From an uncultured Aquimarina sp. (GTDB lineage: Bacteria > Bacteroidota > Bacteroidia > Flavobacteriales > Flavobacteriaceae), in assembly GCA_937958985.1 (NCBI GenBank), contig CALGLV010000007.1, positions 1 through 64,000 of the forward strand: DNA of 64,000 bases, given 5' to 3'. Shown here in pieces: positions 1 through 64,000 of this stretch. Each line of letters starts with the position of its first letter. The first letter of the stretch is position 1. Position numbers and translations under genes: made by a program. The notes beneath the pieces were generated by a model that was not told the DNA's origin, made no database searches, and saw only the letters and a program-made list of their open reading frames with translations.

Positions 1-77
1 CTTTTAATAGACCACTTTGTAAAAATTGATTTTTTAAATCATCCATAATAAAACTGTGTGTTATAAAATTAATAAAA

Positions 78-111
78 AAATTAGGCGGGGTTTTAAAACC
101 CCGCCTAATTT
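78..111. terminator. Bidirectional hairpin terminator
   Basis: A perfect palindrome with 17-base arms: AAATTAGGCGGGGTTTT is followed directly by its reverse complement. The GC-rich stem is flanked by A and T runs on both sides, so it can act on either strand. It probably ends a gene to the left of the window. Confidence 0.75.
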
Positions 112-152
112 CTGTTTACACAGTTTTTTGGATACTACCAAATAAAAAATAA

Positions 153-225
153 CTTACTACAAATATTGAATACTTAAGAAGTAGTGTTGTTAAGTTTCAT
201 CCGTTCTAGAGACAACAACAGCTAC
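153..225. repeat. Direct repeat, copy A (about 73 bp)
   Basis: This stretch closely matches 718-791. Shared blocks include CTTACTACAAA, AAGTAGTGTT, TTAAGTT, CATCCGTT and the ending AGCTAC, separated by scattered substitutions. Both copies are followed within about 25-150 bases by the palindromic GCTACTAGC elements. Confidence 0.7.
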
Positions 226-246
226 CTAATTGCTTAGATAGCTGTT
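217..246. repeat. Inverted repeat AACAGCTA/TAGCTGTT
   Basis: Eight-base perfect arms at 217-224 and 239-246 surround a 14-base loop. It overlaps the end of direct-repeat copy A. Confidence 0.5.
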
Positions 247-317
247 ACTTTGTTTTATTTGTGTTGCCTGCATTGCTGTGTTGCTACTAGCTAAAAGTAG
301 TATTATACAAAACAAAG

Positions 318-343
318 GCTACTGCTAGCGTCTCGCTAGTAGC
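318..343. repeat. REP-like palindrome
   Basis: GCTACTGCTAGCG and CGCTAGTAGC face each other across a 3-base loop, giving an imperfect hairpin. The same core occurs at 411-440, 556-585 and 841-871, which identifies a dispersed short palindromic family. Confidence 0.6.
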
Positions 344-410
344 TACAAAAATTCTAAAAAAACTCTTTGTAGAATAGCTTTGTTTTATACGCTTTGCCTG
401 TAATGCTGTA

Positions 411-440
411 TTGCTACTAGCCAAAGCCTAGCAGTAGCAA
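411..440. repeat. REP-like palindrome
   Basis: TTGCTACTAG and CTAGCAGTAGCAA form a hairpin with a small bulge. It is preceded by TAGCTTTGTTTTATACGC, a lead-in sequence found in related form before the copies near 282 and 841. Confidence 0.6.
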
Positions 441-555
441 TATACACGCTATGCAACAGCGGGGGAATCCTAATACTTGATTAAGATTCCTTCTTCTAAT
501 GTCTTATCTATGTCCTGAAATAACAAGTTAAAAACGTGTTAGTTTATTCTCGTTG

Positions 556-585
556 TTGCCACTAGCTAAAAGCTAGCGGGAGCGG
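556..585. repeat. REP-like palindrome, diverged copy
   Basis: CCACTAGCT and AGCTAGCGGG pair around a short A-rich loop. It follows TTTATTCTCGTTGTTG, the same lead-in seen immediately before the copy at 841-871. Confidence 0.5.
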
Positions 586-631
586 GTAAACGTGACCCTA
601 GTTATACTACACTTATAAAAATAAGTAAGTA

Positions 632-659
632 CTTCAATTTAAAAATTGAAGACTTTTTT
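632..659 (+). terminator. Possible hairpin terminator
   Basis: CTTCAATTT (632-640) and AAATTGAAG (643-651) form a perfect 9-base stem with a 2-base loop, followed by a run of six T bases on the plus strand. No plus-strand gene upstream needs it, so it may be another part of the repeat landscape. Confidence 0.35.
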
Positions 660-717
660 GGTAATGGATTTGATAATATTTAAACTAAAAAAACACATCT
701 ACTCTACCGAAAACTAC

Positions 718-791
718 CTTACTACAAACATTGAACAGTTAAAAAGTAGTGTTCTTAAGTTGCATCCGTTGTAGAAAACAACAAAAGCTAC
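718..791. repeat. Direct repeat, copy B (about 74 bp)
   Basis: Second copy of the element at 153-225, in the same orientation. The pair suggests duplication of a spacer unit, as happens when Rhs or other polymorphic-toxin cassettes accumulate in tandem. Confidence 0.7.
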
Positions 792-840
792 TCTTTTTAT
801 AGAATAGCTTTGTTATAATTACTTTGTTTTATTCTCGTTG

Positions 841-871
841 TTGCTACTAGCGTGGACGCTAGCAGTAGCGC
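841..871. repeat. REP-like palindrome
   Basis: TTGCTACTAGCG and CGCTAGCAGTAGCG pair around a TGGA loop. It is the best formed of the family. It lies about 40 bases beyond the stop codon of the small leftward gene at 913-1272. Confidence 0.6.
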
Positions 872-912
872 TATTTTTTATTCTTTTTCGCTAGCGGCAG
901 CAGGGGGGCTTA

Positions 913-1272
913 CTATCTCAAATCAACTTCTGTTTGATATTTTTTGTATTTACCTAATTGAATTCGACTTATACTTGGATCACTTTTAAGATATTTAACA
1001 TCGAAAAGTTTTCCAACACAGCCTTCTGTTCCATCATCACATTTGAAATCAGGATCTACCGATAACTCTCCTTTATATAAAACTCCTTCAACAGTATAGT
1101 TATGCTCTATTTTAAACAAAGACATTGCAACTGAATAGAAATTTGTGATTTTCCCATTTGATACTCCATCTAATTTTGAATATAATTTTTGATTTCTAAA
1201 ATAGTTAAATGTGGCAATTGAAAATAGTATAACTAAAACTGTAATTAATGCAATTTTTTCTTTTTTTTTCAT
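913..1272 (-). CDS. Small single-pass membrane protein next to the Rhs tip
   Basis: A 119-residue protein with a lysine-rich N-terminus and one hydrophobic segment at about residues 8-24, which could be a membrane anchor or uncleaved signal. The rest is soluble. It carries two cysteines (in CDDGTEGC) and a C-terminal motif of the form KYLKSDPSISRIQLGKY, which resembles small hypothetical proteins common in flavobacteria. The start codon overlaps the Rhs stop by four bases, so the two are translationally coupled. The position after an Rhs toxin tip would suit an immunity protein, but nothing in the sequence shows this. Confidence 0.65.
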   Translation of the reverse strand: MKKKEKIALITVLVILFSIATFNYFRNQKLYSKLDGVSNGKITNFYSVAMSLFKIEHNYTVEGVLYKGELSVDPDFKCDDGTEGCVGKLFDVKYLKSDPSISRIQLGKYKKYQTEVDLR

Positions 1273-2171
1273 TTTTGTAATTGTGAGGAAGCTAATTTAA
1301 TACTTGAAATACCCACCCAAGAAGCTGGTTGAAGAAACGGAGATTTTGCTTTTAATGCCCTGTTATGAATAGTCCCATTTACTCTGCTTGTAATAAAATT
1401 AATAGTTGTAGCTTTTAAATCGTTACTTCTAAATTCCCCTTTCAAAGTATACTCATACTTAGAAGTTATCAAATCAGTAAATGGAGAATCAACAGCTGCA
1501 CCAGCAATGCTCAATAAATTTGCATCAGTCCCTTTCGTTGATAACTCAGTAATTGCCTCAGTGCCAACTCTTACTCCAGCCCCTTTAAAACTGAATGAGA
1601 AAAATCCTGCATCGGCTAATGTTCCTATTGCTGCTTCAAATGCTACAGATGAAGCTAGTAAAGTACCACCTATAGTAACAGCTGAAAAATTCATGAGTTG
1701 ATTTCCTAATCCGTTGGGATCCCAACCTCGATGCCCTAAATTGTACATTACTGCAAAATTCTCAGCGGTATTGTCTTTCATACTTGATCCATATAAAGTA
1801 ACGTTGCTCAATGCATCATGTAATTGTCCATCAATCTGAGGAACTAAAAGCCCTCCGTCAGGAGAACTTTGATTAGAATCAACAACAACTCTTTTAACTC
1901 CACTTTTATTTGGGCACTTTGTACAACCTCCATCAGGATCAATTGTACTAATAGGATTATTCCCCATCCCTAAGTAAGGACTATAAAACTCTCCATACGG
2001 ATCCGTAGTCAACCACCTTCCAATACGTGCGTCCCAAAGTCTCAACTCAAAAGCTTCTTTACCTGTTTCGGTATCTTTTTCTTGTCCTTGGTAGGCGTAA
2101 CGGTAATTGTAAAAAGAGTTACGATCTGGCATTGGCATACCAAATGGATAGTAGTCGTTGTAAACTACCAT
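1269..2171 (-). CDS. Orphan Rhs-repeat core C-terminal fragment with variable tip
   Basis: A 300-residue protein that begins almost at the end of an Rhs core. It carries the Bacteroidota-type YYPFGMPMPDRN block at about residues 7-18, then the signature RLWDARIGRWLTTDP with GNNPISTIDPDG, which ends the core near residue 80. The remaining 220 residues form the variable C-terminal tip, which in polymorphic Rhs proteins is normally a toxin. This tip has a glycine/alanine-rich hydrophobic stretch and no motif I recognise. Full Rhs proteins exceed 1000 residues and have export signals, so this is a displaced tip or a truncated gene. Its ATG begins 1 bp after the rpoN stop. Translation could depend on reinitiation after rpoN. 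Confidence 0.75.
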   Translation of the reverse strand: MVVYNDYYPFGMPMPDRNSFYNYRYAYQGQEKDTETGKEAFELRLWDARIGRWLTTDPYGEFYSPYLGMGNNPISTIDPDGGCTKCPNKSGVKRVVVDSNQSSPDGGLLVPQIDGQLHDALSNVTLYGSSMKDNTAENFAVMYNLGHRGWDPNGLGNQLMNFSAVTIGGTLLASSVAFEAAIGTLADAGFFSFSFKGAGVRVGTEAITELSTKGTDANLLSIAGAAVDSPFTDLITSKYEYTLKGEFRSNDLKATTINFITSRVNGTIHNRALKAKSPFLQPASWVGISSIKLASSQLQK

Positions 2172-2172
2172 T

Positions 2173-3621
2173 TTAAATCTTCTTCCTCAATCTAGCTACA
2201 GGTAAATCTAACTGTTCGCGGTATTTGGCAACGGTTCTACGAGCTATTGGATAGCCTTTTTCTTTAAGAATTTGCGCTAATTTTTCATCGGTAAGTGGCT
2301 TGCGTTTGTTTTCTTCTTCGATAGTGATTTCAAGAATTTTTTTTATTTCGCGCGTAGATACATCTTCTCCCTGATCATTTTTCATAGATTCGGAAAAGAA
2401 TTCTTTAATTAATTTTGTTCCGTAAGGAGTATCAACATATTTACTATTAGCTACTCTAGAAATAGTACTAACGTCCATTTCTATTTCGTCGGCAATATCT
2501 TTAAGAATCATTGGTTTTAAATTACGCTCATCGCCCGTAAGGAAAAACTCTTTTTGATAATTCATTATAGCACTCATGGTTATTAATAATGTTTGTTGTC
2601 GCTGTCTTACGGCATCAATAAACCACTTAGCGGCATCTAATTTTTGTTTTATAAAAAGTACAGCATCTTTTTGAGACCTTGTTTTTTTCTTAGTGTCCTT
2701 ATACCCTTTCAGCATTTCATTATAGGCACCCGAAACGTGTAACTCAGGAGCATTACGCCCATTTAAAGTTAATTCTAACTCTCCTTCTACTATACGTATC
2801 GAAAAATCGGGAACCACATGTTCTACAATACGGTTATTTCCAGTAAAACTACCTCCTGGTTTGGGGTTTAAGTGTTCTATTTCCTCAATGGCTTCCTTTA
2901 ACTGTTCTTCGGAAATATTGAATTTAGCAATAAGTTTTTTGTAGTGTTTTTTTGTAAATAATTCGAATGCTTCATCTATAATTTGCGTAGCTCTAACCAT
3001 GGATGGCGAATCCCCTCTACGGTGTAATTGTATAGACAAACACTCTTGTAAATTCCTAGCTCCAACTCCTGCTGGGTCTAATTGATGTACTAATTTTAAA
3101 ACCTTTTCAACATTTTCGGCATCCGTATATACGTTTTGAGTAAACGCTAAATCATCGGCTATATCCTCTAAAGGTCTTCTTATATAGCCACTCTCATCAA
3201 TACTACCTATTAAAAACAACGCTATTTGATAATCGTTTTCTTCTAAACGGTAGGTGTTTAATTGTGATTTTAAATGCTGATTAAAAGTAGTTCCTCCTGC
3301 ATAGGGCATGCTTTTTTCCTCATCGTCGGAACTGTAATTATTGGCTTGTAAACGATAGTTCGGAATTTCATCATCGCTTAGGTAATCATCAATATTAAAA
3401 TCGGTTTCTTCGCCTGTATATTCTTCTTCTTGATTATCGAATTCATCATCCAAATTTTCTATAGACTCTTCTTTACCGGTATCTAAAGCAGGGTTTTCTT
3501 CAATTTCTTGCTTCAACCGTTGTTCAAACGCTTGTGTAGGAAGTTGTATCAACTTCATCAACTGAATTTGTTGAGGAGAAAGTTTTTGAGATAATTTTAA
3601 ATTGAATTGTTGCTTTAACAT
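2173..3621 (-). CDS. rpoN: RNA polymerase sigma-54 factor
   Basis: Sigma-54 directs RNA polymerase to -24/-12 promoters that need AAA+ activators. The 482-residue protein has the Gln/Leu-rich region I (about 1-47, with KLSPQQIQLMKLIQLP), an acidic region II (about 50-105), the core-binding domain, the helix-turn-helix region and the C-terminal RpoN box ARRTVAKYRE at 460-469. Length and domain order are complete. It lies leftward downstream of asnS after a 74-bp gap. The odd point is the 3' side, where an Rhs fragment starts after a single intervening base. Confidence 0.97.
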   Translation of the reverse strand: MLKQQFNLKLSQKLSPQQIQLMKLIQLPTQAFEQRLKQEIEENPALDTGKEESIENLDDEFDNQEEEYTGEETDFNIDDYLSDDEIPNYRLQANNYSSDDEEKSMPYAGGTTFNQHLKSQLNTYRLEENDYQIALFLIGSIDESGYIRRPLEDIADDLAFTQNVYTDAENVEKVLKLVHQLDPAGVGARNLQECLSIQLHRRGDSPSMVRATQIIDEAFELFTKKHYKKLIAKFNISEEQLKEAIEEIEHLNPKPGGSFTGNNRIVEHVVPDFSIRIVEGELELTLNGRNAPELHVSGAYNEMLKGYKDTKKKTRSQKDAVLFIKQKLDAAKWFIDAVRQRQQTLLITMSAIMNYQKEFFLTGDERNLKPMILKDIADEIEMDVSTISRVANSKYVDTPYGTKLIKEFFSESMKNDQGEDVSTREIKKILEITIEEENKRKPLTDEKLAQILKEKGYPIARRTVAKYREQLDLPVARLRKKI

Positions 3622-3695
3622 AATAATTGAAAAAATATTCTAATCCCGAAGATAGTTATTTAAGTAGTGTAATATAAAGTAGTTTTCTTTTTAGT

Positions 3696-5138
3696 TTAAA
3701 ATTCAGCATTCCCAGGTGTTCTTGGGTAAGGAATTACATCTCGAACATTACTCATCCCTGTTACAAATAGTACTAAGCGTTCAAAACCCAATCCAAAACC
3801 ACTATGAATACAGGTTCCAAAACGGCGTGTATCTAAATACCAATATAATTCTTCTTGATCTATTTTAAGTGTCTTCATTTTATCTTTCAATACTTCCAAT
3901 CGTTCTTCTCGTTGAGAGCCTCCAACTATTTCTCCGATGCCGGGAAATAAAATATCCATTGCTCTAACGGTTTTTCCATCATCATTTAGGCGCATATAAA
4001 AGGCCTTGATATTGGCTGGATAATTAAATAGAATGACTGGGCATTTAAAATGTTTTTCTACTAAATATCGCTCGTGTTCACTTTGTAGGTCTACTCCCCA
4101 TTGATCAACAGGATATTTGAATTTCTTATTTTTATTTGGCTTTGATTTTTTTAGAATATCAATAGCCTCTGTGTAGCTTACTCTTTTGAAATTATTTTCT
4201 GTAACAAATGCTAACTTTTCTCGCAGTGGCATATCACTTCTTTGCTCCAAAGGTTTTTGCTTTTCTTCGTCTAATAATCGTTTTTCTAAAAAAGCTAAAT
4301 CATCTTTACTGTGCTCTAATATATAATTAACTACAAACTTGATAAAATCTTCGGCAACGTCCATGTTTTTATCAAGGTCACAAAACGCCATTTCAGGTTC
4401 TATCATCCAAAACTCGGCTAAATGCCTAGAAGTATTAGAGTTTTCGGCCCTAAATGTAGGTCCAAACGTATAGATATCACCTAAGCCCATTGCATACGTC
4501 TCCCCTTCTAATTGACCGGATACAGTTAAATTAGTTTGCTTGCCGAAAAAATCTTTGTTGAAATCTGTTTTTCCTTCTTCATTTTTGGGCACTTTATCAA
4601 AATCTAAATGAGATACTTTAAAAGTTTCTCCTGCTCCTTCTGCATCACTCGAAGTAATTATTGGGGTATGAACTAACTGGAATTTTTTTTGTTGAAAATA
4701 TTGATGGACTGCAAAAGATAATTTAGAACGCACCCGCATAATCGCCCCAAATGTATTCGTTCGAATACGAAGATGAGCTTGTTCTCTTAATAATTCTAAA
4801 CTGTGTTTTTTAGGAGAAAGAATCGTTTTTTTAACCTCCTCAGCATTAGCATCACCTTCAATACTAAGTTTTTTCACCTCTAGCTCTACTCGTTGACCTT
4901 GCCCTTCACTTTCTTTAAGAATACCTATAATTGTAATAGAGGCAGCAGTGTTTAAACGATCTAAAGTTTCTTTATTTAATACATCATCTTCAATAACACA
5001 TTGTAGGTTATTTATTGTTGATCCATCGTTAAGAGCTATAAACCTCCCATTCCTAAATGAGCGTATCCAACCACTTACTTTAACCTCTTGCAATAATTTT
5101 TGCTCTGCTAAAATTTCAATTACTTTTAATTGCCTCAT
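3696..5138 (-). CDS. asnS: Asparaginyl-tRNA synthetase
   Basis: Charges tRNA-Asn with asparagine in the cytoplasm. The 480-residue class IIb enzyme has an N-terminal OB-fold anticodon-binding domain (about 15-105, with VSGWIRSFRNGRFIALNDG), then the catalytic core with motif 2 (FRAENSNTSRHLAEFWMIEPE) and motif 3 near the C-terminus (GFGLGFERLVLFVTG). The motif-2 form RAENSNTSRHL is typical of AsnRS rather than AspRS. It is followed by rpoN in the same direction and is probably cotranscribed with it, an order common in flavobacteria. Confidence 0.97.
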   Translation of the reverse strand: MRQLKVIEILAEQKLLQEVKVSGWIRSFRNGRFIALNDGSTINNLQCVIEDDVLNKETLDRLNTAASITIIGILKESEGQGQRVELEVKKLSIEGDANAEEVKKTILSPKKHSLELLREQAHLRIRTNTFGAIMRVRSKLSFAVHQYFQQKKFQLVHTPIITSSDAEGAGETFKVSHLDFDKVPKNEEGKTDFNKDFFGKQTNLTVSGQLEGETYAMGLGDIYTFGPTFRAENSNTSRHLAEFWMIEPEMAFCDLDKNMDVAEDFIKFVVNYILEHSKDDLAFLEKRLLDEEKQKPLEQRSDMPLREKLAFVTENNFKRVSYTEAIDILKKSKPNKNKKFKYPVDQWGVDLQSEHERYLVEKHFKCPVILFNYPANIKAFYMRLNDDGKTVRAMDILFPGIGEIVGGSQREERLEVLKDKMKTLKIDQEELYWYLDTRRFGTCIHSGFGLGFERLVLFVTGMSNVRDVIPYPRTPGNAEF

Positions 5139-5254
5139 AAATACTTTCCGCCTTTATTGAAACATAAAAATAATAAGATTTAGAAAACAGTAGCCAATAG
5201 TTAACATTTAAAAAATAAAATATTAACAATGTACTTGTAGACGCTTTTTATGAA

Positions 5255-8200
5255 TTAGCCTACTAATTCCAATTCTATTTCATTTAGGATTTCGAACTCC
5301 CTATAACAGCTATTCAATACTATTTCTATAGCATCATCAAATTCTAAAGATTGTATAACACTATTAACTTCGAAGAGTTTTACACCTTCGCAAAGCATTT
5401 TCCTGACTACGGAAAGTATTTTATAATTTTTTTCCTCTAACAAGTTTAATTCTTCCCATCTACCTAAAAAACCATCATTATTGTATTCAACCTCTTCTAA
5501 GCTTAAATCGATAGTAACTTTTGTTAAATTGTCAAATTCCTGAAGTATTAATTTACATAGAGGGCTGTTGTAAAACAAATCATTAAAAATTTGCTTTATG
5601 TTTTTCACATATTCGTATTGAAAACGGTGTTGATTTTCTACAAGTAACGCTATTTTATAAGGAGTAATTTCATCTTTACCACTCAACTTTGTAGTTTTTC
5701 TATTTTTAAAAGAATGATCGGCTATAAATGTATTTGACATCTCTGTAGTTAAGTGTAGAGAAGACAGCCAGTCTTTATATTGAATTTCCAAACTACTGGA
5801 TTTAAAAGCTACTTTTTTAAGTCTACCAATACAATACATGGTAAGCATTGAGGTGATTTCGTTAGATAAATGGTGGTTTGCCTTTCTAAATTCGTGAGTA
5901 GCATCTCTACCTGCATTATCTTCAACTATCTTATCTCCCCCAGGATGAATTTCCTTAAATTCCGTTAAATCATATACTTTTTCATCTATTGCTACCCAGT
6001 ATCCATTTTCCGGATTATTATGTTCAATAATATCGGACATATTATATTCTTGCCTATGAGAATCACAAACTTCGGAAGGAGTTGTGAATATATCTTGCAT
6101 TATTCGGTTTTCAGAAAACAACTTATAAAATATTTCTTGGCTATTTTGGTCACTTAAATTATTAATACGAATTACTTTTTTTAAGAAATTTAAAACAGTC
6201 AATGCGTAACCAGCCTTTCCACAAGAATAGAAATATCCTTTTTCATCTTTATCATTTATAGGAGCCATTGCCCTATATAATTTATCTAAATCATGTTTAT
6301 TTTCTATAAGACTACCCATTTTGTTGTTTATATTCAACTGGATATTTTTAAAAACTAAGGTCTTTTTTTCTATGGATTTTGATATATCAAGTATTTTTGA
6401 TTCTCTTGTTACTAATATTTGCATACGAGCATTTCCTAGTAATATACGCTCAAGGTCTTTTTTAAAAACAATATCTTTAATATTCTTAACACTATAAAAA
6501 ATAGATAAATTCGATAATTCGTTGTTTTTTTCTAAGGTTTCCCAAAAGCCTTTAAATGGCGCAATACCCGACCCGCCTGCAAACAAATATATGGGAACAT
6601 TTTTTTTAATGGGTAATGAAAATCGTAATGGAGATACTACTCTAAACGGAATTTTAGAATTTTCATTTACTTCATTTGAATGTAAATATGAAGAAGCTAC
6701 TCCTTCATAAACTTTATCGCCTACAACAGTCGTTGCATTACCTACGGTTAATTCAATTTTATGCTCCTCAAATCCAGAAGAAATACTATACATACGTTCT
6801 CCCTCTGGTTCTAAAATAGTTGTAAAATGAGGAAGCAAAAATTGTTTCGCATCCATATTGAACCGCTTAAATTGACTTACTAGGCTTAATAACGGTAACT
6901 GCCCGTTATCTTCTAACTTAATAAATTCTTTAATATGCCCACACATATCTAAAGCTTTTGAAACATTACCTAATTTTGCAGAAGTAAGAATTCTTCGCAC
7001 ATTAGTTTCGTTTAATTTTTCATTATAAAATGTTTGAAAATAGGTTTTCCAATTTTTACTTAAAAAAACAGATTCTTCCCCTGAAAGATTCATTACTTCC
7101 AGTAATTGTGAAATTTTATCGGTTTTATTTTTAGGCACTACAGCACATCTATCACCAGGCTCAAAAGAAACTCCTTTATCACTTACATCTAACACTATAT
7201 TTTTTGCAGCACTATCTCCTATTGATTCTTGACTTATAACTCCACTGTAAGGGCATTTAAGTTTTTTATCGGCATAACGCTCTAATCGTGTAGTTTCTAA
7301 TTCATCATCAACTTCTTCCCAAGTACGCTCTTTAAAAAGACCACTAAACCCACCTATAGTTACTGAACGACCTACTTTAAATGCCATTTGTAAATAGCCA
7401 TAAACTTTTCTGCGATGCACCCCTAAAAAACCTTTATCGCCAGAGTAAGCTTCTACAAAATCATAAAAAGCGCCATTTAAAGTTTCGTCATTACATTTTT
7501 CAATATACTTACCTAAAGAAACTTTATCTACTTCATTTAGAAAACCTCTCCAATGTTCGGGATACCATTCTCTAATAAACAAGGCTTCTTTACCTAAAAT
7601 AGTTTCATATTTATTTCTTTCAATAAAAGTATCTATTAAATGAAAAAAAGGAGATGAGGTACCACTAGGTCCTTGAACACCTTCTTTAAGAGGTACTGCA
7701 AAAGGAGCTACCGTTTTTGCCCATACAACAGGGTCTACATAAGTAGCGCTTCTAGGGTTAGGGTTTATTTTTAAAAAACTACTTTTTGTTACTTTACCAA
7801 CAACTCGCTTTAATTGTTGTAATCCTTTAATAACTTTTAATTTATCGTCATTTACAATAGCATCTTGAACTGCAACTACATAATTTAAAATCTCTTTTGT
7901 TTTAAAAGCGATTTCTGTTTGGGTTAAATAAAATACATTTTCCTCTTGGTTATTTACTGTAGGTGTAAGAAGGTTTAAATTGCTTAACTCAAACGAACCG
8001 TTTACATCTTTTAATTTCCAATTGTATATAATTAAATCGATGTATGATAAAAAAGGTTTAGGCCTGTTTAATCGCTTAGTAACTTCTTCCCAAGGTTTAG
8101 AGATACTATCTGGAATATTTAAATCCTCATTTCTCTCATTTCTTACATACGCATGAGCCAACATACTTAATAACATAGAGGCTCGACATAAATACTTATC

Positions 8201-8467
8201 TTCTAACAAATCGTTACTTGCCGTTAAAATCGGCAAATTTTGTATTGCCTTACGTAAACTTTGATTTTTATAATGATAGGGCATTTCAGCTGCAATTTCA
8301 TCCCATATAGAAAACGGAAATGGCAATTGTTCTAACGGCGCTATACTAGGCATAAAACCACGTTCAAAAGATAGAAAACCTAAGTTTTCGTGTCCTTTAG
8401 ATTGATTTATTTTTTCAGCGTATTTAACGTAATTATGGGCAGGCGAAGTAAGTTTTTGTAATTTCAT
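5255..8467 (-). CDS. Fusion of IDO-like haem dioxygenase, FAD/NAD(P)H reductase and cytochrome b5
   Basis: A 1070-residue protein with at least three modules. Residues 25-375 resemble indoleamine 2,3-dioxygenase: PFSIWDEIA, CRASMLLSMLAHAYV, YIDLIIYNWKLKD, the GPSGTSS loop (266-272) and LGVHRRKVYGYLQ with H351 at the proximal haem-ligand position. Residues 405-765 resemble the FAD/NADP module of cytochrome P450 reductase: EPGDRCAVVP, ERMYSISS (557-564), GVASSYL (589-595), AGGSGIAPFKGF (630-641) and YSCGKAG (747-753). No flavodoxin FMN domain is present. Residues 800-885 are a cytochrome b5 domain with HPGG (841-844) and a second axial histidine at H865 or H866. Residues 887-1070 are helical and unrecognised. 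The implied path is NAD(P)H to FAD to b5 to the IDO haem. It is the last gene of a leftward operon. The substrate is unknown, and no kynurenine-pathway gene is nearby. Confidence 0.88.
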   Translation of the reverse strand: MKLQKLTSPAHNYVKYAEKINQSKGHENLGFLSFERGFMPSIAPLEQLPFPFSIWDEIAAEMPYHYKNQSLRKAIQNLPILTASNDLLEDKYLCRASMLLSMLAHAYVRNERNEDLNIPDSISKPWEEVTKRLNRPKPFLSYIDLIIYNWKLKDVNGSFELSNLNLLTPTVNNQEENVFYLTQTEIAFKTKEILNYVVAVQDAIVNDDKLKVIKGLQQLKRVVGKVTKSSFLKINPNPRSATYVDPVVWAKTVAPFAVPLKEGVQGPSGTSSPFFHLIDTFIERNKYETILGKEALFIREWYPEHWRGFLNEVDKVSLGKYIEKCNDETLNGAFYDFVEAYSGDKGFLGVHRRKVYGYLQMAFKVGRSVTIGGFSGLFKERTWEEVDDELETTRLERYADKKLKCPYSGVISQESIGDSAAKNIVLDVSDKGVSFEPGDRCAVVPKNKTDKISQLLEVMNLSGEESVFLSKNWKTYFQTFYNEKLNETNVRRILTSAKLGNVSKALDMCGHIKEFIKLEDNGQLPLLSLVSQFKRFNMDAKQFLLPHFTTILEPEGERMYSISSGFEEHKIELTVGNATTVVGDKVYEGVASSYLHSNEVNENSKIPFRVVSPLRFSLPIKKNVPIYLFAGGSGIAPFKGFWETLEKNNELSNLSIFYSVKNIKDIVFKKDLERILLGNARMQILVTRESKILDISKSIEKKTLVFKNIQLNINNKMGSLIENKHDLDKLYRAMAPINDKDEKGYFYSCGKAGYALTVLNFLKKVIRINNLSDQNSQEIFYKLFSENRIMQDIFTTPSEVCDSHRQEYNMSDIIEHNNPENGYWVAIDEKVYDLTEFKEIHPGGDKIVEDNAGRDATHEFRKANHHLSNEITSMLTMYCIGRLKKVAFKSSSLEIQYKDWLSSLHLTTEMSNTFIADHSFKNRKTTKLSGKDEITPYKIALLVENQHRFQYEYVKNIKQIFNDLFYNSPLCKLILQEFDNLTKVTIDLSLEEVEYNNDGFLGRWEELNLLEEKNYKILSVVRKMLCEGVKLFEVNSVIQSLEFDDAIEIVLNSCYREFEILNEIELELVG

Positions 8468-8511
8468 GGTAAGATTTTGAAATTATGAGTTGAGTTTTAC
8501 AGGCTGGGATT

Positions 8512-9195
8512 CTACTTTTTTAATTCCTGCCTTATTAAGTGAGCTAGTTTTTCTGCCGTAACAAACCCTTCGGTTAAAACTTTAGTGCTATTTCCTATTT
8601 TAATGGCACTAGCTGGATAGCCCCGGAAACCGTAATTTTGAATATCATAGAAAGATTTTTGAGCTTTATTCTCATAACAGTTACTATGCAACCTTTCAAC
8701 AAATTGATCTAAACTAATATCATAATCACCGATTAAGTCTAAATAGAATTCATCGGAATGGATATCTTTTCCCTCTCCAAAAAATGCTTCCTGAATTTTA
8801 GCCGCGAAATCGAACACTTTTTCAGGTCGTAGGTCTTTAACGATTTCAATAGCCACAGAAGCTTTCATTGAATTGTACGGATAGTTTATACTATCTAACA
8901 GCTTCAAGAAACCCTCTCCAAATATTTGCCCTGTTCGATCTGTTACAGATTGCATATTCCTTCGAATATGGCTACTCATATACCCCATCTTAGGCCCTCT
9001 AATGCCCGCAAACAGACCAACGTTTACTAATTCAAAGTCAACTTCATTCTTTAAAAGATGAATTGCTTTTTTTAACTCTTCTGAAAAACCATAGCACCAT
9101 CCACATAAAGTATCATAACCGTAGATTAATTTAGGCTTGTTGGTTGTAGGCTGATGTCTAATTATTACATCGTTAATTGTTGGTTGATTAATCAT
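8512..9195 (-). CDS. DsbA-family (FrnE/YwbO-like) thiol oxidoreductase
   Basis: A 227-residue protein with a thioredoxin fold and the active-site motif CGWC (C31, C34) in the context YDTLCGWCYGFS, followed by a helical insertion and a cis-proline region (GYPASAIKIG). The FrnE/YwbO group of DsbA-like proteins acts in the cytoplasm, and no signal peptide is visible here, so a cytoplasmic disulfide or glutathione-linked role is likely. The gene lies 44 bp upstream of the large haem/flavin fusion and 47 bp downstream of the 213-residue unknown gene, all leftward. This suggests work on the same substrate or protection of the fusion protein, which is inference. Confidence 0.85.
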   Translation of the reverse strand: MINQPTINDVIIRHQPTTNKPKLIYGYDTLCGWCYGFSEELKKAIHLLKNEVDFELVNVGLFAGIRGPKMGYMSSHIRRNMQSVTDRTGQIFGEGFLKLLDSINYPYNSMKASVAIEIVKDLRPEKVFDFAAKIQEAFFGEGKDIHSDEFYLDLIGDYDISLDQFVERLHSNCYENKAQKSFYDIQNYGFRGYPASAIKIGNSTKVLTEGFVTAEKLAHLIRQELKK

Positions 9196-9242
9196 TAATT
9201 TTATACGTATTGTTGGTTAATATTTTTTTTTAATTGTAATTC

Positions 9243-9884
9243 TTAATTTAATGTGTAGGAATACTTTGATCTATTCACTTTTTTACTAACACATTTATGT
9301 TGAATATTTCTAGAATAGCGATTCTCGATTAAGGAATCTTTAACGTCAAAAATCTTATGTATTTGCTTAGAGATATTTTTCAATTTCATTAAGCTAATTT
9401 CAATGTCGCTTAGGTTATGAAATTTGATATTTGAAGTGTGTGAATTTTTAGAACTGGTTTTATCGTCTATTGAATTAAAATGAATTACGGGTAATCCACT
9501 TTCCTCAAACAACTGCTGAATGTAATTACACAGAGTCAACTTTTCGGAACAATAAACTTTACTCGAAACACATCTGCTCCTGTCAAAAACAATGTATGCT
9601 GGTTTATTATACCTGCATGCTGCAAGTAGGTCATAAACAAACTGCATGGTTGAGCTCTCATCAAAATTTAATGGTAACGTAAAATATATGATGCTACTAC
9701 CTGCTATTAAACCTAAAATGTTAGAGAAACCTGAAATATGCCTTTCTGAAAACGATATACTAGAAGGAATTAAAAAGCTACTACTGTCAGTAGAATTTGA
9801 AAAACAAATTTCTTTTCCTTGTAAATCATCTTTTTCATATGTAAATTGTACAGTGCTAGGACTTAAAAAAGTATAATTTTTCAT
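9243..9884 (-). CDS. Unknown 213-residue protein, first gene of the IDO-fusion operon
   Basis: I do not recognise this protein. It starts at the first ATG leftward of the HxlR promoter region. It has no clear signal peptide. A hydrophobic segment at about residues 52-75 (GFSNILGLIAGSSIIYFTL) could be a buried strand-helix or a weak membrane segment. It has six cysteines, several in the middle third (ACRYNKP, SRCVSSKVYCSE, LCNYI), which fits the redox theme of its neighbours. The C-terminal 60 residues are basic and helical. Codon use is like that of its neighbours. It is probably cotranscribed with the DsbA-like and fusion genes. Confidence 0.7.
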   Translation of the reverse strand: MKNYTFLSPSTVQFTYEKDDLQGKEICFSNSTDSSSFLIPSSISFSERHISGFSNILGLIAGSSIIYFTLPLNFDESSTMQFVYDLLAACRYNKPAYIVFDRSRCVSSKVYCSEKLTLCNYIQQLFEESGLPVIHFNSIDDKTSSKNSHTSNIKFHNLSDIEISLMKLKNISKQIHKIFDVKDSLIENRYSRNIQHKCVSKKVNRSKYSYTLN

Positions 9885-9886
9885 GC

Positions 9887-9954
9887 TTTGAGGTTTAAAA
9901 TTCAGTTGTTGCTCTCTATAAATCTAACAACTAATTACCTCAAAACCAACAACT
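9887..9954. promoter_or_regulatory. Nested inverted repeats in the HxlR/operon intergenic region
   Basis: The 129-bp divergent intergenic region contains an outer inverted pair TTTGAGGT (9887-9894) and ACCTCAAA (9937-9944), an inner pair AGTTGTT (9905-9911) and AACAACT (9926-9932), and a further direct copy of AACAACT at 9948-9954. HxlR-family dimers bind such dyads and usually control the adjacent divergent gene. Treating these sites as the operator is inference. Confidence 0.5.
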
Positions 9955-10013
9955 TACCTTTTAGTCAGCAACGAACATAAAAGTTAGAAATACTGAAAAC
10001 CAAACTATTAGAT

Positions 10014-10349
10014 ATGGAAAAAAATTCACAAAAATTAATAGACACCTGTCCTGTTAGGAAATCTTTGGATGTTATTGGAGGAAAATGGCGTTTATTGATA
10101 ATAGGACAATTCTTTCAAAGTAAGATTCACCGATTTAGTGAACTAAAGCGTCTTTTACCTGAGATTAGTGAGAAAATGCTTAATCAAGAATTGAAATATT
10201 TGATTTTACATAAAATACTTCAAAAAAAATCATATCCCGAAACACCGCCTAGGGTAGAATACTCTTTAACACAATTAGGAGAGAATGCACTTCCTTTTAT
10301 AGGAATGCTGGCTGAGTTTGGAACTAAAATTGAAGCCTCTGATGAATAA
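10014..10349 (+). CDS. HxlR-family transcriptional regulator
   Basis: A 111-residue winged-helix regulator. The family signature CPVRKSLDVIGGKWRLLIIGQF occupies about residues 12-33 when read in pieces, followed by RFSELKRLLPEISEKML and the wing region YPETPPRVEYSLTQLG. C12 sits at the conserved N-terminal position used as a redox or electrophile sensor in characterised members such as YodB and HypR. It is divergent from the leftward operon that holds the DsbA-like and fusion proteins, so it is the likely regulator of that operon. A bidirectional terminator follows. Confidence 0.93.
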   Translation: MEKNSQKLIDTCPVRKSLDVIGGKWRLLIIGQFFQSKIHRFSELKRLLPEISEKMLNQELKYLILHKILQKKSYPETPPRVEYSLTQLGENALPFIGMLAEFGTKIEASDE

Positions 10350-10354
10350 AAACA

Positions 10355-10395
10355 AAAAAAGCGAAATAATACATTTGTATCATTTCGCTTTTTTC
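10355..10395. terminator. Bidirectional terminator between the HxlR gene and the ACBP gene
   Basis: AAAAAAGCGAAAT and ATTTCGCTTTTTT form a strong stem, with ATAC and GTAT extending it, between two convergent genes. It can end both the HxlR transcript and the leftward ftsH-to-ACBP transcript. Confidence 0.85.
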
Positions 10396-10415
10396 TAAAA
10401 ATTATGTTTAAATAT

Positions 10416-10679
10416 TTATTTCAAATATTTATTTACTAAGTATATATATTTTTGTTTTGCTTCATCACGACTAAACTTACCTACTTGGAATAAGGCGTTT
10501 AATTTAAAAGCATTTCTTATTTCAACACTATCAGAAGGCCTGTATAAGCCTGTATTTTCTGTAGCCTGCTTATAATAAGCGTAAAACTTCAATTTAATAT
10601 CAACTGGTAACTTTTTGGTGTAGGCATTTGCTTCTTTAACAGCTTCTAAAAATTCTTTATGTAATTTTTCATTATCCAT
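10416..10679 (-). CDS. Acyl-CoA-binding protein
   Basis: An 87-residue four-helix acyl-CoA-binding protein of the usual family length. Recognisable positions are LPVDIKLKFYAYYKQAT (about 24-40), the middle helix with NAFKLNALFQVGKFS, and the final helix EAKQKYIYLVNKY. It buffers long-chain acyl-CoA in the cytoplasm. It starts 2 bp beyond the psd stop codon and is the last gene of the ftsH/phospholipid operon, so it probably serves membrane lipid synthesis. ACBP is widespread in eukaryotes and patchy in bacteria, but it is frequent in Flavobacteriia. Confidence 0.9.
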   Translation of the reverse strand: MDNEKLHKEFLEAVKEANAYTKKLPVDIKLKFYAYYKQATENTGLYRPSDSVEIRNAFKLNALFQVGKFSRDEAKQKYIYLVNKYLK

Positions 10680-10681
10680 AT

Positions 10682-11329
10682 TTACAATGAAGCTAAAACG
10701 CTTTCACCACCTTTAACCTTATCACCTAAGTTAGCGTTAATTTTTGTTCCAACGGGTAAATAAATATCTACACGTGAACCAAATTTTATAAATCCGTTAT
10801 CTCCTCCCTGAGTTATACTTTCACCTTCCTTAGCATAATTAACAATTCGTTTTGCTAAAGCTCCTGCTATTTGCCTGTATAATATAGAAAAGTTAGAATC
10901 GCCTATTACAACCGTTGTTCTTTCATTTTCTTCGGAAGATTTTGGATGCCAAGCAACCAAAAATTTACCTGGGTGGTATTTACTAAAAAGCACTTTTCCT
11001 CCAATAGGGTTTCTTGTTACATGAACATTAATTGGAGACATAAATACAGATACTTGAAGTCTGTTTTCTTTATAATATTCTTTTTCAAAAACTTCTTCGA
11101 TAACAACAACTTTTCCGTCAACTGGAGAAACTATGTGTTTATCATTAATTACAGTATTCCTTTTAGGATTTCTGAAAAATTGTAAAATGATTATTAAAAA
11201 GAAAGTCAATAGTGCATATAACGCAATTTTTAAATAGAAATAAGGAACAAAGAAGTGAGTAAGTACTGTACCCAATGTTACTAACACTAATGTTATTGTA
11301 ATAATTTTAAAACCTTCTTTATGAAACAT
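10682..11329 (-). CDS. psd: Phosphatidylserine decarboxylase proenzyme, short type
   Basis: Makes phosphatidylethanolamine from phosphatidylserine at the inner membrane. The 215-residue length fits the short bacterial class. Two hydrophobic segments at about residues 8-28 and 30-52 anchor it. The self-cleavage site is in KFGSRVDIYLP, with G184/S185, where the serine becomes the pyruvoyl group. The start overlaps the end of cdsA by 11 bp, which indicates coupling. Together with cdsA and the acyl-CoA-binding protein it forms a phospholipid segment of the operon. A phosphatidylserine synthase gene is not in the window. Confidence 0.95.
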   Translation of the reverse strand: MFHKEGFKIITITLVLVTLGTVLTHFFVPYFYLKIALYALLTFFLIIILQFFRNPKRNTVINDKHIVSPVDGKVVVIEEVFEKEYYKENRLQVSVFMSPINVHVTRNPIGGKVLFSKYHPGKFLVAWHPKSSEENERTTVVIGDSNFSILYRQIAGALAKRIVNYAKEGESITQGGDNGFIKFGSRVDIYLPVGTKINANLGDKVKGGESVLASL

Positions 11330-12125
11330 AATTAATTATTTGTAAGTACAAAAATACAAAAGGGCTAGCATATAATACGCTATCAAAGCGATCAAAAATA
11401 CCGCCATGACCTGGCATTATAGATCCGCTATCTTTTACACCTGCTTGTCGTTTAAATTTAGATTGTATTAAATCGCCTATAGTACCGAAAAAACTTACTA
11501 TTAAGCCAAAACCAATCCAAAGCCATATATTTAATGTACTGGTAATATATGCTATTATTACACTTGCTAAACAAGTAAATAGTAATCCCCCGACAAATCC
11601 TTCTACAGTCTTTTTTGGAGATATTTGCTCATATAATTTATTTTTTCCTAAATTCTTTCCTGTCAAATATGCAAAAGAATCATTAACCCAAATGAGTATA
11701 AATATTCCTAGAATGTATATGGGTTCATAATAACCTTCAACTTGAAAAGGAATAAGACTCATAAAAACAAAGCATGAAATGAGATAGAATATACTGACTA
11801 TATATTTCTTTTTTTCGAACATCGGAATAATTCGAATGTATATCAAGTCGTGTAACAGTAACAATTGCGTGATTATCGTAATTGCTAAAACACTCAATAT
11901 TATAAGTTTTGGCATCTCAAAAAGATGGCATCCTAATATACAAGATAATAGTAATAGGTATAAAGTTATATTTTTAAGGTGTATTAATCTTTTAAACTCC
12001 CACAAACATATTACGGAAAGTGAAATTAAAACAGCTAAAAAGGCGTATTGATTGAATAAAATACTTGAGATTAAAATAGCAACATAAACCCCACCAGAAA
12101 GGATTCTTTTATAAAATTCACCCAT
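11319..12125 (-). CDS. cdsA: Phosphatidate cytidylyltransferase
   Basis: Forms CDP-diacylglycerol from phosphatidic acid and CTP in the inner membrane. The 268-residue polytopic protein has about seven to eight membrane segments. The C-terminal signature is present as SQSKFKRQAGVKDSGSIMPGHGG followed by FDRFDSVL when read in segments (about 219-250), with the conserved Lys-Asp and Asp residues. It lies between the LUD-domain gene (1-bp gap) and psd (overlap) and supplies the precursor for psd's branch. Confidence 0.95.
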   Translation of the reverse strand: MGEFYKRILSGGVYVAILISSILFNQYAFLAVLISLSVICLWEFKRLIHLKNITLYLLLLSCILGCHLFEMPKLIILSVLAITIITQLLLLHDLIYIRIIPMFEKKKYIVSIFYLISCFVFMSLIPFQVEGYYEPIYILGIFILIWVNDSFAYLTGKNLGKNKLYEQISPKKTVEGFVGGLLFTCLASVIIAYITSTLNIWLWIGFGLIVSFFGTIGDLIQSKFKRQAGVKDSGSIMPGHGGIFDRFDSVLYASPFVFLYLQIINYVS

Positions 12126-12126
12126 A

Positions 12127-12726
12127 CTATAAATCTTCTACTAATAATAAATATAGGTTTTTTGAACTACTACCATAGCTCATAAAATCATCACTTTGTT
12201 TTGTGCTTCCGAAATGTTGAATAGTCGTAATATTTGAGGGTATTACACCTGTTTTATGCTTAATTCCTTTCAAACCTTCACTTATATCTCTAATTAATTG
12301 GCTAGTATACGCTATTACAACTAATTGATCTGGAATTTCGTAAAGTTTTTTTTCTTTTAATTGGTTTGAAGAAACTAAAATACCACCTATTCCCGAAATT
12401 AAATACTCACAATCAGATAGGTAAAAAGATGCTTTCTCATTTGTAGAAAACTTTAAATTATAATCTGAAAATTCAGCCTTTATAGTATTTTGCAAACAAC
12501 AAACTTCCGCATTTGACCAATCATTTTCTATGAGAATGTTTTCAAAAGCCTCATGGGCTTCTTGAATATTATCACAATATAGAAATTTGCCGTTTTTTTC
12601 GGTAAATTTCAACATAAATTGTTCATCAACCGGGATGTCATCCGCTGGCATATATTTACTACTACCGCAATCATCGATAGATTTCGACGAGGTATTTTTT
12701 GTAAATATTTTTTTAAAGAAATTCAT
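12127..12726 (-). CDS. LUD-domain (LutC/YkgG-like) protein
   Basis: A 199-residue cytoplasmic protein that I assign to the LUD superfamily from its C-terminal half. ADCEYLISGIGGILVSS-type and PDQLVVIAYTSQLIRDISEGL-type segments and the closing GSSSKNLYLLLVEDL resemble LutC/YkgG proteins. LutC works with LutA and LutB in lactate oxidation, but neither partner is in the window. In flavobacteria a lone LUD gene commonly sits between ftsH and cdsA, as here. Its job in that setting is not established to my knowledge. Confidence 0.75.
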   Translation of the reverse strand: MNFFKKIFTKNTSSKSIDDCGSSKYMPADDIPVDEQFMLKFTEKNGKFLYCDNIQEAHEAFENILIENDWSNAEVCCLQNTIKAEFSDYNLKFSTNEKASFYLSDCEYLISGIGGILVSSNQLKEKKLYEIPDQLVVIAYTSQLIRDISEGLKGIKHKTGVIPSNITTIQHFGSTKQSDDFMSYGSSSKNLYLLLVEDL

Positions 12727-12805
12727 AACTTAAATGCGTACTCTTTCAAATCCGCATCTAAGTTACGCAAAATTGTTAAAATTCGTTACTATTTACAACT
12801 TACTA

Positions 12806-14779
12806 TTAAGCTTCTTCTACAGTAGACTGTTTATCAGACTCCTTAATATCTTCTTCTTTATCAAAAGGGCGTTTTCCAAAAATTTCCTGAAGATTATCTT
12901 TAAAAATAACTTCTTTCTCAAGTAATACTTCTGCTAGCTGTGTTAATTTATCTTTGTTTTCTTCTAACAAATCAATAGCTCTTTGGTATTGTGCTTCTAT
13001 TATTTCAGAAATTTCTTTATCGATTAACACGGCTGTTTGCTCACTGTAAGGTTTATTAAAATCATATTGATTTTGACCGCTTGAATCGTAGTAGGTTAAA
13101 TTACCTATTTTATCACTAAGACCATATACAGTTACCATTGCTCTGGCTTGCTTTGTAACCTTTTCTAAATCGCTTAATGCGCCTGTAGAAATCTCATTAA
13201 AAATAACTTTCTCTGCTGCTCTACCACCAAGGGTTGCACACATTTCATCTAGCATTTGGTTAGGACGAACAATTTGTCTTTCTTCTGGCAAATACCAAGC
13301 GGCTCCTAACGATTGCCCTCTAGGCACAATAGTAACTTTAACCAATGGTGCTGCATGTTCAAGCATCCAACTCACTGTAGCGTGACCGGCCTCATGAAAA
13401 GCTATAGCTCTCTTTTCTGAAGGAGTAATTATTTTGTTTTTCTTTTCTAAACCTCCAACAATTCTATCGACAGCATCTAAAAAATCCTGTTTACCAACTG
13501 CTTTTTTACCTTTACGGGCTGCTATTAATGCTGCTTCATTACAAACATTAGCAATATCAGCTCCAGAAAAACCTGGTGTTTGTTTTGATAAAAAACTAAC
13601 ATCTAATTTTTCTTCCTTTTTAATTGGCTTTAAATGTACCTGAAAAATTTCTGCTCTTTCATTAACATCTGGCAAATCAACATAAATTTGTCTGTCAAAA
13701 CGACCTGCTCGCATTAATGCTTTATCTAAAACATCTGCTCGGTTTGTAGCTGCTATAACAATAACATTACTGTTCGAACCAAAACCATCCATTTCTGTTA
13801 GTAATTGATTCAATGTATTTTCACGCTCATCATTAGAACCTGACATAGCGTTATTACCACGCGCACGACCTATAGCATCTATCTCATCAATAAAAATAAT
13901 AGCGGGCGATTTATCTTTTGCTTGTTTAAATAAATCACGAACTCTTGAAGCTCCTACACCAACAAACATTTCTACAAAGTCAGAACCCGATAAAGAGAAA
14001 AAAGGCACCTTAGCTTCACCTGCAACAGCTTTTGCTAATAATGTTTTTCCTGTACCTGGAGGTCCTACTAACAAGGCCCCTTTTGGAATTTTCCCTCCAA
14101 GAGAGGTGTATTTCTCCGGATTTTTTAAAAAATCTACAATTTCTTGAACTTCTTCCTTCGCTCCTTCTAATCCAGCGACATTATCAAATGAAATCTGAAT
14201 GTCCGTTTTTTCATCAAAAAGTTTAGCTTTAGATTTTCCGATATTAAAAATTTGACCTCCTGGACCACCTCCACCAGATCCACCACTCATTCGCTTCATT
14301 ACAAATATCCAAACTCCAATAAGCAAGGCTATAGGTAAAAGTGTAATGATGATATCACCTAAAAAATTAGAATCTGAAACAAAATATATAGTTGCATCTA
14401 AATTATTAGCCTTTTTAATTTCATCAAATTCATTTTGAAAATAAGCTAAATCACCTATTTCAAACTGATAATCTGCTGTTACGCCACCTGAAGCAGTATC
14501 TAAGAAAGATGTGCTTCTTTTTCGCTTATGCTCTTCAAGCATTTTAGCCTCCGGAGTAAGGAATACTTTTGCTAATCTGTTGTTTACTATATTAACTTTA
14601 GCGACTTCTTTTTCTCTTAAAAAAGAGAAAAAATCTGAAGTTGAAATCTGTTTATTTGCTCCAACTCCTGAATCGAAAAAAGTAATTGCAACAAATCCTA
14701 ACACAACTACTGCTATAATCCAATAAGAGTTAAATTTTGGACGCTTACTCTTATCTACTTTTTTATTTTGATTTGCCAT
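12806..14779 (-). CDS. ftsH: ATP-dependent zinc metalloprotease FtsH
   Basis: A membrane-bound AAA+ protease that degrades misfolded or regulatory membrane and cytoplasmic proteins. The 657-residue protein has membrane segments at about 19-37 and 143-161 that flank a periplasmic domain. The Walker A motif GPPGTGKT is at 239-246, Walker B ([11 protein letters not shown]) near 295, the second region of homology near 345, and the zinc site HEAGH at 462-466. The C-terminus is acidic and charged. It lies 20 bp after rsfS and precedes the LUD, cdsA and psd genes, so proteolysis and phospholipid synthesis are linked in one transcript. Confidence 0.98.
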
Positions 14780-14799
14780 TAAATCTTTATCAATAAATT

Positions 14800-15171
14800 T
14801 TAATAATTTGAAGGAATAATAGTGCTCTTTGCATCACCCCAAAGTGCTTCTATATCATACTCTTCTCTAATGTGTTTTTGAAATACATGAACTACCACGT
14901 TAACATAATCCATCAATACCCACTCAGCATTTTCAGAACCTTCAACGTGCCATGGCTTATCTTTTAAAGCTTTACTTACTATTTTCTGAACAGAACCAAC
15001 TATCGCATTTACTTGCGTGTTAGAGTTTCCGTTACATATCACAAAATAGTCACATACTGTGTTTTCTAATTTTCTTAAATCTAGTATAGTTATATCCTGA
15101 CCTTTTACTTCTTCAATACCTTTAATGATTTCTGCAATTAAGCTATCATTATCAATGTGTGTTTTCGACAT
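14800..15171 (-). CDS. rsfS: Ribosomal silencing factor RsfS
   Basis: A 123-residue RsfS/Iojap protein. The family binds uL14 on the large subunit and blocks subunit joining under nutrient limitation. Diagnostic segments are VCDYFVICNGNSNTQVNAI (about 39-57), WHVEGSENAEWVLMDYVNVVVHVF (about 79-102, read in parts) and YDIEALWGDA near the end. It is the first gene of the leftward ftsH operon and is divergent from birA across 77 bp. Confidence 0.96.
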   Translation of the reverse strand: MSKTHIDNDSLIAEIIKGIEEVKGQDITILDLRKLENTVCDYFVICNGNSNTQVNAIVGSVQKIVSKALKDKPWHVEGSENAEWVLMDYVNVVVHVFQKHIREEYDIEALWGDAKSTIIPSNY

Positions 15172-15248
15172 TCTTTTATTTTAACAAAACAAAGTTATTC
15201 TTTTTTGAGGTTTTAATGCGTTATTTGTAACCTATAACTTTATTATTT

Positions 15249-15986
15249 GTGATAAATTTAATCAAAGTTGATGCCACAGAATCTACAAACAGCTTCTTAA
15301 AAGAGCTTGTTAGGAATAAAACTATCCATAAAACAACATGTGTTTGGGCCAAGCATCAAACTAATGGCAAAGGGCAAATGGGCAATACTTGGTTGGCAAA
15401 AAGCGGGCTAAACCTTACATTCAGTATATATACTCCCATTTCTAATGAACTAGCCAAACATACAATTGCTATAAATTTGATATCAGCTTTAAGTGTTTTT
15501 AAGGCTTTAAAACAATTTTCTTTACCCTTACTGCATATTAAATGGCCTAACGACATTATGTCAGCAAATAAAAAAATTGGAGGGATACTTATTGAGAATA
15601 CCTACAAAAATGGCGCATGTAATGGAAGTATTATTGGAATAGGTCTAAACATAAACCAAGATAAATTTGAAAATTTACCCCAAGCAAGCTCTTTAAAAAT
15701 AATTACTTCAAATACATTTGACTTAGAACAAATTTTAAATTCTATTTTAATGAAGTTTGAAACTTCATTAAAAAATTATGATTCAACAAATTTCAATCTT
15801 TTAAAAAAACAATTTGAAGCTGCTTTATTTAGAAAAGGAAAGGCCTCAACTTTTATAAAGAACGATCAAAACACTAGATTTACAGGAATAATTCAAGGAA
15901 TTTCGAATTGTGGAAAGCTTATTGTATTAGAAGAAGATAACCTAATAAATCAGTATAACTTAAAAGAAATAAGACTCTTATTTTAG
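15249..15986 (+). CDS. birA: Biotin--[acetyl-CoA-carboxylase] ligase
   Basis: Attaches biotin to the biotin carboxyl carrier protein. The 245-residue protein is the monofunctional class without the N-terminal DNA-binding domain of E. coli BirA. The biotinyl-AMP loop is GKGQMGNTW (40-48) and the catalytic KWPNDI is near residue 98. A GTG start at 15249 is chosen because it places the conserved DATESTN segment at residues 8-14 and no in-frame ATG precedes it. The leader is very short. It is divergent from rsfS and followed by panB after 50 bp. Confidence 0.93.
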   Translation: MINLIKVDATESTNSFLKELVRNKTIHKTTCVWAKHQTNGKGQMGNTWLAKSGLNLTFSIYTPISNELAKHTIAINLISALSVFKALKQFSLPLLHIKWPNDIMSANKKIGGILIENTYKNGACNGSIIGIGLNINQDKFENLPQASSLKIITSNTFDLEQILNSILMKFETSLKNYDSTNFNLLKKQFEAALFRKGKASTFIKNDQNTRFTGIIQGISNCGKLIVLEEDNLINQYNLKEIRLLF

Positions 15987-16036
15987 TTTCTAAAAGAAAA
16001 TAGTATTACTAAATTCACCCTAAAATAGTAAAAACC

Positions 16037-16852
16037 ATGTCAACAGTAAAAAAAGATTACAAACGTATTACCACTCGAAGTTTAGTAGAAATGAAATCGA
16101 ACGGCGAAAAAATTTCGATGGTTACTGCATACGATTATACTATGGCGCAAATGGTAGATAAAGCAGGTGTAGATGTTATTTTAGTAGGCGATTCCGCCTC
16201 AAATGTAATGGCAGGGCATGAAACTACTTTACCTATTACTTTAGACCAAATGATATATCACGCATCGTCCGTAGTAAGAGGTGCTAAACGCTCATTAGTA
16301 GTGGTCGACTTACCTTTTGGAAGCTACCAAAGTGACCCAAAAGAGGCATTACGCTCTGCAATCAGAATCATGAAAGAATCTGGCGGGCACTCTATTAAAC
16401 TAGAAGGAGGTTCGGAAATTAAAGACTCTATTAAAAAGATATTAAATGCAGGTATTCCTGTAATGGGACATTTAGGATTAACACCTCAATCTATTTATAA
16501 ATTTGGGACTTATACTGTTAGAGCTAAAGAAGAAGAAGAAGCCCAAAAATTAATTAAAGATGCTTTGTTTCTACAAAAAGCTGGATGTTTTGCAGTAGTA
16601 CTTGAAAAAGTACCCGCTAAATTAGCACAACAAGTAGCACAACAACTTACCATACCTGTAATAGGAATTGGTGCTGGTAAAGTAGATGGCCAAGTATTGG
16701 TGGTAAATGACTTATTAGGAATGACACATGAGTTTAATCCGCGTTTTTTAAGACGTTACCTAAACTTACACGAGCTTATTACAAACGCTGTTGGGCAATA
16801 TGTAAGCGATGTAAAAGAAGAAGATTTTCCTAACGAAAATGAGCAATATTAA
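16037..16852 (+). CDS. panB: 3-methyl-2-oxobutanoate hydroxymethyltransferase
   Basis: Catalyses the first step of pantothenate synthesis, adding a hydroxymethyl group from methylene-tetrahydrofolate to ketoisovalerate. The 271-residue TIM-barrel protein shows the signatures [30 protein letters not shown] (read in parts, about 29-57), the metal-ligand region [10 protein letters not shown] and the [10 protein letters not shown] segment. The substrate ketoisovalerate comes from the ilv pathway encoded at 31533-35040. It lies between birA and an RluA-type synthase in the same direction, so two cofactor genes are adjacent. Confidence 0.97.
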
Positions 16853-16903
16853 ACCAATTCTACTCAAAATATCATTTAACACATACTTCATAATACACAC
16901 AAC

Positions 16904-17599
16904 TTGAAACAACATTCTACCATTGAAAATCTTGAGGTTATCTACGAAGACAATCACATTATAGCAATTAACAAAAAAGCAGGTGATATTGTTCAAGGAG
17001 ATCAAACTGGAGATGAGCCTTTAAGTGAAGTTGTAAAAAAATATATTGCTAAAAAATATAATAAACCAGGCGCTGTATTTTTGGGTGTAGTACATCGGTT
17101 AGATAGACCAACTACTGGTGTTATTATTTTTGCACGAACAACTAAAGCGCTTACTAGGCTTAACAAAGCTTTCGCTGAAAAAAATACAAGCAAAACATAT
17201 TGGGCAATGATTAGCGAGAAACCTCCAAAAGATCAAGACACCTTAATACACTATTTGGTTCGAAATCAAAAACAAAATAAATCTTACGCCCATCCAAAAG
17301 AGGTTACCGATTCTAAAAAGGCTAGTTTATCTTATAAATTACTACAAAAGCTAGATAATTTTTCTCTTTTAGAAATTGATTTACATACAGGAAGACACCA
17401 TCAAATAAGAGCTCAACTTAATAAAATAGGCTGCTCTATTAAAGGAGATTTAAAATACGGGGCAAAGCGAAGTAACCCTAATGGAGGTATTCACTTGCAC
17501 GCGAGGAAACTTACGCTTATGCATCCTGTAAAAAAAGAACCCTTAACTTTTATTGCACCGCCACCAAAAGATTCTTTATGGGATGTGGTTAGTAAATAG
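16904..17599 (+). CDS. RluA-family RNA pseudouridine synthase
   Basis: A 231-residue pseudouridine synthase without an S4 domain. The catalytic motif HRLDRPTTG contains D67, and GRHHQIRAQL (about 165-174) is the second family signature. The target RNA cannot be told from the sequence. The TTG at 16904 is taken as the start because a stop lies in frame at 16877-16879, no ATG lies between, and starting later would remove the first conserved strand (VIYEDNHIIAINK). A strong bidirectional terminator follows. Confidence 0.92.
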   Translation: MKQHSTIENLEVIYEDNHIIAINKKAGDIVQGDQTGDEPLSEVVKKYIAKKYNKPGAVFLGVVHRLDRPTTGVIIFARTTKALTRLNKAFAEKNTSKTYWAMISEKPPKDQDTLIHYLVRNQKQNKSYAHPKEVTDSKKASLSYKLLQKLDNFSLLEIDLHTGRHHQIRAQLNKIGCSIKGDLKYGAKRSNPNGGIHLHARKLTLMHPVKKEPLTFIAPPPKDSLWDVVSK

Positions 17600-17620
17600 T
17601 GTTATGAAAATTAAATAAAA

Positions 17621-17655
17621 AAAAGCCTCTTTAAGCTAAACTTAAAGAGGCTTTT
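17621..17655. terminator. Bidirectional terminator between the RluA-type gene and katG
   Basis: AAAAGCCTCTTTAAG and CTTAAAGAGGCTTTT make a perfect 15-base stem with a CTAAA loop between convergent genes. Confidence 0.9.
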
Positions 17656-17676
17656 CTATTAAAATATTACAAGTTA

Positions 17677-19953
<2,277 letters not shown>

Positions 19954-20142
19954 CTATTAGTTTTAATTCTTTAAAACTAATAGTCGATAAGAAAAATCTA
20001 TTACATGTATGATCTAGAAATAAATAGTCTCTAATTATTTTAACTAAAAATAATTAAAAAGCATAACTACTATGTTAAAAAAATTAGAATATTAAAATAA
20101 AAATCAATTTTTAAATAAAACGATCAAAACAAGAGCTATGTA

Positions 20143-21690
20143 TTATTTTAAAAGAGCTTCCGCACATTTTTGTCCATCTATGGCTGCTGATATTATTCCG
20201 CCAGCGTAACCAGCACCTTCACCGCAAGGAAACAATCCTTTTATTTGGGGATGCTCTAAAGTTTTAAAATCGCGTGGAATTCTAACTGGTGAAGAGGTAC
20301 GAGATTCAGGAGCGTGTGCTACAGCTTCTTCTGTGAGATACCCTTTCATACTCTTATTAAAATCTTGAAAACCCTGTTTAAAAATATCATGAATAAAAGT
20401 TGGGAAAACTTCTCCCATATCTACTGAAGTTAAGCCTGGTTTATATGAGGTTTCAGGTAATGAATTTGAAATTTTATTAGCTACTAAGTCTGTTAATCGT
20501 TGCCCTGGAACCTGTTGTGTTTCACCCGCCAAATGCCAAGCTTTTTGCTCTATTGATGACTGAAAGTACATTCCTGCTAAAGGGCCATGCTTTTCAAAAG
20601 CTTTAAAATCCTCTGGTCGTAACTCTACTACTATTCCGCTGTTAGAGGTTGGTTGATTTCGCTTTGAAGGAGACCAACCGTTAGTTACTACCTCTCCTGG
20701 GCTTGTAGCACAAGGAGCTATTACACCTCCTGGACACATACAAAATGAGTACATTCCACGTCCGTTAACTTGTTTTACAATACTGTAAGGTGATGGTGGC
20801 AAATATTCGCTTCGTTGCGGTGTTTTATATTGAATTTGATCTATTAATTGTTGTGAATGCTCTACCCGTACTCCTAAAGCAAAAGCTTTTGCTTCTATTA
20901 AAATTTCTTTTTTATGTAATAATTTAAATATATCACGCGCCGAATGCCCTGTTGCTAAAATTACTTTTTTGGATTCTATTTGGTCTCCATTATGCAACTC
21001 AACACCTACTATTTGGTTCGATTTTATACTAAAATCCACTACTCGTTTTTCAAAAAGCACCTCGCCACCTTGCTCAATAATTCGCTCCCTTATACTGGCG
21101 ATTATAGCAGGCAGTTTATTGGTTCCTATATGTGGGTGGGCTTCTACCATTATTTCGGGCGTAGCACCAAAAGCAACTAATAATTTAAGAATATTATTGA
21201 CATCGCCTCGTTTTTTTGAACGGGTATACAATTTACCATCACTATAAGTCCCTGCACCACCTTCTCCGAAACAGTAATTAGAATCTTCGTTTACAATGTG
21301 GTCTCTATTAATAGCTTTTAAATCTCTTCTACGTGCGCGTACATCTTTACCACGTTCAACTACTATAGGTTTTAACCCTAACTCAACACATTTTAAAGCG
21401 GCAAACAAGCCTGCCGGTCCCGCACCAACAATAATTACGGGTTCTGCATTAGTTACATCAGGATATTGTGGTAGGTCTACAGCTTTCGGTTCAAAAACCT
21501 CATTCAGGTAAACTTCTACCTTCAAGTTAATTTTAACCGCTTTTTGACGCGCATCAATAGAACGTTTTAATATTTCAACATGAGTAATTTCATCTTTAGG
21601 AATTCCGTTTAAACGTGCCACTTTAAGTATTAATAAATGTGGCGTTGCTGCTTCTTTAGGAGAAACTTGAATTTGAAAAATTGAAGGCAT
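20143..21690 (-). CDS. FAD-dependent dehydrogenase of the COG2509 type
   Basis: A 515-residue protein with a Rossmann FAD-binding motif VIIVGAGPAGLFAALKC starting near residue 84, preceded by an N-terminal domain typical of this family. Further blocks are CFGEGGAGTYSDGKLYTR (about 144-161), CMCPGGVIAPCATSPGEVVTNG (read in parts) and the C-terminal GAGYAGGII segment that closes the FAD site. The family is widespread and its substrate is not known. It is divergent from the methyltransferase at 21762 and separated from katG by 246 bp in which I see no gene. Confidence 0.88.
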   Translation of the reverse strand: MPSIFQIQVSPKEAATPHLLILKVARLNGIPKDEITHVEILKRSIDARQKAVKINLKVEVYLNEVFEPKAVDLPQYPDVTNAEPVIIVGAGPAGLFAALKCVELGLKPIVVERGKDVRARRRDLKAINRDHIVNEDSNYCFGEGGAGTYSDGKLYTRSKKRGDVNNILKLLVAFGATPEIMVEAHPHIGTNKLPAIIASIRERIIEQGGEVLFEKRVVDFSIKSNQIVGVELHNGDQIESKKVILATGHSARDIFKLLHKKEILIEAKAFALGVRVEHSQQLIDQIQYKTPQRSEYLPPSPYSIVKQVNGRGMYSFCMCPGGVIAPCATSPGEVVTNGWSPSKRNQPTSNSGIVVELRPEDFKAFEKHGPLAGMYFQSSIEQKAWHLAGETQQVPGQRLTDLVANKISNSLPETSYKPGLTSVDMGEVFPTFIHDIFKQGFQDFNKSMKGYLTEEAVAHAPESRTSSPVRIPRDFKTLEHPQIKGLFPCGEGAGYAGGIISAAIDGQKCAEALLK

Positions 21691-21749
21691 AAAAAAACTT
21701 TGTCCAAAGATACATAATACACCTACTATAATGAATACCGTTGGTTTAC

Positions 21750-21757
21750 TATATTTG
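21750..21757 (+). promoter_or_regulatory. Candidate -7 box (TATATTTG) very close to the start codon
   Basis: TATATTTG ends 5 bases before the ATG at 21762. If used, transcription would begin at or next to the start codon, giving a leaderless or nearly leaderless mRNA. Confidence 0.4.
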
Positions 21758-21761
21758 CCAA

Positions 21762-22565
21762 ATGCACAAACAAATTTTAAGTCCTCAAAACGCTAAGGTA
21801 AAACAGTTGTTTCAGTTAAGAGAAAAATCGCGCTCTCGTAAAAAAGAGCAATTATTTTTAATTGAAGGCATTCAAGAAACTTTATTAGCACTACAAGGAG
21901 GCTATATTGTAAAGGATGTTTATGTGTGCCCCGATATATTGAGTATCGATGATTTTAATTCACAATTTTCAGAATACTTAACTACTTTTTCGTTTATTGA
22001 AATTAGTATTGAAGTTTATCAAAAACTCGCTTACAGAACATCCACAGAAGGTGTATTAGCAGTGGCGCAATGGAATAATTTAAATTTAGATCAGCTAAAG
22101 TTAAAAGAGAATAACCCTTTAGTTTTAGTTGCCGAAGCTCCTGAAAAACCTGGAAATATAGGTGCTTTATTACGTACTGCCGATGCGGCGGGTGTTGATG
22201 CTGTTATTATTGCTAACCCACGAACAGACATTTACAATCCTAACATCATACGCTCCAGTGTTGGTTGTGTATTTACCAATGCTATAGCTACAGGAAGTAC
22301 TTCTGAAATTATTGCATACTTATCTTCTAAAAACATTACCATTTATAGTGCTATTTTACAAGAAGCAATATCTTATACTTCCCAAAATTACACTCAGGCT
22401 TCAGCAATTGTTGTCGGTACCGAACACAATGGCTTAAGCAAAGAATGGCGAGATGCTTCTAAACAAAATATTATTATCCCTATGCATGGCAGTGTAGATT
22501 CTATGAATGTTTCCGTTGCTGCGGGTATCCTTATTTTTGAAGCTAAAAGACAACGTAGTTGTTAA
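21762..22565 (+). CDS. TrmH/SpoU-family RNA 2'-O-methyltransferase
   Basis: A 267-residue SPOUT methyltransferase. An N-terminal substrate-binding domain (KVKQLFQLREKSRSRKKEQLFLIEG, read in parts) precedes the knotted catalytic domain with VAEAPEKPGNIGALLRTADAAG (motif 1, about 124-145), VGTEHNGLS (motif 2, about 220) and IPMHGSVDSMNVSVAAGI (motif 3). Whether the target is rRNA or tRNA cannot be told. I chose the ATG at 21762 over an in-frame TTG at 21741, because the TTG overlaps the likely promoter box and the conserved family start is MHKQILSP-like. Confidence 0.92.
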   Translation: MHKQILSPQNAKVKQLFQLREKSRSRKKEQLFLIEGIQETLLALQGGYIVKDVYVCPDILSIDDFNSQFSEYLTTFSFIEISIEVYQKLAYRTSTEGVLAVAQWNNLNLDQLKLKENNPLVLVAEAPEKPGNIGALLRTADAAGVDAVIIANPRTDIYNPNIIRSSVGCVFTNAIATGSTSEIIAYLSSKNITIYSAILQEAISYTSQNYTQASAIVVGTEHNGLSKEWRDASKQNIIIPMHGSVDSMNVSVAAGILIFEAKRQRSC

Positions 22566-22598
22566 TCAATTTGTACCTTTACTCTTTAATTTTTTATA

Positions 22599-23834
22599 AT
22601 GAATAATCCACAAACTGTATTTATAATTTTAATTGCTATAATCGTTATTAACTTTGTTGTTGACTTGATTTTAGATGGCTTAAATGCAAAAAAATACGGA
22701 GACACTTTACCTAGTGAACTGAAAGATGTATACCCTGAAGATGAATATAAAAAATCGATGGACTACAAAAAGACAAATTATAAGTTTGGATTAGTTTCTG
22801 GCGCTTTTTCATTGGTACTGACCTTAGCTTTTTTCTTTTTAGATGGTTTTAAACTTGTTCATGAGTTTGCAATTTCAATAAGTGAAAATCCTATTATTGT
22901 CGGCTTAATTTTCTTCGGAATTATTATGATTGGTAGCGACATTATTACCACCCCTTTTGGATATTACAAGAATTTTGTAATCGAAGAAAAGTTTGGTTTT
23001 AACAAAATGTCTGTAGCTACTTTTTTTGGCGATAAAATTAAAGGCTGGTTAATGACAGCCTTAGTTGGTGGCGGAATTTTGGCTTTAATTATTTGGTTTT
23101 ACGGAATAGCTGGCCCTAATTTCTGGCTATATGCATGGGCTTTAGTAGCTGTATTTTCCGTTTTAATGAATATGTTTTATGCAAAACTAATTGTTCCTAT
23201 TTTCAATAAACAGAAACCTTTGGAAGAAGGCACTTTAAGAAACAAAATTGAAAATTATGGAGATAAAGTAGGCTTTAAGCTAAATAAAATATTTGTGCTC
23301 GATGGTTCTAAAAGAAGTACTAAAGCAAATGCCTATTTTTCTGGCTTTGGAAGTGAAAAAAGAGTTACCCTTTTTGACACTTTAATAAACGATTTAGACG
23401 AAGATGAAATTGTTGCTGTTTTTGCCCATGAAGTGGGGCATTACAAAAGAAAACACATCATATACAATTTAGTATTGTCTGTTCTACTAACAGGGTTTAC
23501 GTTATGGCTACTTTCTTTATTTGTAGCTAGCCCAGTATTTTCTGCTGCTTTAGGTGTTAATCAACCCACTTTTCATATTGGCTTAATTGCTTTCGGAATT
23601 TTATATACACCAATTTCAGAAATTACAGGTTTATTTATGAATATAATGTCTAGGAAGTTTGAATACCAAGCAGATAATTATGCTAAAGAAACTTTTGCTT
23701 CTGAGCCACTAATTACGAGTTTAAAAAAGCTGTCTAAAAACAGCTTAAGCAATTTAACTCCTCACCCTGCTTATGAGTTTTACCACTATTCACACCCATC
23801 TTTAGCCAAACGTATTCGCAATTTAAGAAGTTAA
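22599..23834 (+). CDS. M48-family (Ste24/CAAX prenyl protease 1-like) membrane metallopeptidase
   Basis: A 411-residue integral membrane protease. It has about seven hydrophobic segments. The zinc motif HEVGH is near residue 277 (VFAHEVGHYKRKH), and the third ligand glutamate lies in SRKFEYQAD further on. The segment ANAYFSGFGSEKRVTLFDTL precedes the active site, as in Ste24 proteins. Bacterial members are thought to act in membrane protein quality control rather than on prenylated proteins. It is 33 bp downstream of the methyltransferase and probably in the same transcript. Confidence 0.94.
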   Translation: MNNPQTVFIILIAIIVINFVVDLILDGLNAKKYGDTLPSELKDVYPEDEYKKSMDYKKTNYKFGLVSGAFSLVLTLAFFFLDGFKLVHEFAISISENPIIVGLIFFGIIMIGSDIITTPFGYYKNFVIEEKFGFNKMSVATFFGDKIKGWLMTALVGGGILALIIWFYGIAGPNFWLYAWALVAVFSVLMNMFYAKLIVPIFNKQKPLEEGTLRNKIENYGDKVGFKLNKIFVLDGSKRSTKANAYFSGFGSEKRVTLFDTLINDLDEDEIVAVFAHEVGHYKRKHIIYNLVLSVLLTGFTLWLLSLFVASPVFSAALGVNQPTFHIGLIAFGILYTPISEITGLFMNIMSRKFEYQADNYAKETFASEPLITSLKKLSKNSLSNLTPHPAYEFYHYSHPSLAKRIRNLRS

Positions 23835-23965
23835 ATGATATTAGAAGTTGCTATTTTACGGGTTAAAGGAAAGCTAACAGTATATTAAATAGATTATTAT
23901 CTTAAACCGAAAATACTTTATTACTACACAGAATCAATTATATGAATCATTCACTTTAAAATTAT

Positions 23966-24133
23966 ATGAAAGATGATTGTAAATATATTTTGTTAGTAAA
24001 CTGGCAAAAACTAGAAAATCATACTGTAGACTTCAGAAATTCTAGCGCGTACCTTGAATGGAAAAAACTACTACACCATTACTATGATCCTTTCCCAACG
24101 GTAGAACATTATACTACTGTAATAGGTTTCTAA
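23966..24133 (+). pseudogene. Remnant of an ABM-domain (antibiotic biosynthesis monooxygenase-like) protein
   Basis: A 55-codon open frame whose product resembles the C-terminal half of small ABM-fold proteins: ILLVNWQKLENHTVDFRNS, then YLEWKKLLHHYYDPFPTVEHY. Intact members are about 95-110 residues and carry an N-terminal strand-helix half. That half is absent, because an in-frame stop lies 6-9 bases before the ATG and the upstream DNA shows no matching codons. The rest of the 407-bp gap between the protease and the (p)ppGpp enzyme shows nothing else. Confidence 0.6.
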
Positions 24134-24166
24134 AAGATATTTTTTTTAAGGTCTTTTAGCAGCTAA

Positions 24167-24174
24167 TATGTTTG
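24167..24174 (+). promoter_or_regulatory. Candidate -7 box (TATGTTTG) for the RelA/SpoT homologue
   Basis: TATGTTTG fits TAnnTTTG and lies 67 bases before the start codon at 24242. A matching -33 element is not obvious. Confidence 0.35.
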
Positions 24175-24241
24175 CATTTTATCAATTTTAAAAATAACTT
24201 AACTGTATATTACACAGCAGTAATTTTCAATACGCATTTAT

Positions 24242-26455
24242 ATGACAGAAGCTTTTATAGAGGAAGAAAATAAACTGATTGCTCAAGAGTATAAAGAATT
24301 ATTACGTATTAGTTACCGTACGCTAACGGATGATGATAAAAAAATGATTCGCAAGGCTTTTGACACTGCTGTTGATGCCCATAAAGAACAACGCCGAAAA
24401 AGTGGTGAAGCTTATATATTTCACCCTATAGCTGTATCTAAAATTGTAGCTAGTGAAATAGGCTTAGACGCCACTTCCATAGCCGCAGCCTTATTACACG
24501 ATGTTGTTGAAGATACTGACTATACACTAAATGATATAGAGCAACTTTTTGGAGAAACCGTAGCACGTATTGTTGACGGACTCACCAAAATTTCGATAAT
24601 GGATAAAGACGAAGATCGCCCTTTATCCATGCAGGCCGAGAATTACCGCAAAATGTTACTTACTTTAAATGATGATGTTCGCGTTATCATTATAAAAATT
24701 GCAGACCGTTTGCACAATATGCAAACAATGGGTTCTATGAGAGCCGACAAGCAAGTAAAAATTGCTTCAGAAACCTTATATATTTATGCTCCTTTAGCCC
24801 ATAGAATTGGTTTATACAATATAAAAGGAGAGCTAGAAGATTTAAGTTTAAAATACACCGAGCCTGAAGTTTTTAAAGATCTTAAACAAAAAATTGCTGA
24901 AAGTAAAGAAGACCAAGATACCTATATCAATAATTTTGCAAACATTATTAAAGAAGGGCTAACTAAAGAAGGACTGCATTTTTCTATTAAAGGAAGACCC
25001 AAATCTATATATTCCATCCGAAGAAAGATGGTTGCGCAACAAGTAAACTTTGATGAAGTATATGACAAATTTGCTATTCGTATTATTTACAAATCTGATT
25101 TGGCTAATGAAAAGTTTATAGCATGGAAAATTTATAGTATTGTTACCGACTTTTTTAGAGCCAACCCTACCCGAATGCGCGATTGGATTTCAAATCCAAA
25201 ATCTAACGGTTACGAATGTTTGCACACCACTGTTATGGGTCCTCAAAACCATTGGGTTGAAGTTCAAATTCGTAGTGAACGCATGCACGAAATTGCAGAA
25301 AAAGGATATGCCGCACATTATAAATATAAAAATAATGGCGAAAAACAAGATGACAATTTAGAACATTGGCTGGATAAACTTCAAGAAGCACTCGTTAGTG
25401 AAGAAACAAATGCCGTAGATTTTGTAGAACAGTTTAAAATGAACTTGTATGCAAAAGAGATTTTTATATTTACCCCTAAGGGGGAAATTAAATCGCTTCC
25501 TAAAGGCGCTACTGCCTTAGATTTTAGTTTTAGCATACATACCGATGTAGGCCTACGTACCAGAGGCGTTAGGGTAAATGGCAAACTTGTACCTTTAAGC
25601 CACATACTTACTAGCGGAGATCAAGTTGAAATTATTACTTCTAAACAGGCAAAACCTACGCAACAATGGTTAAATTATGTAACCACAGGTAGAGCAAAAA
25701 CAAAAATCAAATCTTCGCTTAACGAAGAACGTAAAAATATTTCTCTTGAAGGAAAAGATATTTTAAGAAGAAAATTAAAAACACAACGCATAACACTAAA
25801 TGAAAAATCAATAAATGAACTTGTTAGGTTTTGCAAATTAAAAACAAGTAACGATTTATTTTACCGTGTTGCTATTGGCTCTATAGACAATCAAATTATT
25901 AAAGATTATGCCGCTTCACGTAATAATACTTTTATCAATTTTTTCAAAAATAAAATACGAAAAAGTTCTAGTGAAACTGAAATACAGAGTGAAGAAATCA
26001 CCAACAAATACGACCTTATTGTTTTTGGTAAGGATGAAGAAAAGCTAGATTACAAATTTGCTAACTGTTGCAACCCTATTCCTGGCGATAATGTATTTGG
26101 TTTTTTAACCATTAATGAAGGTATTAAAATTCATAAAAACAATTGCCCTAACGCTCTTCAACTTCAAAGCAATTATGCTTATCGCGTAATGCAAGCTAAA
26201 TGGATAGATAGCAGTCAGCAGGAATTTAAAACCGATTTATGCCTTACTGGAATCGACAACATGGGACTTGTAAACAAAGTTACTCAAGTAATTTCCAATA
26301 ACATGAATATTAATATTTACAGTATTTCGTTCAATAGTACTGGAGGTGTTTTTGAAGGAAAAATTACTGTAGGAGTAAAAAACAAGCGACTATTAACTGC
26401 CATAATACAACGTCTCAATAGCATTCAAGGTATCGATAAAATTTATCGCAATTAA
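24242..26455 (+). CDS. rsh: Bifunctional (p)ppGpp synthetase/hydrolase (RelA/SpoT homologue)
   Basis: Controls the stringent response. The 737-residue protein has an N-terminal HD hydrolase domain with H86-D87 in LLHDVVEDT and intact flanking metal-site residues, then the synthetase domain (RPKSIYSIRRKM, YDKFAIRII, SNPKSNGYECLHTTV), a TGS domain at about 390-455 (FIFTPKGEIKSLPKGATALDFSF), a zinc-finger-like region with NCCNPIPGD, and a C-terminal ACT domain (about 665-737). Both catalytic centres look intact, so it should make and degrade the alarmone. It is followed by the Fur-family gene after 183 bp with no recognisable element. Confidence 0.97.
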   Translation: MTEAFIEEENKLIAQEYKELLRISYRTLTDDDKKMIRKAFDTAVDAHKEQRRKSGEAYIFHPIAVSKIVASEIGLDATSIAAALLHDVVEDTDYTLNDIEQLFGETVARIVDGLTKISIMDKDEDRPLSMQAENYRKMLLTLNDDVRVIIIKIADRLHNMQTMGSMRADKQVKIASETLYIYAPLAHRIGLYNIKGELEDLSLKYTEPEVFKDLKQKIAESKEDQDTYINNFANIIKEGLTKEGLHFSIKGRPKSIYSIRRKMVAQQVNFDEVYDKFAIRIIYKSDLANEKFIAWKIYSIVTDFFRANPTRMRDWISNPKSNGYECLHTTVMGPQNHWVEVQIRSERMHEIAEKGYAAHYKYKNNGEKQDDNLEHWLDKLQEALVSEETNAVDFVEQFKMNLYAKEIFIFTPKGEIKSLPKGATALDFSFSIHTDVGLRTRGVRVNGKLVPLSHILTSGDQVEIITSKQAKPTQQWLNYVTTGRAKTKIKSSLNEERKNISLEGKDILRRKLKTQRITLNEKSINELVRFCKLKTSNDLFYRVAIGSIDNQIIKDYAASRNNTFINFFKNKIRKSSSETEIQSEEITNKYDLIVFGKDEEKLDYKFANCCNPIPGDNVFGFLTINEGIKIHKNNCPNALQLQSNYAYRVMQAKWIDSSQQEFKTDLCLTGIDNMGLVNKVTQVISNNMNINIYSISFNSTGGVFEGKITVGVKNKRLLTAIIQRLNSIQGIDKIYRN

Positions 26456-26638
26456 AATTCAGTGTAAAAAAACGAATATATATTCAAGTTTTTAGAATGC
26501 TCCGATGTTACTTACAATTAATTAAAACACCTTACTGTTCATTAGTTGTTCATAAATATGATTAAACTAAAAACATTAAGCGCCAAAGACCCCCCTTAAA
26601 CCAAAAAAATAAATTAAATTTGTTTTTTTATTTTTTGA

Positions 26639-27097
26639 ATGAAAACCGAGGATAACATTAAAGACGCACAGGAAATCGTAAAACAAGTTTTTACAAGTTT
26701 TTTGGAAGAACACAAACACCGAAAAACACCTGAACGTTTCGCTATACTTCAAGAAATATACGAGAACGACGAACATTTCGATATCGAGTCCTTGTATATA
26801 AAAATGAAGAATAAAAACTACCGTGTTAGTAGGGCTACTTTGTACAACACTATTGAATTGTTAATGGACTGTAAATTGGTTCGAAAACATCAATTTGGTC
26901 AAAATTTAGCTCAGTACGAAAAATCTTATTTCGACAGACAGCACGATCACCTTATTATTACAGAAACCGGAGAAGTACTTGAATTTTGTGATCCACGAAT
27001 TCAACAAATAAAGAAAACAATAGAGGAAATTTTTGACGTAACGATAACGAACCACTCGTTATATTTTTACGGAACTAAAAACAATAATAAAAACTAA
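26639..27097 (+). CDS. Fur-family transcriptional regulator
   Basis: A 152-residue Fur/PerR-type protein. The winged helix covers about 20-90 ([44 protein letters not shown]), and the dimerisation domain follows with [24 protein letters not shown]. His and Asp ligands of the regulatory metal site (H in HFD, HDH) are present, but the paired CxxC motifs of the structural zinc site are absent. Metal specificity (iron, manganese or peroxide sensing) cannot be assigned. It ends 2 bp before purA, a common flavobacterial order. Confidence 0.93.
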
Positions 27098-27099
27098 GA

Positions 27100-28371
27100 A
27101 TGGCTGTAAATTTGCTATTAGGACTCCAATGGGGTGACGAAGGAAAAGGTAAAATTGTTGATGTATTAACAAACGATTATGATATCATCGCTCGTTTTCA
27201 AGGCGGACCCAATGCTGGTCATACTTTGGAATTTGATGGTCATAAACATGTTTTACATACTATTCCAAGTGGAATTTTTCACAAAACTGCAATTAACCTT
27301 GTAGGAAATGGTGTAGTAATTGACCCTGTAATTCTAGTAAAAGAATTAAAAAACCTTGATAAATTTGACATTGACTACAAGTCAAAATTATTAATTTCTC
27401 GTAAAGCGCACCTAATTTTGCCAACACACCGTCTTTTAGACGCTGCAAGTGAAGCCTCTAAAGGCAAAGCAAAAATTGGCTCTACTTTAAAAGGTATTGG
27501 TCCAACTTATATGGACAAAACTGGTCGTAATGGTTTACGAATTGGCGATTTAGAGTTAAGCGATTGGAAAAATCGTTACCGTAATTTAGCCGACAAGCAT
27601 GAAGCAATGATTGAGTTTCATGGAGTAGAGCTAGAGTACGACTTAAAAGCCTTAGAGGAAGATTTTTATGAAGCTATAAATACTTTAAAAGAATTAACTT
27701 TTATTGATAGTGAAGAATATATTTTTGAAGCACAGAGACAAGGAAAAACAATTCTTGCTGAAGGAGCTCAAGGTTCTTTATTAGATGTTGATTTTGGAAC
27801 ATACCCGTTTGTAACCTCTTCAAATACCACTGCTGCTGGTGCTTGTACTGGATTAGGAATTGCTCCTAATAAAATTAAAGAGGTTTTCGGAATTTTTAAA
27901 GCTTACACCACTCGTGTTGGTAGCGGACCCTTCCCTACTGAACTGTTTGATGAAGATGGAGCTATGATGGCTAAAGTAGGTAACGAATTTGGATCTACAA
28001 CTGGTCGCGCACGTAGATGCGGATGGTTAGATTTAGTTGCTTTAAAATATGCCGTTCAAATTAATGGGGTTACTCAATTAATGATGATGAAAGGTGATGT
28101 CCTTAGCGGATTTGAATCTTTAAAAATATGTACTGCTTATAAATATAAAGGAGAAGTTATAAAACATTTCCCTTATAACATCGAACCAGAAAACGTAGAA
28201 CCTATTTATACAGAAGTAAAAGGATGGTCTGCAGATTTAACAGGAATGAGTGATAAATCACAATTCCCTAAAGAATTGAATGATTATATTTCTTTCTTAG
28301 AGAAAGAATTAGAAACTCCTATATCAATAGTTTCTGTAGGTCCCGACAGAAAACAAACTATTCATATGTAA
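27100..28371 (+). CDS. purA: Adenylosuccinate synthetase
   Basis: Joins IMP and aspartate with GTP to form adenylosuccinate in AMP synthesis. The 423-residue enzyme shows LLGLQWGDEGKGKIVD at the N-terminus (about 5-20, catalytic Asp and Lys), GGPNAGHT (about 35-42), the second signature KTGRNGLRIGD region, and the GTP site SVGPDRKQT near the C-terminus. Length is normal. It is transcribed with the Fur-family gene and followed by a strong terminator. Confidence 0.98.
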   Translation: MAVNLLLGLQWGDEGKGKIVDVLTNDYDIIARFQGGPNAGHTLEFDGHKHVLHTIPSGIFHKTAINLVGNGVVIDPVILVKELKNLDKFDIDYKSKLLISRKAHLILPTHRLLDAASEASKGKAKIGSTLKGIGPTYMDKTGRNGLRIGDLELSDWKNRYRNLADKHEAMIEFHGVELEYDLKALEEDFYEAINTLKELTFIDSEEYIFEAQRQGKTILAEGAQGSLLDVDFGTYPFVTSSNTTAAGACTGLGIAPNKIKEVFGIFKAYTTRVGSGPFPTELFDEDGAMMAKVGNEFGSTTGRARRCGWLDLVALKYAVQINGVTQLMMMKGDVLSGFESLKICTAYKYKGEVIKHFPYNIEPENVEPIYTEVKGWSADLTGMSDKSQFPKELNDYISFLEKELETPISIVSVGPDRKQTIHM

Positions 28372-28399
28372 TAAATAGCTAAAAACTATAAAATTTTAA

Positions 28400-28437
28400 A
28401 AAGTGCTTTTCTAAATTAGAAAAGCACTTTTTTTTGC
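28400..28437 (+). terminator. Rho-independent terminator after purA
   Basis: AAAGTGCTTTTCTAA and its inverted copy TTAGAAAAGCACTTT form the stem, followed by a T run, about 30 bases after the purA stop. Confidence 0.88.
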
Positions 28438-28555
28438 ACTTAATCGTACATACCTAGCACTTAATAGATTAAAACGTAAAATATTAAGAATCACACTAGT
28501 ATAAAACCTTATTGTGGTAAATTTATATCACTAACAAATAAATACTTACATTCTA

Positions 28556-29743
28556 ATGGAAAAAATTACATCATCAATCTATGAGGTCTTCAACATTATA
28601 GGTCTTAATGGAAAAATATCAATATTACTAGCAGCTATTGCTATACTTATTATTGGTAGAATTGTTGCAAAGTTTATCAAAAAAATTATTCATAAAGGTT
28701 TAAAGAAAACCGATTGGGATAATAAATTATTAGGCGATAAAGCCGGAGGAATGGATATCAATAAATTCATAGCTAGCTTTGTATATTTTATTATTATGCT
28801 TTTTGTTATATTACTTGTATTAAGTACTTTAGGAATGGAAAGTGTTTTAGATCCTATTAAAAATATGCTTAGCGAATTTTTAGGTTTCTTACCTAATTTA
28901 GTAGCTGCAGGTTTAATTGGATTTATTGGCTATATTTTAGCAAAAGTTATTTCAAATTTAATTGGAATGAGTTCTTCTCTTCTAAATAAAATAGCTGATA
29001 AACTAAAAATTAAAGATGTTTCTAAATTAGTTAATGCACTACAAAAAATTGTTTTTGCTGTTATTCTAATTCCTTTTGTAATACAAGCTTTAAATACATT
29101 ACAAATTAATGCGATTAGCGAACCTGCTAATAACATATTATACTCTATATTAAATATTTTACCAAAACTAATTGCTGCAATAATTGTAATTACGCTATTT
29201 GTTGTTGGAGGAAAATACTTAACAAATTTCTTAACTGATTTATTAAAGAGCTTAGGTGTTGACAACCTTTCTAATAAACTTCAATTAAATTCTGTAATTG
29301 GCGAAAACCAATCCTTAGCTAAAATAATTAGCGGCGTTGTTTATTTCTTTATTGCCTTTTTTGGAATACTAACAGGAATTGAAATTTTAGAACTAGAACA
29401 GTTAAACGATATTTTAAGAACAGTATTGGATTTATCAGGTCAAATATTATTTGGTTTAGTGTTATTAGTTGTAGGTAATTTTATCGCAAATTTAGTAGGT
29501 AACATGCTTTCAAAATCTGATAATAATCAATTTGTTGCCTCTATTGCTAAAGGAGCTATTATAGCTTTATTCTTAGCTATATCTTTAAGAACTATGGGTA
29601 TCGCTAATAGTATTGTTGAGTTAGCTTTTGGATTAATCTTAGGAGCTATAGCTGTAGCTATTGCACTTTCTTACGGGTTAGGTGGTAGAGAAGCTGCAGG
29701 AGAGCATATGAAAGAGATCTTAAACAAATTCAAGAAAAAATAA
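28556..29743 (+). CDS. Membrane protein with MscS-type TM-helix repeats
   Basis: A 395-residue protein with about nine to ten hydrophobic helices and repeated short units of the type GRIVAKFIKKIIHKGLKK, LPNLVAAGLIGFIGYILAKVI and LPKLIAAIIVITLFVVGGKYL, which correspond to the conserved TM-helix repeat found with small mechanosensitive channels. The C-terminal GAIAVAIALSYGLGGREAAGEH resembles the pore helix of MscS proteins, but the usual large cytoplasmic beta domain is missing. It stands alone between two terminators. Channel function is inferred. Confidence 0.82.
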   Translation: MEKITSSIYEVFNIIGLNGKISILLAAIAILIIGRIVAKFIKKIIHKGLKKTDWDNKLLGDKAGGMDINKFIASFVYFIIMLFVILLVLSTLGMESVLDPIKNMLSEFLGFLPNLVAAGLIGFIGYILAKVISNLIGMSSSLLNKIADKLKIKDVSKLVNALQKIVFAVILIPFVIQALNTLQINAISEPANNILYSILNILPKLIAAIIVITLFVVGGKYLTNFLTDLLKSLGVDNLSNKLQLNSVIGENQSLAKIISGVVYFFIAFFGILTGIEILELEQLNDILRTVLDLSGQILFGLVLLVVGNFIANLVGNMLSKSDNNQFVASIAKGAIIALFLAISLRTMGIANSIVELAFGLILGAIAVAIALSYGLGGREAAGEHMKEILNKFKKK

Positions 29744-29832
29744 TATTTAAATTGTTATTAGTTACACTTCTAAAACTTTAACGGTTTTACACTTTTTAAA
29801 GTTTATACAGAAGATGTGTTGTTTTTTAGATG

Positions 29833-29864
29833 AAAACCCCGTAGTTTGCGCTACGGGGTTTTGT
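29833..29864 (+). terminator. Rho-independent terminator
   Basis: AAAACCCCGTAG and CTACGGGGTTTT flank a TTTGCG loop, 90 bases downstream of the channel-like gene and 60 bases before the patatin gene. Confidence 0.88.
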
Positions 29865-29922
29865 AATTTATAGTTATTTTATTCGACGAAATTAATACTA
29901 CGAACCCTTAAAATTAAATAAA

Positions 29923-30846
29923 ATGAGAGCTTTAGTTATTTCTGGTGGTGGTAGTAAAGGGGCTTTTGCAGGTGGTGTAGCGGAATACTTAATGAAAGTA
30001 CAAAAACGAAAATACGATATTTTTGTAGGTACATCAACAGGTAGCTTACTTATCCCGCATTTGTCTATCGGCGCTATTGATAAAGTAAAAGAAATTTATA
30101 CTAATGTAAATCAGCGTACTATTTTTAGTTTAAATCCTTTTATTGTTAAATGTAAAGGGGATAGAGAATATGTAAGTATTAATTATTTTAATACCATACT
30201 CCAATTTATAAAAAGCAAAAGAACATTCGGAGAAAGTAAAAATCTTCGAAAAAACATTAAAAAAAACTTTTCAAAAGAGGAATTCGAATTTGCTCGAAAA
30301 AACTCAAAAGATGTAGTCGTAACGGTTTCAAACCTATCTACAAGCGCTACAGAGTACAAGTCAATAAAAGATTTTAATTACGACGATTTTTGTGATTGGA
30401 TATGGATATCTTGTAATTACATTCCTTTTATGAGCATTGTTGAAAAAAACGGTTACGAATATGCTGACGGAGGTTTTGGCGCACTAGTACCCATACGAGA
30501 AGCTATTAAGAGAGGTGCTACCGAAGTAGATGCTATTATTTTAGAATCGGAAAATTTAGAACGTAACAAAATATTAGGAAAAAATCCATTTTCATTAATG
30601 TTTAATCTTTTTGGATACTTACTCGACCAAGTAGAACAACATAATATTATATCTGGGAAATTAGCTGCAAAGGCAAATAACGCCACTCTAAATTTGTATT
30701 ATACTCCTACTAAACTCACTGAAAATTCGTTAATATTTAATAAAAAATTAATGACGGAATGGTGGGAATTAGGCTTTAAATATGGCAAGAAAAAGTTTGA
30801 ACAACTACAGCTGAATGAGCTTAAAGAATTAGATTTAAATGGTTAA
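29923..30846 (+). CDS. Patatin-like phospholipase
   Basis: A 307-residue cytoplasmic patatin-family lipid acyl hydrolase. The oxyanion motif GGGSKG is at residues 8-13, the nucleophile motif GTSTG at 36-40 with S38, and the catalytic aspartate D182 in ADGGFGALVP. The family hydrolyses phospholipid acyl chains, and the natural substrate here is unknown. No signal peptide and no secretion domain are present, which argues against a secreted toxin. It is a single-gene unit between two terminators. Confidence 0.93.
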   Translation: MRALVISGGGSKGAFAGGVAEYLMKVQKRKYDIFVGTSTGSLLIPHLSIGAIDKVKEIYTNVNQRTIFSLNPFIVKCKGDREYVSINYFNTILQFIKSKRTFGESKNLRKNIKKNFSKEEFEFARKNSKDVVVTVSNLSTSATEYKSIKDFNYDDFCDWIWISCNYIPFMSIVEKNGYEYADGGFGALVPIREAIKRGATEVDAIILESENLERNKILGKNPFSLMFNLFGYLLDQVEQHNIISGKLAAKANNATLNLYYTPTKLTENSLIFNKKLMTEWWELGFKYGKKKFEQLQLNELKELDLNG

Positions 30847-30943
30847 CTCAGTGTATTATTAGCAATTAACAGAAATTAATACCATTTTTCAAACCTCCCG
30901 TAATTTGCCTAATAATAGTTATTTTATACAAAATACTCTTTAA

Positions 30944-30974
30944 AAAAAGCCATCTAAAAAATTAGATGGCTTTT
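30944..30974. terminator. Bidirectional terminator between the patatin and ilv genes
   Basis: AAAAGCCATCTAA and TTAGATGGCTTTT form a stem with an AAAA-type loop between convergent genes, 20 bases from the ilvN stop codon. Confidence 0.88.
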
Positions 30975-30994
30975 GTCATGTCTATAATTTTTTA

Positions 30995-31531
30995 CTAATC
31001 TATATCATCAAAATCTTTTAATACTTCTGATATATTCATAGCTTCTTTGGTTACTGCTATTCTTCCTGAACGTGTGAACTGCAATACTCCATAAGGTTTT
31101 AAAGCAGAATGCAAAGCTTCAGTTTCTATTCTACGGCCTGTTTTAGAAATTACGAAAAACTTTTTATTAACCGTAACTATTGAAGCGCCACTCCTTTTAA
31201 TAATATTTTGGATTTGAGGCTCATCAAACAAAAGCTCAGACTTTACTTTATACAAAGCAGTTTCTTGAGATATAGTCTCTTCATCAGTATGATAAAAAGC
31301 ACGTATAACTTCTATTTGCTTTTCTATTTGACCTACAATTTTCTGAACTTTTTCTTGGGTCATTTTAACTAAAATAGTAAAACGATATACATCTTCTATT
31401 TCAGATTCAGAAGCTGTCATGCTTAATAAGTTCACATGGCGTTTCAAAAAAATTGTAGAAATTCTATTTACTAATCCTATATTATTTTCAGTGTATACCG
31501 ATATGGTATAGTATTTTTTATCTTCTTCCAT
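30995..31531 (-). CDS. ilvN: Acetolactate synthase small (regulatory) subunit
   Basis: The regulatory subunit gives valine feedback inhibition of acetolactate synthase. The 178 residues include an N-terminal ACT domain (YTISVYTENNIGLVNRISTIFLKRHVN, read in parts) and a second ACT-like domain from about residue 85. It begins 1 bp after the ilvB stop and is the last gene of the leftward operon, ending at a terminator. Unlike many flavobacterial ilv operons, no ilvC follows. Confidence 0.94.
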   Translation of the reverse strand: MEEDKKYYTISVYTENNIGLVNRISTIFLKRHVNLLSMTASESEIEDVYRFTILVKMTQEKVQKIVGQIEKQIEVIRAFYHTDEETISQETALYKVKSELLFDEPQIQNIIKRSGASIVTVNKKFFVISKTGRRIETEALHSALKPYGVLQFTRSGRIAVTKEAMNISEVLKDFDDID

Positions 31532-31532
31532 C

Positions 31533-33230
31533 TTAACTCAATCTTATATCTGAAACCGAAGCTCCTGTTGGAATCATTGGGAATACGTTATTTTCTTTTT
31601 CAACACAAACTTCTAAAAAGTAAGGACCATCAGTTTCAAGCATCGTTTTTACTGCATCGGCTAAATTAGCACGCTCAGTAACTCTGTTTGCAGGAATATG
31701 ATACCCTTCTGCTATTTTAACAAAATCAGGGTTTGTCATTTCTGTAGAGGCATAACGATTTTCAAAAAACAACTCTTGCCATTGGCGAACCATTCCTAAA
31801 AATTCATTGTTCAGTATTACAATTTTAACGCCTGTTTTATTCTGGAATATAGTTCCTAATTCTTGAATAGTCATTTGATAACCACCATCTCCAATTACAG
31901 CAATTACTTGCCTATTTGGTGCTCCCATTTTAGCTCCAATTGCCGCTGGTAAAGCAAATCCCATGGTACCTAAACCACCTGATGTTACGTTACTTTTAGA
32001 TTTTACAAACTTAGCATAGCGAATTGCCATCATTTGATGCTGCCCTACATCTGTTACAATTACAGCATCTCCTTTAGTACCTTCGTTTATATTTCTAATT
32101 ACCTCACCCATGCTAATACCCTCTTTTGATGGGTATAATTCTTCTTGGATTACTTTTTCTTGCTCTATTTTATCAAAAGCATAAAATTCTTCTAACCAAG
32201 AATCATGAGATTTTTTATCTACGAATGGTAATATATCTGCTAGAGTAGTTTTTACACTTCCCATTACAGCAACATCTGCATAAACATTTTTACTAATCTC
32301 AGCAGGATCAATTTCAAAATGAATAACTTTAGCTTGCTTAGCATAAGTTTCAAGATTCCCCGTAACACGGTCATCAAAGCGCATACCTATTGCTATTAGC
32401 AAATCACATTCATTTGTAAGTTTGTTAGGACCATAATTACCATGCATTCCAACCATTCCTATATTTAACGGATGTGCCGTTTCTAATGCTGAAACTCCTA
32501 AAATAGTCCAAGCAGAAGGGATTCCTGTTTTTTCAACAAAGGATTTAAATTCTTTTTCTGCTTCTCCTAAGATTATTCCTTGCCCCCATACAATCATAGG
32601 CTTTTTTGCTTCATTAATTAATGCAGCAGCATCCTTTAAAGATTGAGGTTCTGTTTTAGGAATAGCTTTGTAACTTCTTACACCTTTACATTTTTCATAA
32701 CTGAAATCAAATTCAGAAAACTGAGCATCTTTAGTAATATCTACTAAGACAGGTCCCGGCCTTCCAGATCGTGCTATATAAAAAGCTTTAGCCATTACTG
32801 CTGGAATATCTTCGGCTTTTGTTACCTGAATATTCCATTTAGTCACAGGTGTAGAAATACCAATAATATCAGTTTCTTGAAATGCATCCGAACCTAACAA
32901 ATGTGATGCTACCTGACCTGTAATACACACCATAGGTGTAGAGTCAATTTGAGCATCTGCAATTCCTGTTACCAAATTAGTGGCTCCTGGCCCTGAAGTA
33001 GCTATAGCCACCCCTACTTTACCGCTTGTACGAGCATAACCTTGGGCAGCATGTGTAGCTCCTTGTTCGTGACGTGTAAGTATATGAGTTAATTTATCTT
33101 GATATTTATATAGCTCATCGTAAACAGGCATAATCGCTCCACCAGGGTAACCGTAAATTAAATCTACGCCTTCTTCTAATAGACAACGAATTACCGCTTC
33201 TGCTCCAGTAATACGAGTTTTTTTACTCAT
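31533..33230 (-). CDS. ilvB: Acetolactate synthase large (catalytic) subunit
   Basis: A thiamine-diphosphate enzyme that makes acetolactate or acetohydroxybutyrate for branched-chain amino acids. The 565-residue protein has the catalytic glutamate in RHEQGATHAAQGYAR (about 52-66), the central FAD-binding domain (about 190-340) and the thiamine-diphosphate/Mg motif VIGDGGYQMTIQELGTIFQNKTGVKIVILNN (read in parts, about 445-475). Length is normal. It lies 133 bp downstream of ilvD. Confidence 0.96.
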   Translation of the reverse strand: MSKKTRITGAEAVIRCLLEEGVDLIYGYPGGAIMPVYDELYKYQDKLTHILTRHEQGATHAAQGYARTSGKVGVAIATSGPGATNLVTGIADAQIDSTPMVCITGQVASHLLGSDAFQETDIIGISTPVTKWNIQVTKAEDIPAVMAKAFYIARSGRPGPVLVDITKDAQFSEFDFSYEKCKGVRSYKAIPKTEPQSLKDAAALINEAKKPMIVWGQGIILGEAEKEFKSFVEKTGIPSAWTILGVSALETAHPLNIGMVGMHGNYGPNKLTNECDLLIAIGMRFDDRVTGNLETYAKQAKVIHFEIDPAEISKNVYADVAVMGSVKTTLADILPFVDKKSHDSWLEEFYAFDKIEQEKVIQEELYPSKEGISMGEVIRNINEGTKGDAVIVTDVGQHQMMAIRYAKFVKSKSNVTSGGLGTMGFALPAAIGAKMGAPNRQVIAVIGDGGYQMTIQELGTIFQNKTGVKIVILNNEFLGMVRQWQELFFENRYASTEMTNPDFVKIAEGYHIPANRVTERANLADAVKTMLETDGPYFLEVCVEKENNVFPMIPTGASVSDIRLS

Positions 33231-33363
33231 TTTTTGTTATGCTTTGTGCTCTAGCCTTAGCTTTAAGCTTGTTCACTTTAATTTAATTATGCTTAAGTTT
33301 ATAAAATAAAGCTGTGTTATTTAGCGCTACTTTAATGTTCCTAAGGGTTATTTATTTACTTTA

Positions 33364-35040
33364 TTAAAACTCGTCAGTTACACAACCATTTGAGGCTGAT
33401 GATACTGATCGTGCATATTTATAAAGTACTCCTTTTTTAAATTTCAATTCTGGTTGTACCCAAGCCTTTTTACGCTCTGCTAATTCAGCATCAGATACAT
33501 TTACACTAATTGAATTAGTTTCGGCATCAATAGTAATAATATCGCCATCTTTAACTAAAGCAATAGTGCCTCCATCTTGAGCTTCAGGTGTAATGTGTCC
33601 TACTACAAATCCGTGAGTTCCTCCAGAGAAACGTCCGTCTGTAATAAGTGCTACATCTTTACCTAAACCGGCACCCATAATAGCTGCTGTAGGTTTTAGC
33701 ATTTCAGGCATTCCCGGTCCTCCTTTTGGTCCTTCATACCTAATTACCACAACATCGCCTTTTTTCACTATTCCGTCGCGAATACCATCATTAGCATCAT
33801 ATTCACCATTAAATACTCTAGCTGTACCACTAAATTGTAATCCTTCTTTACCTGTTATTTTAGCGACTGAACCATCTTTTGCTAAATTACCATAAAGCAT
33901 ACGCAAATGTCCTGTTGCCTTAATTGGGTTCTCTAAAGACCTAATAACATCTTGTCCTTCTTCTAAATCAGGAACATCAGCCAAATTTTCAGCTAAAGTT
34001 TTTCCTGTTACAGTTAAACAATCACCATGCAATAAACCGTTTTTCAATAAATATTTAAGTACTGCTGGTACACCACCTATTCTGTGTACGTCTTCCATCA
34101 AGTATTTCCCACTTGGCTTAAGGTCGGCTATAAATGGTGTGGTGTCACTAATATGTTGAAAATCTTCTAATGTAAATTTAATATCTGCTGCTCTTGCAAT
34201 GGCTAAAAAGTGAAGTACGGCATTGGTAGAACCTCCCATTATAGTTATCAAACGAACCGCATTTTCTAATGACTTACGTGTAACTATATCCAAAGGCTTA
34301 ATATCGTTCTCTAAAAGATAACGCATTTTCTTTCCTGCTTCTATACACTCCGTTTTCTTTTCGTTTCCTACTGCAGGGTTTGACGAATTAAAAGGAAGTG
34401 CCATTCCTAAAGCTTCAATTGCCGAAGCCATTGTATTTGCAGTATACATACCTCCACAAGCACCCGCTCCTGGTATCGCTTTTTTAATTACTTGTCTGTA
34501 TTCATCTTCTTCAATAGTACCTGCTACTTTTTCTCCCCAAGCTTCAAAAGCAGATACTACATCCAGTTTTTTATCTTCGTGACAACCGGAAGCTATCGTT
34601 CCTCCGTATACCAAAATTGCTGGACGGTTTAAACGAATCATTGCCATTAAGGCACCTGGCATATTTTTATCACAACCTACTACAGTTACCAAAGCATCGT
34701 AAGACATTGCTTGCACAACTGTTTCCATAGAATCAGCTATTACATCTCTTGATGGTAAAGAAAAACGCATTCCTGGAGTACCCATAGAAATCCCATCACT
34801 AACTCCAATAGTATTGAAGATTAATCCGAACGTTTCTTTAGTATTTACCCCTTCTTTAACCAATTTAGCCAAATCATTTAAGTGCATATTACAAGGGTTT
34901 CCTTCGTAACCTGTACTTGCAATACCCACTAGTGGCTTCTCAAAATCTTCATCTTTCAAACCTACTGCATAAAGCATTGCTTGTGCTGCTGGTTGCGTAT
35001 CATCTTGAGTTACATTCTGACTAAACTTATTAATCTTCAT
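33364..35040 (-). CDS. ilvD: Dihydroxy-acid dehydratase
   Basis: An Fe-S dehydratase in isoleucine and valine synthesis, whose product ketoisovalerate also feeds panB. The 558 residues include the cluster cysteines in [12 protein letters not shown] (about 48-59), [14 protein letters not shown] (about 117-130) and [14 protein letters not shown] (about 190-203), and the C-terminal [23 protein letters not shown] segment (read in parts). It is the first gene of the ilvD-ilvB-ilvN operon. The upstream 630 bp have no gene but contain dyads. Confidence 0.97.
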
Positions 35041-35174
35041 TGATATGTTTTTAAAGGTATTTTAATTGGAAAATAAAGATAGGTTTTTGGTATTAAAACA
35101 TAAAACTATTTTTAAGTTGTTCTACGATATTCAATACTATTGTTTACTTGAAACAATACCTATTTCACAATCTA

Positions 35175-35182
35175 CAAAGATA
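35175..35182 (-). promoter_or_regulatory. Candidate -7 box (TATCTTTG) for ilvD
   Basis: TATCTTTG on the minus strand fits TAnnTTTG. It implies a leader of about 125 bases before the ilvD ATG. A TTG at the normal -33 distance is not seen. Confidence 0.4.
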
Positions 35183-35230
35183 GTTATATCTACAAAATGA
35201 TAAAAAAAATATGTGTTTTTTGAGAAAATA

Positions 35231-35254
35231 TTCAATGATTTCAAAATCATTGAA
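35231..35254. repeat. Perfect 11-base dyad upstream of ilvD
   Basis: TTCAATGATTT and AAATCATTGAA are exact inverted copies separated by two bases. The dyad lies about 50 bases upstream of the candidate -7 box, a position suited to a regulator such as an Lrp-type protein, though this is inference. Confidence 0.5.
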
Positions 35255-35670
35255 ATTTCACGTTCCCTGAAATGAATAAAAAGGATGTAATGTGATTTTA
35301 GAAGAATATTTTATTGGCCATTTTAAGAAGCTATGGAGTAAACTTCATTTTACTATATATTTATCAAAAGGTTCGTTTTAACAGAAAAACACCTGAATAT
35401 ATTATAATATAACTTTCAATAAGAGATTCCTTTTTTATGAAAACTAAATTAATGGACAATCCTATAATAATAAAGTAGGTTAAAGAAATTTGATGATTAA
35501 GTGATCTAATATATAAAGCATCTAACAACTAATAATTAACAAAAAAAAATCAACTTGGTAGTTTTGGGGCCTAGAAGACTATTTATGCATTAATCATTCT
35601 TAGGAATACCAAAAGTATTAATGCAAAATCTGTTGAAATAATTCGATGTTTTTTATAAAAAAGACTTAGA

Positions 35671-35874
35671 CTATTCTTCCTCTAGCTCATCTTCTACAGC
35701 TAAATTAGTATTTGTTTCTTCTAATTTAATTGCATTATAATTTTCGTTAAGCTCTTGCTGAGCTACCTTTCCTAAAGTATCACCATTCCTAACTGTGGGC
35801 GAATTTAAAAGCACGGTTACTCCTACAATTGCTAAAACGAAGATTCCTGCGTAAATTTTTTCTATTGCTTTCAT
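35671..35874 (-). CDS. Small single-pass membrane protein
   Basis: A 67-residue protein with a lysine at the N-terminus, one hydrophobic helix at about residues 6-24 (IYAGIFVLAIVGVTVLLNS), and a polar acidic tail that ends in a cluster of glutamates (VEDELEEE). I do not recognise it. The composition and the clean start favour a real gene over chance. It is isolated between ilvD and trkH, with 630 bp and 234 bp of non-coding DNA on its sides. Confidence 0.6.
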   Translation of the reverse strand: MKAIEKIYAGIFVLAIVGVTVLLNSPTVRNGDTLGKVAQQELNENYNAIKLEETNTNLAVEDELEEE

Positions 35875-36108
35875 ATCGAAATTATTTTAATTATTTCTTT
35901 ATTAAAAAAATAAGCAGAAAGTTATATCAAACACGTATTGAAAGCTTAAAAGCTAGAGTGGATATGTGTTGGTTGTTTCACACAAGGCAAAACAACTTAA
36001 CGGCTGATAAATTTGGGTTTTATAAATATACGAATTTATATTAAGATACACAAAAGCAAGTACTTAGCATTATAATAAAGTATTACGTTTAAAGTCTTTT
36101 ATTAATAA

Positions 36109-37605
36109 TTATCGTTTTCTCCAAAAGAAGGGAGTAAATAAAATCAATACTGTAAAAAGTTCTAATCGACCTATTAACATTAAAAATGAACACCACCACT
36201 TCCCTGCTAAAGGCAAAGAGTTAAAATTATTCACAGGGCTCAACTGCCCCAAACCAGGCCCAACGTTTCCTAACGAAGTAGCTGCCCCACCTATGGCAGA
36301 TTGAAAATCCAAGCCTAACATCCCTAACACTAACGCTCCAAAAATAAAGGACAGAAAATACAATATAAAGAATCCTAAAATAGTGAATACAATTTCTTTA
36401 TTTACCGCCTTGGTATTGTATCGTACAGGAACTATTGCATTGGGGTGTAACGTTCGTTTAAATTCTAATAATCCATTTTTTATGGTTATTAGGTGCCTAA
36501 CCACTTTTATTCCACCCGAAGTTGAACCCGCTGAACCACCAGAAAACATTAAACCGAAGAAAAACACTGTTAAAAAAGGCGTCCACATTGTATAATCCGC
36601 AGAAACAAAACCTGTGGTAGTAATTACCGCTAAAACCTGAAAGATAGAATGCCTAAAGGAGCTTTCTATTTTCCCCCAAACCATTGGGTGGTTAATTGAC
36701 GAAGCTGAAATATCGGCTTGAAAATAAATTATAAAGGCAACTATAACACTAAAAATAACGGTGTATCTGGCATAGTATTTAAACTCTTCATCTGAAAATA
36801 TTTTACTAAATTTTCCTTTGAAAGCAAAGTAACTCAACACAAAATTTGCTCCTGCTAAAAACATGAAAACAATAATTATCCATTGTATTACAGGGTTATC
36901 ATTCCAATAAGCCACACTAGCATTTTTTGTAGAAAACCCTCCTGTAGATAAAGTGCTCATGGCATGGTTAATCGCATCGAAAAAATTCATTCCTGCAAAT
37001 TTCAATAACACCGTTTCGATAGCTGTATACCCTACATAAATGTACCACAAACGTTTTGCGGTATCCGTTATACGAGGGTGAAGTTTGTCGGTGCTAGGCC
37101 CTGGTGCTTCTGCAGCAAATAACTGCATCCCTCCAATACCTAATAAAGGCAATATAGCAATCGCCAATACTATAATACCCATTCCTCCAATCCAGTGAGT
37201 TAAACTCCTCCAAAACAAAATCCCATGAGGAACTGCCTCTATATCGTCTAATATTGAAGCTCCTGTTGTGGTATACCCTGACATTGTTTCAAAAAAAGCA
37301 TTTGTAAATCCAGGTATCGAACCTGAAAATAAATAGGGTAAAGTTCCACTAAGAGACATAAATATCCAACCGAAAGTTACCACAATATACCCCTCTCTTT
37401 TTCCTAAATTCTTCTTGTGCTCACGTGTAAAAAACATAAAACTAACACCAACCATCATCGTTAACAAAGCGGCAACCGTAATTTGAACGGTCACTCCATC
37501 TTTATAAATAAGACTGAATAGTGTAGCTAAAAGCATAAATCCTCCATTAATAAGAAGAAGCACACCCATAATATGTAAAACTATTTTATAATTTAATTTA
37601 GGCAT
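36109..37605 (-). CDS. trkH: Potassium uptake membrane subunit TrkH/KtrB
   Basis: The pore subunit of a potassium transporter. The 498-residue protein has four repeated membrane-pore-membrane units. The selectivity loops are visible as SGYTTTGASIL (first), STLSTGGFST (second), ITTTGFVSADY (third) and TSLGNVGPG (fourth), each with the key glycine. Its ATG overlaps the trkA stop by one base, so the pair is translationally coupled. TrkH alone usually has little activity without the TrkA ring. Confidence 0.95.
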   Translation of the reverse strand: MPKLNYKIVLHIMGVLLLINGGFMLLATLFSLIYKDGVTVQITVAALLTMMVGVSFMFFTREHKKNLGKREGYIVVTFGWIFMSLSGTLPYLFSGSIPGFTNAFFETMSGYTTTGASILDDIEAVPHGILFWRSLTHWIGGMGIIVLAIAILPLLGIGGMQLFAAEAPGPSTDKLHPRITDTAKRLWYIYVGYTAIETVLLKFAGMNFFDAINHAMSTLSTGGFSTKNASVAYWNDNPVIQWIIIVFMFLAGANFVLSYFAFKGKFSKIFSDEEFKYYARYTVIFSVIVAFIIYFQADISASSINHPMVWGKIESSFRHSIFQVLAVITTTGFVSADYTMWTPFLTVFFFGLMFSGGSAGSTSGGIKVVRHLITIKNGLLEFKRTLHPNAIVPVRYNTKAVNKEIVFTILGFFILYFLSFIFGALVLGMLGLDFQSAIGGAATSLGNVGPGLGQLSPVNNFNSLPLAGKWWCSFLMLIGRLELFTVLILFTPFFWRKR

Positions 37606-38954
37606 TACACAAATAGTTTCTCGACTTGAACAATAGATTTTGGCAAACTACAAACCACAACTTTATCGGCTGCTTGTATTTTAAAATCTCCTAAAGGAAT
37701 CATTCCAACATCCCCCCTAACTACTCCTGCAATTATTGCTGCTCTTGGGAAATCGATATCTTTTATTGCTGTATTTGCAACTTTTGAGCTGTATTTAACT
37801 TCAAACTCTAACAATTCAGCATTCATATTACCAAGTTTTGTCATCGCGAGTACCTCTCCTTTACGCACGTATCTAAAAATAGAATTTGCTGCAAGCAGTT
37901 TTTTATTAATTAAGGTATCAACACCAATAGAATGAGAAAGCTGAAAGTAGTCCATATTTTCAACTAAAGCGATTGTTTTATCAACTCCTTTTGATTTTGC
38001 CATAAGGCAAGAAATAATGTTAGTTTCTGAATTTCCTGTAACCGCTATAAAAGCATCCATATCATATAGATTCTCTTCTTCAAGCAATTCAACATTTCTT
38101 CCATCACCATTAATAACTAATGCTTTAGGTAAATTATCGGCAAGTTCAAAAGCTCGCTCTTCCAAACGCTCAACCATTTTAATATTAAAGCTTTTAGAAC
38201 ATAAATCTTTCGCGGTATTAAAACCTATTTTACTGCCCCCTAGGATCATTACATCCTTAATTTTTTTACGCTCTTTCCCTGTTAATTTCGACAGCAGTTC
38301 AGCTCCCTGCTTGGTAGTAACAAAATAAGCTTCATCTCCTTCTTTAAATATCGTATTCCCTCTCGGGATAATTGTAAATTGAGTTCCTTTACGCTGAATT
38401 GCTATAGGCATAAATTTTAACGCAGGCTCTATTAATGCGGCATCTCTTAACGTTTTACCTACAAATGGAGATTCTTTTTTCAACGTAGTTCCTACCATGA
38501 TTAAAGCTCCTTGTTCAAACTCGTATGTTTCGCTAAATGCAGATTGATTTAGCAGCAGACTAATTTCATTGGCAGCTAATAATTCTGGAGATATCAATTC
38601 ATCGATTCCGAATTTTTTAAATCCAATATGCTCCTCATTAGTAATGAATTCGGTATTCGAAATTCTAGCAATAGATTGCTTAGCTCCCATTTCATTTGCC
38701 AAAACACATATAGTGATATTGGTAGTTTCCAAACCAGTAACAGCTATTATTAAGTCTGCCTTACCAACATTTGCATTTTTAAGCACACTTATTGATGAAG
38801 CATTTCCTTTGACTCCTCTAATGTCCAAATGATTTTCAGCATAAGATAAACGTTCCTTATCCGTATCAATAAGGGTAATATCTTGTGATTCAAAAGAAAG
38901 TAATTTTGCTAAGTGAAAACCAACTTCACCTGCACCTGCAATAATAATTTTCAT
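37605..38954 (-). CDS. trkA: Trk potassium transport regulatory subunit TrkA
   Basis: A cytoplasmic nucleotide-binding gating protein. The 449 residues comprise two RCK repeats, each with a Rossmann nucleotide-binding half and a C-terminal half. The first begins with MKIIIAGAGEVGFHLAKLL, and the second with VMILGGSKIGFNTAKDL near residue 232. The two-repeat structure is typical of TrkA rather than KtrA. It is the first gene of the pair and divergent from ubiE across 140 bp. Confidence 0.96.
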   Translation of the reverse strand: MKIIIAGAGEVGFHLAKLLSFESQDITLIDTDKERLSYAENHLDIRGVKGNASSISVLKNANVGKADLIIAVTGLETTNITICVLANEMGAKQSIARISNTEFITNEEHIGFKKFGIDELISPELLAANEISLLLNQSAFSETYEFEQGALIMVGTTLKKESPFVGKTLRDAALIEPALKFMPIAIQRKGTQFTIIPRGNTIFKEGDEAYFVTTKQGAELLSKLTGKERKKIKDVMILGGSKIGFNTAKDLCSKSFNIKMVERLEERAFELADNLPKALVINGDGRNVELLEEENLYDMDAFIAVTGNSETNIISCLMAKSKGVDKTIALVENMDYFQLSHSIGVDTLINKKLLAANSIFRYVRKGEVLAMTKLGNMNAELLEFEVKYSSKVANTAIKDIDFPRAAIIAGVVRGDVGMIPLGDFKIQAADKVVVCSLPKSIVQVEKLFV

Positions 38955-39072
38955 ATACGAAATGTTATCAAGGTATGGTGAACCTTGAAACTCATAACAA
39001 ATATACTTAATTTGAATAGTATTACTTTCTTATTAGTATCTTAAAAATACAGCCTATACTTTTACAAAAACT

Positions 39073-39080
39073 TATATTTG
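39073..39080 (+). promoter_or_regulatory. Candidate -7 box (TATATTTG) for ubiE-porT
   Basis: TATATTTG matches TAnnTTTG exactly and ends 14 bases before the ubiE ATG, which implies a very short leader. A clear -33 TTG is not seen. Confidence 0.45.
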
Positions 39081-39094
39081 CACAAACTTTTTAA

Positions 39095-39829
39095 ATGTCA
39101 GCAAATATAACCCCATATAAGGATTCTTCTAAAAGTAAAAAAGAACAGGTCGCAACAATGTTCGATGCAATTTCAAAAAACTATGATGGCCTAAACCGTG
39201 TAATTTCGTTTGGAATTGATGTGAAATGGAGAAAAAAAGTGGTTTCCATAGTTGCTGAAAATAATCCTAAAACAATACTAGATGTTGCTACTGGAACAGG
39301 AGATTTGGCTATAAATCTTACTAAAACTGGCGCTAAAGAAATTATTGGTTTAGATATTTCGGCAGGAATGCTTGATGTTGGTAAACAAAAAATCAACGAA
39401 GAAAAATTAGGAGATACCATTAAAATGGTACTGGGAGATGGCGAAAAAATTCAATACCCCGATAACTACTTCGATGCTGTTACTGTATCTTTTGGCGTTC
39501 GAAATTTTGAAAACCTTGAAAAAGGACTTACTGAAATTCTTAGAGTACTAAAACCCAAAGGAATATTTGTGGTTTTAGAAACTTCTGTACCTACAAAATT
39601 CCCATACAAACAAGGTTATAATTTTCATTCAAAAGTAATTTTACCATTAATTGGAAAACTTTTTTCTAAAGACAAGGTAGCTTATTCTTATCTTAGCGAA
39701 AGTGCTGCCGCTTTTCCTTACGGAGATGCCTTTAACAATATTTTGTCAAAAGTAGGGTTTATAAACTGTAAAGATTTTCCACAAACCCTTGGTGTGGCCA
39801 CAATATACACTGCAAGTAAACAACAATGA
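39095..39829 (+). CDS. ubiE: Demethylmenaquinone methyltransferase (UbiE/MenG)
   Basis: The last step of menaquinone synthesis, an S-adenosylmethionine-dependent C-methylation. The 244-residue protein has the SAM motif [13 protein letters not shown] (about 59-71), the UbiE signature near the N-terminus ([19 protein letters not shown], about 22-40) and the second signature [13 protein letters not shown]. Menaquinone is the usual quinone of flavobacteria. Its stop overlaps the porT start by four bases. Confidence 0.96.
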
Positions 39830-40554
39830 TAAAAAAAATAAGCATACTCTTTTTTATACTTTTTAGTCTACAAACTATATATTCGCAAGGAATATTTACT
39901 AAAGAAAGACTACTAAACAGAGAAAACCACGACAAGAAAAAATACCGTTGGGGATATTATTTAGGATTAAATTCTTTGGACTTCAAAATAGACTATGTTG
40001 AAGAAAATGCTGATTTACCTTTAGAAGATCAGGAAATCATTACCAATAAACAATTGGGCTTTAATGTAGGTTTAATTGGTAATTTACGCATTAACGATTA
40101 CATTGATTTACGAACTGAACCTGGCGTTATTTTTAATACTCGAACATTATTTTTCCCAAATATAGTTTCAACCAGACCTACCGACAATACTCGTGAAATA
40201 CAAACAACAGCTGTTCATATCCCTATATTAATAAAACTTTCGACTAAACGTTTGAATAATTTTAAACCTTTTATTGTTGGTGGGGTCTCTACCTCTATTA
40301 ATTTATCGAGTAATGAAGACAATCCCGATGATAATAGCGTTGGAGAATTTAGAACTAAATCAAACTTACTAAATTATGAAATTGGTTTTGGGATAGATTT
40401 TTTCTTACCTTACTTTAAGTTTACTCCATCTATCCGTGGGGTGTTTTCCACTACAAATGAAGTTGTTCAAGATAACAACTTACCTAGTATTTATACATCT
40501 CCAATAGATAAATTAAGTACTAGAGGTGTTTTTATAAATTTTACTTTTCAATAG
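39826..40554 (+). CDS. porT: PorT/SprT-type outer membrane protein of type IX secretion
   Basis: A 242-residue outer membrane beta-barrel. The signal peptide (about 1-20, with [15 protein letters not shown]) is followed by [19 protein letters not shown], a PorT hallmark, then alternating strand patterns and a C-terminal aromatic-ended strand (GVFINFTFQ). PorT is needed for type IX secretion and for gliding in related species, and in flavobacteria it is typically coupled to ubiE, as here. The 3' end overlaps the convergent histidine kinase gene by 14 bases. Confidence 0.88.
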
Positions 40555-42028
40555 AAAGCGCATCCATTTTGTATTTTCCCGAAAATGCTTTGTTTACCTT
40601 TTCATAAAACTCTTCTGTTTTGTATGGTTTTGGTATTACATCCGTTATACCATTAACATAAAACTCTTCAATGTGATCATCTAAAGTAACTGCTGTTAGT
40701 GCTATTATTGGTGTTTTTTTATCGAATTCTCTAATGATTTTTGACGCCTCTACACCACTTATTCCAGGCATGTGAATATCCATCAATATTAAATCGTATT
40801 TATTATTTCTTGCCTTTTCAATAGCCATATCTCCATTATCTGCTACATCACAAATAACCTCTTGCTTTTCAATGATCTTCCTGGTAATTAACTGATTAAT
40901 TTTATTGTCTTCAACAATAAGAATTTTTTTGGATTTAAATATTTCAAAATCAATTTCACTGAGTACTTTCTTTTTTTCCGATAAATCGATTTCACTTACC
41001 AATTCAAAGTCTAGATCAAAGAAAAATCGAGAACCTTTACCAACAGTACTTTCCAGTTTAATGTCACTACCTAGTAATACTAATAAATTCTTTACAATAG
41101 ACAAGCCTAAGCCACTACCGCCATAAACTCTATTGACCTGCTGAGATTCTTGACTAAAATTATCAAAAATAATTTCTTGCCTATTTTCCGAAATACCAAG
41201 ACCATCATCCTCTATTTCAAAATTTAAGCGAATCTTGCCTTTTTTCTCAAAATTATCGACTGCTTTTACTCTTATTGTAATTGTACCATCTTTAGTAAAT
41301 TTAATAGCATTTCCTACTAAGTTTATTAAAATTTGAGAAATCTTAAGTGAATCACCTTTAATGCGCTTTGGAATAGTGCTTTCGTAAATTAAATTTACTT
41401 TATTATTTCTATCGTTTGCGGCCTTGTTCAAAGCAATAAGAACATCACTTATCCTTTTCTTCAAGTTAAAGGATGATACTTCAACCTCTACCTTATTAGC
41501 CTCCAATTTATTAAGATCTAATATATTATTTATTAAAGAAAGCAGGTATTCTCCTGAAAAGCGCAATGAATTTAAATGATCTTTTTGATTTGGAGTAGGA
41601 TTTTCTTCCAATAAAAGATGAGTTAAACCCGTAACAGCATACAATGGTGTCCTGAGCTCGTGGGTAATATTTGAAAGAAACTGAGTTTTTATTTTGTTCG
41701 CCTTTTCTGCCTTCTCTTTAGCTAAAATTAATTCTGAATTTTTTTGCTGCAATAAAAAATTACTTTTAGCTCTAATTTTGTTCAACTTTAACAAAGAGAA
41801 AGTTAATACTATTAAAATAGTAATTAATGTTACACTAAAAAGTATAATCAAAGTACTGTAGTGAAACTCCTGAGTAAGTGTATCTAAACTAGCTTCTAAA
41901 TCTGACGAAAAGGTAGTAGCTGCACCATCGACTGTTGGCACACTTAATAAGTTATTTGTTTTTGGTGAAGAGATTAACAATTCACTGAACAAAAAATATA
42001 TTATTAAAAAGGAAGTTACCCTATTCAT
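40541..42028 (-). CDS. Hybrid sensor histidine kinase with receiver domain
   Basis: A 495-residue membrane kinase. The N-terminus has a signal-like hydrophobic stretch (about 5-20) and a membrane helix at about 57-80, leaving only some 35 residues outside, so a large sensor domain is missing. A short coiled coil leads to the HisKA box with H123 (NITHELRTPLY), the ATPase domain with N (about 240), DDGLGIS and GGSGLGLSIV, and a C-terminal receiver domain with D417 (LILMDIHMPG). The output partner is not encoded nearby. Stimulus may come through a partner protein, which is inference. Confidence 0.93.
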   Translation of the reverse strand: MNRVTSFLIIYFLFSELLISSPKTNNLLSVPTVDGAATTFSSDLEASLDTLTQEFHYSTLIILFSVTLITILIVLTFSLLKLNKIRAKSNFLLQQKNSELILAKEKAEKANKIKTQFLSNITHELRTPLYAVTGLTHLLLEENPTPNQKDHLNSLRFSGEYLLSLINNILDLNKLEANKVEVEVSSFNLKKRISDVLIALNKAANDRNNKVNLIYESTIPKRIKGDSLKISQILINLVGNAIKFTKDGTITIRVKAVDNFEKKGKIRLNFEIEDDGLGISENRQEIIFDNFSQESQQVNRVYGGSGLGLSIVKNLLVLLGSDIKLESTVGKGSRFFFDLDFELVSEIDLSEKKKVLSEIDFEIFKSKKILIVEDNKINQLITRKIIEKQEVICDVADNGDMAIEKARNNKYDLILMDIHMPGISGVEASKIIREFDKKTPIIALTAVTLDDHIEEFYVNGITDVIPKPYKTEEFYEKVNKAFSGKYKMDALSIEK

Positions 42029-42199
42029 TTATTTAAGTTAGCAGCCTATTAATTTCAAGTGTAACAAAACTAAACAGTTACATAAAAAAAAAGCAAAAAT
42101 TTTTATTTGAAGATAAGATTTTAAAATTTCATTAACTAATTTACATAAACTTAATAACTGTGTAAAATTATTACTAAAAACAATAACTAAAACATAGGG

Positions 42200-43075
42200 T
42201 TATTTAAGGTGTTTTTGTGCTTTGTAAGATGAACGAACCAGCGCACTGCTTTCAACATGTCTAAAGCCCATTTCCAATCCAATTTTTTCATATTTTTGAA
42301 ATTGCTCTGGTAAGATAAATTCTTTTACAGGAAGGTGTTTTTTACTTGGTTGTAAATACTGCCCTATTGTTAATACATCTAAATTCACTTTCCTAAGTGC
42401 TTCCATTGTTTCCAAAACTTCGTCCTCTCGTTCACCAAGCCCCAACATAATTCCACTTTTGGTTCTGTTAATACCCTCGTCTTTTAAATATCGAAGCACT
42501 TCCAAACTTTGGTCAAATTTTGCTTGAATTCGAACTTCACGTGTTAAACGGCGTACTGTTTCCATATTATGTGAAACTACTTCTGGTGCTTCTTTTATAA
42601 TACGATCTATGTTTTTTTTCTTTCCCATAAAATCCGGGATCAAGGTTTCCAATGTGGTATTCGGATTCATTCTGCGAATTGCTTGAATGGTTTCCGCCCA
42701 AATAATTGAGCCGCCGTCAGCTAAATCATCTCTGTCGACAGACGTAATTACGGCATGCTTAATACTCATTAATTTAATAGAGCGTGATACCTTTTCGGGC
42801 TCCGCCCAATCAACCGTATCTGGTCTTCCTGTTTGAACCCCACAAAAACCACAAGATCGAGTACAAATATTACCTAAAATCATAAAAGTAGCGGTTCCTT
42901 CACTCCAACATTCCCCCATGTTTGGACAACTACCCGAAGTACAAATTGTGTGTAAATCGTATTTATCTACTAAACCGCGAAGCTCTGTATACTTTTTACC
43001 CGTAGGTAATTTTACACGCAGCCATTTAGGCTTTTTCACTCGTTCGGTTGCTGGGGTTAAGGTATCTATACTCAT
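42200..43075 (-). CDS. lipA: Lipoyl synthase
   Basis: A radical-SAM enzyme that inserts two sulfur atoms into protein-bound octanoyl groups. The 291-residue protein has both clusters: the auxiliary one in CTSGSCPNMGEC (C-x4-C-x5-C, about 44-55) and the SAM-binding one in CTRSCGFC (C-x3-C-x2-C, about 71-78). The C-terminal RSSY motif that ligates the auxiliary cluster is present in SALVRSSYKA. It is a single-gene leftward unit. Confidence 0.97.
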   Translation of the reverse strand: MSIDTLTPATERVKKPKWLRVKLPTGKKYTELRGLVDKYDLHTICTSGSCPNMGECWSEGTATFMILGNICTRSCGFCGVQTGRPDTVDWAEPEKVSRSIKLMSIKHAVITSVDRDDLADGGSIIWAETIQAIRRMNPNTTLETLIPDFMGKKKNIDRIIKEAPEVVSHNMETVRRLTREVRIQAKFDQSLEVLRYLKDEGINRTKSGIMLGLGEREDEVLETMEALRKVNLDVLTIGQYLQPSKKHLPVKEFILPEQFQKYEKIGLEMGFRHVESSALVRSSYKAQKHLK

Positions 43076-43178
43076 GTAGCAATATTTTATACAAATTTAA
43101 GCGTTTTAGAGTTAGTAAAGTAATAGTTGCTTTTACTATTGCTTAGATTTAAGAAAAACTTAATTTATTTAAGTTTTG

Positions 43179-43706
43179 TTAATTCAAACTAAATCCAAAA
43201 TTAGCATCGTGGGAATCTGGCTTACTGTCTTCATCGGCATCTAACTTCCTTAATTCTTCAATACCTTTAACAGGAAACCCTTCCTCTAACCAACTGCCTT
43301 TAACAATAGTATCCGATAAAAAAGTGTATGATACTATACCTAATTTGGTAACGTTATCAGCATCTTCATAAGAATAATTAAAAACTAAAATACTAGGAGT
43401 AACTAGCATTCCGTAGGCACTGTGGGTAAATCCTGCGATATTCCACTTCGCTTTCCAGGTGTCGTTTTCAAAGAAAAAATCTACATTACCAATATAGCAA
43501 GACTCAACATCATCTGGGTTTTGACCAATAGCGCGGTAAGTTCCTGTAACTAAATCGGGGGTAATAATTATGGATTTCTCTTCAAATTTAGCTAAGGCTT
43601 CTTTACGTCTTTTTATTTCGTACTCAAATTTGGTTTTAAAACTTTCTCCTGCATGTTTTGCAATTAGCACGGAGTTGTTAAACCATTGTTTTGCTTCTTT
43701 CTTCAA
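43179..43706 (-). CDS. Unknown protein, possibly lipocalin-like
   Basis: A 175-residue protein with no signal peptide. After a basic helical N-terminus (about 1-45) it shows a run of short beta-strand patterns: TGTYRAIGQNPDD, CYIGNVDFFF, WKAKWNIAGF, YGMLVTPSILVFNY, LGIVSYTFLSDTIVKGSW. These recall lipocalin-like or similar beta-barrel domains with a repeated GxY/xW pattern. I cannot assign a family. It starts 7 bp after the stop of the cystathionine beta-synthase-like gene and is very likely its operon partner. Confidence 0.65.
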   Translation of the reverse strand: MKKEAKQWFNNSVLIAKHAGESFKTKFEYEIKRRKEALAKFEEKSIIITPDLVTGTYRAIGQNPDDVESCYIGNVDFFFENDTWKAKWNIAGFTHSAYGMLVTPSILVFNYSYEDADNVTKLGIVSYTFLSDTIVKGSWLEEGFPVKGIEELRKLDADEDSKPDSHDANFGFSLN

Positions 43707-43713
43707 ATTACGC

Positions 43714-45072
43714 TTATTGTAAATGACTAATTACATCTGATTTAGTAATAATTCCGTGTTTCTCATTATCTAAAGCCACTATTACTGCTGTATTTCCATT
43801 TCTAATTAAGCTTGCTATTTCTTCTACAGAAGTGAACGAGTTAACTATAGGAAATGGAGGATTCATAATTTCAGAAATCGGAGTATCGTCTTTACGGTGA
43901 TCATCTAAATAGGCACTAAAAAGCGCCATTTCATCTATCGATCCTACAAAACCATGAGTGTCAATTACAGGAATTTGAGATATTTTATGTTTTCGCATTC
44001 GCGAAACAGCATGTGAAACTAATTCTGATGTTTTCACTGAAATTACATCTGCCGTAGAGTCTTTCACCAAGTCTGAAGCTACAGTAAAAGGCTTATCTAA
44101 AAAACCTCGACTTCGCATCCACTCATCATTATAAACCTTACTTATATATCTATGCCCACTATCCGGAGCTATAACTACTATAGTGTCTTTATCTGAAAAT
44201 TCATCTTTCAATTGAAACAAGGCTCCAATTGCTGCACCACTACTCATTCCTAAAAACAATCCTTCTTTTGATGCTAAAGACAACGTTTGGAGTGCACTTT
44301 CTTTATCGGATACTTTAACGAAACCATCTACATTCGAAAAATCAATAGCATCATTTATAGCTGTTGCTCCTAAACCTTCGATTTCATTTGGGTATACTTC
44401 ATTTGCGTCTAAAATACCTGAATCAAAATATTTTTTGATTACTGATCCATAAGCATCTACTCCCCAAATTTTTACAGATGGATTCTTTTCTTTAATATAT
44501 TTTGCCAAACCACAAATAGTAACTCCTGTATTTACAGGTACTATTAAGTGATTCAATTTCCCTTCTACTTGAGCATACAATTCCTTAGCTAAAGTTTGGT
44601 AATAAGCCTGTATAAATAATAAATTGGAACTTTCATCAATTAACCATGAGTTAGAAGTTCGTTTTTGCAAACGATGCGCTACTGCTTTTTTTGAACGAAC
44701 ATCTGATTCCGATAGTTCATTTGGACAAATAATAACTTCGCTCCCAAGCGCTTTTAATAAACTTACTTTCTCATTACTTTCTTTATCGGTAATTACAGAA
44801 ACAACATCGAAACCTTGCTTAATAGCGATTAAAACAAAAGAAATTGCTGTATTTGCAGAAAGAGAAACGATTAATGTTCCTCCATCTTTCAACAGACTTT
44901 TTTGCTTTAAATTTTCTAAAATATAAGGTGCCGTTCTATCTAAAATCGACCCTGTGGGGTTTGAAGCTTCATTTTTTATAAAAACTTTTGATTTTATTCC
45001 ATTGGTTATATTATTCAACAAAACTAATGGTGTGTTTCCTACTGTATCAAGAATATTATCGACGTATTTCAT
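43714..45072 (-). CDS. Cystathionine beta-synthase-like pseudoenzyme with tandem CBS domains
   Basis: A 452-residue protein with the layout of fold-type II PLP enzymes (about 1-320) plus two CBS domains (about 330-452). Flanking landmarks are conserved: VGNTPLVLLN, NEASNPTGS, EVEGLGAT-like NEIEGLGATAI and the GMSSGAA phosphate loop region. The Schiff-base lysine of the NPxGSxKDR motif is leucine (L44, codon TTA), giving NPTGSILDR. The substrate loop is SLSANTA (70-76) instead of TSGNTG, though N74 is kept, and the glycine loop reads NTGVT. It should not be able to form the internal aldimine. A regulatory or ligand-sensing role through the CBS pair is inference. Confidence 0.9.
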   Translation of the reverse strand: MKYVDNILDTVGNTPLVLLNNITNGIKSKVFIKNEASNPTGSILDRTAPYILENLKQKSLLKDGGTLIVSLSANTAISFVLIAIKQGFDVVSVITDKESNEKVSLLKALGSEVIICPNELSESDVRSKKAVAHRLQKRTSNSWLIDESSNLLFIQAYYQTLAKELYAQVEGKLNHLIVPVNTGVTICGLAKYIKEKNPSVKIWGVDAYGSVIKKYFDSGILDANEVYPNEIEGLGATAINDAIDFSNVDGFVKVSDKESALQTLSLASKEGLFLGMSSGAAIGALFQLKDEFSDKDTIVVIAPDSGHRYISKVYNDEWMRSRGFLDKPFTVASDLVKDSTADVISVKTSELVSHAVSRMRKHKISQIPVIDTHGFVGSIDEMALFSAYLDDHRKDDTPISEIMNPPFPIVNSFTSVEEIASLIRNGNTAVIVALDNEKHGIITKSDVISHLQ

Positions 45073-45141
45073 ATATACAATTACCGTTTGTAGTAAAAAT
45101 ACTATTAATTATAATTTTACACACTGCTTTTAAAAACTAAA

Positions 45142-45174
45142 AAAGCCAGTAAATTTCATAAACTTACTGGCTTT
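45142..45174 (-). terminator. Hairpin terminator after the PAS gene
   Basis: AAAGCCAGTAA and TTACTGGCTTT pair across an 11-base loop, 18 bases beyond the stop of the leftward PAS gene, with A and T runs on both sides. Confidence 0.8.
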
Positions 45175-45191
45175 AATTATGTATACAGTTT

Positions 45192-45704
45192 TTATGCTAC
45201 TTGTTCTACAGCTATATATTTTATCAAATTCTGTTTAGCATCGTAAACGGGGTACCCTTTAATTTGGCATTGATACAACGAACTATCCTTTTTATAATTG
45301 GTGATTACGTATTCAAATTTCTCGCTTTTACTTACCCGATCGCGTATTGATTTAGATACGTTTTGATCCGTTTCTGGACCTTGAAACATTTTTGGAGTAT
45401 TTCCTATTATTTCTCTAGGTTGGTAACCTGTCATTTCTACCATGTTACTCGATACAAATTCAATATTAAAATCTAAATCGGTTATTACAAGTACCGCTTT
45501 GTTTTCAATGTATTCCTTCAATATATCAGATTCTACTTCTACACTGCTATTGAATTTTTTTAAATAGATTAAGTCTTCTTGAAACTTAGTAATATTAGAT
45601 ATATTTTGAAGATGAATATCCCAACTCAAGAGTGGCAAATTCTTAGATTTTAGTGAAGCTGAATATTCAGAAATTTGATTTAAATATACTTCAGGAAAAT
45701 CCAT
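45192..45704 (-). CDS. LOV-like PAS protein without the photoactive cysteine
   Basis: A 170-residue protein: a helical N-terminal part (about 1-60) and one PAS domain (about 62-170) at the C-terminus, with no output domain. The PAS domain is LOV-like. GNTPKMFQGPETD (101-113) aligns with GxNCRFLQGxxTD, with proline 104 at the cysteine position, and NYKKDSSLYQCQIKGYPVYD (136-155) matches the LOV NYRKDG region. Without the cysteine a normal flavin adduct cannot form. It may bind flavin in another redox mode or another ligand. It is leftward and downstream of the iron-uptake-type genes, with a terminator after it. Confidence 0.82.
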   Translation of the reverse strand: MDFPEVYLNQISEYSASLKSKNLPLLSWDIHLQNISNITKFQEDLIYLKKFNSSVEVESDILKEYIENKAVLVITDLDFNIEFVSSNMVEMTGYQPREIIGNTPKMFQGPETDQNVSKSIRDRVSKSEKFEYVITNYKKDSSLYQCQIKGYPVYDAKQNLIKYIAVEQVA

Positions 45705-45776
45705 AACTTATTTTTTTACTAAATTACTTAAGTTTAAAGCTTCTAAATAAGAACAAACGTTAATTTAATTTTATAA

Positions 45777-45902
45777 TTACACCCCGTAATACATCGATAA
45801 ATATTGTTTTGCGTATCTATTTATAAGTTCTTCCATATCTTCTGGAGCCTTAAAATCGTTAAAAGTTAAACCTTGCTTTTTTATAAATTCTTTAAAATCC
45901 AT
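45777..45902 (-). CDS. Putative 41-residue small protein downstream of the TonB receptor
   Basis: A short open frame that starts with MDFKEFIKKQGLTFND and ends with KQYLSMYYGV. It is charged, predicted helical, and has no signal or membrane segment. I do not recognise it. The reasons to list it are a clean ATG, a coherent amphipathic composition and a position 60 bp after the receptor stop and 72 bp before the PAS gene, all leftward, with no terminator or promoter box seen between them. Confidence 0.5.
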   Translation of the reverse strand: MDFKEFIKKQGLTFNDFKAPEDMEELINRYAKQYLSMYYGV

Positions 45903-45962
45903 AGTGCTATTAATTAGTAAATAGTAAAACGACTTAAAGCCTTTTTTATTTTAAAAATACGT

Positions 45963-48449
45963 TTAAAATTTAAATTGTAAAACCGCATAAAAACTCCTGG
46001 GTGCCGAAGGTATAATTCCTGGCCCAGGATATCCTGTAGCTCTGCGTGTAAAATACTCTTTATCTAACAAATTATTTATACCTGTTTCAAGCTTCCATTT
46101 TTTGTAGGTATATTCTGTTGATAAATCAACTACTGAATACGCAGGTATTTCTCCAAAGAACCCCCCTGAAGGTGGAGTAATCGGTCTATTTAAAGCTTCT
46201 GAAAATTGAGTAGACACATAAGTATATTGCAAGCTTGATTTAAAGTTTTTATACCCCAGCTCTAAGCCTGTTTTTAAATTTAATTTTGGTATAAACTCAA
46301 CTTCATTACCTACAATATCATTTCCTTGAAAAGCCTCTTGTGGTAAAAAAGATTCGCTATATTCTGAAGTTGTATAGGCTGTATTCAAAAACTGTTGCCA
46401 ATGAAAATTAGAATTGTTCGGGAAAAACCAATTTGAAAAATTAGCTGTAATTAAAGATTCCACACCAAAAATTTGAGCAGAACCTACATTGGTTCTAAAT
46501 ATAATTTCAGCGTTATTATCTAAACCAAGATTTCTTCCATCTATAGCCCTTGCTTCCCCAATTCTATTGTCGTACAATAACGAATATCCACTAAGGTCGT
46601 ACCTTATAATATCATCTATTTCACCTCTAATACCCACATCAAATGTAAAACCTGTTTCATCGGTTATATTTTCATCTATTAATAAGTTAGGGCTATCAAT
46701 TCTAATTTCATTAAAAGTTACTGACCTGTAGTTTTGAGAAAAATTAGCAAAAGCCTCAAACACTTTAGAGGGCTTGTAAGACACCCCAACTCCTAGTAAT
46801 AAAAAATCACGCTCTCTTACAAAGTCTGTATCATCGGAATCTGACACAACTCTTTCTATACTTGTGGCACTGCTACGATTTTTTTTAATAAAAAAACCTT
46901 CGCTTTCTGTTTTTATATATTCATATCTAAACCCTGGAGTAACTGAAAGTGTATTTGTTAAATTAAAAATATGTTCCCCAAAAAGAGATAAATTAAGATT
47001 TGGGAAATCAAAATCAGATTCAGTTAATTCTGAATTTGGGAATCTTTCATTTTGAAAGCTGAAGTTTCTTTCGGTGCCATTGTCACCTATACCTTGCTGT
47101 GATCTGTTTGCTGATTGGTAGTATTTAGCTCCAAGGAGCAATACTGCATTTTTACCTAGCAAACTGTATCGGGTAAGTACTCGTCCTTCTGCTCCCCAAT
47201 TATTAAATTCATCTACTAATAACTCTCTTTCTATTTCGTTATTATCTTCGGTACTAGCACTTCTCACTCGAAACCCTAGTGCTGTACGAGAAGCATCTAA
47301 AGTAAACACATTTAAACTAGCACGGACTTTTTTAGAAAATTCATGTTCTAATTTTAAATTTAGCAATAACCAATCTACCTGAAAATAATTTCGAGCTCGT
47401 AGACTTACAAATGGGTCTTCGTCAAATTGATTGTCCGACAAACCTCCTGCTTGTTTCGCTAAGTACGTCAAGTACGTGCTTTCTAAAGTAACTTTAGTTT
47501 TAGGGGTAAATTGATACCCTATATTGGAGTAGAAGTTTTGAGAGTCAAAATCTGAATTAGGCCTAAATCCTTTCCCCTCTTTATGCTGAAAATAAGTGTA
47601 GTAACTAAATTTATCGATAGTACCACTTAAACTAGTAAATGAATTAAACAAACCAAAGGAACCTACACCTTGTCGCGTTGTTAATTCCAATTCTTTTTTA
47701 GGGTTTGGTTGTTTTAATTTAAAATTTACTAAGCCTCCAAACTGCGTACCGTATTGTAACGATGCGGCTCCACGCACTACCTGAATTTCCTCCAAAGCCT
47801 CTAATGGTGGTGTATAATAACTTTCAGGGTACCCTAACACATCGGCACTTATATCGTATCCGTTTTGGCGCGTATTAAAATTGGCCGATCTATTAGGGTC
47901 TAACCCGCGACCACCAATATTAAGCTGAAGCCCAGCATCTTCCGTGTCGTAAATATTTAAACCCGCTACTTGTGCAAATGCTTGCCTTGGATTTCCTGAG
48001 GCCTTATTACTTATAAGCTGCTCTACTAAAACTACTTCCGTCTTTTTTCCTGCATATATAGCTGTCCCTTCAACATTTTTTAGTTTTTTGATTCCAAAAA
48101 CTTTTTGCTTTTGCTGACTAATTACAACTTCATTTAATTGTTCTAAAAGTGGTTGTAATTCAACCTTAATAGAATTGGTAGTTATGGGGTTAATAGAAGT
48201 TTCGAAAATTTCGTAACCCAACTCTATAAAAACTATTGTTTGAGACACTCCATCCAATATAATACTGAATTTACCCTTAGCATTTGTATAAGTTGTTTTT
48301 GCGGAAGATTTACTATATACCTCAACACCTGGCAAAGGCTTAGATGTAATTTTATTTACTACCGTACCCGTAAACTGAACTTGCGAAAAAATAGTTTGCG
48401 AAAAAAAAAGCAAACCAATAATAATTTTATAAACCTTTGATTGTTTCAT
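45963..48449 (-). CDS. FecA-like TonB-dependent outer membrane receptor
   Basis: A 22-stranded TonB-dependent receptor of about 828 residues that probably imports an iron complex. It has a signal peptide (MKQSKVYKIIIGLLFFSQTIFSQ, read in parts), a carboxypeptidase-like beta-sandwich (about residues 25-100), the plug domain with RGLDPNRSANFNTRQNGYDI and YYTPPLEALEEIQVVRGAASLQYG read in parts (FecA-type features), and a barrel that ends in FYAVLQFKF. I place the start at 48449 because it yields a canonical signal peptide. An in-frame ATG at 48494 would add 15 polar residues. The start overlaps the HTTM gene by 23 bases. Confidence 0.92.
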   Translation of the reverse strand: MKQSKVYKIIIGLLFFSQTIFSQVQFTGTVVNKITSKPLPGVEVYSKSSAKTTYTNAKGKFSIILDGVSQTIVFIELGYEIFETSINPITTNSIKVELQPLLEQLNEVVISQQKQKVFGIKKLKNVEGTAIYAGKKTEVVLVEQLISNKASGNPRQAFAQVAGLNIYDTEDAGLQLNIGGRGLDPNRSANFNTRQNGYDISADVLGYPESYYTPPLEALEEIQVVRGAASLQYGTQFGGLVNFKLKQPNPKKELELTTRQGVGSFGLFNSFTSLSGTIDKFSYYTYFQHKEGKGFRPNSDFDSQNFYSNIGYQFTPKTKVTLESTYLTYLAKQAGGLSDNQFDEDPFVSLRARNYFQVDWLLLNLKLEHEFSKKVRASLNVFTLDASRTALGFRVRSASTEDNNEIERELLVDEFNNWGAEGRVLTRYSLLGKNAVLLLGAKYYQSANRSQQGIGDNGTERNFSFQNERFPNSELTESDFDFPNLNLSLFGEHIFNLTNTLSVTPGFRYEYIKTESEGFFIKKNRSSATSIERVVSDSDDTDFVRERDFLLLGVGVSYKPSKVFEAFANFSQNYRSVTFNEIRIDSPNLLIDENITDETGFTFDVGIRGEIDDIIRYDLSGYSLLYDNRIGEARAIDGRNLGLDNNAEIIFRTNVGSAQIFGVESLITANFSNWFFPNNSNFHWQQFLNTAYTTSEYSESFLPQEAFQGNDIVGNEVEFIPKLNLKTGLELGYKNFKSSLQYTYVSTQFSEALNRPITPPSGGFFGEIPAYSVVDLSTEYTYKKWKLETGINNLLDKEYFTRRATGYPGPGIIPSAPRSFYAVLQFKF

Positions 48450-49794
48450 AAAAGGGTAAAATCCATTTTTTATGAGCAAACGAATCTTTTTCATTTGCTA
48501 AATTAATTTTTGAATCGATAAACTCTTTATTGAGCCTACCGTTTAATGTTACGTAACTTTTCACATACACTTCTGGGCTTTTAATTCCTTCAGAAATGTA
48601 ATGGTCTCTTAACATATGTGCGTACTGTACTATAAAATCGGGCTGAGTACTCATTTGTTTGATCTGAAAATCAGTCAAAAAATCGCTATTTCTAATATCA
48701 AACTGTTTCCCGATTTCAGGATCTACAATAGTAAATATGCTTAATCCCACTTTTTCTATTAACATTACGCGCCATGAAAATCGATATCCTTCTTCTGTCC
48801 AAAACAGCTCATTAGGATACATTAAATAACGCCAAGGCAAAAGTAATTGAATCGTGAAAAAAATAAGAAGTATTGGAGGTATTATTTTTTTACTTAAAGC
48901 CGAGTAAGCATAAGTTGTATTTGCTGTTTTGGCTGTAGTCAACAAAGCCCCTTTTAGTCTGAATATTTTAGTAAGTATAGCTAATATTTTTTGATGCACA
49001 TTAGCCTCAAAAAATATCAATCCGCTAACAATCATTATATATGGAAACATTCCTATAGGAAATAACAAATGTGTTAATACATGAAATAGTACCACAAACA
49101 CATAAGCTATTTTTCGTGTTGGCTTGTAAAGCAAAAAGAAAACAATAAAAAGGTCGTATAACATTCCGAACCAGCTGAAAAAATAATGCATCCAATTGTA
49201 CTGAAAGAAACCGCCTATTAATGGGAAATCTGTACGAGTACGTAACCATATTTTTATAGGCTGGGCTTCTAGTAACCAATCTGAATTTAATTTTGCTAAG
49301 CCTGCATATACATAAACTATGGCTAGTAATAGCTTAATGGCATCTACCGTCCAGCTTGGCACATAATTAGCTTTATTTTTTTTGTTTAAAAAACTATCGA
49401 CAGAAAAATTCGCGTTTAAGGGCAAAAAAATCAACAGAAAACTAAGGATGCTTATAAAATAGTAATGGTTTAAATAAGTTGTTTTATCTATCAATTCGAT
49501 ATATGTGAAGCTTAAAAAAAAAGTAACAATAGCCAATCGGTACTTATAGCCTACACAAATCATTAAAGCGGTTATTCCGCAAATAGCAAACAGTAAGTAT
49601 GTCCACTCCCCTAAAGGTTGAATAAACTCAAAACCGTAATAAGAGAAGTGAAATTTGGGCTGTATGTATACAGAATCAATCCAACCATAAGACCAAAACC
49701 TTACGATACTGATGAACATTAGTATTCCAAAAAAAATACGAAAGACAGCCAATGGAGCTGCCTTCGTTGTTTTATTTAGATAGTTTGAAATCAT
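48427..49794 (-). CDS. HTTM-domain (vitamin K-dependent carboxylase-like) membrane protein
   Basis: A 455-residue protein with about seven to eight membrane helices in the first 330 residues. AAPLAVFRIFFGILMFISIVRFWSYGWI-type text read in parts and YLNHYYFISILSFLLIFLPLN match the HTTM domain shared with vertebrate gamma-glutamyl carboxylase, followed by a soluble C-terminal domain. Bacterial members commonly sit next to imelysin and TonB-receptor genes, as here. The catalytic activity is unproven. It begins 7 bp after the imelysin stop and its end overlaps the receptor gene. Confidence 0.88.
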   Translation of the reverse strand: MISNYLNKTTKAAPLAVFRIFFGILMFISIVRFWSYGWIDSVYIQPKFHFSYYGFEFIQPLGEWTYLLFAICGITALMICVGYKYRLAIVTFFLSFTYIELIDKTTYLNHYYFISILSFLLIFLPLNANFSVDSFLNKKNKANYVPSWTVDAIKLLLAIVYVYAGLAKLNSDWLLEAQPIKIWLRTRTDFPLIGGFFQYNWMHYFFSWFGMLYDLFIVFFLLYKPTRKIAYVFVVLFHVLTHLLFPIGMFPYIMIVSGLIFFEANVHQKILAILTKIFRLKGALLTTAKTANTTYAYSALSKKIIPPILLIFFTIQLLLPWRYLMYPNELFWTEEGYRFSWRVMLIEKVGLSIFTIVDPEIGKQFDIRNSDFLTDFQIKQMSTQPDFIVQYAHMLRDHYISEGIKSPEVYVKSYVTLNGRLNKEFIDSKINLANEKDSFAHKKWILPFYETIKGL

Positions 49795-49801
49795 ATATCA
49801 A

Positions 49802-50872
49802 TTAATCTCCGTCGTTATCTTGAAAAGTAATTGTTATGTTCAATATCGAAACTAAATCGACTTTTAACAATCTAACAATTTCTTGTAATGCATCACGAGC
49901 ATCTAACATTTTTGAGTTATCTGTTGCTACTTGTTGTGCTAAATTAGCGTCAAGCGAATTGATAAGGTTTTGAGCTTCTAAAAACCTTAATCGTATTTGC
50001 GCATCTAATCCTTCTTCACCTAAACCAACCAATACAGAAGATAAACTGGTGCTGTTTTCGCCAACTCCTATATAAAGTAATCTTGAACTTTCTAAAGCTT
50101 CTAACAAAAGCCCTCTAGACTCCTCTGGCCTAAAAAAAGATTCTATAGTTTCTGGAGAAGGTGTACCGTCAAATTTACCAGTAGGAAAATCAATTTTACT
50201 CGATCTTAATCTTTTTTCAAAATATTGAATATAACCATTTACAAAAATATCAATAAAACCATTTTGATTGGTAAATGAATCTGCAAAACCCGATCTCCAA
50301 TCGTTATCAACTCGAATCGTTAGTGCTTCAATCCTATCAATTATTCTCGATAAAAAAGTGGTATAGTCTTCCGCATTGTTTCCCGTGTAAAAAGCAACTA
50401 TTTCGGTATCGGTAGCCGCCAAACCATTTAACATATAATCAACCGCAGGAAATCCTTGGCGATCTTGAGTTAAAATGCTTTCTAAATTTTGATTCTCTTG
50501 ATTTAAAATAAAATCAGTTACTCCATTTAAATTAAATGGATGAAGATTTAGGTTTTGAGCATAATTAATATCCTTCGCTAGACCAAAATCGTACTTAGCT
50601 ACCGCTTGGTAGCTATTGTATGCCTGTAAATAAGAACTTCTTAAAGAAACTAAATTTGCTTCCGTTTTTTCAGCTATAAAAGCATCTTTACTTTCTCCTA
50701 AAGCTTCTACAGCTAATCGAAAAATAGCAAATTCAGGAAGTATATGATTTTCGACTACACTATTCAATAAAGAAACATCATTAAATTCAACGTTATTACT
50801 TCTTTCCTGTAATTCATCATCACAAGAAATTAAGCAAAAACAGGATATTAAAAACAAAGTCAATTTTTTCAT
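49802..50872 (-). CDS. Imelysin-family (peptidase M75-like) lipoprotein
   Basis: A protein of 356 residues from the chosen ATG at 50872, which gives a lipoprotein signal (MKKLTLFLISCFCLISCDD, with C17 in the lipobox LISC). A further in-frame ATG at 50932 would add 20 residues before the signal, which is unlikely. The imelysin fold is visible as a helical protein with the motif GFPAVDYMLNGL near the position of the family's conserved GxHxxE-like core. Imelysins are iron-regulated periplasmic or surface proteins tied to iron uptake (EfeO/IrpA type). It lies between the DUF4856 and HTTM genes. Confidence 0.9.
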   Translation of the reverse strand: MKKLTLFLISCFCLISCDDELQERSNNVEFNDVSLLNSVVENHILPEFAIFRLAVEALGESKDAFIAEKTEANLVSLRSSYLQAYNSYQAVAKYDFGLAKDINYAQNLNLHPFNLNGVTDFILNQENQNLESILTQDRQGFPAVDYMLNGLAATDTEIVAFYTGNNAEDYTTFLSRIIDRIEALTIRVDNDWRSGFADSFTNQNGFIDIFVNGYIQYFEKRLRSSKIDFPTGKFDGTPSPETIESFFRPEESRGLLLEALESSRLLYIGVGENSTSLSSVLVGLGEEGLDAQIRLRFLEAQNLINSLDANLAQQVATDNSKMLDARDALQEIVRLLKVDLVSILNITITFQDNDGD

Positions 50873-50967
50873 ATGAGCTTTTTTTTGAGTTAACAAATTT
50901 AATAATAAGCTTTGCAAAATTAGATTAAACAAAGCTTATTATTCTCACTATAATTAACACTTAACTA

Positions 50968-52227
50968 TTATTTTGCTGCAGCTGTAGATTCTGCTTGAGC
51001 AACCGTAAAATCAAACCTTGAAGCAATAGTCTCAGCCATTGTATTTGCTATACTTAATTCATCTACTATAGACCAAAATCCATTATTAGCATCAAGCTGT
51101 GCTATAAAAGCGTCAACCTCAGCCTTTGTAAAATAAGGCGCTCCTGTAGTTGGGTTATTTGTAAATTGGAGAGAATAAATAAATCCATAACCTTCAGACC
51201 AGTCATGAAAAGCAGTACCATCATTAACCGCTGTTGAACTAGAATCATCTATTTTTTTAACCCCTTGCTTTAAATAATATACAGCTCGTATACCTATTAC
51301 TTCAGATAATTTTAAACGAATTATATCAGCTTGAATTTTTGAAGCCTCATAGTCCTTAGCAACAATTGCTGCTCTACCCGTTTTGAATGCTTGAAAAATA
51401 TCATCAGCTATACCTTCAAAATCAACATCACCTTCTACGCGTTGTACATATTTATATAAAAATTGATCAACAACAGTTTCAAGGTGTCTTGAATTTGGAT
51501 TAGTTAATACATCTGTATCTGAAGCACCATACAAATATCCATAAGCTTCATCCCAAAAATGCTCTGCATCAGTATATGGTTTTCCTTCTGCTTTAACATC
51601 GTTATCATTATTCTCCTGAACACTAGCTTCCTCTGTAAGGGTTAGGTAATCATTTACAATTTGATCTAAAGTAAATGCACCTATTAAACCTTTATTAAAT
51701 GCTTGGTTTAACTCTAATCCTTTAGCATTAACAAAACGTGTACTTGTACTTTCAGATCCTAACTTCCCTACTACGCCAACGGTTGCAACAGGCACTTCTT
51801 CGTCGCTTGCATATTGCGACAATAAAATAGCTACTTGATCCGACACATAGCCATCAAAAGTACTTCGAATTTCAGCTTGATCAGCAGAACTTGCTACTGC
51901 TTCGCCAATTTTATTTTTAATTCTTTTAGTGTCGTTTAAAGATGTGTCTGTAAATCCTTGTCCTGTATTTAATTTTGAAAAAATACTTGATTCCGTAGCG
52001 TCGAAATCTAAAAAATCTTTTAAAATTTCTGCTCCTTGGTTTAAACGAGTTGTTTGTCCTCCGAAGCTTACTGTAGAAACACCTTCTTCATTTACAAATG
52101 TATAATTTACAGGAACTTCAAATGCTACAGGTTCAGGCCCCGTCGCAACATCATTATCGTCGCTTGAGCTACATGAAGCTAAAATTAATGATGCAATACT
52201 TAATCTTAAGAAATGATTGAATTTCAT
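50968..52227 (-). CDS. DUF4856 lipoprotein
   Basis: A 419-residue surface or periplasmic lipoprotein. The signal has a lipobox LASC (cleavage before C19) followed by an acidic SSSDDND spacer typical of lipoproteins. The body matches the DUF4856 family, which in Bacteroidota is found beside imelysin and TonB-receptor genes: FVNEEGVSTVSFGGQTTRL, HFWDEAYGYLYGAS, and a second similar segment FHDWSEGYGFIYSLQ suggest an internal repeat of a haem- or metal-protein-like helical unit. It is the first gene of the leftward operon. A probable promoter with a palindrome lies 45-73 bases upstream. Confidence 0.88.
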   Translation of the reverse strand: MKFNHFLRLSIASLILASCSSSDDNDVATGPEPVAFEVPVNYTFVNEEGVSTVSFGGQTTRLNQGAEILKDFLDFDATESSIFSKLNTGQGFTDTSLNDTKRIKNKIGEAVASSADQAEIRSTFDGYVSDQVAILLSQYASDEEVPVATVGVVGKLGSESTSTRFVNAKGLELNQAFNKGLIGAFTLDQIVNDYLTLTEEASVQENNDNDVKAEGKPYTDAEHFWDEAYGYLYGASDTDVLTNPNSRHLETVVDQFLYKYVQRVEGDVDFEGIADDIFQAFKTGRAAIVAKDYEASKIQADIIRLKLSEVIGIRAVYYLKQGVKKIDDSSSTAVNDGTAFHDWSEGYGFIYSLQFTNNPTTGAPYFTKAEVDAFIAQLDANNGFWSIVDELSIANTMAETIASRFDFTVAQAESTAAAK

Positions 52228-52271
52228 TATATTTTATTTAGATTTAATTTTAATAACCTTAATTAGTGGTG

Positions 52272-52300
52272 CAAATATATTATGCATAATCATTCCAAAC
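52272..52300 (-). promoter_or_regulatory. Promoter of the iron-uptake-type operon with embedded palindrome
   Basis: On the minus strand TTTG (52296-52299) and TATATTTG (52272-52279) give a -33/-7 pair with a 16-base spacer, near the lower limit for Bacteroidota. The spacer contains the perfect palindrome ATTATGCATAAT (52279-52290) followed by CATTCC, which resembles a half or diverged Fur box (ATAATCATT). The DUF4856 ATG is 45 bases downstream. Confidence 0.55.
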
Positions 52301-52395
52301 AAGCATTATTTTAAATTATTCTAAATAAAATTAACCTTTTAGTATTTTATTAATTAAACGAGTTATAAATAAAATTAATTTCAACTAAACATAAA

Positions 52396-52431
52396 AAAAA
52401 CCTCATAAAATTTAAATTTTATGAGGTTTTT
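52396..52431 (-). terminator. Terminator after the haem-binding gene
   Basis: AAAAACCTCATAAAATTT and its exact inverted copy AAATTTTATGAGGTTTTT form a long stem, 25 bases beyond the stop of the leftward haem-binding gene. The symmetrical A/T flanks also allow plus-strand use. Confidence 0.85.
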
Positions 52432-52455
52432 AGATCAAATTCGTAATTAAGAAAG

Positions 52456-52896
52456 CTAGTCTTTATAAATTTCACTCCAATTAAGAAGTGTGTTTTTTTC
52501 AGCTGTTGATAATCCACCATGAATTAAGCTGTATAATTTTAAAGGCATTTCTCCCTCTTCTACCTCTTCGTATATTTCGGATAACTTGTGTAACTGCACA
52601 TCTTCACTATGCCTTTTCCAATCAGAAAAGTTCAAATGCTCTTTACCTTCTTCTATATGGTGATTTATCACAAGGTTTAAAGCTCCTATAGATGCGTACC
52701 ATGGGTATTGAGTATGATCGCTATGACAGTTATAGCAATTTTGTTTAAAAATAACTTCAACATCTTTTGGTAAGTCTACATAGGTTACAAAATCGGAAAC
52801 ACTCTCGTAGGAAGATACATTATCTTTTTTCACAAAAAATTGTAAGCCCACTAAAATTAGTATAACTGCTATTCCTATTATTTTTTTTACGTTCAT
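52456..52896 (-). CDS. Membrane-anchored c-type haem-binding domain protein
   Basis: A 146-residue protein. An N-terminal hydrophobic anchor (about 5-22) leads to a periplasmic haem-binding domain with CYNCH (C54, C57, H58) and the context NCHSDHTQYPWYASIGALNLVINHHI, typical of the haem_bd family of Bacteroidota. Other conserved histidines lie in NHHIEEGKEHLNFSDW. A methionine in GEMPLKLYSLIH may be the distal ligand. It is a single leftward gene, not clearly part of the neighbouring iron operon. Role: likely redox or haem-dependent sensing in the periplasm. Confidence 0.88.
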   Translation of the reverse strand: MNVKKIIGIAVILILVGLQFFVKKDNVSSYESVSDFVTYVDLPKDVEVIFKQNCYNCHSDHTQYPWYASIGALNLVINHHIEEGKEHLNFSDWKRHSEDVQLHKLSEIYEEVEEGEMPLKLYSLIHGGLSTAEKNTLLNWSEIYKD

Positions 52897-53011
52897 TTTA
52901 TTTAAGTTTTATCAAATGTAAAGTGAAATTTAAAAATTATTTAAATAATACTACTATTTTTATTTAATCCAAAAATGACTTTGGAATTTCTTTTAGATGG
53001 AAACCTAATGC

Positions 53012-53212
53012 TTAATCATAACACGAAAAATCGTTAGTCGGAATTAAACCAACACCAAGGTAAATCTCGAACTCACAATTCAGTTTTTTTTCATCTTTAA
53101 CTTCCTCCTTTATAGATGTACGGTTTGCTACTTTTTTCCTGTACTGTTCAAGTACTTTCTTTAATTCTCGCTTTAATTCAATTCTTGAAAAACCTAATAT
53201 ATTAATTTTCAT
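53012..53212 (-). pseudogene. metE: Remnant of the metE N-terminus
   Basis: A 66-codon frame. KINILGFSRIELKRELKKVLEQY and GVGLIPTNDFSCYD match, in order, the start of cobalamin-independent methionine synthase (family pattern LGFPRIGxxRELKKAxExYW ... GIDLIPVNDFSxYD). Full-length MetE is about 770 residues, and here the frame stops right after the second motif. Substitutions at usually fixed positions (P to S in GFPRIG) point to decay. The gene is divergent from an Lrp-type regulator, a pairing often seen with intact metE in flavobacteria, so the loss of metE would leave the regulator. Confidence 0.8.
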
Positions 53213-53366
53213 AATTACAGTTCTAAATTCTGCATAAATTTACACCTATCAAAAAATATATCTTAAACAAGGTAATTATTGAGTTAATAAACCTATTTTT
53301 ATTTAAAAAATTAGTTTTATTAACTAAAATATATTTACAAAATATAATTGAACAGAAAAAAAAACT

Positions 53367-53828
53367 ATGCACCATTTAGATAAAACCGATATAAAACTGC
53401 TTAATATACTTCAACACAATTCTAATATTACTACCAAAGAACTTGCTAGTAAAGTAAACTTATCTTCTACTCCTGTTTTTGAACGTGTCAAAAAACTTGA
53501 AAAATCAGGATATATAAAAAAGTATGTTGCTATTCTTGATTCGCAGTCCTTAAACAAATCGCTAATTGTTTTTTGTAATATTACTTTAAAAGAACATACA
53601 CGAAAAATTGGAAATCAGTTTGTAAAAGATATTAAATCCTTAAAAGAAGTTACAGAGTGCTATAATGTTTCTGGAGATTATGATTTTCTATTAAAAGTAG
53701 TTGTAGAGGACATGCAAGCTTATCAGAATTTTGTATTAAATCATTTAGGAGAAATAAAAAATATTGGAAGTGCTCACAGTACTTTTGTTATGGGAGAAAT
53801 TAAAAATTCTTATGCGATACCTATTTAA
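53367..53828 (+). CDS. Lrp/AsnC-family transcriptional regulator
   Basis: A 153-residue regulator: an N-terminal helix-turn-helix (KLLNILQHNSNITTKELASKVNLSSTPVFERVKKL, read in parts, about 9-43) and a C-terminal RAM ligand-binding domain (about 65-150, with CYNVSGDYDFLLKVVVEDM). Members sense amino acids. The divergent metE remnant suggests it once responded to methionine, which is inference. It is a single-gene unit and is followed by 77 bp before the convergent lyase gene. Confidence 0.94.
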   Translation: MHHLDKTDIKLLNILQHNSNITTKELASKVNLSSTPVFERVKKLEKSGYIKKYVAILDSQSLNKSLIVFCNITLKEHTRKIGNQFVKDIKSLKEVTECYNVSGDYDFLLKVVVEDMQAYQNFVLNHLGEIKNIGSAHSTFVMGEIKNSYAIPI

Positions 53829-53905
53829 ATAACTTTTAGAATATTGCGAACCGTTTTTAACTTGGCAACACCAAATGTTGGTTAACGAGCTTTTCTTATT
53901 TTAAC

Positions 53906-54769
53906 TTAATGGTATTTATTAAACAAAATTGTTGCCTGGTTGTGTGCCGATTCAAAACGCATCCAGTCAAATGTTTTTATTTTATTTTTTGTAGTTAAGT
54001 ACGATAGTATTTTTTCTGTAGGCATATTCCCTACCAACTCATCAATTGCCATTGGGCAACCTCCAAAACCTTGTATTGCTCCGTCAAACCGTTTACACCC
54101 GGCATGGTATGCTGCATTAATTTTATCGTACCATGTATTGGGAGATGTGTGCAAATGAGCTCCAAATTCAATTTTAGGATATTGAGGTATTAAGGTTGAA
54201 AACAGTTGTGTTATTGTTTTTGGAGAAGAAGAACCAACCGTATCGCTAAGCGATATGATAGTAACTCCCATTTGCACTAATTTAGAAACCCAACTGCTTA
54301 CTATTTCAGGGTTCCATGGGTCTCCATAAGGATTACCAAACCCCATACTTACATATACAACTACTTTCTTATGATACGTTTCGGCTATCTGTAAGATTTC
54401 CTGAAGTATTTCTTGAGATTCTGCGATTGTTTTATGTGTATTACGCATCTGAAAAATCTCGGATATTGAAAACGGATAACCTATATAATCTATTTGCTCA
54501 AATTTACAAGCTTCCTTAGCTCCTCTTACATTTGCAACAATTGTAAGCAGCTTTGTTTTTGTTTTCGACAAATCTAACTGCTTTAAAACCTCAGCTGTAT
54601 CACTCATTTGAGGGATTGCTTTGGGCGAAACAAAACTCCCTACGTCTAAAGTGTGAAATCCACAATTTACGAGTAACTGCAAATATTGCAATTTAACTGC
54701 TGTAGGAATAAATGTTTTTACTCCTTGCATGGCATCCCGTGGGCATTCTATAAGTTTTATAGGATTCAT
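53906..54769 (-). CDS. Hydroxymethylglutaryl-CoA lyase
   Basis: Cleaves HMG-CoA to acetoacetate and acetyl-CoA in leucine breakdown. The 287-residue TIM-barrel aldolase of the DRE-TIM group begins with LIECPRDAMQG (catalytic R-D), has metal ligands in EFGAHLHTSPN, and the active-site cysteine in GFGGCPMAIDELVGN (about 245). Compared with classic HMG-CoA lyases the HLH segment and the GGCPM variant differ slightly, so a related acyl-CoA lyase is possible. Its ATG follows the YjbQ stop with no gap, so the two are translationally coupled. Confidence 0.85.
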   Translation of the reverse strand: MNPIKLIECPRDAMQGVKTFIPTAVKLQYLQLLVNCGFHTLDVGSFVSPKAIPQMSDTAEVLKQLDLSKTKTKLLTIVANVRGAKEACKFEQIDYIGYPFSISEIFQMRNTHKTIAESQEILQEILQIAETYHKKVVVYVSMGFGNPYGDPWNPEIVSSWVSKLVQMGVTIISLSDTVGSSSPKTITQLFSTLIPQYPKIEFGAHLHTSPNTWYDKINAAYHAGCKRFDGAIQGFGGCPMAIDELVGNMPTEKILSYLTTKNKIKTFDWMRFESAHNQATILFNKYH

Positions 54770-55192
54770 TTAACTTCCAAAAAGTGTCAATACTAATTTT
54801 CTTGAGCCTCCATAATCTCGATGCTCACATAAATAGACCCCTTGCCATATACCCATGTTTAATTTTCCGTTAGTAACTGGTAGCGTTACAGAGCATCCCA
54901 TAAGCGATGCTTTTATATGAGCCGGCATATCATCAGGGCCTTCATACGTATGTATATAATAAGGCGCGTTTTCGGGCACCATTACATTTATATGGCTTTC
55001 AAAATCGGTACGTACCGAAGGATCTGCATTTTCATTCACCGTTAAACTAGCTGAAGTATGTTTTATAAACACCTGCAACTGCCCTACTTTAATTTTAGAA
55101 AGCTCTGGTAACTCTCTTTCGATTACAGAGGTTATTAGATGAAATCCTCTTCGATATTCTTTTAATTGTATTTCTTTTTGAAAAAATTGCAT
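54770..55192 (-). CDS. YjbQ-family protein
   Basis: A 140-residue protein of the YjbQ/UPF0047 family. Conserved blocks are FIKHTSASLTVNENADP (about 47-63), the central HIKASLMGCSVTLPV (about 101-115) and the C-terminal WQGVYLCEHRDYGGSRKL. Some members have weak thiamine-phosphate synthase activity, and the physiological role is unsettled. It is divergent from the Cof phosphatase and directly precedes the HMG-CoA-lyase-like gene. Confidence 0.93.
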   Translation of the reverse strand: MQFFQKEIQLKEYRRGFHLITSVIERELPELSKIKVGQLQVFIKHTSASLTVNENADPSVRTDFESHINVMVPENAPYYIHTYEGPDDMPAHIKASLMGCSVTLPVTNGKLNMGIWQGVYLCEHRDYGGSRKLVLTLFGS

Positions 55193-55227
55193 AACGTGAA
55201 TTTAACAAATACTGTAAAACAAAATAG

Positions 55228-55235
55228 TACATTTG
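55228..55235 (+). promoter_or_regulatory. Candidate -7 box (TACATTTG) for the Cof phosphatase
   Basis: TACATTTG matches TAnnTTTG and ends 11 bases before the ATG at 55247, so the leader would be short. No good -33 element is seen. Confidence 0.4.
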
Positions 55236-55246
55236 CCAAATAATAT

Positions 55247-56062
55247 ATGGTGCATATGAATTTATCTGAAGTAAAATTAGTGGTTACCGACATGGACGGT
55301 ACTTTATTGAATTCCAAACATGAAGTAAGTACACTTTTTTTTGAGCAATTTGAAGGTCTTAAAAAAAACAATATTCATTTTGTAGCTGCAAGTGGAAGGC
55401 AATACCACAGTATTTTAGATAAACTCCATACTATTGAAGCAGATATTACTATAGTTGCTGAAAATGGCGCTTATATTGTACGTAACGGAGAAACATTATT
55501 TGTTAATGAAATTTCCAGGGAAGATATTCTAAATTTCATTCCTATTTGTACTGCCATTGAAGGTGTTCAAGTAGTTGTTTGTGGTAAAAAGAAAGCTTAT
55601 ATTTTAAAAAGCACTTCCGATCAATTTAAAAACACTATTTCGGAATTTTATTCGAGCTACGAGGCTCTTGATAGTTTTGATAAGTTGCCCGAAGATGTTT
55701 TTTTCAAAATTGCCCTTTGTCACTATAAGGGTTCTGAAAAGTACATTTACCCATCGGTAAAACATTTTAAAGAAAACTGGCAGATAAAAGTTTCCGGAGA
55801 GCAATGGGTAGACATCTCGCAAAAATCGGCTCACAAAGGCAATGCAATTTCTAAACTACAAAAACAATTTAACGTTTCTTCAAAAGAAACTATGGCATTT
55901 GGAGATTACAACAACGATATTGAAATGCTGAAATTAGCAACCTATAGTTTTGCGATGGAAAATGCCCACCCCAATGTTAAAGAAGTAGCTAATTTCTCCA
56001 CCACTTCAAATGACGCTAATGGTGTTGAAAATATATTATCAAAGTTATTATTAACCCGTTGA
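55247..56062 (+). CDS. Cof-type HAD-family hydrolase
   Basis: A 271-residue HAD phosphatase with a C2-type cap. The nucleophile motif is VTDMDGTLLNS (about 13-23), the third motif contains K in KSAHKGNAIS, and the fourth is FGDYNNDIEML with the Mg-binding aspartates (about 222-232). The substrate is unknown. An in-frame ATG three codons later is an equally good start. It is convergent with the unknown secreted protein gene, with a 2-bp gap. Confidence 0.93.
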   Translation: MVHMNLSEVKLVVTDMDGTLLNSKHEVSTLFFEQFEGLKKNNIHFVAASGRQYHSILDKLHTIEADITIVAENGAYIVRNGETLFVNEISREDILNFIPICTAIEGVQVVVCGKKKAYILKSTSDQFKNTISEFYSSYEALDSFDKLPEDVFFKIALCHYKGSEKYIYPSVKHFKENWQIKVSGEQWVDISQKSAHKGNAISKLQKQFNVSSKETMAFGDYNNDIEMLKLATYSFAMENAHPNVKEVANFSTTSNDANGVENILSKLLLTR

Positions 56063-56064
56063 TT

Positions 56065-56583
56065 CTAATTTGTTAAAAGTTGTTTGTCTAAATACTTTTT
56101 TCCGATTTTAACATTGTAAAACATACGCTTTATAATAGTACCATCACCAACAAAGCCTTTTTTATATTTTTTACCGTTTATATACCATAACGTATAAGGA
56201 GTACCATCTTTTACCTTATTAAAAACAGAACATTTTTCTAATGCTATATCTTCGCCAAAAGGTTTTCTGGAATACAATTTACTTGTAGGAGAATTGGATC
56301 CTCTATTCTTTACGTAAATTCTAGAATTTTCTAACAAATTAAATTTACCTTGTCCTAAAATACTTCCATTTACATTAAGTAAAACATTGTAAAATCGAAT
56401 ATAAGCAGGTTTTTTGAAGTTTATTTCCGAAGTATTAATAATTACCTGCTCTGTTAAAGAGTAATCATTACCATTAATTACCATTCCGTGGGTTATGTTG
56501 GAAAGCTCTTCCGATAAGTCAACAAACTTCTGAGCATTCATGCTGAACATGCCCATTAGTATTATAAGTGTAATTTTTTTCAT
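56065..56583 (-). CDS. Unknown secreted protein
   Basis: A protein of about 172 residues from the ATG at 56583, which gives a signal peptide (KKITLIILMGMFSMNAQ, cleavage near residue 17). An earlier ATG at 56625 would put 14 extra polar residues before the signal. The mature part is basic and rich in tyrosine, with motifs LSNITHGMVINGND and RSYNVLLNVNGSILG-like beta segments. I do not recognise a family. Its position is single-gene and convergent with the Cof phosphatase. A surface or periplasmic role is inferred from the signal only. Confidence 0.6.
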   Translation of the reverse strand: MKKITLIILMGMFSMNAQKFVDLSEELSNITHGMVINGNDYSLTEQVIINTSEINFKKPAYIRFYNVLLNVNGSILGQGKFNLLENSRIYVKNRGSNSPTSKLYSRKPFGEDIALEKCSVFNKVKDGTPYTLWYINGKKYKKGFVGDGTIIKRMFYNVKIGKKYLDKQLLTN

Positions 56584-56822
56584 ACGAGTAGTTTTAGTTA
56601 AGTGCCTAGTATTTTCGATCAACATTAATTTACAAAGATATTTGACAAAAACAACTATAACATTTTCGTAAAATACATTAATTATGCCGAAATATGTTAA
56701 TTTTTAAAATATTCCTTTTGTTTAGTATAATTTAGAAGCTAAATAACGATAATTTCCAAACATAAACAATACTTAATTTTAACTTAAGTAGCGTTTATGT
56801 TCTATTCTAAAAACAGTTAATA

Positions 56823-57860
56823 TTAAGACTGTTCTTTTAAAATTTTGCTGTTAATTTGCTTTACAAGCGATGGACCAGAGTAAATAAACCCTGTATAAAC
56901 TTGTACTAAACTTGCTCCTGCATTTAACTTCTCAATGGCATCCTTAGCGGTATGAATTCCACCTACTCCAATTATAGGAAAAGCCCCTTTACTTTTTGTA
57001 TGTAAATAACGTATAACTTCTGTGCTTTTTCCAGCTAACGGTTTTCCACTAACCCCGCCATTTCCAATTTCTTCTAATTGTGATTTGCTAGCCTTCAAAT
57101 TACTACGAGAGGTTGATGTATTACTCGCAATCACTCCATCCAAATTAGTATTTGCCACTAAATCTATAATTTCATCCAATTGCCCCTCGTTAAGATCTGG
57201 AGCAATTTTAAGCAATATCGGTTTTTGATTTTCAAAAGCCATATTGGCTTTTTTAACAGTTTCGATAAGCTCTTCTAAATAATCTTTATCATTTAATTTC
57301 GCATGACTAGAAACATTAGGGCAACTAACATTTAACACAAAATAGTCTACATAAGGGTGTAATGCGTTAAAACATTCCAAGTAATCCTTGGTATAATCTT
57401 CGGGAGCAGTTGTTGTATTTTTACCTATGTTTCCCCCTATAATTAGCTTTCCTTTATTTCCTTTTAATTGTTCGATCGCAGCATCTAAACCCGCATTATT
57501 AAACCCCATACGGTTAATAATCCCTTCATCTTCCACTAATCTAAATAATCGTTTTTTTGGATTCCCTTCCTGCCCTTTAGGGGTTACAGTTCCTATTTCA
57601 ATAAATCCAAATCCAAAATTTGCTAATTCATTATACAGCACGGCATTCTTATCAAAACCTGCTGCCAGCCCTACAGGGCTTCTAAATGTTAAGCCAAACA
57701 ATTTACGCTCTAAACGTTTATCATTTACTAAATAAATAAATCGAAGTAAACTTCCTACTCCAGGGATTTTATGAAAAATGCGAATTAAATTGAACGTAAA
57801 GTAGTGTACTTTTTCTGGGTCGAATTTAAATAAAATTGGGCGAATTAGGCTTTTGTACAT
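56823..57860 (-). CDS. pyrD: Quinone-dependent dihydroorotate dehydrogenase
   Basis: Oxidises dihydroorotate to orotate in pyrimidine synthesis, passing electrons to menaquinone at the inner membrane. The 345-residue class 2 enzyme has an N-terminal helical membrane-associating part, FMN-binding segments ([12 protein letters not shown], about 61-72), the catalytic serine region [10 protein letters not shown] (about 179-188) and the second FMN region [12 protein letters not shown] near 295. It is a single leftward gene, divergent from pepT. Confidence 0.96.
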
Positions 57861-57958
57861 CTATTGAAATTTTGCACAAAAATACAGTTTTATTATGAAA
57901 AAGTTATAAGCCTATAAACAAAGCTTGCACTACAAGTTTAGTATATTTACTATACAAT

Positions 57959-59200
57959 ATGCAACACATGATTTCTAAGGAAAAAATTATTGATCGTTTC
58001 GTATCCTACGTAACCATTGATACCCAAAGCGACCCCAATAGCACGAGTACTCCAAGCACCAAAAAACAATGGGATTTAGCTCATTTATTGGTCGAAGAGC
58101 TTAACCAAATTGGTTTACAGGAAGTAACTATTGATAGTAAAGGGTATATAATGGCTACTATCCCATCGACTACATCAAAAGAAACTCCTGTAATTGGCTT
58201 TATAGCTCATTACGACACTTCGCCAGACTTTAACGGCACCAATGTTAAGCCCCAAATTATAAGTAATTATGATGGCAAAGACATTGTTTTAAACCAAAAA
58301 CAAGCCATTATTTTATCGCCTTCTTATTTTGAAGACCTAAAACAATATAAAGGGCAAACGTTAATTACCACCGATGGAACAACTTTATTGGGTGCTGACG
58401 ATAAAGCGGGGATTACTGAAATTATTTCTGCTGCTGAGTATTTAATAAACAATCCTAACATAGAACACGGTAAAATTAGAATCGCTTTTACTCCTGATGA
58501 AGAAATTGGACGAGGAGCCCATTTTTTTGACGTAACTAAGTTTGGAGCAGATTATGCCTACACCATGGACGGAAGCCAAATTGGGGAACTTGAATATGAA
58601 AATTTCAATGCTGCAAGCGCCTCAATTACTGTTATTGGAAAAAGTGTGCATCCTGGTTATGCTAAAAACAAAATGGTAAACAGTATGCTTATTGCTCAAG
58701 ACTTTATAAACTCATTACCTAAATTAGAAACTCCCGAACATACCGAAGATAGAGAAGGTTTTTTTCATTTACATCATATTTCCGGAACCATAGAAAAAAC
58801 AACCCTAGAATATATTATTAGAGATCATGATGAAAAACATTTTGAAGCTCGCAAATTAATGATAAGCGCTCTTGTAAACGAGCTAAATATACAATACGGG
58901 CGCGAAGTAATTTCGGTTGTAATTGAAGATCAGTATTACAATATGAAAGAAAAAATTGTGCCTAACATGCACATTATTGAAATTGCTAAAAAAGCAATGC
59001 TTGCCATAAACATAAAACCTGTTATAAAACCTATTAGAGGAGGTACGGATGGCTCTCAGCTAAGCTTTATGGGCTTACCGTGTCCTAATATTTTTGCAGG
59101 TGGACATAACTTTCATGGAAAATATGAATACGTTCCTGTAGAAAGTATGCAAAAAGCTACCGAACTAATCGTAAAAATTTCCGAACTTACCGCACTATAA
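57959..59200 (+). CDS. pepT: Peptidase T (tripeptidase)
   Basis: A cytoplasmic M20B aminotripeptidase with two zinc ions. The 413 residues include the first metal ligand in GFIAHYDTSPD (about 79-89), the bridging aspartate in GADDKAGI (about 141-148), the catalytic glutamate in FTPDEEIGRGA (about 177-187) and the last ligand in GGHNFHGKYEYVP near 380. The ATG four codons in (MISKEKII) is a possible alternative start. It is followed by a small outer-membrane-type gene after 16 bp. Confidence 0.96.
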   Translation: MQHMISKEKIIDRFVSYVTIDTQSDPNSTSTPSTKKQWDLAHLLVEELNQIGLQEVTIDSKGYIMATIPSTTSKETPVIGFIAHYDTSPDFNGTNVKPQIISNYDGKDIVLNQKQAIILSPSYFEDLKQYKGQTLITTDGTTLLGADDKAGITEIISAAEYLINNPNIEHGKIRIAFTPDEEIGRGAHFFDVTKFGADYAYTMDGSQIGELEYENFNAASASITVIGKSVHPGYAKNKMVNSMLIAQDFINSLPKLETPEHTEDREGFFHLHHISGTIEKTTLEYIIRDHDEKHFEARKLMISALVNELNIQYGREVISVVIEDQYYNMKEKIVPNMHIIEIAKKAMLAINIKPVIKPIRGGTDGSQLSFMGLPCPNIFAGGHNFHGKYEYVPVESMQKATELIVKISELTAL

Positions 59201-59216
59201 CAGTTAGATTATAATT

Positions 59217-59732
59217 ATGAAGAAAATACTTTTTACAACTTGTTTACTAATATCCTCAATTTTATTAGGGCAAGAAAAAAAACACGAAATCCGAATTGAT
59301 GCGCTTGAGGTATTGGTTACTCCTGCTGTAGAAGTTAGTTACGAATACTCACTTAGTAACGGTATAGGACTAGGAACTTCTGTTTTTTTTAGAGTAGACA
59401 AACCGGAAGATGATTTTAAAGAATTTGCTTTAACACCTTATGTAAGGCAATACTTTTTTAACAATATGGACTTTGGTCAAAAAGGTTTTTATATTGAAGC
59501 TTTTGGTCAATACACTACAGGTAAACGAGAAGAAGAAGTTATCAATAGCATAAATGTAGTTGAGGATTATAATGATTTAGGCTTAGGCTTTGGCGGTGGT
59601 TTAAAATGGTTAGCCAATAGCGGCTTTAGCATTGATGCTGGTGCAGGAATTGGTCGAAATTTTGGTATTAGCGATGGCGCACCCGATTTCTTTTTCCGAT
59701 GGGGAATTCATATAGGGTACCGTTTTTTATAG
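59217..59732 (+). CDS. Small outer-membrane beta-barrel-like protein
   Basis: A 171-residue protein with a signal peptide (MKKILFTTCLLISSILLGQ, cleavage near residue 19) and a repeated pattern of short amphipathic strands with aromatic ends: ISLEYSLSNGIGLGTSVFF-like, FALTPYVRQYFF, GLGFGGGLKWLANSGFSIDAGAGIGRNF (read in parts) and a final FRWGIHIGYRFL. This suits an OmpA/porin-like eight-stranded barrel of the family often called DUF3575. Ligand and function are unknown. It is probably cotranscribed with pepT. Confidence 0.75.
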   Translation: MKKILFTTCLLISSILLGQEKKHEIRIDALEVLVTPAVEVSYEYSLSNGIGLGTSVFFRVDKPEDDFKEFALTPYVRQYFFNNMDFGQKGFYIEAFGQYTTGKREEEVINSINVVEDYNDLGLGFGGGLKWLANSGFSIDAGAGIGRNFGISDGAPDFFFRWGIHIGYRFL

Positions 59733-59771
59733 AGAAATTGAAAGCCTTTATTTTTTTAAAATCAAACAATA

Positions 59772-60566
59772 ATGAAATATACTATTTACCAAGTAGATGC
59801 ATTTACGGATGAAATTTTTAAAGGAAACCCAGCTGGGGTAATGATTTTAGATCAAAACTTATCACCTCAGCTTATGCAAAATATTGCAAACGAAATGAAT
59901 TTATCAGAAACTGCTTTTGTAGATATTTCTCAATCTCCTTTTGATATTCGCTTTTTCACTCCCACCACCGAAATTTCTTTGTGCGGACATGCTACTCTTG
60001 CAAGTGCTTATATTTTATACCAAAAAAACATAGTTTCTAAAAATGACACTATTAATTTTAAAACACTAGAAACTAATTTAACAATATCTCAACGGGACGA
60101 CGGATTACAAATGGTATTTCCTAAATTTAAAACCAAAGCCATTACTAAAATTGACCACTTTTATGAGCTTGTAGGTTTTCAACCTAATAAACTATATTTA
60201 AGTGAAAATGGCTGGGTTATTGCCATAGCGAAAAACGAAAGCGACATCACAAATGCCACTCCCAAATTCAGCGAATTAGATGCACATGGGCTTGGGCATC
60301 TTATTATAACTTCACTAGCTACAAATGATTCTATAGATTATGTGCTGCGTTGTTTTGCTCCAAAATCAGGCATTAATGAAGATCCTGTAACAGGTTCGAT
60401 ACAATGCGCTTTAGCACCACTTTGGAATACCTTAACGGGAATTACAAATTTTAGAGTAAAGCAATTGTCTGCTAGAACAGGTATACTTAATGTTAATGTA
60501 CTTGATAATAACGTTGAAATTATAGGTAAAGCTGTTACTTTTTTTGAAGCTTCTTTAAGTATTTAA
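59772..60566 (+). CDS. PhzF-family isomerase-like protein
   Basis: A 264-residue protein of the PhzF/diaminopimelate-epimerase fold. Landmarks are FKGNPAGVMIL (about 17-27), the catalytic glutamate in NLSETAFV (E46), LCGHATLASAYIL (about 71-83) and the C-terminal ARTGILNVNV segment. Such proteins usually catalyse isomerisation of small substrates, and the substrate here is unknown. It is 39 bp after the beta-barrel gene in the same direction. Confidence 0.93.
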   Translation: MKYTIYQVDAFTDEIFKGNPAGVMILDQNLSPQLMQNIANEMNLSETAFVDISQSPFDIRFFTPTTEISLCGHATLASAYILYQKNIVSKNDTINFKTLETNLTISQRDDGLQMVFPKFKTKAITKIDHFYELVGFQPNKLYLSENGWVIAIAKNESDITNATPKFSELDAHGLGHLIITSLATNDSIDYVLRCFAPKSGINEDPVTGSIQCALAPLWNTLTGITNFRVKQLSARTGILNVNVLDNNVEIIGKAVTFFEASLSI

Positions 60567-60689
60567 ATTAACTTTTCTTTTTTGTAGGTGATACATATTA
60601 TCATTTTCACAAGTGCTTTTAATTAATTACTGTAACGCTTAGCTTACAACTAATAGCTAGCCAACTACTTTGAAGCTATAACTGCAACG

Positions 60690-61322
60690 CTAATTATTTT
60701 TAAATAAAAGCTGAAGCCCTAATCTTATAAAAATAAACCCCGTTAATTTTTTCATTATTACTGCAGCTTTATAGTTACTACGCAAGGTATTCGTCATGAA
60801 AGAAGCTGAGTAAGCTAAGAACAAGCACCAAGTTATTCCTGTACCTAAAAAAGTACCCCCTAAAATTAAAAAGGGAATTGTATTATTCACATAATTGGGC
60901 TTAATAAATTGAGGTAATAAAGATAAAAAGAAGAGTGCTACTTTTGGGTTTAGCATATTTGTAAAAAAACCTTGACGGTAAATTTTCCACAAATCAACTT
61001 TCTCGAATTTAGTTTTTTTATTATTAAATAAATTAGACTTATCCAAATACATTCTAACCCCTAAATAAATCAAATAAGCGGCTCCAGTCCATTTAACGAT
61101 GTTAAAAAGGAGTATTGACTTTGCTAATACTATTGATAATCCAAATGCTGAAAGTAACACATGAATTACAGCTCCGCTACCAATTCCGAGTACAGAATAT
61201 ATTCCTGCTTTTTTTCCTTGAGCAATACTGCGAGTAATTATATATATTGAATCTGCTCCTGGGGTTAAATTCATCACAATTCCTGCAAACAAGAATCCTA
61301 AAAAATTATCAATACCGTTCAT
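60690..61322 (-). CDS. LysE/RhtB-family amino acid exporter
   Basis: A 210-residue inner membrane protein with about six helices. The N-terminal signature FAGIVMNLTPGADSIYIITRSIAQGKKAGI (read in parts, about 13-42) and the mid segment FFTNMLNPKVALFFLSLLPQF (about 118-138) are typical of LysE/RhtB exporters. The exported substrate is unknown. It lies 36 bp downstream of recQ in the same direction and may be cotranscribed. Confidence 0.93.
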   Translation of the reverse strand: MNGIDNFLGFLFAGIVMNLTPGADSIYIITRSIAQGKKAGIYSVLGIGSGAVIHVLLSAFGLSIVLAKSILLFNIVKWTGAAYLIYLGVRMYLDKSNLFNNKKTKFEKVDLWKIYRQGFFTNMLNPKVALFFLSLLPQFIKPNYVNNTIPFLILGGTFLGTGITWCLFLAYSASFMTNTLRSNYKAAVIMKKLTGFIFIRLGLQLLFKNN

Positions 61323-61358
61323 TGTTTGTTATATCCCGTTTTAACAATACCACCACCA

Positions 61359-63545
61359 CTAATTAGCTACTTCCGAAATAAATTTAATGCGGTACAAACG
61401 TAATTCCTCATCTTCATAATCGCCATCAAACTCTTCCATTGCGGCTTGTATATCGTCAGTTTCAGATTCTAAAAAGTACTCGTGTATTTCTTCTTGCTGA
61501 TCTTCATCTAAGTGATCGTCTATCCAATAGCCTATATTCAATTTAGTACCACTATAAACAATTGCCTCCATTTCAGAAATAAAATCGTCCATTGTTTTTC
61601 CTTTAGCTTCCGCAATGTCATTTAAAGGAAGTTTACGGTCTATGCTTTGAATAATATAAAGTTTAATAGCGCTGTTTGCCCCTGTGGATTTTACTACAAA
61701 ATCATCGGGTCTTGTAATGTCGTTTTCGGTAACATATTTTTCAATAAGAGTAACAAAATCTTTACCGTATTTTTTCGCTTTTCCTTCGCCTACTCCATGT
61801 ACATTCGATAATTCTTGAATTGAAATAGGATATTTCAATGTCATATCTTCTAACGAGGGGTCTTGAAATACCACAAAAGGAGGTACCGACAATTTTTTAC
61901 CGACTTTTTTACGAAGGTCTTTTAGCAATTTTAAAAGGGTTTCATCTGTACTAGCTCCACCTGGTTTTATTACTGCAGAAGCATTGCTTTCATCAAAGCT
62001 ATGGTCTTCCGTCATTAAATAACTTTCAGGAGTTTTCAGAAAATCTTTTCCAGCTTCCGTAATTTTAAGCACTCCATAAGTTTCTATATCCTTACGTAAA
62101 TACCCCGAAACAATTACTTGACGAATTAACGCCATCCAATATTTAGAGTCATGTGCTTTTCCGATTCCGAAAAAAGGTTGTCCGTGAGTTTTATGGGATA
62201 TAATAAGCGCATTTTCGTTACCTACTAACACATTTACAATTTCTTTGGATTTATAAATGCCGTCGGTTTTTTGCACAACTAATAATAATTGAGAAACCTC
62301 AACTTTCGATTCTACTTTGCTTTTGGGGTTACGTACATTATCGTCCATATCCCCACCTTCGCCTGTAGATTCGTCAAACTCTTCTCCAAAATAATGAAGT
62401 ATAAATTTTCTTCTTGAAATGGAAGTTTCGGCAAACGCAACAACTTCGTGTAACAAAGCCATTCCTATTTCCTGTTCTGCAACAGGTTTACCACTCATAA
62501 ATTTTTCAAGCTTCTCTATATCTTTATACGCATAATACGCTAAACAGTGTCCTTCGCCACCATCGCGCCCTGCCCTACCCGTTTCTTGGTAATAACTTTC
62601 AATACTTTTTGGAATATCGTGGTGTATTACAAAACGTACATCTGGCTTATCGATACCCATACCAAAAGCAATCGTTGCAACTACAACATCAATATCTTCC
62701 ATCAAAAACATATCTTGATGGTTGGCTCTTGATTTAGCGTCTAAACCTGCATGATATGGCACCGCTTTAATACCGTTTACTTGAAGTGCTTGAGCTAGTT
62801 CTTCAACTCTTTTTCTACTCAAACAATATACAATACCACTTTTACCATCATTCTGTTTTATAAAACGAATAATATCCATTTCAACATTGGCTGTTTTAGG
62901 ACGTACTTCGTAATACAAATTAGGACGGTTAAATGAAGCCTTAAAAGTATTAGCTCCTGAAATTCCTAAATTCTTAAGAATATCTTCTTGCACCTTTGGT
63001 GTTGCTGTAGCGGTAAGTCCAATAATCGGAATATTACTGCCAATTGTACCAATTATTCTTCTAAGATTTCTGTACTCGGGTCTAAAATCATGCCCCCATT
63101 CGCTAATACAATGTGCCTCATCAACAGCAAGAAAGGATATGGTTTGTGTTTTTAAAAAATTAGCGTATTCTTCTTTAACTAAAGATTCTGGAGCCACATA
63201 TAATAACTTGGTAATTCCAGCTTCAATATCGGCTTTTACCTGAGCTATTTCCGACTTGTTTAATGATGAATTTAATACATGAGCAATACCATGTTCTGAG
63301 GAAATACTACGAATAGCATCTACCTGATTTTTCATCAAAGCTATTAATGGCGAAACCACAATAGCTGTACCTTCAGACATTAAAGCCGGCAGTTGGTAAC
63401 ATAAAGATTTACCGCCACCTGTAGGCATTATAACAAACGTATCGTTCTTTTGAAGTACCTCTTTTATAACTTGCTCCTGCAAGCCTCTAAACTGGCTAAA
63501 TCCAAAATATTTTTTGAGTTGTTGTTGTAGTTCGTTTTTATCCAC
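61359..63545 (-). CDS. recQ: ATP-dependent DNA helicase RecQ, lacking the RQC zinc cysteines
   Basis: A superfamily-2 helicase for recombinational repair. The 728-residue protein has Walker A PTGGGKS (41-47), the DEAH box at 142-145, motif VI ETGRAGRDGG (321-330), an RQC-type winged helix and a C-terminal HRDC domain (about 545-620), plus an acidic tail. The zinc-binding module of RQC normally has four cysteines, beginning CRRK and ending CxxCxxC. Here the segment at about 376-403 reads ISRRKFILHYFGEEFDEST and then acidic residues with no cysteine. Either the zinc site is lost or stability is achieved otherwise. Confidence 0.94.
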   Translation of the reverse strand: MDKNELQQQLKKYFGFSQFRGLQEQVIKEVLQKNDTFVIMPTGGGKSLCYQLPALMSEGTAIVVSPLIALMKNQVDAIRSISSEHGIAHVLNSSLNKSEIAQVKADIEAGITKLLYVAPESLVKEEYANFLKTQTISFLAVDEAHCISEWGHDFRPEYRNLRRIIGTIGSNIPIIGLTATATPKVQEDILKNLGISGANTFKASFNRPNLYYEVRPKTANVEMDIIRFIKQNDGKSGIVYCLSRKRVEELAQALQVNGIKAVPYHAGLDAKSRANHQDMFLMEDIDVVVATIAFGMGIDKPDVRFVIHHDIPKSIESYYQETGRAGRDGGEGHCLAYYAYKDIEKLEKFMSGKPVAEQEIGMALLHEVVAFAETSISRRKFILHYFGEEFDESTGEGGDMDDNVRNPKSKVESKVEVSQLLLVVQKTDGIYKSKEIVNVLVGNENALIISHKTHGQPFFGIGKAHDSKYWMALIRQVIVSGYLRKDIETYGVLKITEAGKDFLKTPESYLMTEDHSFDESNASAVIKPGGASTDETLLKLLKDLRKKVGKKLSVPPFVVFQDPSLEDMTLKYPISIQELSNVHGVGEGKAKKYGKDFVTLIEKYVTENDITRPDDFVVKSTGANSAIKLYIIQSIDRKLPLNDIAEAKGKTMDDFISEMEAIVYSGTKLNIGYWIDDHLDEDQQEEIHEYFLESETDDIQAAMEEFDGDYEDEELRLYRIKFISEVAN

Positions 63546-63753
63546 TATGCAGTATATAAGTTAGTATCTACGCTAAATTCATAAAACAAGATAGCAAATA
63601 ATTATGTTAATGTTAAATTAATTTTTACAAGTTTTATATCAAATTGATTAAATATACATTCTTTAAAGATTTGATGATTTTATTGTATTGTTAAAATTAC
63701 TTTATGTTTATTTTTACATAAATTATACAATAGCGCTTCAATTAAATAAATAT

Positions 63754-64000
63754 ATGAATACAGCTTCATCAGGTTCTGACAACAATATGTCTTTTTTAAG
63801 TCATTTAGAAGCATTACGATGGCATTTAATTAGAGCTACCTTAGCAATTATTGTTGCTGGCTTTATTGCTTTTATTAGTAAAAAATTCATTTTTGACACC
63901 ATTTTGTTCGGTCCTAAAAAAATAGACTTCTTTACCTATAGAATGCTTTGCAAACTATCTAACTCTTTAGGCATGGAAGAAGGTTTCTGTTTTGAAAAAC
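63754..64000 (+). CDS. tatC: Sec-independent protein translocase TatC (partial, cut by the window end)
   Basis: The first 82 codons of TatC, the twin-arginine translocase core. The product begins MNTASSGSDNNMSFLSHLEALRWHLIRA, of which MSFLSHLEALRWH is the family's N-terminal signature, followed by the first membrane helix (about 28-44, IRATLAIIVAGFIAF). A second ATG at codon 12 is an alternative start. The gene runs off the window. It is divergent from recQ across 208 bp in which no other gene is seen. Confidence 0.93.
   Translation, partial: MNTASSGSDNNMSFLSHLEALRWHLIRATLAIIVAGFIAFISKKFIFDTILFGPKKIDFFTYRMLCKLSNSLGMEEGFCFEK

Follow-up and report, generated by a model that had tools for sequence, protein, structure and literature searches.

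The window analysed here, a stretch of 64,000 nucleotides from an uncultured Aquimarina sp., carries on its minus strand a gene for a protein of 1070 residues that is probably a self-sufficient haem oxygenase with the fold of indoleamine 2,3-dioxygenase (IDO). Electrons would pass from NAD(P)H to FAD, then to a cytochrome b5 haem and finally to the IDO-fold haem, and the substrate would probably not be tryptophan. Each part of the protein is of a known kind; the combination, together with the altered IDO pocket, is new to us.

Domain organization of the protein

The gene and its predicted domains are as follows.
5255..8467, minus strand: whole gene, 1070 residues, with an IDO-fold domain, an FAD/NAD(P) reductase, a cytochrome b5 domain and a C-terminal helical domain
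7253..8467, minus strand: IDO-fold haem domain, residues 1-405
6068..7252, minus strand: FAD/NAD(P)H reductase of the sulfite-reductase/P450-reductase type without FMN domain, residues about 406-800 (PDB profile match to 1ddg, 6.7e-53; Foldseek, 1.8e-14)
5816..6052, minus strand: cytochrome b5 domain, residues 806-884, with His841 and His865 as ligands
5258..5812, minus strand: C-terminal helical domain, residues 886-1070

The sequence-only reading had described an IDO-like domain with His351 as proximal haem ligand, a P450-reductase-type FAD/NAD(P)H module lacking the FMN domain, and a b5 domain with an HPGG motif, and our analysis confirmed all three. The predicted fold, set beforehand as the test of the first, is that of IDO throughout residues 3-404. 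The proximal His and the fold are common to IDO1 and IDO2 (PF01231), from which the protein differs by its fusion to the reductase, b5 and helical domains. Pfam gave six matches on the window protein, none of them a flavodoxin (FMN), globin or FHA domain; residues 3-404 are predicted to adopt the IDO fold instead of a globin, and a conserved His is found in place of the Cys thiolate ligand of a P450 fold. The CPR-type FAD/NADPH-binding module was recovered by Pfam, PDB profile, Foldseek and motif conservation, and the b5 domain was matched by Pfam at 6.8e-20, its two His lying 24 residues apart. In 63 aligned proteins, H351, H841, H865, R558/Y560/S561 (R558-x-Y-S), G632/G634 (GxG) and C749/G750 (CG) are each conserved without exception, and the C-terminal aromatic residue of the reductase, Phe794, is kept in 61. 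A PDB search with the C-terminal helical domain led to no confident match.

The claim that no protein with this layout is known stood only in part. A single search at E 0.001 returned 370 relatives, and all 120 of those listed combine IDO, an FAD or NAD reductase domain and b5. A full-text search of open-licence papers, as far as their text was accessible, found no published description of the IDO-reductase-b5 layout; a Trichoderma/Armillaria transcriptome paper (PMC10269595) had matching words, and the text retrieved from it has no bearing on this protein. Database names, where given, include "cytochrome b5 domain-containing protein", "FHA domain-containing protein", "sulfite reductase (NADPH) flavoprotein alpha-component" and others.

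Tryptophan-binding residues in the IDO pocket

The bridging alignment used to map residues to human IDO1 contained 31 subfamily members and 12 plain bacterial IDOs, the latter taken from the class census described below; one plain IDO locus (L094) has an in-frame stop, and its open piece alone entered the alignment. Four positions in the window protein were compared.
7415..7417, minus strand: codon of His351, predicted proximal haem ligand, at the place of His346 of human IDO1 (63/63 proteins; 238/240 with 2 gaps; 43/43 in the bridging alignment)
7706..7708, minus strand: codon of Ala254, at the place of Arg231 of IDO1 (Ala or Gly in 31/31 subfamily members and 239/240 retrieved proteins)
7355..7357, minus strand: codon of Ile371, at the place of Thr379 of IDO1 in the JK loop (Ile in 19/31 subfamily members and 61/63 of the protein set)
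7919..7921, minus strand: codon of Gln183, distal site, at the place of Ser167 of IDO1 (Gln in 235/240 of the protein set and 21/31 of the wider set)

For human IDO1, PMC5758539 confirms a role of Arg231 in tryptophan binding, describes Thr379 (JK loop) as essential and places Ser167 at the distal site. All 12 plain bacterial IDOs have Arg at the Arg231 place, in contrast to the Ala or Gly of all 31 subfamily members. The 12 also have Thr at the Thr379 place, which in the subfamily is occupied by Ile in 19 members, Thr in 4 and other residues in 7, with a gap in 1. Relative to the 12 plain bacterial IDOs, the loop that comes after the Arg231 helix lacks 12-21 residues. The bridging alignment pairs DP...RVRP with DP...KTVAP without gaps. 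It superseded an earlier HMMER alignment to PDB chains, in which Trp249 stood opposite the Trp that follows Arg231, and Arg231 itself opposite a Pro; both mappings agree that the window protein has no Arg at this place. As read from the alignment, the carboxylate and ammonium anchors of tryptophan are replaced by Ala and Ile, and the predicted pocket is not built for tryptophan as in IDO1. Because of this replacement, the substrate is probably not tryptophan. As a counterweight, 4 of the 31 members retain Thr at the Thr379 place, and the neighbouring Thr370, invariant in 31/31, might partly stand in for it. Of note, the plain IDOs of one Bacteroidia genus (L091-L100) have His at the Ser167 place in 10/10 sequences, resembling human TDO with its His76 (PMC5758539).

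These anchors bear on the view that the protein is a dioxygenase of tryptophan or a tryptophan derivative, in which reductase and b5 merely keep the haem ferrous. The residual Thr residues give it some room, and we consider it unlikely: Arg231 is replaced by Ala or Gly throughout the subfamily, with the one exception among 240 retrieved proteins, Ile is found at the Thr379 place in 61 of 63, and many carriers have a separate gene of the Trp-dioxygenase family. Such a PF03301 gene lies elsewhere in 20 of 25 carrier genome handles, the window genome included, and was not found in the other 5, among them the Bacteroidota Xanthovirga. All eight Aquimarina/Chitinophaga handles tested (G000, G005, G007, G010, G021 and G056-G058) have it; two of these handles, G007 and G057, seem to represent the same genome. 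The proposal that the polypeptide carries its own electron supply for an IDO-type haem survives as regards the fused electron-transfer parts; the protein does not look like a tryptophan IDO, given the lost Arg231, the Thr379 lost in most members and the PF03301 gene.

Proposed electron path

We favour a self-sufficient IDO-fold oxygenase in which NAD(P)H would reduce the FAD of the reductase, and the FAD would pass electrons to the b5 haem, which would fill the role that the FMN domain has in diflavin reductases. The b5 haem would then reduce the IDO-fold haem, bound through His351, and O2 would be activated at the latter. Turnover would be of the monooxygenase type with repeated haem reduction, since tryptophan dioxygenases need a single reduction, yet here the reductase is permanent. 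According to a review (PMC5350241), one initiating reduction suffices for haem dioxygenases and no continuous reductase is required; a 2026 paper bears the title "Monooxygenase Activity of Indoleamine 2,3-Dioxygenase" (PMC12921851). A permanent, built-in reductase thus suggests electron-consuming oxygenation. The existence of IDO-b5 and IDO-only relatives weighs against this, as the built-in reductase is dispensable in them, so that electrons may come from another source or may not always be needed.

Residues about 406-800 match the FAD/NADPH part of cytochrome P450 reductase and the sulfite reductase flavoprotein in profile and fold, and resemble it in the FAD and NAD motifs and the C-terminal aromatic Phe794. 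Unlike diflavin reductases, the protein has no FMN/flavodoxin domain and b5 comes next instead. The b5 domain has the features of cytochrome b5 itself but is here an inner domain of an oxygenase-like chain. As in P450 BM3, whose FAD domain was among the Foldseek hits, haem domain and reductase are in one chain; the haem domain differs, being a His-ligated IDO fold and not a P450, and b5 replaces the FMN domain. Two haem-dependent aromatic oxygenases, MarE and PrnB, are described as structurally related to IDO/TDO, and MarE as a His-ligated monooxygenase; the opening of their abstracts mentions no fused reductase or b5, in a comparison made by description.

If the favoured reading is true, the protein is to the IDO fold what P450 BM3 is to the P450s, with haem domain and electron supply united in one chain. 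Since tryptophan dioxygenases are held to need one starting reduction (PMC5350241), a family that keeps a reductase joined to an IDO-fold haem would naturally test whether the fold can sustain repeated oxygenation that consumes electrons. It would also define a large branch of the IDO superfamily that has no name so far, spread over many bacterial phyla and some ascomycetes. More tentatively, we suggest a new bacterial class of self-sufficient oxygenases with a reductase-less fungal branch, which might act as His-ligated IDO-fold monooxygenases in the metabolism of electrophiles or low-molecular-weight thiols, with a substrate other than an amino acid.

Gene neighbourhood

A survey of one genome per GTDB species, proposed with the sequence-only reading, led to the identification of 178 relatives, and 76 loci were kept. 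The genes upstream of the window gene are the following.
8512..9195, minus strand (same strand): DsbA-like thiol oxidoreductase with a CGWC site, 44 bp upstream (Pfam DSBA, 1.6e-8)
9243..9884, minus strand: fast-evolving protein of 213 residues between the DsbA-like and HxlR genes
10014..10349, plus strand: divergent HxlR-family regulator

In 10 of 11 Bacteroidota loci the gene has a DsbA-like orthologue nearby, on the same strand in 9, and in 8 of 11 an HxlR regulator; these are six-frame HMM hits with HMMs built from the same loci, so that seeds are found by construction. Calling the longest frames had given antisense shadows in GC-rich loci and was abandoned for the six-frame hits. CGWC and Pro194 of the DsbA-like protein, the latter presumably the cis-Pro, are invariant in 8/8 aligned sequences. 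The 213-residue protein has no Pfam match of its own, and its counterpart in Chitinophaga is NmrA-like. The HxlR orthologue of the near-identical Aquimarina locus L011 resembles the redox regulators RrpA/RrpB and scores below their cut-offs. A terminator-like hairpin lies at window positions 10354-10395 (minus strand), between the HxlR gene and a minus-strand gene at 10416-10679; scans for promoters (27 against 26.8 in shuffled sequence) and terminators (4 against 2.4) were not clearly above shuffles and are given no weight here.

The pairing of a haem with an FAD/NAD reductase follows the same logic as flavohaemoglobin, and the protein might be an NO dioxygenase or O2 scavenger in which the IDO fold replaces the globin and NAD(P)H feeds the conversion of haem-bound O2 and NO to nitrate. 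The nearby HxlR-type regulator and a weak match of the reductase part to the model of the NO-inducible flavohaemoprotein (3.7e-6; 26 bits, where the cut-off is 432) are consistent with this. We nevertheless find it rather unlikely, as the long conserved pocket region, residues 240-273 in both the 240-protein and 63-protein alignments, exceeds what NO should need, and no NO genes were recognized among the recurrent neighbour clusters printed, each judged by eye from its first member.

Regulatory partners raise a further alternative: instead of an enzyme, the protein might be a sensor of redox state or O2, whose haem pair would read the NAD(P)H/O2 state and signal through FHA, CBS or HxlR partners. 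An FHA domain is additionally present in 53 of the 120 relatives listed of 370, a CBS-pair gene adjoins the family gene in 47 of 75 loci, and an adenylate-cyclase-like neighbour occurs in three loci. The window protein itself has no FHA domain, L011 has no CBS neighbour, and a whole NAD(P)H reductase with strict pocket conservation would better suit turnover, which makes a sensor quite unlikely. The cyclase-type genes beside the three relatives (L048:3657-4790, L067 and L026) are related to one another, and the one tested, in L048, matches Pfam Guanylate_cyc.

Returning to the self-sufficient oxygenase, the DsbA-like and HxlR neighbours, one relative (P0024, among the 120 listed of 370) with a fused DsbA domain, and the proximity of the bacillithiol gene bshA suggest that part of the family works in thiol or redox-stress metabolism. 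Regulation could equally be meant, given the CBS and FHA partners. We tested 54 of the genomes behind the 76 loci for bshA, five cases having been noticed before testing. It exceeded the NCBIfam cut-off in 5 of 48 non-Bacteroidota carriers and in none of the other 43; in all five it lies 3.2-5.0 kb from the family gene, on the opposite strand in two. A PIG-L deacetylase is encoded in the same stretch in the five, and the one examined scores above the BshB1 cut-off. The six Bacteroidota genomes among the 54 all have bshA too. So does the window genome, where it is on a different contig from the family gene. A census of Chloroflexota found matches to the subfamily profile in 3 of 400 genomes, all three already found, and thus yielded no fresh test of the bacillithiol link. 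One Chloroflexi genome (G062) has two family copies, L023 and L033, of which L023 alone adjoins bacillithiol genes.

A conserved protein of about 390 residues is encoded beside bshA and the PIG-L gene in the five genomes (L020:16108-17265, L021:11546-12760, L022:14211-15680, L023:11582-12754 and L054:14283-15434, minus strand). Because BshC (PF10079) has no match in these five, the protein is a candidate stand-in for the cysteine-adding enzyme of bacillithiol synthesis; the window genome and four Bacteroidota carriers tested do match BshC. Searches with the protein gave no Pfam match (one member), nothing convincing in NCBIfam (four members) and a best E of 0.27 with a PDB profile of all five.

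Distribution and alternative architectures

The family distribution is patchy. Record titles of the 76 loci include Bacteroidota, Chloroflexi, actinomycetes, Myxococcales, Oligoflexales, Armatimonadetes, Poribacteria and others. PF01231 matches were found in 5 of 33 genomes of the window organism's genus, its own included, and in none of 23 further genomes of its order. The class census gave 13 of 395 genomes, namely the window genome and 12 whose sequences the tree places among plain IDOs.

When the IDO part alone served as query, in a search limited to proteins of about 220-700 residues, 171 were found, of which the best 120 were listed. Of those, 58 are IDO-b5 proteins without a reductase domain, some perhaps cut by contig ends; carriers include Geodermatophilus, Streptomyces and the fungi Trichoderma, Pyrenophora and Parastagonospora. 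The IDO-b5 form also occurs in a genome of the window organism's own genus (G010). IDO-only proteins near 415 residues were also among the matches listed. IDO and b5 thus stay paired without the reductase, in a Saprospiraceae bin (L063) as separate neighbour genes that overlap by up to 38 bases, a split that may stem from a frameshift in the bin.

Such separate and part-fused versions speak for a frameshift or misassembly joining separate genes in the window, a negligible prospect since the same single ORF recurs in another Aquimarina assembly at 94% identity and in genomes of isolates (Aquimarina agarilytica, Chitinophaga), and is spread over many phyla.

In a quick tree with midpoint root, several long branches and coarse, regex-based architecture labels, the reductase-bearing, IDO-b5 and IDO-only forms make up one group (SH-aLRT 100) far from plain bacterial IDOs. 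Within it the three architectures are intermixed, indicating that loss or gain of the reductase probably occurred repeatedly. Ascomycete IDO-b5 proteins without reductase (P0138, P0145, P0160 and P0161) are nested among other sequences, so the fungal form is likely derived from bacteria.

A gamma-glutamylcyclotransferase/AIG2-like domain is present in 14 of the 120 reductase-bearing relatives listed of 370. After this AIG2/GGCT-like domain, the N-termini of L026, L058, L059, L067 and L076 have a second conserved stretch (GAVFDM...GKD...), which by eye we take to be b5/MAPR-like.
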